A stretch of 33,898 bases of DNA. Origin: an uncultured Eubacterium sp. Its GTDB lineage: Bacteria; Bacillota_I; Bacilli_A; Erysipelotrichales; Erysipelotrichaceae. The DNA lies in the NCBI GenBank assembly GCA_904395785.1, contig CAJFOG010000191.1, positions 1-33,898 on the forward strand, given 5' to 3'. A model generated the notes under the pieces. That model saw only the letters and a program-made list of their open reading frames with translations, made no database searches and was not told where the DNA came from. The position numbers and the translations under genes are program-made. This document shows, in pieces, positions 1-33,898 of this stretch (position 1 is the first letter of the stretch; every line of letters starts with the position of its first letter).

Positions 1-82
1 ACCTTATAATTTATGGGGTGCTATTTACCCCATGTTATTTAAGACCCCATAGATTGTAAGCCCCACGTTATTTTAGATTACC

Positions 83-136
83 AAAAAGACTTAATTCAGT
101 CCATAATAAACCTGGAAATCTGAGTTAAGTCTTTTT
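83..136. terminator. Bidirectional intrinsic terminator-like hairpin
   Basis: AAAAAGACTTAATTCAG (83-99) pairs with CTGAGTTAAGTCTTTTT (120-136), 16/17 complementary, flanked by A-run and T-run; lies just past the 3' end of the minus-strand Fic gene. Confidence 0.75.
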
Positions 137-175
137 TCGTATTTTCAAATATATTCAAACTAAATAATCTTTATT

Positions 176-1249
176 TTATACAAATACATTATATAAACGT
201 TGATAACGATACCCTTTTTTCACAACTGTTTTATCCGGTACTACAATACCTAATTCTACTAGTTTATTAATAATTCTAGAAACACTCGCCTTAGACACAC
301 CTGTCAACTCTTCTATTTCTTTTTTCGTAAATACCACCTGTGTCATAATAATAGGCATGATTTTATACACCAATGAGCTTCTTATACTTTCAATTGTCTT
401 CATATCTTCTTGATATATTTTCTGTATCATTTTTAGCTTATAAATAAAACTATTACACTGATCTATAACACATTGTAAGAAAAATTTTAAATATCCTAAA
501 TAATTTCCTCTTCTACTTTCCATTAAATTTCTTTGATAAGATGGTTTATAAACTTCTAGAATTTCTGACATAAATAAAATTGGCTTTTCATCAGTAAGAA
601 GTGCTAACTGTATAGGAATTAATGCACGCCCTAATCTTCCATTTCCATCTTTATATGGATGAATTGTTTCAAACTGTGCGTGTGATAACGCAATATTAAT
701 GAAAATAGGATCGATAAATGCATCATTCATGTATTCATATAAGTTCAACAGTAATTCAAGGACTTGTTCAGGCACTGGAGGAATAAAAGTTGCCCCCTCT
801 ATTCCTACTCCTCTAGGACCAATCCAATTTTGCGTCTTTCTAATTTCTCCAGGCTCTTTTTCTGCACCTCGCACACTATTTAAAAGTATCTTATGCATTT
901 CATTTACTAACGTATGATTTATATTATGCCCCTGTGCAATTTTTTCATAGGCATAATCAATTGTTATCTTTAAGTTTTGAATTTCTCTATGATCATCAGT
1001 TTCATCCATATATTTTAGATAATACATTTCATCTTGAGAAACTTGTGTACCTTCTATTTGTGTTGATTTTAAACTCTCCGTTAATAAGACTGAATCTAAG
1101 AAAAAATGAGATTCAAAGTTTAAATTTTCTAATAATGATTTGTATTCTCCATACTTTTGATTAGCTTCTGATATTAATGTTAGTAACTCTTTATCTATTT
1201 TATACTCTATCGGTAGTTTCTTAGCTTCATATGGCTTCATTAGTTTCAC
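176..1249 (-). CDS. Fic family protein (class II, N-terminal inhibitory motif, C-terminal winged HTH)
   Basis: HPYKDGNGR Fic motif; STQIEG matches the (S/T)xxxE(G/N) inhibitory helix near the N-terminus; C-terminal EIEELTGVSKASVSRIINKLVELGIV resembles a wHTH. Confidence 0.92.
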   Translation of the reverse strand: MKLMKPYEAKKLPIEYKIDKELLTLISEANQKYGEYKSLLENLNFESHFFLDSVLLTESLKSTQIEGTQVSQDEMYYLKYMDETDDHREIQNLKITIDYAYEKIAQGHNINHTLVNEMHKILLNSVRGAEKEPGEIRKTQNWIGPRGVGIEGATFIPPVPEQVLELLLNLYEYMNDAFIDPIFINIALSHAQFETIHPYKDGNGRLGRALIPIQLALLTDEKPILFMSEILEVYKPSYQRNLMESRRGNYLGYLKFFLQCVIDQCNSFIYKLKMIQKIYQEDMKTIESIRSSLVYKIMPIIMTQVVFTKKEIEELTGVSKASVSRIINKLVELGIVVPDKTVVKKGYRYQRLYNVFV

Positions 1250-1261
1250 CTCTTTTACTAT

Positions 1262-1299
1262 ATGATATAATTATATCATGTTTATATCATATTATTCAA
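1262..1299 (-). promoter_or_regulatory. fic promoter with palindromic operator overlapping the -10
   Basis: Minus strand TTGAAT (1294-1299), 18 nt spacer, TATAAT (1270-1275). ATGATATAATTATATCAT (1262-1279) is an 18-bp perfect palindrome covering the -10. Confidence 0.65.
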
Positions 1300-1556
1300 A
1301 ATATGAAATTTTTATACAAAAAAAATAATTAACAAACTTAATTTCAATCTTGTATACCTTTTCCATCTTATTAAAAACTATTACTCTACTTTACAGCATT
1401 TTAATATCTCTTTGAAATTACTGCTAGTACAATTACCTATTCTTTATTAAAGCAAACACCTTATAAAGAAAATTGAAATATTTATATGAAGTTACTAAAA
1501 TGTTAAAATAGTTAAAAAGCTCATTTAATCAATTATCGTTACTTATACGGTTATTT

Positions 1557-2357
1557 TTATTGTTCACAAGAATCTAATTTTTCTTTTTTATGATAAATAG
1601 CCTCAATAAGAATTTCTATAAATAAGAAAAAAGTAATCGCATCATCAATTAGATATTTTGTAAATGAATGAGATACATAAGGTAATGCAATCATATAATC
1701 ACTTAGTTTAGATAATGGTGATTTAGGCGTCATTGTAATTAGAATAACTTTTACTCTTTTTTGATGACATTTTTCAATAATATTATGATATAGTTTTGAT
1801 CCACTAATAGAAAATATCACGACAACATCTCCTGGTTGTATTACTTCTAATTGAATTGTCATTAATGTTAAATCACAAATACTAAAACTAGAAATACCTT
1901 GTCTATTTAATCGAAATGTTAATTGATTCGCTGAATAAGAAGAATGCTCAAATCCCATTGTAATAACCTTATTCGCATAAAGAATTAAATCTGCAATGGC
2001 ATTTAATTCCTTTGATGATACCAATTGATTTAACTGTTGAATACCTTCCATATAAGAAGACAATACATCATTTTTTGCAGTAGGAAGATTCATATACGTT
2101 ACATGATGTTGGGATATGTTACCATTTTTTAAATCTAATTCTGATAATAAATCGTGTTTGAATTCTAAATATCCTTTATATCCTAATTTTTGACATAAGC
2201 GAATGACAGCACTTCGTGATGTATTACACGAAGAAGCAATTGCATCTGCTGGAAATCTTTGTACATCATATGGATACTGTAAGAGATAATCCGCTACTTT
2301 CCGTTCATTTTTGGACAATTCTGGAAGTAACGTATGTATTTTTTCTAAAACAGGCAT
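1557..2357 (-). CDS. MurR/RpiR family transcriptional regulator (HTH + SIS domain)
   Basis: N-terminal HTH (LSKNERKVADYLLQYP...CNTSRSAVIRLCQKLGYKGYLEFK) and SIS region (VITMGFEHSSYSANQL...GDVVVIFSISG); divergent from the PTS/sulfatase operon. Confidence 0.92.
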   Translation of the reverse strand: MPVLEKIHTLLPELSKNERKVADYLLQYPYDVQRFPADAIASSCNTSRSAVIRLCQKLGYKGYLEFKHDLLSELDLKNGNISQHHVTYMNLPTAKNDVLSSYMEGIQQLNQLVSSKELNAIADLILYANKVITMGFEHSSYSANQLTFRLNRQGISSFSICDLTLMTIQLEVIQPGDVVVIFSISGSKLYHNIIEKCHQKRVKVILITMTPKSPLSKLSDYMIALPYVSHSFTKYLIDDAITFFLFIEILIEAIYHKKEKLDSCEQ

Positions 2358-2471
2358 ATATACGCACCTTTCTATCTTTTATTCATACTATTTCTTGAAA
2401 ATTATACCAATTCAATATACGAATGTCAACGAATGGAAAATGTGCATAATTGCACGAATTTTATAAAATTT

Positions 2472-2533
2472 GTTCATTTTTGTACATTTTTCATAAAAAT
2501 TTGTTGCAAAAATGAACGTTTTTTTAGTATAAT
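2472..2533 (+). promoter_or_regulatory. Promoter and inverted-repeat operator of the PTS/sulfatase operon
   Basis: TTGCAA (2504-2509), 18 nt, TATAAT (2528-2533); inverted repeat GTTCATTTTT (2472-2481)/AAAAATGAAC (2508-2517), right arm in the -35/spacer; RBS aaggagg before ATG 2590. Confidence 0.65.
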
Positions 2534-2589
2534 GAACACACAGAATGTGAAAGGGCTCTCAAATTTTCTGTTGTAAGGAGGAAAAAATT

Positions 2590-3966
2590 ATGGCAATTAA
2601 AGATTACCAATCCGTTTCTAAAGAAATTATTCAATTATCTGGAGGAAAAGAAAACTTTTCTAAAATTGAAAACTGTGCAACACGTGTTCGAATCACTTAT
2701 CATCATATTGAAAAAGTTAATATTGATAAATTAAAAGAAATTGAAGGTGTATTAAGTGTTGTTGTACAAGGAGCAGTACAGTTAGTAGTTGGTCCTGGTG
2801 TTTGTAATAAATTATGTGAAGAATTAAAACGTAAAACAGGTGCTGAATTAGTAGTAGAAGCAGAAACTGAGCAAAAAAAAGATAATCCGCTAAAAGTTAT
2901 TTCTGATATTTTTGTTCCAATTTTACCAGCATTGATCGCTGCAGGTATTGTACAAGGTATTAAAAACATTTTAACTACTATTGCTTCATCACAAGCGATA
3001 CAAGCAAATATAGTAGCCACAGAATCATTAACTGCAGCAGAAGTATGGCTACATCAATCCCATTTATTAGGATTAGTAAATATTTTTGGTATTTTATATA
3101 ACTCAGTATTCAATTTTTTAGCAGTTTATGTAGGATATTCTGCGGCAAAACGTTTAAAAGTAAATCCAGCTTTAGGTGCAATGGTTGGATTTATAACTCT
3201 ACAACCTACATTATCTGCATTTCATGTTACAGCAGGTAAAGGTGGACTATTTGGTGTAATTGCTGGAGTAATCGTATTAAAATATGTAGAAAAATATGTA
3301 CGTAAATTTACACCTGATGCAATTGCTGTTATTTGTGTACCAACTTTTAGTATGTTCATTACCGCAACTGTATTAATTTTAGCTTTAATGCCTGCATGTG
3401 GTGTATTATCTGATGTTATTATCAATGGTTTATTATTTATATTAGACAAAACTGGTGTATTTGGTGGATTTATTTTAGCAGCTTTATTCCCTACATTAAT
3501 TTCTACTGGATTACATCATGGATTAGCTGCTATACACATGGAAATGTTAAATACAATTGGTAAAGCTCCTTTAAATGCTGTACAGGTTATGAGTAATGCT
3601 GGAATGGTAGGAGCAGCAGTTGGAATATGGTTATTAACACGTAAGAAAAATGAGAAAATCGCAAAAGCTGCAGAAGGAGCAATTCCTACATCATTTTTAT
3701 GTGTAGGTGAACCTGTAATATATGGTGTATGTTTACCTTCAGGATTTGGATTTATTACTGGTTCTATTGGTGCAGGTGTTGGGGGAGCTTGTATTATCCT
3801 ATTTGATGTAGCTTTCAATGCGATGGGTATGGCCGGAATGTCAGCACTTCCTTTAGTTGCAGATGGAAAATATCTGTATTATCTTATCAGTTATTTTGCA
3901 GGAGCAACAGTAGCATGTATTTTAACTTATATTGTAGGAAAGAAAAAAAGATATGGTGAAGAATAA
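2590..3966 (+). CDS. PTS transporter subunit EIIBC (glucose/sucrose/beta-glucoside-like family)
   Basis: EIIB active-site NCATRVR; polytopic EIIC with GLHHG and GEPVIYGV motifs; no fused EIIA (supplied by the ORF at 6288). Confidence 0.92.
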   Translation: MAIKDYQSVSKEIIQLSGGKENFSKIENCATRVRITYHHIEKVNIDKLKEIEGVLSVVVQGAVQLVVGPGVCNKLCEELKRKTGAELVVEAETEQKKDNPLKVISDIFVPILPALIAAGIVQGIKNILTTIASSQAIQANIVATESLTAAEVWLHQSHLLGLVNIFGILYNSVFNFLAVYVGYSAAKRLKVNPALGAMVGFITLQPTLSAFHVTAGKGGLFGVIAGVIVLKYVEKYVRKFTPDAIAVICVPTFSMFITATVLILALMPACGVLSDVIINGLLFILDKTGVFGGFILAALFPTLISTGLHHGLAAIHMEMLNTIGKAPLNAVQVMSNAGMVGAAVGIWLLTRKKNEKIAKAAEGAIPTSFLCVGEPVIYGVCLPSGFGFITGSIGAGVGGACIILFDVAFNAMGMAGMSALPLVADGKYLYYLISYFAGATVACILTYIVGKKKRYGEE

Positions 3967-4007
3967 ATAACTATATCAACGATACATATTGAATAAAGGA
4001 GGTATTT

Positions 4008-5474
4008 ATGAGAGTTATTCAAATTACATTTGATACATTAACAAGAAAATTTTTACCAAACTATGGATGTGATTGGGTAATTGCTCCTAATTTTAAACGA
4101 TTAGAAAAACATTGTACAAGATTTGATAATTTTTATGCAGGAAGCTTACCATGTATGCCTGCAAGAAGAGAAATGCATACAGGTAAACATAACTTCTTAC
4201 ATAGAAGTTGGGGTCCATTAGAACCATTTGACTATTCTGTATTTGAAGTATTAAAACAACATGGTATTTATACACACTTAGTCACTGATCATTCTCATTA
4301 TTGGGAAGATGGTGGATGTACTTATCATAATCGTTATAATACTTGGGAAGGCTTTAGAGGTCAAGAAGGCGATAGATGGGTATCCCATGATATCGAAGCA
4401 TTCATTCCACAAAATAGACATATCTTAAATAAACAAGGAATCTCTGTTAAACAACACTATAGAAACAGACTTCGCCAACAAAAAGAAGAAGATATGTCTA
4501 GTGTCAAAACAATACATGCTGGAATTGAATTTTTAAAAGAACATAAAGATTTAGATAATTGGTTACTACATATTGAATGTTTTGATCCACATGAACCATT
4601 CTATGTACCACAAACCTATCGTGATTTATATGACTTAAAGGAAGAAGAAACCTTAAATTGGCCACGATATGGTAAAGTCGCATGTGATACATATAAAGAC
4701 GATATAAAAAATAGTCAAAAAGAATATGCTGCTTTAATCACAATGTGTGATACACATTTAGGACATATTTTAGATTTTATGGATAAACATCAAATGTGGG
4801 AAGATACAGCACTCATTATTCATACAGACCATGGGTTTTTACTTGGAGAACACGAATGCCTTGGAAAAAATTTCCCGCCTTGTTATGACGAATTAGTTCA
4901 TACTCCTTTCTTTATGCATCTACCAAAAACACAATCTATTTCCTATAGCGATCATTTGGCAACTACTGTCGATATTCCATTAACAATATTAGATCTATTT
5001 CAAATCAATCAAAATGAATTAAAAGAAGTAGATGGAACATCTTTATTACCTATTCTTCAAAATAATCAACAAGTAAGAGAAATTGCTTTATTTGGAATTC
5101 ATGGTTCTTACACATGTATTACAGATGGAAAAGAAGTATATATCAAAACAGGATTAAAAGATAAACCATTTTATGAATATACATTAATGCCAACAAATAT
5201 TAGAGGATTTTTCAAACAAGAACAATTAAAAAATGGAACTCTCATTTCAGGTGATAGATTTTCTAATGGCATCCCATATTTAAAATATCCTGGTGTACAA
5301 ATATATGGAAGCGAACAATTTCCATATAAACTATATAACCTTAAAGAAGATCCTACTCAAGAATTTCCTATAATAGATGAAGAATTAGAAAAGAAATGGA
5401 ATACTCTTTTAATAGAAGCATTAAATCGTATTCATGCACCAAAAGAAGAATTTGATAGATTAGGTTTAAAATAA
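4008..5474 (+). CDS. Sulfatase (type I, Cys-type formylglycine), no signal peptide
   Basis: Maturation motif C-x-P-x-R in LPCMPARREMHTGK; HTDHGFLLGEHE sulfatase motif; N-terminus MRVIQITFDTLTRKF lacks a signal peptide. Confidence 0.93.
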   Translation: MRVIQITFDTLTRKFLPNYGCDWVIAPNFKRLEKHCTRFDNFYAGSLPCMPARREMHTGKHNFLHRSWGPLEPFDYSVFEVLKQHGIYTHLVTDHSHYWEDGGCTYHNRYNTWEGFRGQEGDRWVSHDIEAFIPQNRHILNKQGISVKQHYRNRLRQQKEEDMSSVKTIHAGIEFLKEHKDLDNWLLHIECFDPHEPFYVPQTYRDLYDLKEEETLNWPRYGKVACDTYKDDIKNSQKEYAALITMCDTHLGHILDFMDKHQMWEDTALIIHTDHGFLLGEHECLGKNFPPCYDELVHTPFFMHLPKTQSISYSDHLATTVDIPLTILDLFQINQNELKEVDGTSLLPILQNNQQVREIALFGIHGSYTCITDGKEVYIKTGLKDKPFYEYTLMPTNIRGFFKQEQLKNGTLISGDRFSNGIPYLKYPGVQIYGSEQFPYKLYNLKEDPTQEFPIIDEELEKKWNTLLIEALNRIHAPKEEFDRLGLK

Positions 5475-5475
5475 C

Positions 5476-6270
5476 ATGATATATTTCATATCTCTTTTAT
5501 ATGGTGTTATCAGTTTTCTATCTTCATTGGTTGGGGCAATTTGTGGAATTGGTGGTGGCATTATCATCAAACCAGTTTTAGATATTTTTCACTTAGACGA
5601 TGTTACCACAATTTCATTTTTATCTGGATGTAGTGTATTGGCAATGAGTTTATATTCTGTTTTAAAACAAATGAAATCAAATCGTACATTAATTGATTTA
5701 AAAAGCATCACTCCATTAGCAATAGGAGCAGCTATTGGTGGAATTGTTGGTAAACAAATGTTTCAAAGTATCATACATTTTTGTATAAATTTAAATATTG
5801 TTCAAATGATACAAGCAGGATGCCTTATTATATTAACAATATTTACTTATATTTATAATTTATATAAACATAACATAAAAACATATGAATTAAATAATCA
5901 CTATATTAGTTTTATAGTAGGATGTATATTAGGAATATTATCTAGCTTTTTAGGAATTGGCGGTGGTCCTATTAACTTAGTAATATTATCTTATATATTT
6001 TCAATGAATATTAAAGTTGCTGCTGTTAATAGTTTATATATTATACTATGTAGTCAATGTACATCCCTTTTATTTACATTTATCACGAATACCATTCCAC
6101 CTTTCTCCTTAAAAACTTTAATATTTATGATCATTGCAGGAGTATTAGGCGGTGTTGTTGGAACTTATATGAATCGTAAGATGAAAGAAGAAACTGTTAA
6201 TATATTATTTTCGTATATAATGATTGTTATTATTGTGATAAACATTTATAATATTCTTAAATTTATTTAG
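5476..6270 (+). CDS. TauE/SafE family sulfite/anion exporter
   Basis: Two half-repeats with GGG motifs (VGAICGIGGGIIIKPVL and LSSFLGIGGGPINLVIL), about 8 TM segments; starts 1 nt after the sulfatase stop. Confidence 0.87.
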   Translation: MIYFISLLYGVISFLSSLVGAICGIGGGIIIKPVLDIFHLDDVTTISFLSGCSVLAMSLYSVLKQMKSNRTLIDLKSITPLAIGAAIGGIVGKQMFQSIIHFCINLNIVQMIQAGCLIILTIFTYIYNLYKHNIKTYELNNHYISFIVGCILGILSSFLGIGGGPINLVILSYIFSMNIKVAAVNSLYIILCSQCTSLLFTFITNTIPPFSLKTLIFMIIAGVLGGVVGTYMNRKMKEETVNILFSYIMIVIIVINIYNILKFI

Positions 6271-6287
6271 AAAGTAGGTTGATGTTT

Positions 6288-6776
6288 ATGAGTTTTTTAC
6301 AAAAGTTATGGAAGAAAAATGAGATAAAAGATGGTGATATTGTATCACCTGTTACAGGAACAATAATAGCTACTAAAGATATTGCGGATAGTGTATTTGC
6401 GCAAGAAATTATGGGACAGACAATAGGAATTGTCCCAGAAGAGGGGATTGTTGTTTGTCCTGTAAATGGAAAAGTAGAAGTTTTGTTTCCTACTGGCCAT
6501 GCTTTTGGAATTAAAGGAAATGATGGTAATTCTTATTTAGTACATATTGGTATTGAAACAGTTAATTTACAAGGAAAAGGATTCACTACTTGGATAAAAC
6601 AAGGACAAAATGTAAAAGCTGGTCAAAAAGCAGTCGATGTAGATTTACAGTATGTAAAAAGTAATGGTTTAGATACTACAGTGATGCTTATTGTGACAGA
6701 GAAAAAAGATGACTGTAATATCCAATATGTTGAAAAAAGCAATGTTATAAAAGCAGAAAAAATAAATCAAGGATAG
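6288..6776 (+). CDS. PTS glucose-type EIIA
   Basis: VSPVTGTII...VHIGIETVNLQGKGF active-His motif. The ORF track begins at TTG 6279; ATG 6288 (MSFLQKLW) is an equally plausible start. Confidence 0.9.
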   Translation: MSFLQKLWKKNEIKDGDIVSPVTGTIIATKDIADSVFAQEIMGQTIGIVPEEGIVVCPVNGKVEVLFPTGHAFGIKGNDGNSYLVHIGIETVNLQGKGFTTWIKQGQNVKAGQKAVDVDLQYVKSNGLDTTVMLIVTEKKDDCNIQYVEKSNVIKAEKINQG

Positions 6777-6789
6777 CAATTTGCTATCC
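6771..6789 (+). other. Intra-operon RNA hairpin overlapping the EIIA stop codon
   Basis: GGATAGCA-ATT-TGCTATCC; stem contains the TAG stop; further ATCAA/TTGAT pairing with one bulge; no long U-tract. Confidence 0.6.
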
Positions 6790-6817
6790 TTTGATATATA
6801 AGTTTGGAGGAAATATA

Positions 6818-7903
6818 ATGAAACAGATATCATTTTTAATTAAACCTGCCTCATCCTTATGTAACTTAAATTGTAGCTATTGTTTTTATAAGGATATAGC
6901 ACAATTAAGAGATACATATAGTTATGGTATTATGAATGAAACAACCATACAAAATATTATTCAACAAGCACTCAATCAACAAGTAGAACAAATAAATTTT
7001 TGTTTTCAAGGTGGAGAACCTACACTTGCAGGAATACAATATTATCAAACATTTATACATTATGTTAATTTATATAATACACAGAAAAAACGTATTACTT
7101 ATGCAATACAAACAAATGGTACTATTTTAAATAATGAATGGATTACATTATTTAAAACATATGATTTTTTAGTGGGTATTTCATTGGATGGTTTTTTAAA
7201 AAATCATGATAGTGTTAGAAAAGATCAGGAACAAAACGGTACTTTCCAAAAAATCATTGCTTCTATTAAGACATTAGAAGAAGAAAATATAAAGTATAAT
7301 ATTTTAACTGTATTAACAAACACATTAGCAAAACATCCAGTAAAATTATACAATTTTTATAAACGTAATCATTTTGAATATGTACAGTTGATTCCCTGTT
7401 TACCTTCATTAGATACAACTACTCACGATAATACCTATGCATTAACACCACAAGATTTTGCATCTTTTTATAAAACTTTTTTTGATCTATGGTATCAAGA
7501 TTATCTGAATAATAAAAAAATGTCTATTATCTTATTCGATAATGTAATTTCTATGTTTAAAGGTGAGTTACCTTATCAATGTGGAATGTTAGGATCTTGT
7601 CAATTACAATTTGTGATTGAAGCAAATGGAGATGTATATCCATGTGATTTTTATGTATTAGATGAGTATTTATGTGGAAATATCAATCAAAATACCTTAC
7701 AAGATATTATGAATTCAAAACAGTCTAAAAAATTCTTAAATCAACCGAAAACATATTGTGCTTTATGTGCAAATTGCATGTTTAAGCCTATGTGTAATGG
7801 AAACTGTAAAAGACAAAATATTTGTATGTTTAATGAACATTACTGTGGATATCAAGAGTTTCTCACACATGCATATCAGTATATGATGATACGCCCTATA
7901 TAA
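6818..7903 (+). CDS. Anaerobic sulfatase maturase (radical SAM/SPASM, anSME-type)
   Basis: CNLNCSYC (CxxxCxxC) radical SAM cluster motif, Cys-rich SPASM C-terminus (CGMLGSCQ...CDFYVLD...CALCANCMFKPMCNGNC...C); RBS ggagg before ATG 6818 (ORF track uses upstream TTG 6791). Confidence 0.93.
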   Translation: MKQISFLIKPASSLCNLNCSYCFYKDIAQLRDTYSYGIMNETTIQNIIQQALNQQVEQINFCFQGGEPTLAGIQYYQTFIHYVNLYNTQKKRITYAIQTNGTILNNEWITLFKTYDFLVGISLDGFLKNHDSVRKDQEQNGTFQKIIASIKTLEEENIKYNILTVLTNTLAKHPVKLYNFYKRNHFEYVQLIPCLPSLDTTTHDNTYALTPQDFASFYKTFFDLWYQDYLNNKKMSIILFDNVISMFKGELPYQCGMLGSCQLQFVIEANGDVYPCDFYVLDEYLCGNINQNTLQDIMNSKQSKKFLNQPKTYCALCANCMFKPMCNGNCKRQNICMFNEHYCGYQEFLTHAYQYMMIRPI

Positions 7904-8002
7904 TTATAAATGAGCAAGTTTCATTCTTATTCTCACATATTAAATTGAATAACTATATTATTATTTTCCATACTTATAAAGTTACCCTATGCATCACATT
8001 TT

Positions 8003-8047
8003 GAAGTGCACCCCATTTATTGATGTCCGATAAACGGGGTGCACTTC
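8003..8047. repeat. Long inverted repeat, possible IS3-type end remnant or terminator
   Basis: GAAGTGCACCCCATTTAT (8003-8020) / ATAAACGGGGTGCACTTC (8030-8047): 17/18 pairing, 9-nt loop; sits between convergent genes. Confidence 0.55.
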
Positions 8048-8098
8048 GTTATTTAAGAATCCAAATAATGGGATTCATTTCATCTCCTTTTACAATGT

Positions 8099-9439
8099 TT
8101 ATGATAATTTAGTTAGATTAAAAATCCATTTTAACCAACATCTGACAGATTGCGATCTTCTTACTATTTGACTCTCGTTACATACATTCAACTCTCTCAT
8201 TCTTGTTTGTATTACTCCTTTTTCAGGTAACTCTCCAAAATTTTCAATAATGAAATCAAAAAATTCTAAGAAAATTTGATGTTCAAGAATAAGCGATACA
8301 AGTTTAAGTTGTCTTTGCTTATACTGCATTTTATATACCTTTTTACCTAATTTAGTTAATATGGATTTTATTTCATTTTCTTCTGTCTTAACCTTCTCAA
8401 ATAAACCCAAATATTTTCCTGCGTTATAATAATATTGTGATTGTCTATATACTGGTTTCCCCTTATTCAAATTTGATCCAAAATGCATTAATTCTGCTAT
8501 TTCTTGATCATTCATAGGATTTTCATACATATTCTCTAACAATGATATAACACGTTCAAATGAATCAGCTTGTACAAATGGAGGAATATCTTGATTATCT
8601 TGGTTATCATCATACTTAACTATTGTATTATTTCTAACCTCCATTAAATCATCTAATGTAATTTCTGTATCTTGAAGTGAATAATTTTTATTCTTAACTA
8701 ACCTAATTGAAGAATAATCATTTATATCAGTAAACTCATATTCAAATAGACGATATATTTTATTTGAATAAATAGAAAAAACTAATCGAATAGGTTTAGT
8801 AACTTTACTCTTCCATAGCCTAAACGGATAATACAGTTGTCTAATATGAAAATCAGGATGGATTACATTTTTAGCCTCCATTATCACTATTGAATCAGAA
8901 TTTTCAAATCCTCCATCAATCTCACATTGAGCATTATTAACGACCAAGTGTTGCTTTACTCCACGATACGTATTAACATCAAACTCAAATTTTCCTGTCC
9001 CCATTCGTCCATTGAATGTACTAACATTTTCATCTGTCTCTAGAAAATCATCTAAAATATTTGAAATAATTAATACATTAATTGCATTAGCTTCTGAGGA
9101 AATGTTATCTATATCAATACTCTCATATTCTGGTATTTCAACAGAGGTCATTCGGGTAACATGTTCTTCAAGCTCTGGAATATCTTGATATAAAATAAAA
9201 TCACCTAATACATATGAACGTCTACTATCCGGTAAAATATTAATTTTATGCTTCTTAAAAGCAGATGGAAGTTGCTCCGAACTATCCCATTTTGACATTA
9301 ATCTTGGTTCTTTAAACTCTTTAATTTGCGATGCTTCAATATGAAAAATTCCATCTTCTTGTATTTTCTTTACTATATCATATTTTTCTATCAACTTTTC
9401 CCAAGCTTCATCAACAGATATTTCTTTATTCTTTATCAT
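8099..9439 (-). CDS. Putative type II restriction endonuclease (PD-(D/E)xK-like)
   Basis: CEIDGGFENSDSIVIMEAKN resembles a PD-(D/E)xK core (D...EAK); overlaps the upstream MTase by 14 nt. Confidence 0.72.
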   Translation of the reverse strand: MIKNKEISVDEAWEKLIEKYDIVKKIQEDGIFHIEASQIKEFKEPRLMSKWDSSEQLPSAFKKHKINILPDSRRSYVLGDFILYQDIPELEEHVTRMTSVEIPEYESIDIDNISSEANAINVLIISNILDDFLETDENVSTFNGRMGTGKFEFDVNTYRGVKQHLVVNNAQCEIDGGFENSDSIVIMEAKNVIHPDFHIRQLYYPFRLWKSKVTKPIRLVFSIYSNKIYRLFEYEFTDINDYSSIRLVKNKNYSLQDTEITLDDLMEVRNNTIVKYDDNQDNQDIPPFVQADSFERVISLLENMYENPMNDQEIAELMHFGSNLNKGKPVYRQSQYYYNAGKYLGLFEKVKTEENEIKSILTKLGKKVYKMQYKQRQLKLVSLILEHQIFLEFFDFIIENFGELPEKGVIQTRMRELNVCNESQIVRRSQSVRCWLKWIFNLTKLS

Positions 9440-10280
9440 AATTATATATTAACACCTCGTTTATTTCTCCTCTTAAATTACCTTTACTATTAATTGATCT
9501 CTTTGCTTTAATAATTTTTATTTTATAGTCTTTATATAACTCACGAATAAATTCGCAATCAGAATTTGACTGTAAAAATTTAATCCCTTTTTTATTTAAT
9601 TTATCACACTCATTTTTTAACTCTATCTGTTTTTCTTCATTAAAACCATTTTCTGTATAACCTGTAAATGATGCAGAACTCGATATTGGCATATAGGGTG
9701 GATCTAAATAAACAAAATCTCCTCTTCTTAATTTTTCTAAAGTTTTTTTATAATCTCCATTTATTATTTGTATATTTTTGTTTTTAAAATAATTAGACAT
9801 TGCCCTAATTACGGGTTCATTCACAATATTTGGATTCTTATATTTCCCATAAGGAGTGTTAAATTGTCCAGAAGAATTCACTCTATATAATCCATTATAA
9901 CACGTTTTATTTAGATAAATAATTCTTGCAGCTCTTTGTACACTAGTCATTTGAGAATAAAACTCAGTATCTCTATCATACTCTCTTACTTTATAAAAAT
10001 GCTCTGATGTATTTCTTTCTTTATGATAATTTAATTGCTTAATTAATTCATCCGGTTTATCTCTTATAACTGTATATACATTTATTAATTCTATATTATA
10101 GTCATTTATAATTGCATTTTCAGGTTGCAATTCAAACAACAATGCTCCTCCTCCAATAAATGGTTCCACATAATTAGAGTATTTATTTGGAATCATTGGT
10201 ATAATATCTCCTAGCAATTGTCTTTTTCCTCCAACCCATTTAAGTACCGGACTTAATATCAAGTTTTTTTTATTTTTCAT
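9426..10280 (-). CDS. DNA adenine methyltransferase (Dam/D12 class)
   Basis: LKWVGGKRQLL, VEPFIGGGALLFEL (FxGxG) and VYLDPPY motifs. Confidence 0.92.
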   Translation of the reverse strand: MKNKKNLILSPVLKWVGGKRQLLGDIIPMIPNKYSNYVEPFIGGGALLFELQPENAIINDYNIELINVYTVIRDKPDELIKQLNYHKERNTSEHFYKVREYDRDTEFYSQMTSVQRAARIIYLNKTCYNGLYRVNSSGQFNTPYGKYKNPNIVNEPVIRAMSNYFKNKNIQIINGDYKKTLEKLRRGDFVYLDPPYMPISSSASFTGYTENGFNEEKQIELKNECDKLNKKGIKFLQSNSDCEFIRELYKDYKIKIIKAKRSINSKGNLRGEINEVLIYNYDKE

Positions 10281-10422
10281 CTATTACACTCCTTTCTATT
10301 AACTGTGCTATTTTAACATAACATTTTAAAAAAATACAAACTTAGTAATAAAATTTTTACTTTTTTATTAAAATTGATTTTTTTTATTTTTAATTCGTAA
10401 AAAATAATAGGAGGTGTATTAT

Positions 10423-11139
10423 ATGCAAAAATATAATTTACAGAAAACAACTATTTGGCGTTTTACAAATAGAGGTCATTGGGCTACACATAAAGGTGAT
10501 TACAGAGGTAATTGGTCTCCACATATTCCAAGAAATTTAATTTTAAAATACACTAAGCCCCATGATACTGTTCTAGACTGCTTTATTGGATCAGGTACGA
10601 CATTAATTGAAACAAAACTTTTGAATAGAAATGGTATTGGTATAGACATAAATGCTAATGCAATCGATATTACGAAAAAAAGAACTCAATTTAGCATCAA
10701 CAATTCAGCTAATATAAAATTATTCTTAGGTGATGCACAAAATCTGAATATGATTAAAAACAATTCCATTGATTTCATATGTACTCATCCACCATACGCA
10801 AATATTATTAAATATAGTGATAATTTAATAAACGATTTATCTATATTAAACCATACAGAATTTTTAAAAGGAATGAAAAAAGTCAGTAAAGAACTTTATC
10901 GAGTGTTAAAACCATCACATAAATGTTCTTTTATGATTGGTGATATTAGAAAAGATGGAAATGTTATTCCTCTAGGTTTTCTTACTATGCAATGTTTCAT
11001 AGAAAATAATTTCAAACTAAAAGAAATCATTATTAAAGAACAACATAACTGCACATCGACACCTTTTTGGCTAGAAAAAATCGATAAGATAAATTTTTAC
11101 TTACTAGCACATGAATACATTTTTGTTTTTGTTAAATAA
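10423..11139 (+). CDS. DNA methyltransferase, N4/N6 amino class, motif I before motif IV
   Basis: VLDCFIGSGTTLIE...GIGIDINANAI then FICTHPPYANIIKYSD; ggaggtg RBS before ATG 10423 (ORF track starts at GTG 10414). Confidence 0.83.
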   Translation: MQKYNLQKTTIWRFTNRGHWATHKGDYRGNWSPHIPRNLILKYTKPHDTVLDCFIGSGTTLIETKLLNRNGIGIDINANAIDITKKRTQFSINNSANIKLFLGDAQNLNMIKNNSIDFICTHPPYANIIKYSDNLINDLSILNHTEFLKGMKKVSKELYRVLKPSHKCSFMIGDIRKDGNVIPLGFLTMQCFIENNFKLKEIIIKEQHNCTSTPFWLEKIDKINFYLLAHEYIFVFVK

Positions 11140-11189
11140 AAATTAGATTACACCCTTTTATAATCAATACACTTACGAAATGAAATATA

Positions 11190-11234
11190 AAAAACTCACT
11201 TTAATGCCTTACAACAAACTTAAGTGAGTTTTTA
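11190..11234. terminator. Bidirectional terminator between MTase and lysS
   Basis: AAAAACTCACTT(T)AA pairs with TTAAGTGAGTTTTT. Confidence 0.75.
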
Positions 11235-11242
11235 TACTTATC

Positions 11243-12742
<1,500 letters not shown>

Positions 12743-12751
12743 CTACAAAAT

Positions 12752-12985
12752 AAAAAAGCTCTTATCCACATAGGGACGAGAGCTTTCATCGTGGTACCAC
12801 CCTAATTCGTCTATAGATTACCCTATAGACCTTAGTGACTTATGATAAGTCCATTCGTAACGTGAATGTATACGTCCTGTTGGAAGGCTCCAAGTCTTTA
12901 TTTCAATGAATACTCCACTATCCCTTTCCAGCAATCGGGACTCTCTGTTAGCTTCCTAATCATTTACTCTCTCTTCATCGCCATA
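12752..12985 (-). promoter_or_regulatory. T-box leader of lysS (antiterminator T-box sequence plus terminator)
   Basis: Minus strand AGGGTGGTACCACG (12790-12803) followed by terminator AAAGCTCTCGTCCCTATGTGGATAAGAGCTTTTTT (12752-12786); upstream AGAGAG/stem I-like region; promoter TTGACA-18-TATAAT just upstream. Confidence 0.93.
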
Positions 12986-13130
12986 TGATTAATAATTATA
13001 GTATATGTAAAAAACGTTTGTCAAATAAGAACAATAGGAAATTATTTAGAATTTCGATTCTTTGTATGTTCTTATATAAGATATACATACAACCCCTGTT
13101 ATAAGGTTATACTTTATAATCTTACTAGAA

Positions 13131-13480
13131 CGATATTAAATCTTCCATTTTATAAACAGTATACCCCTCATAATAATAACTAGCATCAATACCTTTCATA
13201 TAAACATCTCAATCATTGATTTTATCTGTGAGTGCTTGTTTCAATAAAACTTTTATTTCTAAATCTTTACCTGTCTTATCTTTCCTGCAAATTCATAAAT
13301 CTCATCAAAAAGATATTGATGAATGAGTGATAATCCTTTAAATGTTCCAACTTCAAATGTATCTAATAACCCTGTTTCAAAAAGTTCAAGAGCTTTTGTT
13401 TTACTTATTTTTTCTTCCATCTTCATAAATTCTACTTCATTATGAATAAATAACTTATTTTCTAAAAATACGATATTCAC
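13131..13480 (-). pseudogene. Fic/DOC family pseudogene with internal deletion of the catalytic core
   Basis: ORF 13259-13480 encodes a Fic N-terminal region (FKGLSLIHQYLFDEIYEFAGKIRQVKI); a downstream piece in another frame reads DLEIKVLLKQALTDKIND-stop-DVYMKGIDASYYYEGYTVYKMEDL, which looks like a Fic C-terminus; no HPFxxGNGR in between. Confidence 0.75.
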
Positions 13481-13530
13481 CCTTTCATTTTCTAAACAAG
13501 ATATGTTTTCTTATTTATGCATCATGTGTA

Positions 13531-14541
13531 TTATGCAACTGGCTTCACACTTTTCCACAATGCATATTCTTTTTCATAATCTTCTAATATTTCTAACATC
13601 CCATCATATGTTTCAATTTTCGCTAATTGATCTTTTAACTGATGACTATTCGCTAACCCTTTTACATACCAAGCAGCATGTCCTCTCATTTCTTTCATAG
13701 CTACTACTTCACCTTTTAAATCACATAAGCGCTTTGCATGTAATCTCGCCATTTCAAATTTTTCTTCTACTGATACTTGTGGAAGTTTTTCTCCTGTTTC
13801 TAAGTATGTAACGACTTCTTTAATTAACCAAGGATCACCTAATACACCTCTACCAATCATAACTGCATCACAACCTGTTTCTTCTAACATTCGCTTTGCA
13901 TCTTCTGGTGTACGAATATCTCCATTACCGATGACTGGAATAGAAACAGCCTCTTTTACTTGTTTAATATAGGACCAATCCGCATGCCCTTCATACATTT
14001 GTTTTCTTGTACGGCCATGGATTGCAATAGCACATACACCAACTTCTTCTAATCGTTTTGCTAGTTCTACACAGTTAATATGATCATGATCCCAACCAAT
14101 ACGCATCTTTACAGTCACTGGCTTACTTACAGCTTCTATGACTGCTTTTGTCATCGCAACTGCATGATCAATATCTTTCATTAAGGCACTTCCCGCCTCT
14201 GATTTAATAATTTTATTAACAGGACATCCCATATTAATATCAATAATATCACAATCTGATTGAGTATCTAACATTTTAGCTGAATGCACCATTGTTTCAA
14301 TATCGTGTCCAAAAATTTGTAACGTTAATGGATGTTCTTGTGATTCTACTGCTGTCATACCTAATGTTTTTTCATTCTCATAGTATAATGCTTTATCACT
14401 CACCATTTCCGCATAAATTAACCCTGCACCAAATTGTTTACAAATGACACGAAAAGCAGGATTACTAATACCAGCCATCGGTGCAATGACGACTCTGTTA
14501 TCTATTTCTATATCACGTATTTTCCAACTATTTTTTTTCAT
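13531..14541 (-). CDS. dusB: tRNA-dihydrouridine synthase
   Basis: [58 protein letters not shown]. Confidence 0.95.
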
Positions 14542-15418
14542 GTAGTTCTAAAAACCTTTCTAAATCTATTAATTCTTCTTCTGTGAAATAATATTTTTCT
14601 CCACAGAAATTACATGTAATCTCGCAACCATGATCTTCTTCAATAATTTGTTTTCTTTCTTCTTTTGATAGTGTTGTCAGTACTCTTTTCATTGTCGCTT
14701 TCTCACAATGACAACGGAATTCAATATCTTGTGTACTTAATACTTTCACATCGTCAAACAAACTATGTAATATGTCTTCTAAAGAATCATTCTCTTGTAG
14801 TAATGTAGAAATATGTTTCATATTAGAAACAATACCTTCTACTTTCACAATATCTTCTTCTGTTGCGTCTGGTAACATTTGAATTAATAATCCACCTGCT
14901 GCCATGATAGAGTTATCTGTATTGACTAAAACACCTACAGATACTGCCGATGGTGTTTGTTCACTTGCGGTAAAGTAGTATGCAAAGTCATCACCAATTT
15001 CTCCTGATTGTAATGCAACTGTACCACTCCAGTTTTCTTTCATATGTAAATCTTTAATAACTTCTAAGTATCCATTCGTTCCTACCGCAGTACCTACAGC
15101 CAATTTTCCTGTATCATTGTACTGTAACATAATATGTGGATCAGATACAAATCCTCTTACATGCCCATCTTGATATGCATCCACAAGAATCGTCCCAATT
15201 GGTCCTCCACCATTAATTCTGATTGTTAATTGTTCTTTCTCACTTTTCAACATACTTCCCATGATAGAACCAATACTTAATGTACGACCTAATGCAGCTG
15301 CACTTGTTGGCCATAAATCAAAGTTTTGTCTTGCTTTTTCTACTAGATGTGTAGAAGAACAAATATATACTCGTACACGTTCTTCACATGCCAATGCTTT
15401 TACTAAGTAATCTTTCAT
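14528..15418 (-). CDS. hslO: Hsp33 redox-regulated chaperone
   Basis: Central Hsp33 fold motifs ([21 protein letters not shown]) and C-terminal zinc motif FRCHC...CNFC. Confidence 0.95.
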
Positions 15419-15532
15419 AGTTTCATCTCCTATTATTTTATATAGCTATGCTATATGATTTACAAATTGCATATGTAGTATACCATATCATCACAAAGAT
15501 ACCAAACCTTTCAAACGTATAAAACATAAGAA

Positions 15533-15560
15533 AAACCACTATGTATTTCTACAAGTGGTA
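15533..15560 (-). terminator. tpx terminator
   Basis: Minus strand ACCACT-tgtagaaatacat-AGTGGTTTTT. Confidence 0.6.
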
Positions 15561-15568
15561 TCTCTATC

Positions 15569-16063
15569 TTATTTCGTTAACTCACCAATTTTTGTAAGAA
15601 CATCTTGGTAGTTAGGTTCGCTTGCGATTTCAGAAACGTATTCTACATGGCGGATTACGTTATCAGCATCTACTACAAATACTGCTCTTGTAAGTAAGTT
15701 TAACTCTTCTACAACTGTTCCTGTAGCTTTACCAAAACTTTGTGTTTTGTAGTCACTTAAAGTTTTCACATTTTTGTTGTCGTTTACTTGACACCATCTG
15801 TGTAATGCAAATGGTAAATCCATACTAATTGAGTAACAAGTTGCATTATCAATCTCTTTGAAAAATGTCATAAATTTAGAAAGTTCGATAGAACATACAC
15901 CAGTATCAACAGATGGTACAGATAAGAATACTCTTACCCCTTTTGTATCTGATAAAGATACTGCATTTAATTCCATATCTACAGCTGTAAATTCAGGAAA
16001 TTTATCTCCTACTTTTAATTGTGCTCCCTTTAATGTCATTGGTTGACCTTGAAATGTAATCAT
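15569..16063 (-). CDS. tpx: Thiol peroxidase (atypical 2-Cys peroxiredoxin)
   Basis: LKVGDKFPEF...VPSVDTGVCSIELSKF...SMDLPFALHRWC. Confidence 0.96.
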   Translation of the reverse strand: MITFQGQPMTLKGAQLKVGDKFPEFTAVDMELNAVSLSDTKGVRVFLSVPSVDTGVCSIELSKFMTFFKEIDNATCYSISMDLPFALHRWCQVNDNKNVKTLSDYKTQSFGKATGTVVEELNLLTRAVFVVDADNVIRHVEYVSEIASEPNYQDVLTKIGELTK

Positions 16064-16150
16064 GAATACTCCTCCTTTATTTCAACACTTATATGATTGT
16101 CTATAGTATACTACTATATAATGGTTAATACAAATGATATGCAAGGGGAA

Positions 16151-16656
16151 TTATCTCTGTGAGTCTGAATTAAACAACGAACGTATCCATATTACAACTA
16201 AATAAAGAGTTAGTATAATAAAAAGTATGATAATAGTTATATATTTAGAAAGATCTTGCTTTCCTTTTAAATACGTTTCTTGATAAAGTTCATCAAATAT
16301 TTCATATGCTTTATAACCTTTATAATTACTATACAGATTATCACTTTTTTTTAAATCATAGACTCCTTTTTTATATGCTTCCTTTACTATACTTTCTTCT
16401 ATTTGAGCAAGTTCATCTTTTTATAAAACTCTCTATATTTTTGCTGAAAACAGCTCTTTTCATCTTCAGTTTCTCCCTTTGAATAATCCTGCATCATCTC
16501 ATAATTCCATACATCTTTTTCGGCATATTCTTCTGCATTTTTTTCTAATTGTGGTTGAAGATTACAAAAATCATTCTCTGTTTCTAAACTCTTTGCTGAT
16601 ATAGATACATCAAATATAGATATAAATATTATTACTAAAATAATTATTTGTTTCAT
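16151..16656 (-). other. Secreted/membrane small protein gene split by a frameshift (signal peptide, charged ectodomain, C-terminal TM)
   Basis: ORF 16399-16656 (85 aa, MKQIIILVIIFISIF signal-like) ends ...REFYKKMNLLK*; the -1 frame continues from the A-run as ...DELAQIEESIVKEAYKKGVYDLKKSDNLYSNYKGYKAYEIFDELYQETYLKGKQDLSKYITIIILFIILTLYLVVIWIRSLFNSDSQR*, stop at 16151. Confidence 0.65.
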
Positions 16657-16659
16657 TTT

Positions 16660-18396
16660 TTAAAACCTCACATCCTCCATAAAAAGTTCTTTTAATTTTA
16701 CTTTTAAATTTTCATATTCTTCCTTCTTCATTATATTTTCTATGTTTAACACTTGCTGTAAAAAATATTTCGTATCTCTAAAATTGGCCTTAAAATTGTT
16801 TGGAAAATAGTATGTTATTATTTCTTTTAATAATCTTAATCTATATTCATCATCCTTATCAGATAACAGCAATAATTTATATGTGGCAAAACAAATTGAT
16901 TGTAGAAATAAAACTATGGATTGTTTTTCATTGAATTTATCTGCTATTTCATTTATAAAAATTTTATTTTTTAAATCATTGTAGATTTGATTTCCGTCTC
17001 TTCCTTCTAAATTTTCTTTCTTAATTATCTCTTCTGAGCTTAACGAAATAATTCCCAACGGTCTTGTAAATCTATAGTTACTGTTCACGCAACTACACAC
17101 CCTTAAAACATTCTGATAAGCATCACTCGACATCCTATCAATATCCTCAATTACTAACATAAGCTGATTTTTTCTTACCATTTTAAGAAGATGATAAATG
17201 TAATAATCTTGATGAAATTTACTTGAATCTTTTTGATTAATAATTATTTGATATAAATATTTACAAACAAAAATCCAAATTATTATCGTGAATAAAAAAA
17301 CTTCCAAAATTGTTAAAACATCTATACTATAATCATTTGCCAATTCAAATATGTTCATAATAATAGTGTCAAAAATAGATTTGTCTATTTCAAAGCCTAT
17401 ATTCAAATATCTAAATATTACATATATTATACTGCCTATATAATCAATATAGCTTATCAGAAAAGATGAAACAGCTCCTATAATAATGAATACTATTATT
17501 AACGCTGACTTATGGTTCATATAAGATTTCATTTTAGAATATTGAAGCGCTTTCATATACATTAAATATAGGAAGTCTTCATCATAATTAGCTTCCCAAG
17601 GTGAAATTCTAACTGGAGTATAATTATGATTCATACACAATATTCTATCATATGTTGTTTTTCCATTACCGTATTCCCCATCATGATATAACCATTTCGA
17701 TTCTAGCTTTATTGGTGAATTCAATTCAGCACTTATATCTATATTTTTTAAATTATATAAATAAGAATTACCTAAAAGCGAAAAAATATTTTTTACTTCT
17801 ACATTTTTTCTTAATTCTTTAATAGGAAATAATGAACACACTCTATAACACTGTTCTACTGAATATTTACTTATAAATATCTCATCATATTTATTATTAA
17901 CATCAATATAAATAATCGCTTTTTTACGATAAACTTTTCCATTTACTTTATAACTGACCAACACCTTAATTTTATGATTCTCTATTACATTATTCTTAAT
18001 ATTAATAAAATGTTTATGTAGACTAAAGTAAAAATACTTTTTCTTTCTATCTCTATTCGTTGATAACACTGTATGAAATTGATTCAATACAAATACTTCA
18101 CAATCTATTGCATTCTCTGGAAAAAAGTTCTCCATGTTTATTTTAAAAATCCTCGAATCATAAAAGCTGAAAAAATAATTTGAATAATAAATTTTTGATT
18201 GAATAATATCGTCATAATCTAAATTCAAAAATTCGATACTGATATTATTATAACTTTTTTTTAAAAAATTAAATCCTATGTAAAACGAGCATATAAAAAA
18301 TATAACCATTAATACATCTCTTAGTATGCTACCTTCATTAGTGTCCACATCAATCAATGTAAATAAATAAATAAAGCAAACTATTATTAACGACAA
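16660..18396 (-). CDS. KAP-family P-loop NTPase with TM segments inserted between Walker A and Walker B
   Basis: Walker A GEYGNGKTT; Walker B-like LMLVIEDIDRM (KAP-type EDIDR); hydrophobic segments between them (ALIIVFIIIGAVSSFLISYI, VFLFTIIIWIFVCKYLY); two more TMs at the N-terminus. The TTG start is doubtful (see finding). Confidence 0.78.
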   Translation of the reverse strand: MSLIIVCFIYLFTLIDVDTNEGSILRDVLMVIFFICSFYIGFNFLKKSYNNISIEFLNLDYDDIIQSKIYYSNYFFSFYDSRIFKINMENFFPENAIDCEVFVLNQFHTVLSTNRDRKKKYFYFSLHKHFINIKNNVIENHKIKVLVSYKVNGKVYRKKAIIYIDVNNKYDEIFISKYSVEQCYRVCSLFPIKELRKNVEVKNIFSLLGNSYLYNLKNIDISAELNSPIKLESKWLYHDGEYGNGKTTYDRILCMNHNYTPVRISPWEANYDEDFLYLMYMKALQYSKMKSYMNHKSALIIVFIIIGAVSSFLISYIDYIGSIIYVIFRYLNIGFEIDKSIFDTIIMNIFELANDYSIDVLTILEVFLFTIIIWIFVCKYLYQIIINQKDSSKFHQDYYIYHLLKMVRKNQLMLVIEDIDRMSSDAYQNVLRVCSCVNSNYRFTRPLGIISLSSEEIIKKENLEGRDGNQIYNDLKNKIFINEIADKFNEKQSIVLFLQSICFATYKLLLLSDKDDEYRLRLLKEIITYYFPNNFKANFRDTKYFLQQVLNIENIMKKEEYENLKVKLKELFMEDVRF

Positions 18397-18437
18397 AATT
18401 ATACAATAATAATACCTTGAAAAAGGATCATCTTTTT

Positions 18438-18923
18438 TTAAGTATTTATAATTTTTTTTATAACAGGTTCTCTATGATTTACACAAAAAATAAAAAAACT
18501 AAACAACAATCCCATTATATAAAAAATAAACAAAATTGTTATATCTTCTAAATTTAAGCTTTTAAAAACAAATTCTTCTATACCTAAACTTACTAACAAA
18601 ATAAAAGAACAGTTAAATAATATATTTTTTATTAGAATCCTTAAATTTTTGCTAAATATATTATAATTAGATACTACAAAGAACGATCCTATTAATGCTA
18701 CAAAAAAAGATATAATTTTTTTTACATAATCCCCATATAATCCATATAAATTTAATAAAGATATATTCAAAACTCTTTTGTCAAAAAATACAAATAATAT
18801 AAGAAACACTATTAAAACAAATGATTTTTCATGTTTTAAATATAACAATCTATTTATCATGATATCTGTTTTTTTTGAGATAATATTTTTCTTTAAATTA
18901 AAACCATTGAAAACTAGTTCCAT
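18438..18923 (-). CDS. Four-TM membrane protein, probable N-terminal part of the KAP NTPase
   Basis: 161 aa with about 4 hydrophobic segments; the KAP frame opens inside its 3' end without an ATG; in-frame A AAA AAA heptamer at 18453-18459. Confidence 0.6.
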   Translation of the reverse strand: MELVFNGFNLKKNIISKKTDIMINRLLYLKHEKSFVLIVFLILFVFFDKRVLNISLLNLYGLYGDYVKKIISFFVALIGSFFVVSNYNIFSKNLRILIKNILFNCSFILLVSLGIEEFVFKSLNLEDITILFIFYIMGLLFSFFIFCVNHREPVIKKIINT

Positions 18924-19545
18924 TTTTATGTTTTTTTATTTCTATATTTTCATTCAATATATCAAATTTGAAAAAGTCTTTTAAAAATTTTTGTACTTTA
19001 CCTACTAAATTTACTATATTTGAATCCCTTTGCTCTAATAATTTAACTTGGAGTTTTGAAAATTCTGTAATATAGTACACATTGTTTTCAATCAATTGTT
19101 CTTTAACACTCTCTATAAACTCCTCATCGATTATATAATCCAAAATTTTTATTTCATTATTACTATATTTGCAATTAATTACAATAAACGAAATTTCCTT
19201 TTTACTAAAAAAATCACATTTCACTGTTACTTTAAATTCTTGCTTTTCTATAATAACCTTAATTTTATTTTTATAGTGTTTACTTCTTATTCTATCAAAT
19301 AATTTAAATCGCCTAAACTTCATTAAATTATCTAAATTATAACATAATAATTGTTCTAAATTATCTATAGATATAAAGTCATTAAAACTATCTAAGTCTA
19401 CATCTAAATGTTGCAAATTTTGTATAATTAAATTCATTTTTTCATCAAATAATATCTTTTTCAAATAATTATATTGATTACACTTAATGTTTACTAAATT
19501 TAATTCTGTACTAACCATATTCTGATTCTTTTTCTTATTAAACAT
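18898..19545 (-). CDS. Hypothetical cytosolic protein, first gene of the KAP module
   Basis: 215 aa, RBS-like AAGGATGG upstream of ATG; overlaps the next ORF by 26 nt; no recognised domain. Confidence 0.7.
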   Translation of the reverse strand: MFNKKKNQNMVSTELNLVNIKCNQYNYLKKILFDEKMNLIIQNLQHLDVDLDSFNDFISIDNLEQLLCYNLDNLMKFRRFKLFDRIRSKHYKNKIKVIIEKQEFKVTVKCDFFSKKEISFIVINCKYSNNEIKILDYIIDEEFIESVKEQLIENNVYYITEFSKLQVKLLEQRDSNIVNLVGKVQKFLKDFFKFDILNENIEIKKHKNGTSFQWF

Positions 19546-19693
19546 TGTATCCCATCCTTAATTTATTATATATATTTTAATATAATTTTATTAAAATATC
19601 AAAATTATTAAATAGTGTTATAAAATAAATTTTAATAATTTATAAAGGATATTTTTTCTTATTTATCCATGCTATAATCTAATCGGTGATAAT

Positions 19694-20086
19694 ATGAAAA
19701 CAATAAAAGTTGTAGCCGCAATTATTAAAAAAGATGACAAAATACTAATTGCGCAACGTTTAAAAGGTGAATTTGCAGGACAATGGGAATTTCCTGGAGG
19801 AAAAATAGAAGAAGGTGAACATCCAGAAGAAGCATTAATACGTGAAATAATGGAAGAAATGGAGCTAGAAATATCAATCAATGAATATCTTATGACTGCT
19901 GAATATGATTATCCTAACTTTCATTTAAGTATGGATTGCTATATTTGTTCACTTAAAACAGATATCATTCAATTACACGATCATTCAGCTATTCAATGGA
20001 TATCAATAAAAGATAATATAAAAAACATCAACTGGATTCCAGCTGATATTCAAATCATTGAAGCTTTACAAACTAAATTTAATTGA
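19694..20086 (+). CDS. Nudix hydrolase (MutT-like NTP pyrophosphohydrolase)
   Basis: Nudix box GGKIEEGEHPEEALIREIMEEMEL. Confidence 0.93.
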   Translation: MKTIKVVAAIIKKDDKILIAQRLKGEFAGQWEFPGGKIEEGEHPEEALIREIMEEMELEISINEYLMTAEYDYPNFHLSMDCYICSLKTDIIQLHDHSAIQWISIKDNIKNINWIPADIQIIEALQTKFN

Positions 20087-20117
20087 TGTAGATACTTAGG
20101 CATCTACGTCTTTTTTT
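20083..20117 (+). terminator. Terminator of the Nudix gene, inside the 3' end of the convergent helicase gene
   Basis: GATGTAGAT-acttaggc-ATCTACGTC followed by TTTTTTT. Confidence 0.65.
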
Positions 20118-22933
20118 ATTTCAACCTTATTTATGAACTCTTCGTATAAGTCAGCAGGTAATGTATATTCTAACTTCGTCTTTACAGTAATTGGTTGATT
20201 ACCTTCAAACTCTTTCGCATCGACTCTTCCTAAATAAATATATGGCTGTACTACTCCATCAATTTGTTTAAACTTACGTACAAATAAGTGTAGGTTTATA
20301 CCTCTTTCTTTATTATATATAATATTTTTCCCTTGTTCAGATTGCTGTTTTGTTTTATTTGGTGTTTGCCATTGAAAAAACTTTCTGCTGATAAATTTAT
20401 CTTTATAATTAATCGATTCTTTAATATCACTTTCTTTATGTAAATCGACAAACAAAAAATATTCATTTCCTGATGTCATTAACCCACTCCCTCTAAATGA
20501 TGAATGGATTTTTCTATAATTTGTTAATAGCGCTACTTCTTGCATAGAATATTGTGCATATAACTTTAAAAATGGTATTCCATAATACGCTTCTTCGAAT
20601 TCTTTACGATATCTATTTAAACCATAATGTAAAATATCTAATATATACTCTTTCTTTTCTATATCACTTAATATTTCATGCATGATATCATTTAGTATTA
20701 TATTTTTACCATCGAATACAGCCAATTGGTTCCATCTATTTTTTTGACTACTATCATAATAATTATAATTTAGTGTTTCCATAGCATGACAAACACTATC
20801 ATTATCCACATACTCTATTACTTTTAATATGGATTGTTTGCACATATCTTCACTCATTTCTTTTTGAAATATTAAATCTAATAAAATTTGAAATTCATGT
20901 GGTCTTTTCAAGGGTAACATATCTGACAAGTATTTCATTGCTTTTATAAATTCTTGATCAGTAATCATTAATTTGAATATATTATCTTTTTCTACTTTTG
21001 ATAAAAATTGGAGATATGTTCCTTCCTTACGTATAAATTTCATAGGATCTGGTGCACCTTCATATTTTATATAATCCATTAAATTCTTTGGTATCCTTCC
21101 TTGAAGTAGTGCTTTAAATGATAAATACTCTTCTTTTAAATATTTCATTGAATTAAAATTTTCATTTTCTAACTGACGTAATATGCGTTCTTTTGAAATC
21201 TTATCTAATTGAATAAATGTATCACCCGGTATGTTTGTAAAATCATTATTTACAGACACTTTTAAACTATCCTTATCATAATATCTACTACCTTTTAATG
21301 CTACTGCAATTAGAAATGCTCTATTATGATTACCTATAAAATCTAGCACTGTTAAGTATTCTTTATTTTTATATTTTCTTAATCCCCTACCCAATTGTTG
21401 AATAAAAATAATAGGTGAATTTGTAGGTCTTAACATTAATACTAAATTGACTGATGGGATATCTACCCCTTCATTAAAAATATCCACAGTAAAAATGACT
21501 TCTAATTCATCATGTTCATTTTCTAACCTTTGGATATACGTTTGGCGTTTTTCTGCTGAATCACTACCAGTCAAACAAACACTTGTTATCCCTCTTTTAT
21601 TAAATTCATCACACATAAATTGTGCATGATCAATGTTTACACAAAATCCTAAACATTTTCTTTTCTCTCCATCAAAGCCATATAAATTCATTTGCTTAAT
21701 AATATAATCTACACGTTGATTAAGTTTTAATGCTTTTGCTACAGATGTAATATCTTCAATATTTACTCCTTCTAAATTAACTTCTTCAATATCTGCAATC
21801 CCAAAATAATGAAAAGGTACAACCAACTCTTCTTCCATTGCATCATGAAGTCTTACTTCAATCGCAACATTATTATCAAATAATTCATAAATATCTGCTT
21901 TATCGCAACGTTCAGGTGTCGCAGTCATTCCTAACAAAAATTTAGGTTGAAAATATTGTAATACTTTTAAATAAGTGTCCCCAGATGCATGATGTGCTTC
22001 ATCAACTACAATATAATCAAACTCATCTCTATCAAACATGTCATAATAACGATGTAATGTCTGTATTGTGGAAAATAGATAATCCACATGATCTTCTTTC
22101 TTTTTCCCTGTCAAAAAACCAGTATGTAATTTCGAACCTATTACATTTTTAAAAGACTGTTCAGCTTTCATAAGAATTTCTTCTCTATGTACAATAAATA
22201 ACATTTTTTTAGGTTTGTATTGTTTTACATCAAAGGCACTCATATATGTTTTTCCTGTTCCTGTCGCAGCTACCACCAATGCTCTTTTTTCACCATAACT
22301 ACGCAACTTATGTAAATTGGATATAGCTCTTTGTTGCATACTATTTGGCTGTATTTCATAAGAGTATTTAAAATGTTGTATTTGTTTTTTTTGATTATGT
22401 TCTCTAATTGTTCGCAAAAATAACTCATATTCATTTAAGAAATCTTCACTTACTTCACTTAAATTATCCCAAATACTCATAAATTCATCCATTACATCTA
22501 AAATAAAAGGATCATCTCTTTTGGAAATAACTTTCACATTCCACTCTATATTGCTTTTTAATGCACTTGCAGTAATATTAGAAGAACCTATAATTACTTT
22601 AAAACAATCCTCATATTCAAATAAATATGCTTTGGAATGAAATCCTTTCTTTTTTACATCATCGTATACCTTCATATCTACATTTTCAAATGAATTAAGT
22701 TTCTTTAATGCTTTGGGATCAGAAAAATTTAGATATGTTGATGTAATAACTTTTCCACGAATACCCTTTTGATTTAATTCATCTAATAGCCTAACAAATA
22801 ACTGTAAACCACTATAATTTATAAATGCCACATTAAAGTAAAATCTTTTACAAGTTTCTAATGAATTTTTTAACTCTTGAAACACTGTACTTTCATAATT
22901 ATTTAATATTAATGTATTTCTTTCTTGAAGCAT
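20096..22933 (-). CDS. PLD-like nuclease + DEAD/DEAH (SF2) helicase, DUF3427-type
   Basis: N-terminal HSKAYLF...GSSNITASAL (HxK-type PLD); VAATGTGKTYMSA Walker A; VVDEAHH; GMTATPER; QQLGRGLRK motif VI. Confidence 0.9.
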   Translation of the reverse strand: MLQERNTLILNNYESTVFQELKNSLETCKRFYFNVAFINYSGLQLFVRLLDELNQKGIRGKVITSTYLNFSDPKALKKLNSFENVDMKVYDDVKKKGFHSKAYLFEYEDCFKVIIGSSNITASALKSNIEWNVKVISKRDDPFILDVMDEFMSIWDNLSEVSEDFLNEYELFLRTIREHNQKKQIQHFKYSYEIQPNSMQQRAISNLHKLRSYGEKRALVVAATGTGKTYMSAFDVKQYKPKKMLFIVHREEILMKAEQSFKNVIGSKLHTGFLTGKKKEDHVDYLFSTIQTLHRYYDMFDRDEFDYIVVDEAHHASGDTYLKVLQYFQPKFLLGMTATPERCDKADIYELFDNNVAIEVRLHDAMEEELVVPFHYFGIADIEEVNLEGVNIEDITSVAKALKLNQRVDYIIKQMNLYGFDGEKRKCLGFCVNIDHAQFMCDEFNKRGITSVCLTGSDSAEKRQTYIQRLENEHDELEVIFTVDIFNEGVDIPSVNLVLMLRPTNSPIIFIQQLGRGLRKYKNKEYLTVLDFIGNHNRAFLIAVALKGSRYYDKDSLKVSVNNDFTNIPGDTFIQLDKISKERILRQLENENFNSMKYLKEEYLSFKALLQGRIPKNLMDYIKYEGAPDPMKFIRKEGTYLQFLSKVEKDNIFKLMITDQEFIKAMKYLSDMLPLKRPHEFQILLDLIFQKEMSEDMCKQSILKVIEYVDNDSVCHAMETLNYNYYDSSQKNRWNQLAVFDGKNIILNDIMHEILSDIEKKEYILDILHYGLNRYRKEFEEAYYGIPFLKLYAQYSMQEVALLTNYRKIHSSFRGSGLMTSGNEYFLFVDLHKESDIKESINYKDKFISRKFFQWQTPNKTKQQSEQGKNIIYNKERGINLHLFVRKFKQIDGVVQPYIYLGRVDAKEFEGNQPITVKTKLEYTLPADLYEEFINKVEIKKDVDA

Positions 22934-23048
22934 TTCTCATACCTCCCTGACTTTATTTTATACAATACCTTATTTTCTTTCATACGTAAATATTTTTATA
23001 TTAAAAAGTATATATTTAATTTTTCAAGAAACCGGTCCCACAAAATAC

Positions 23049-23098
23049 TTGACAAACTGATGTAAGCGTTTTATACTGAATATGTGGAAACGTTCCCA
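23049..23098 (+). promoter_or_regulatory. Promoter of the sucrose/alpha-galactoside operon with cre-like site and LacI-type operator
   Basis: TTGACA (23049-23054), 17 nt, TATACT (23072-23077); cre-like TGTAAGCGTTTTAT at 23061; near-palindrome TGGAAACGTTCCCA just downstream of the -10. Confidence 0.75.
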
Positions 23099-23125
23099 TA
23101 TCGGAACATTAGGAGGAATAAATTT

Positions 23126-25009
23126 ATGATTCAAAAAGAAGAACGTTATCTTAAGATTTCCAAGGAAATAGTGGAATATGTTGGAGGTCTAGATAACATC
23201 CAAGGTGTTGCACACTGTGCAACTCGATTACGTATTGTTTTAAAAGACAATGATTTGCTACAAATGGAAAAAGTGGAAAACATTGACCTTGCGAAAGGTG
23301 CTTTCCTTGCAGGAGATCAACTACAAATCATTTTTGGTGCAGGTTTAGTAAATGATGTATATAAAGTATTCGCATCATATACACACATGGAAAATATGTC
23401 TTTAAGTGATGTGAAACAACAAAGTGCACAAAAACTAAACCCTCTACAAGCTGTGATTAAATCTTTATCCGATGTGTTTGTAGAAATTATGCCTGCAATT
23501 CTTGCAGCAGCATTACTATTAGGTTTAACTGGTGTATTAGGTAAATGGGATGTTGTGACAGACAACGATGCATTATACGCTATCAACAAATTGGCTTCTC
23601 TTGCATCGAATGGAATATTCTCAATCTTACCGATGGCAGTATGTTATTCTGCTACAAAACGTTATGGTGGTCGCCCTATTTTAGGTATTGTTGTTGGGGC
23701 TATCATGTTAGATGCTAGCTTAGCAAATGCTTATGATATTGGGAAAGAAGGCTTTAATCCTGAAGTATTAAATATCTTTGGTTTAAACATTGAACTTGTT
23801 GGATTCCAAGGTGGAATCATTATTGCCTTAATGATGGGATTCATTATCGCTAAATTAGACCAATACTTTGAAAGAAAAGTACCAGATGTTATCAAACTAC
23901 TTGTTTCCCCTATGTTAACAGTATTCATTTCTACTGTATTATTATTTACTATCGTAGGTCCTGTTGGTCGTGAGCTAGGAAACATTATCACTGGTTCTTT
24001 AGTATGGATGACAAACAACTTAGGTCCTATCGGATACATGGCATTTGCGGGTTTACAACAAGTAATCGTGATTACTGGTCTTCACCATATTTTAGGTGCA
24101 GTAGAAGCAACATTAATCGCTGATACTGGAAGAAACTTCTTAAACCCTTTAATGTCTGTTGCGTTAATGGGACAAGGTGGAGCTGTTCTTGGTTATTTAT
24201 TATTAAACTGGAAAAATGTGCGTACGCGTGAATTATGTATTCCAAGCTTCATTAGTACACTATTTGGAATTAGTGAACCTGCAATTTTTGGAATCAACTT
24301 ACGCTACAAATTCCCTTTAATTGCTGGATGTATCGCTGGGGCAATTGCTGGGGCTTACTGTTACTTTACTGATTTAGCTGCCTTAGGTTTTGGGACAACT
24401 GCAGTACCAGGTATTGCGATTACTGATCCTAATGGAAATGGATACTTACACTACATTATTGCGCATATCATCGCATTAGGTGTTGGGATTGCTTTATGTT
24501 TTATCTTTGGAAAAGCACAAGTAAAGAAAGAAACTATAACTTTAGAAAATGATGAAACACAACCTACTGTTTCAAGTGTATCTTTAATTGCACCTATCCA
24601 AGGAACTGTAAAAAATGTAACTGCTTGTGATGATGCTGTTTTCTCTGCGGAAACTATGGGAAAAGGTATTGTGATTGAACCTACAAATGGTGATGTCATT
24701 GCTCCTGCGGATGCAACTGTTGAGTTTGTATTCCCTAGTAAACATGCGATTGGTTTAAAACTAAATGATGGTAGTAAAGTGTTAATTCACTGTGGTATTG
24801 ATACAGTGAACTTAAATGGTGAAGGATTTGAAGTATACGTAAAAAAAGATCAAAAAATAACACAAGGGCAAAAGCTATCTACAATGGATTTAGCACTTAT
24901 AAAATCAAAAGGATTTAGCACACAAACTATCATGGTTGTTACTGAAAAGACTGATCTTAAACAAGTAATCATTACTCCTGATCAAAAAGAGGTTCTTACA
25001 ATCAAATAA
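23126..25009 (+). CDS. PTS beta-glucoside/sucrose-type transporter subunit IIBCA
   Basis: IIB HCATRLRIV, IIC TGLHH and GISEPAIFG, fused IIA IAPIQGTVKNV...VLIHCGIDTVNLNGEGF; AGGAGGA RBS before ATG 23126 (ORF track starts at 23084). Confidence 0.93.
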   Translation: MIQKEERYLKISKEIVEYVGGLDNIQGVAHCATRLRIVLKDNDLLQMEKVENIDLAKGAFLAGDQLQIIFGAGLVNDVYKVFASYTHMENMSLSDVKQQSAQKLNPLQAVIKSLSDVFVEIMPAILAAALLLGLTGVLGKWDVVTDNDALYAINKLASLASNGIFSILPMAVCYSATKRYGGRPILGIVVGAIMLDASLANAYDIGKEGFNPEVLNIFGLNIELVGFQGGIIIALMMGFIIAKLDQYFERKVPDVIKLLVSPMLTVFISTVLLFTIVGPVGRELGNIITGSLVWMTNNLGPIGYMAFAGLQQVIVITGLHHILGAVEATLIADTGRNFLNPLMSVALMGQGGAVLGYLLLNWKNVRTRELCIPSFISTLFGISEPAIFGINLRYKFPLIAGCIAGAIAGAYCYFTDLAALGFGTTAVPGIAITDPNGNGYLHYIIAHIIALGVGIALCFIFGKAQVKKETITLENDETQPTVSSVSLIAPIQGTVKNVTACDDAVFSAETMGKGIVIEPTNGDVIAPADATVEFVFPSKHAIGLKLNDGSKVLIHCGIDTVNLNGEGFEVYVKKDQKITQGQKLSTMDLALIKSKGFSTQTIMVVTEKTDLKQVIITPDQKEVLTIK

Positions 25010-25020
25010 AGAAAGGATTT

Positions 25021-26463
25021 ATGCATATGTATACAAAACTAGATTATGTAAAAGAAGCAAAAAACCATTCTCAACTACGTGCATTGGTGGATAGTGACCC
25101 TTACCGTCTTCACTTCCACCTAATGCCTCCTACTGGATGGTTAAATGATCCAAATGGATTATGTGTATTTAATGGCACTACACATATTTATCATCAATAC
25201 TCACCTTTTACTACTGGTTGGGGTATGAAAACGTGGGGACACTACACTACAAAAGATTGGGTACACTTTACAGAATGTGAACCTTTCTTATTCCCAGATA
25301 TCAGAGAGGATAAAGATGGTGTATATAGTGGTTCTGCTTTTGTGAAAGATAATAAAATTCACTTTTTCTATACTGGAAATGTAAAACATTTAGATAAAGA
25401 TTATGACTATGTAATGGATGGTCGTGAACAAAACACAATAGAAGTCATTTCTAATGATGGATTTACATATGGTGAAAAAATTTGTCATATGACTAATGAT
25501 GATTACCCTACAGATATGAGTAAACATATACGTGATCCGAAAGTATTTGAAGTAAATGGTATTTGGTACATGATACTTGGTGCACGTAGTAATGCAGATA
25601 AAGGATGTGCTTTAATATATCGTTCTTTAGACTTTGCTTCATGGGAATATCATATGCGTATTGAAACAGAAGAACCATTTGGTTATATGTGGGAATGTCC
25701 TGATTTAATTCAATTAGATGGTAAATGGTTTTTAATTTGTTGTCCACAAGGGATTGCTCAACAAGGAATTGATTATGCGAATATCTATCAATGTGGATAC
25801 TTTGCAATGGATTTAAATTTAGAAGAAAAAACATATAAGATTCATAAATTTTATGAACTAGATAGAGGCTTTGATATTTACGCAACACAAAGCTATCAAG
25901 ATGAAAAAGGACGTATTATTTTACTTGCATGGATGGGAATACCTGATGCCGACTACCATAATGAGCCAACAGTAGAAAAAGGATGGCATCATGCATTAAC
26001 TATGCCTAGAGTATTAACTACAAAAAATAATCGTATTATCCAACAACCCTTAGAAGAAATGCAAGCATTACGTACTTCTAGCCAGCATAAACAATTCCAT
26101 CAACAAATAGAACTACCTGCTATGGATTGTTTTGAAGTAGAGTTAAACTTACAAAACTGCCAAGAACTTACAATTCAAATTGCACAAGATATTAAGTTAA
26201 CATATCACCAACAAATCTTTACATTACAAATGGAAGAAAGTGGATGTGGGCGTACATCAAGAAGTGTAGCTTTAGAAAGCTTGCAACATGTGCACATCTT
26301 TGTAGATACAAGTTCTATCGAAGTATTCTTAAACTATGGTGAAGAAACTTTCACTACACGCTGTTATCGTAAAGATATTACATGTACAACATCTATCCAA
26401 ACAAATACAATAGGTACTTGTACATGGCATACACTAGGTAGTTTTCAAATTGATCATCAATAG
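25021..26463 (+). CDS. GH32 sucrose-6-phosphate hydrolase
   Basis: GWLNDPNGLC, YSGSAF, IRDPKVF, WECPDL motifs. Confidence 0.95.
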   Translation: MHMYTKLDYVKEAKNHSQLRALVDSDPYRLHFHLMPPTGWLNDPNGLCVFNGTTHIYHQYSPFTTGWGMKTWGHYTTKDWVHFTECEPFLFPDIREDKDGVYSGSAFVKDNKIHFFYTGNVKHLDKDYDYVMDGREQNTIEVISNDGFTYGEKICHMTNDDYPTDMSKHIRDPKVFEVNGIWYMILGARSNADKGCALIYRSLDFASWEYHMRIETEEPFGYMWECPDLIQLDGKWFLICCPQGIAQQGIDYANIYQCGYFAMDLNLEEKTYKIHKFYELDRGFDIYATQSYQDEKGRIILLAWMGIPDADYHNEPTVEKGWHHALTMPRVLTTKNNRIIQQPLEEMQALRTSSQHKQFHQQIELPAMDCFEVELNLQNCQELTIQIAQDIKLTYHQQIFTLQMEESGCGRTSRSVALESLQHVHIFVDTSSIEVFLNYGEETFTTRCYRKDITCTTSIQTNTIGTCTWHTLGSFQIDHQ

Positions 26464-26478
26464 AATAGGAGAATCTTT

Positions 26479-28647
26479 ATGAGTATTACGTATCTATCAC
26501 AAGAAAAACGTTTCTTATTAGAAACGAATCATAGTAGTTATATTATGGAATTAGCACACCATGATTTTTTATCTCATGTATATTGGGGGAAAAAAATAAC
26601 GAACTATCATGGTAGTAATAAAATATTATATCGTGATCGTGGATTTTGCCCCAACATTGAACCAAGTGATCGTACTTTCTCATTAGATACCTTACCACAA
26701 GAATATCCACAATATGGAAATGGTGATTATCGTCCATGTGCATATCAAGTAAAAAATGAACAAAATGAAACATTTAGTGATATTCGCTATGTTTCCCATG
26801 AAATTTATCAAGGAAAGCAACCGCTTCAACAACTTCCTTCTTCTTATGCAGATGAAAAAGATGTGGAAACACTTATCATCCATATGCAAGATAAAACTTT
26901 AGGACTTTCTATTGATTTGTATTATCATGTATTCCCTACTTGCGATGTCATCACAAGATATGCAAAATTTCATACAACACAACCATTAACCCTTACAAAA
27001 ATGTTAAGTGCTAGTGTCGATTTTCGACGCGATGATTTTGACTTAGTAACAATGTATGGTGCACACAATAATGATCGTAACTTGGATCGACGTCCACTAA
27101 CAAGTGCTACTACTGTTGTGGAAAGTATGCGAGGAGCTAGTTCTCCACATCAAACACCTTTCTTATGTTTATGTAACCATAATGCAGATGAACAACAAGG
27201 TGAAGTATATACGATGCAATTTGTATATAGTGGAAACTTCCACGGTAGTGTACATGTAGACCCATACCGCAATGTTCGTATGCAAATAGGTTTACAACCA
27301 TTTGATTGTGAATGGCACTTATCACCAAACGAAATATTTGAAACACCCGAAGTTGTAATGACTTATACTGATCAAGGATTTAACCAAATGTCAAAACAGC
27401 TTCATACTTTTGTGAAACAGCACATCGTAAGAGGTATTTGGAAAGATAAACAACGTCCTATCTTATTTAATAGCTGGGAAAGTTTATACTTTGATATTCG
27501 TGAAGATAAGTTACTAGAAATTGCCGATACTGCCGCTGATTTAGGAATTGAATTATTTGTCTTAGACGATGGGTGGTTTAAAGGTAGAAATGATGATAAC
27601 TCATCTTTAGGTGATTGGGTTTGTGATACAAAAAAACTTCCTCATGGAATTGCTTGGTTAAGTGAACAAATTCATCAACGTGGTATGCAGTTTGGAATAT
27701 GGGTAGAGCCTGAAATGATATCAGAAGATAGTGACTTATATCGTACTCATCCAGAATATGCTTTACAAATAAAAGATAGAGAGCATGTCATTGGAAGAGG
27801 ACAACTTGTGTTAGACTTAACATCATCTAACGTACGTGATTATGTAGTAGAAAGTATCTGTAATGTATTACGCAGTGCAAAAATTGAATATGTAAAATGG
27901 GATATGAACCGTCATTTAACAAATATTGGTTCTTTATTCTTAGAAACTAAACATCAAAGAGAAACTGCACATCGCTATATGTTAGGTGTTTATGATATTA
28001 TGCAACGTATCACTCAACAATTCCCTGATATTTTATTTGAAAGTTGTAGTAGTGGTGGTGGTCGTTTTGATTTAGGTATGCTATGTTATATGCCACAAAC
28101 TTGGACAAGTGATAATACAGATGCCATTTGCCGTACAAAAATACAGTATGCAACAAGTTATATGATGCCTGCAATTACAATGGGATCTCATGTATCTGTA
28201 TGCCCAAACCATCAAACAGGACGTATAACGCCAATGTCTACAAGATTTGCGGTTGCGATGAGTGGGCGCTTAGGCTATGAATTAGACCTTACAAAAATAC
28301 ATGAAGATGAAATTCCATTAGTGAAACAACAAATTGCACTATATAAACAATATCGCCCATTGGTACAACACGGTACGATGTATCGTTTAAAAAATCCTTT
28401 TACAGGTAATGAAGGCGCATGGTGTTTTGTGAATGATAAGAATGTTTTAGCAATCTACATAAAAACATTAAGTGAACCTGCTGCCCCATTTAGAATATTA
28501 CGTCTACAAGGATTAGAAGAAGATGCATTATACCAACTAAATCATGGTGATGTATATAGTGGTAGTGAATTAATGTATGCAGGCATTTCTATTCCAAATA
28601 CAAAAGAAGATTTCCACAGTGAAGTTTGGTATTTCACTAAACTATAA
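26479..28647 (+). CDS. GH36 alpha-galactosidase
   Basis: LFVLDDGWFKGRNDD, GIWVEPEMIS, YVKWDMNRHLT (nucleophile Asp), ESCSSGGGRFD, WTSDNTDA. Confidence 0.95.
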   Translation: MSITYLSQEKRFLLETNHSSYIMELAHHDFLSHVYWGKKITNYHGSNKILYRDRGFCPNIEPSDRTFSLDTLPQEYPQYGNGDYRPCAYQVKNEQNETFSDIRYVSHEIYQGKQPLQQLPSSYADEKDVETLIIHMQDKTLGLSIDLYYHVFPTCDVITRYAKFHTTQPLTLTKMLSASVDFRRDDFDLVTMYGAHNNDRNLDRRPLTSATTVVESMRGASSPHQTPFLCLCNHNADEQQGEVYTMQFVYSGNFHGSVHVDPYRNVRMQIGLQPFDCEWHLSPNEIFETPEVVMTYTDQGFNQMSKQLHTFVKQHIVRGIWKDKQRPILFNSWESLYFDIREDKLLEIADTAADLGIELFVLDDGWFKGRNDDNSSLGDWVCDTKKLPHGIAWLSEQIHQRGMQFGIWVEPEMISEDSDLYRTHPEYALQIKDREHVIGRGQLVLDLTSSNVRDYVVESICNVLRSAKIEYVKWDMNRHLTNIGSLFLETKHQRETAHRYMLGVYDIMQRITQQFPDILFESCSSGGGRFDLGMLCYMPQTWTSDNTDAICRTKIQYATSYMMPAITMGSHVSVCPNHQTGRITPMSTRFAVAMSGRLGYELDLTKIHEDEIPLVKQQIALYKQYRPLVQHGTMYRLKNPFTGNEGAWCFVNDKNVLAIYIKTLSEPAAPFRILRLQGLEEDALYQLNHGDVYSGSELMYAGISIPNTKEDFHSEVWYFTKL

Positions 28648-28663
28648 TTCTTATCTTGTATGA

Positions 28664-28709
28664 TTGTCAAAAAACCTTAACTATTTTATAATGTTAGTAG
28701 TTGAGGTTT
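28664..28709 (+). promoter_or_regulatory. Internal promoter of the lacI-family gene with flanking inverted repeat
   Basis: TTGTCA (28664-28669), 17 nt, TATAAT (28687-28692); inverted repeat AAACCTTAACTA (28672-28683)/TAGTTGAGGTTT (28698-28709) flanks the -10. Confidence 0.6.
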
Positions 28710-28714
28710 ACAAT

Positions 28715-29707
28715 ATGAAAAAAAATTTAACAATTACAAATATTGCCCAAATGGCAGGGGTTGGAAAAAGTACAGTATCTAGATATTTTAATGGTGGTTA
28801 TGTGAAAGAATCTACCAAGGAGAAAATACAAAAAGTAATTGATGAACATCACTATCAACCAAATGCTTTTGCACGATTAAAAGCAAAAAAAAGTCATATT
28901 ATCGGTGTTATTGCACCTTGTTTAGATTCCTCTGTTGCATCTCGTGTTTTAATGGGAATTGATGAAGTATTACAAGCGCAAGGCTATACTTCCCTTATTA
29001 TTAACACAAATCATGATAGTGCTCAAGAATTAAAAAGTATGACATCTTTATATCGTATGAAAGTCGATGGTATCATTATAAACGCTACAGTTGTGACTGA
29101 TGAACATAATACACTTGCGAAACAATTTGATATCCCAGTAATTTTTATTGGGCAACGATATACACAAGGTGTATCTATCATCAATGATGATACTGGTGCT
29201 GGTGTTTTTCTTACTGACTATCTTATCAAAAAAGGACATCAAGATGTATTAGTTGTCACAGTAGATGAACAAGATGAAGCCGTTGGAATCATTAGAAAAC
29301 AAGCGATATGTGATACTTTAGATAAACATCATATATCATATCGTACTTGTATTAGTGATTATAGTTTCACATTATCAAAAACTGTCATTAAAGATGCATT
29401 ACAATCACATTTACCATCTGTTATCTTATGTTCTAGTACCAAACAACTACTTGCTAGCTATCATTGCGTCAAAGAATTAGGACTACGTATACCAGAAGAT
29501 ATCTCTATATGTGGTTTTGGAGGTTATGAATATAGTGAAGTATTATCTCCATCCTTAACTTCTATTCAATTTGATGCGAAATTATCAGGAAATGTAGGGG
29601 CAAAAACAATGCTTTCTATGATCAATGAAGAAGATGTAGAAACAACACAAATGATTCCTTTTGAATTTCATGAAGGAAATAGTGTATTAGATAAAATGAA
29701 AGGGTGA
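28715..29707 (+). CDS. LacI family transcriptional regulator
   Basis: LTITNIAQMAGVGKSTVSRYFNGGYVKESTKEKI HTH plus periplasmic-binding-like domain; ATG 28715 (ORF track starts at TTG 28664). Confidence 0.94.
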   Translation: MKKNLTITNIAQMAGVGKSTVSRYFNGGYVKESTKEKIQKVIDEHHYQPNAFARLKAKKSHIIGVIAPCLDSSVASRVLMGIDEVLQAQGYTSLIINTNHDSAQELKSMTSLYRMKVDGIIINATVVTDEHNTLAKQFDIPVIFIGQRYTQGVSIINDDTGAGVFLTDYLIKKGHQDVLVVTVDEQDEAVGIIRKQAICDTLDKHHISYRTCISDYSFTLSKTVIKDALQSHLPSVILCSSTKQLLASYHCVKELGLRIPEDISICGFGGYEYSEVLSPSLTSIQFDAKLSGNVGAKTMLSMINEEDVETTQMIPFEFHEGNSVLDKMKG

Positions 29708-29713
29708 AATGAT

Positions 29714-30679
29714 ATGAAACGATTAGTCGCAATTGGTGAGGCTTTAATAGACTTTATCCCAAATAAAAAAGGACAACGCTTAAAAGATGTAGAATCTTTT
29801 AGAAGAGTTGCAGGTGGTGCACCTGCCAATGTTGCAGGAGCAGTCGCAAAGTTAGGTGGTCAAGCAACATTTTTAACGGCATTAGGTCAAGATGCCTTTG
29901 GAGATTATATTATTGAATCTTTAAAGGAAAGCAATATTCATACAGATGCTATTACACGTCTACAAGATTATGATACTTCCCTAGCCTTTGTATCATTAGC
30001 AGATGATGGAAACAGAGATTTTAAATTTTATCGTAGAACAGCTGCCGACTTGCAGTTTTCCCCAGAAAATATCCCTCATGATATTTTAAATAATGCTGGA
30101 TTTATCCACTTTTGTAGTGTGGACTTAGTAGAAAGCCCAATGAAACAAGCACATAAAAAATTAATTGATATGGCTTTACAAAACAATGTGTATGTTAGTT
30201 TTGACCCTAACTTACGATTAAGTTTATGGGATGATCATGAAGCCTTAAAACAAACGGTAAATGAATTTTTACCACTGGCACATGTGGTAAAAATAAGTGA
30301 TGAAGAACTAGAATTTATTACTGGATATACTTCTATTGAAGAAGCATTACCTACTCTTATGCAAGGTAACACAGAAATGGTCATTTACACAAAGGGCAAA
30401 GATGGTGCTTCTTTATACCGTAAAGATGAACATATCTTCGTGGAAGGAAATACTGTTGATGTTGTGGATACAACAGGTGCAGGAGATAGCTTTATTGGTT
30501 CATTCCTATACTACATACTAAAAGAAGATACAGACTTATCCACAATTTCTAGTGAAACTTTAAAATCTTGTTTATACCATGCCAATGCTTATGCAGCATG
30601 TACAACTACAAGAGAAGGTGCATTAGCATCTATGGCAAATCAAGAAGAGTTTCAAACATTTTTAACAACAATAAAATAA
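29714..30679 (+). CDS. PfkB-family fructokinase
   Basis: GEALIDFIP, GGAPANVAGAVAKLGG, VDTTGAGDSFIGSFLYY. Confidence 0.94.
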   Translation: MKRLVAIGEALIDFIPNKKGQRLKDVESFRRVAGGAPANVAGAVAKLGGQATFLTALGQDAFGDYIIESLKESNIHTDAITRLQDYDTSLAFVSLADDGNRDFKFYRRTAADLQFSPENIPHDILNNAGFIHFCSVDLVESPMKQAHKKLIDMALQNNVYVSFDPNLRLSLWDDHEALKQTVNEFLPLAHVVKISDEELEFITGYTSIEEALPTLMQGNTEMVIYTKGKDGASLYRKDEHIFVEGNTVDVVDTTGAGDSFIGSFLYYILKEDTDLSTISSETLKSCLYHANAYAACTTTREGALASMANQEEFQTFLTTIK

Positions 30680-30693
30680 TAAACAAGTTACAC

Positions 30694-30740
30694 AAAAAAA
30701 CCATGTCACTATAACGATATAAATAGACATGGTATTTTTT
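30694..30740. terminator. Bidirectional terminator
   Basis: AAAAAAACCATGTC ... GACATGGTATTTTTT between fructokinase and the bglG remnant. Confidence 0.75.
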
Positions 30741-30756
30741 ATTATACATTAGAATT

Positions 30757-31597
30757 TTATTCTCTGTTTAATCTATTAATATGTATCATCAAAAACGACA
30801 TTTCTTCATCTGTAATAAGCTTTTTATACTTATCGTATAAATAATGTTTTACTTTATTTGCAACTTCACTTTCTAGCACATATCTTTTTTTATGTTGTAG
30901 ATAAAAATTTTCGTCATTATCTTCCAACATTTTATTTGTAAAAAAAACGCTCTACAAAAAATCTAACATGAGTTACAAACCGAACATAATGTATACTGTC
31001 TTTACTCAAATCTTTATTTAATGCATACTGAACGATATGCACAATATCTCCTATAAGTTTCACGTATCTAGCACTATCATACTCTAGATTATCTGTTGCT
31101 TGCGCATTCACTAAATGAAATGCAATATTCACTGCTTCTTCTTCAGGTAAATGTATATGCATTGTATGATTGATAATTTCCAAACATTTTAACGCAACAT
31201 CTTATTCTTTTGTATAAAAACTTTGAATTTCCCAACTTAATCTATTCGTTATCATCATTTTTTTATGATATCTTTCTATCGCAAAATTCAAATGATCTGC
31301 AAGTACAAAATAAACATTGTCATTAAAGTCCGTCTGCAATATATTTTTCGCTGTTTTTAATACTTGGCTTGTTAAGTTTAATACATCTTGTGAAATCGCA
31401 CTTAACAATTCTATTACTTGTCTTGATTTATCATGTGTAATCGGAATAAACAATTGACATTGCTCAAAATTCACATTAATTTCTTGACCAGCCTTACGTC
31501 CATATCCTATTCCCTTTTCCAATAAAATAAACTCTTTTTGTTCATCATCTTCTGTTAAAACTACACTGGAATTTAATACTTTTTTAATTCTGGTCAT
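30757..31597 (-). pseudogene. BglG/LicT-family antiterminator (CAT-RBD + 2 PRDs), disrupted
   Basis: 31202-31597 encodes MTRIKKVLNSSVVLTEDDEQKEFILLEKGIGYGRKAGQEI...; in-frame TAA after FYTKE; PRD continues as DVALKCLEIINHTMHIHLPEEEAVNIAFHLVNAQ; T8 run at VERFF causes a second break; the tail NKMLEDNDENFYLQHKKRYVLESEVANKVKHYLYDKYKKLITDEEMSFLMIHINRLNRE* is in another frame. Confidence 0.88.
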
Positions 31598-31607
31598 ACA
31601 ATTCCTC

Positions 31608-33898
<2,291 letters not shown>

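What the first reader, a model, noticed from the sequence alone, without database searches (positions are those of the whole stretch)
16151..19545. Unfamiliar membrane KAP-type NTPase module in an accessory island
A compact minus-strand cluster: cytosolic 215-aa protein, 4-TM protein, KAP-like P-loop NTPase (GEYGNGKTT, LMLVIEDIDRM, TMs inserted between Walker A and B), and a signal-peptide/C-terminal-TM protein. Genes overlap or abut: 26-nt overlap between the first two; the last starts 3 nt after the KAP stop, with its RBS inside KAP coding sequence. KAP NTPases are known from anti-phage contexts such as PifA. The neighbours (Nudix, PLD-helicase, a nearby R-M cassette) fit a defence island. 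The beta-rich region between the N-terminal TMs and Walker A, the 215-aa protein and the ectodomain protein match no family I recognise.
Basis: partly seen in the sequence, partly recalled or inferred. Interest (0 to 1): 0.8.

Follow-up and report, generated by a model that had tools for sequence, protein, structure and literature searches.

The report
Broken membrane KAP-type ATPase gene
What looked like a new four-gene anti-virus module is really one gene for a rare membrane-bound ATPase, broken by a one-base frameshift, lying between two unrelated genes; its relatives in other bacteria stand alone, so the module is not real, although the ATPase is a new branch of a family known to fight phages.

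Summary
The ORFs, motifs and overlaps described are real, but the "compact four-gene module" is not. (1) The 161-aa 4-TM protein and the KAP protein are two halves of ONE gene: intact relatives (755 aa in Beduini massiliensis, 706 aa in genome G007) have both in one frame, and joining the window halves gives 753 aa. The window copy is split by a -1 frameshift at an A8 run; a third relative (Breznakia pachnodae) is split elsewhere. (2) The signal-peptide protein is also two frames (85+89 codons) of one gene. (3) The 215-aa and signal-peptide proteins have no detectable relative. The NTPase core is KAP-like: profile alignment over 185 columns with PifA/KAP (95.9%) and 204 with Tmn/YobI (88.6%), against 10-11 columns for other P-loop NTPases; yet no Pfam, NCBIfam, PHROG or PADLOC model recognises it. 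It is a rare new subfamily (4 genomes, Erysipelotrichales) with six N-terminal TM helices and a beta-rich region. Defence is plausible by kinship only. Here it is most likely a recent pseudogene; two other genes in the window are also decayed.

The parts
16660..18923 (-). one broken gene for a membrane KAP-type NTPase (about 753 aa if joined): 6 N-terminal TM helices, beta-rich region, Walker A, SPW motif, two TM helices, Walker B, NFRD motif
   Evidence: Intact relatives of 755 and 706 aa in one frame; joined length 753; same TM and motif order in all four; profile match to PifA/KAP
18438..18923 (-). 161-aa ORF = TM helices 1-4 of the KAP gene, ends prematurely after the frameshift
   Evidence: the family profile continues into this frame, E 9.2e-47 (the window copy was a member of that profile)
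18452..18459 (.). A8 run (minus strand) where the frame is lost; one A too few (or two too many)
   Evidence: frames, homopolymer list; also contains an in-frame A AAA AAA heptamer
16660..18471 (-). 603-codon open frame with TM 5-6, beta-rich region and KAP NTPase core; no plausible start with Shine-Dalgarno of its own
17653..17685 (-). Walker A region HDGEYGNGKTT
   Evidence: sequence; invariant G.GK in relatives
17131..17163 (-). Walker B region LMLVIEDIDRM, invariant ED.DR in relatives
18898..19545 (-). 215-aa orphan protein with a good Shine-Dalgarno (AAGGATGGGATACAATG); no relative found; co-directional, possibly co-transcribed
16151..16656 (-). second broken gene: signal peptide, about 110-aa ectodomain, C-terminal TM; frames 16399-16656 and 16151-16420 split at an A5 run (16418-16422)
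   Evidence: no relative found

Best explanation
The core of the finding is a single accessory gene for a membrane-embedded KAP-type P-loop NTPase, which in this genome has recently lost its reading frame. In the intact form (seen in relatives) the protein has six N-terminal TM helices, then a beta-rich region, then an ATPase of KAP order (Walker A, SPW motif, two inserted TM helices, Walker B). Since the ATPase must be cytosolic and no TM lies between them, the beta-rich region is cytosolic too. Inferred mechanism: the beta-rich region or the C-terminus senses an infection-related cue, ATP binding or hydrolysis rearranges the eight-helix membrane bundle, and the membrane is compromised or phage development blocked, as for PifA- and Tmn-type proteins. 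Sporadic presence, solitary location and repeated frame loss fit a gene that is useful now and then but costly. Shown: single gene, frameshift, KAP kinship, rarity. Inferred: defence role, mechanism, and that the break inactivates it. The 215-aa and signal-peptide genes are unrelated or lineage-specific neighbours.
For: Relatives encode both parts in one frame: 755 aa and 706 aa (open frames of 755 and 725 codons); joined window length 753. Conserved motif order and TM pattern in all four. NTPase core aligns with PifA/KAP over 185 columns (prob 95.9, score 71.3; best of 20 column shuffles 28.6) and with Tmn/YobI over 204 columns (88.6, score 54.0; shuffles 21.8); ABC and other P-loop profiles match only the 10-11 residue Walker A (prob 11-25). 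PifA also has ISPW after Walker A. Another relative carries a different frameshift. Solitary in three other genomes with housekeeping flanks. Decay of other genes in the same window: antiterminator with TAA at 31204 plus a frameshift, Fic remnant. Tmn is a KAP-family NTPase with two TM domains and anti-phage activity (PMC11846954).
Against: No strain of the same species is available, so an assembly error at the A8 run is not excluded. Pfam KAP_NTPase (PF07693) does not hit the protein, and structure models were too poor to confirm the fold (mean pLDDT 49.5 and 60.7; no significant Foldseek match). The PifA/KAP profile also scores well against other P-loop profiles, so the placement among KAP, Tmn/YobI and other AAA-like families is not fully resolved. 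No direct evidence for phage defence.
Confidence: 0.6

Rival explanations
1. The frameshift is an assembly or sequencing error and the gene is intact and working in the cell.
For: Both breaks in the cluster are one missing A in A-runs, the classic homopolymer error; the frames on either side have no other damage.
Against: The other conserved genes of the window are unbroken apart from one antiterminator that also has a true in-frame TAA and the Fic relic; A5 is a short run for such an error; a relative in another genome is broken at a site without a long run.
Confidence: 0.25
2. Programmed -1 ribosomal frameshifting or RNA-polymerase slippage at the A8 run makes both a 161-aa 4-TM protein and the full 753-aa NTPase from one gene.
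For: In-frame A AAA AAA heptamer at the break; slippage at A11 rescues tssM of Citrobacter rodentium and a Yersinia tssM3 with A9 behaves likewise (PMC4256274).
Against: Such heptamers occur in frame in many unbroken genes of the window and five times in the 161-aa frame alone; intact relatives are continuous here; the Breznakia break is elsewhere and not at such a site; the second break (A5, T AAA AAG) is a poor slip site.
Confidence: 0.08
3. One reading: a four-component membrane defence operon (215-aa protein, 4-TM protein, KAP NTPase, ectodomain protein).
For: Same strand, tight spacing and overlaps; low GC shared by the stretch; R-M and PLD-helicase genes nearby.
Against: The 4-TM 'protein' is part of the KAP protein; no relative of the outer two genes and no co-occurrence at three other KAP loci.
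Confidence: 0.05
4. The NTPase has a non-defence role in the envelope (for instance organising membrane receptors, as is thought for the eukaryotic KAP protein Kidins220).
For: In the three relatives the flanking genes are metabolic or housekeeping.
Against: Found in 4 of 316 order genomes, absent from plasmids, phages and viral contigs, frame lost in two of four: not a housekeeping pattern.
Confidence: 0.2

Closest known systems
PifA of plasmid F (KAP-family NTPase, phage exclusion)
   Same: KAP motif order: Walker A, ISPW/SPW motif, inserted segment, Walker B ending in DR; 185-column profile alignment, 95.9%
   Different: Walker B ED.DR instead of DDLDR; six N-terminal TM helices and a beta-rich region before Walker A, while PifA has Walker A near its N-terminus; the PADLOC PifA model does not recognise it (one relative's fragment at E 0.013)
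Tmn / TmnA (anti-phage transmembrane ATPase) and YobI-type ATPases (PF20693)
   Same: GxYGxGK[ST] Walker A, two clear TM helices between Walker A and B, [FI]ED.DR Walker B; 204-column profile alignment, 88.6%
   Different: Tmn/YobI have Walker A near the N-terminus, no N-terminal TM block, no SPW motif and a long C-terminal part (over 1150 aa in all); neither PADLOC Tmn nor PF20693 hits the window protein
QatA (KAP ATPase of the Qat system)
   Same: KAP-type ATPase of a defence system; the PADLOC QatA model also matches PifA
   Different: QatA model does not match here and no other Qat gene lies in the cluster

Membership tests
KAP P-loop NTPase superfamily | KAP-type Walker A and B with profile similarity over the whole ATPase core | tested here: met
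   hhalign core against PifA/KAP, 185 columns, 95.9%, score 71 against shuffles at most 28.6; other P-loop families match only 10-11 columns
KAP P-loop NTPase superfamily | TM helices inserted between Walker A and Walker B | tested here: met
   two hydrophobic segments between the motifs in all four members
Pfam KAP_NTPase (PF07693) | Recognised by the family model | tested here: not met
   no hit for window or relatives; so a divergent relative, not a member of the Pfam family as now defined
KAP P-loop NTPase superfamily | Common three-dimensional fold | tested here: inconclusive
   models at mean pLDDT 49.5 and 60.7, no Foldseek match at E <= 0.001
PifA phage-exclusion system | PADLOC PifA model; pifC-pifA operon | tested here: not met
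   no PADLOC hit for the window protein; no pifC-like neighbour among annotated ORFs
Tmn anti-phage system | PADLOC Tmn model; single protein of about 1200 aa with N-terminal ATPase | tested here: not met
   control proteins hit PDLC02220, window and relatives do not
Qat system | QatA together with QatB, QatC, QatD | tested here: not met
   no Qat hit among the cluster ORFs
Conserved multi-gene defence system | Partner genes co-occur with the KAP gene | tested here: not met
   absent at three other KAP loci and in the 295 and 245 genomes searched
Anti-phage defence | Protects a host from phages | not testable with these tools
   needs expression of an intact copy and a phage panel

The most novel reading that the evidence does not exclude
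A new single-gene membrane KAP defence family of Erysipelotrichales whose expression is switched by slippage or length change at an A-tract: A9 (or slipped RNA) gives the full NTPase, A8 gives a 4-TM fragment, so that a costly defence protein is made by only part of the population.
Probability: 0.06. Interest if true: 0.65.

Novelty: new variant of a known kind. Interest (0 to 1): 0.3.

Why it matters
It shows that a would-be four-gene defence module is one decayed gene plus unrelated neighbours, which prevents a false system from being proposed. What remains of value is an unrecognised branch near PifA/KAP and Tmn/YobI ATPases, with its own N-terminal membrane block and beta-rich region, for which intact copies exist (Beduini massiliensis and one other genome) and can be tested directly against phages.

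Tried and rejected
Homologues in plasmids and phages and viral contigs: none. Class- and phylum-wide genome samples: none beyond the order. PDB sequence search: nothing. AlphaFold2 of the full length and of the core, then Foldseek against PDB and viral models: low confidence, no significant match; non-significant top hits of the full model include several AAA-type ATPases. The sub-threshold YidC (60KD_IMP) match of the 85-aa frame (E 4.5e-5, 23.9 bits against a cut-off of 35) was rejected: below cut-off, and it covers only the signal peptide and a K/E-rich stretch. The BrxB hit of the 215-aa protein (E 0.046) was rejected as chance. Programmed frameshifting was considered and put low. Empty-site comparison with the same-genus genome G001: hslO-dusB conserved at 77% DNA identity but the DNA upstream wholly different, so the stretch is variable, but no clean insertion boundary could be drawn.

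Full report
What is there. At about 20% GC a stop is expected in one codon of ten, so the 603-codon frame has a chance probability near 6e-29 and the 215-aa frame near 6e-11: these are coding sequences, not chance.

The 4-TM protein and the KAP protein are one gene. A protein search in 195 related genomes found two strong relatives, each in one open frame: 725 codons (706 aa from ATG) in G007 and 755 in G145. G145 is Beduini massiliensis, and a third relative, G198, is Breznakia pachnodae. Joining the window's 161-aa and 603-codon frames at the A8 run gives 753 aa, with the same order of six N-terminal TM helices, beta-rich region, Walker A, SPW, two TM helices, Walker B and NFRD motif. The 578-aa ORF has no Shine-Dalgarno in front of its TTG. 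G198 also has the gene in two frames (553 + 236 aa), broken at another place, between the two TM helices inserted in the ATPase. The signal-peptide protein is broken too: 85 codons, then a -1 frame of 89 codons that has no start of its own near its beginning and carries the C-terminal TM.

Why the break is probably real. A homopolymer error is possible, since each break is one A short in an A-run. But two other genes in the window are decayed by more than run-length changes: an antiterminator (30757-31621) has an in-frame TAA at 31202-31204 as well as a frameshift at a T8 run, and a Fic-like gene (13125-13510) is reduced to its two ends with stops. The KAP frames on both sides are otherwise clean, so the loss would be recent. 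Programmed frameshifting is unlikely: in-frame A AAA AAA or T TTT TTY heptamers occur in many unbroken genes of the window and five times in the 161-aa frame alone, and intact relatives are continuous at the site. Precedent for rescue by RNA-polymerase slippage exists at A11 and A9 (PMC4256274), so it is kept as a minor rival.

No module. Neither the 215-aa protein (295 genomes, plasmids, phages, viral contigs) nor the signal-peptide protein (245 genomes, plasmids, viral contigs) has any relative found. In the other three genomes the KAP gene stands alone: next to an FMN/FAD oxidoreductase, a DUF815 ATPase and amino-acid genes (G007), beside folate and purine genes and a C39-like peptidase gene (Beduini), and beside hydrogenase-maturation genes and an HI0933-like flavoprotein (Breznakia). 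PADLOC sees no defence gene among the flanking genes apart from a deaminase-type match. The family was found in 4 of 316 order genomes and in no genome outside the order in samples of 395 and 392 genomes (one marginal 17.8-bit TM-only hit within the family ignored).

What the protein is. No library model reaches it, and the Pfam KAP model misses it. Profile comparison of the four ATPase cores aligns them over 185 columns with PifA/KAP (probability 95.9, score 71.3, best of 20 column shuffles 28.6) and over 204 columns with Tmn/YobI (88.6, 54.0, shuffles 21.8), matching Walker A, inserted TMs and Walker B in order. ABC and other P-loop profiles match the query only at the 10-11 Walker A residues. 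The SPW motif after Walker A is shared with PifA (ISPW); the clear TM pair, the GxYGxGK and the ED.DR are shared with Tmn/YobI. So KAP-type is right, as a divergent branch of its own. Finer placement is open, since the KAP profile also scores well against other P-loop profiles and structure prediction gave only low-confidence models.

How it would work. The ATPase must be cytosolic and no TM lies between it and the beta-rich region, so that region is cytosolic; it is the best candidate for a sensor or regulator. By kinship with PifA (established knowledge) and Tmn (a KAP-family NTPase with two TM domains, mechanism still unknown; PMC11846954), ATP-driven rearrangement of the membrane bundle in response to infection is the most likely action. 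This step is inference only.

Setting in this window. The cluster is the most AT-rich part and lies between tpx and a mutT/PLD-helicase pair; a type II R-M cassette (8099-11139) and a SoFic-like Fic protein (176-1249) lie 5-15 kb away. The same-genus genome G001 has quite different DNA upstream of hslO.

Verdict. One rare, divergent KAP-type membrane ATPase gene, probably broken here, with unrelated neighbours. New variant of a known kind; interest 0.3.

Noticed in passing
window 30757-31621 (-): LicT/BglG-type antiterminator (CAT_RBD + PRD) is a pseudogene: in-frame TAA at 31202-31204 and a frameshift in a T8 run at 30940-30947, next to an intact beta-glucosidase gene.
   Followed up: partly
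window 13125-13510 (-): Fic-like gene apparently reduced to its N-terminal and C-terminal ends with stops; a degraded relic between dusB and lysS (recognised by eye, no Pfam hit).
   Followed up: partly
window 8099-11139: Type II R-M cassette: DUF6996/DUF6997/DUF7226 restriction protein and D12 methyltransferase on the minus strand, an N6/N4 methyltransferase on the plus strand; 5-8 kb from the KAP gene.
   Followed up: partly
window 20096-22933 (-): 945-aa PLD + superfamily-2 helicase + DUF3427 protein, strong match to PADLOC mREase_IV (E 5.5e-169), directly beside a MutT-like Nudix gene; intact.
   Followed up: no
L021 7284-9628 (Breznakia pachnodae): The KAP relative is split by an independent frameshift between the two TM helices inserted in the ATPase; repeated loss suggests the gene is costly or only sometimes useful.
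   Followed up: partly
window 12780-12970 (-): Upstream of lysS a T-box-like leader (AGGGTGGTACCACG) is visible.
   Followed up: no
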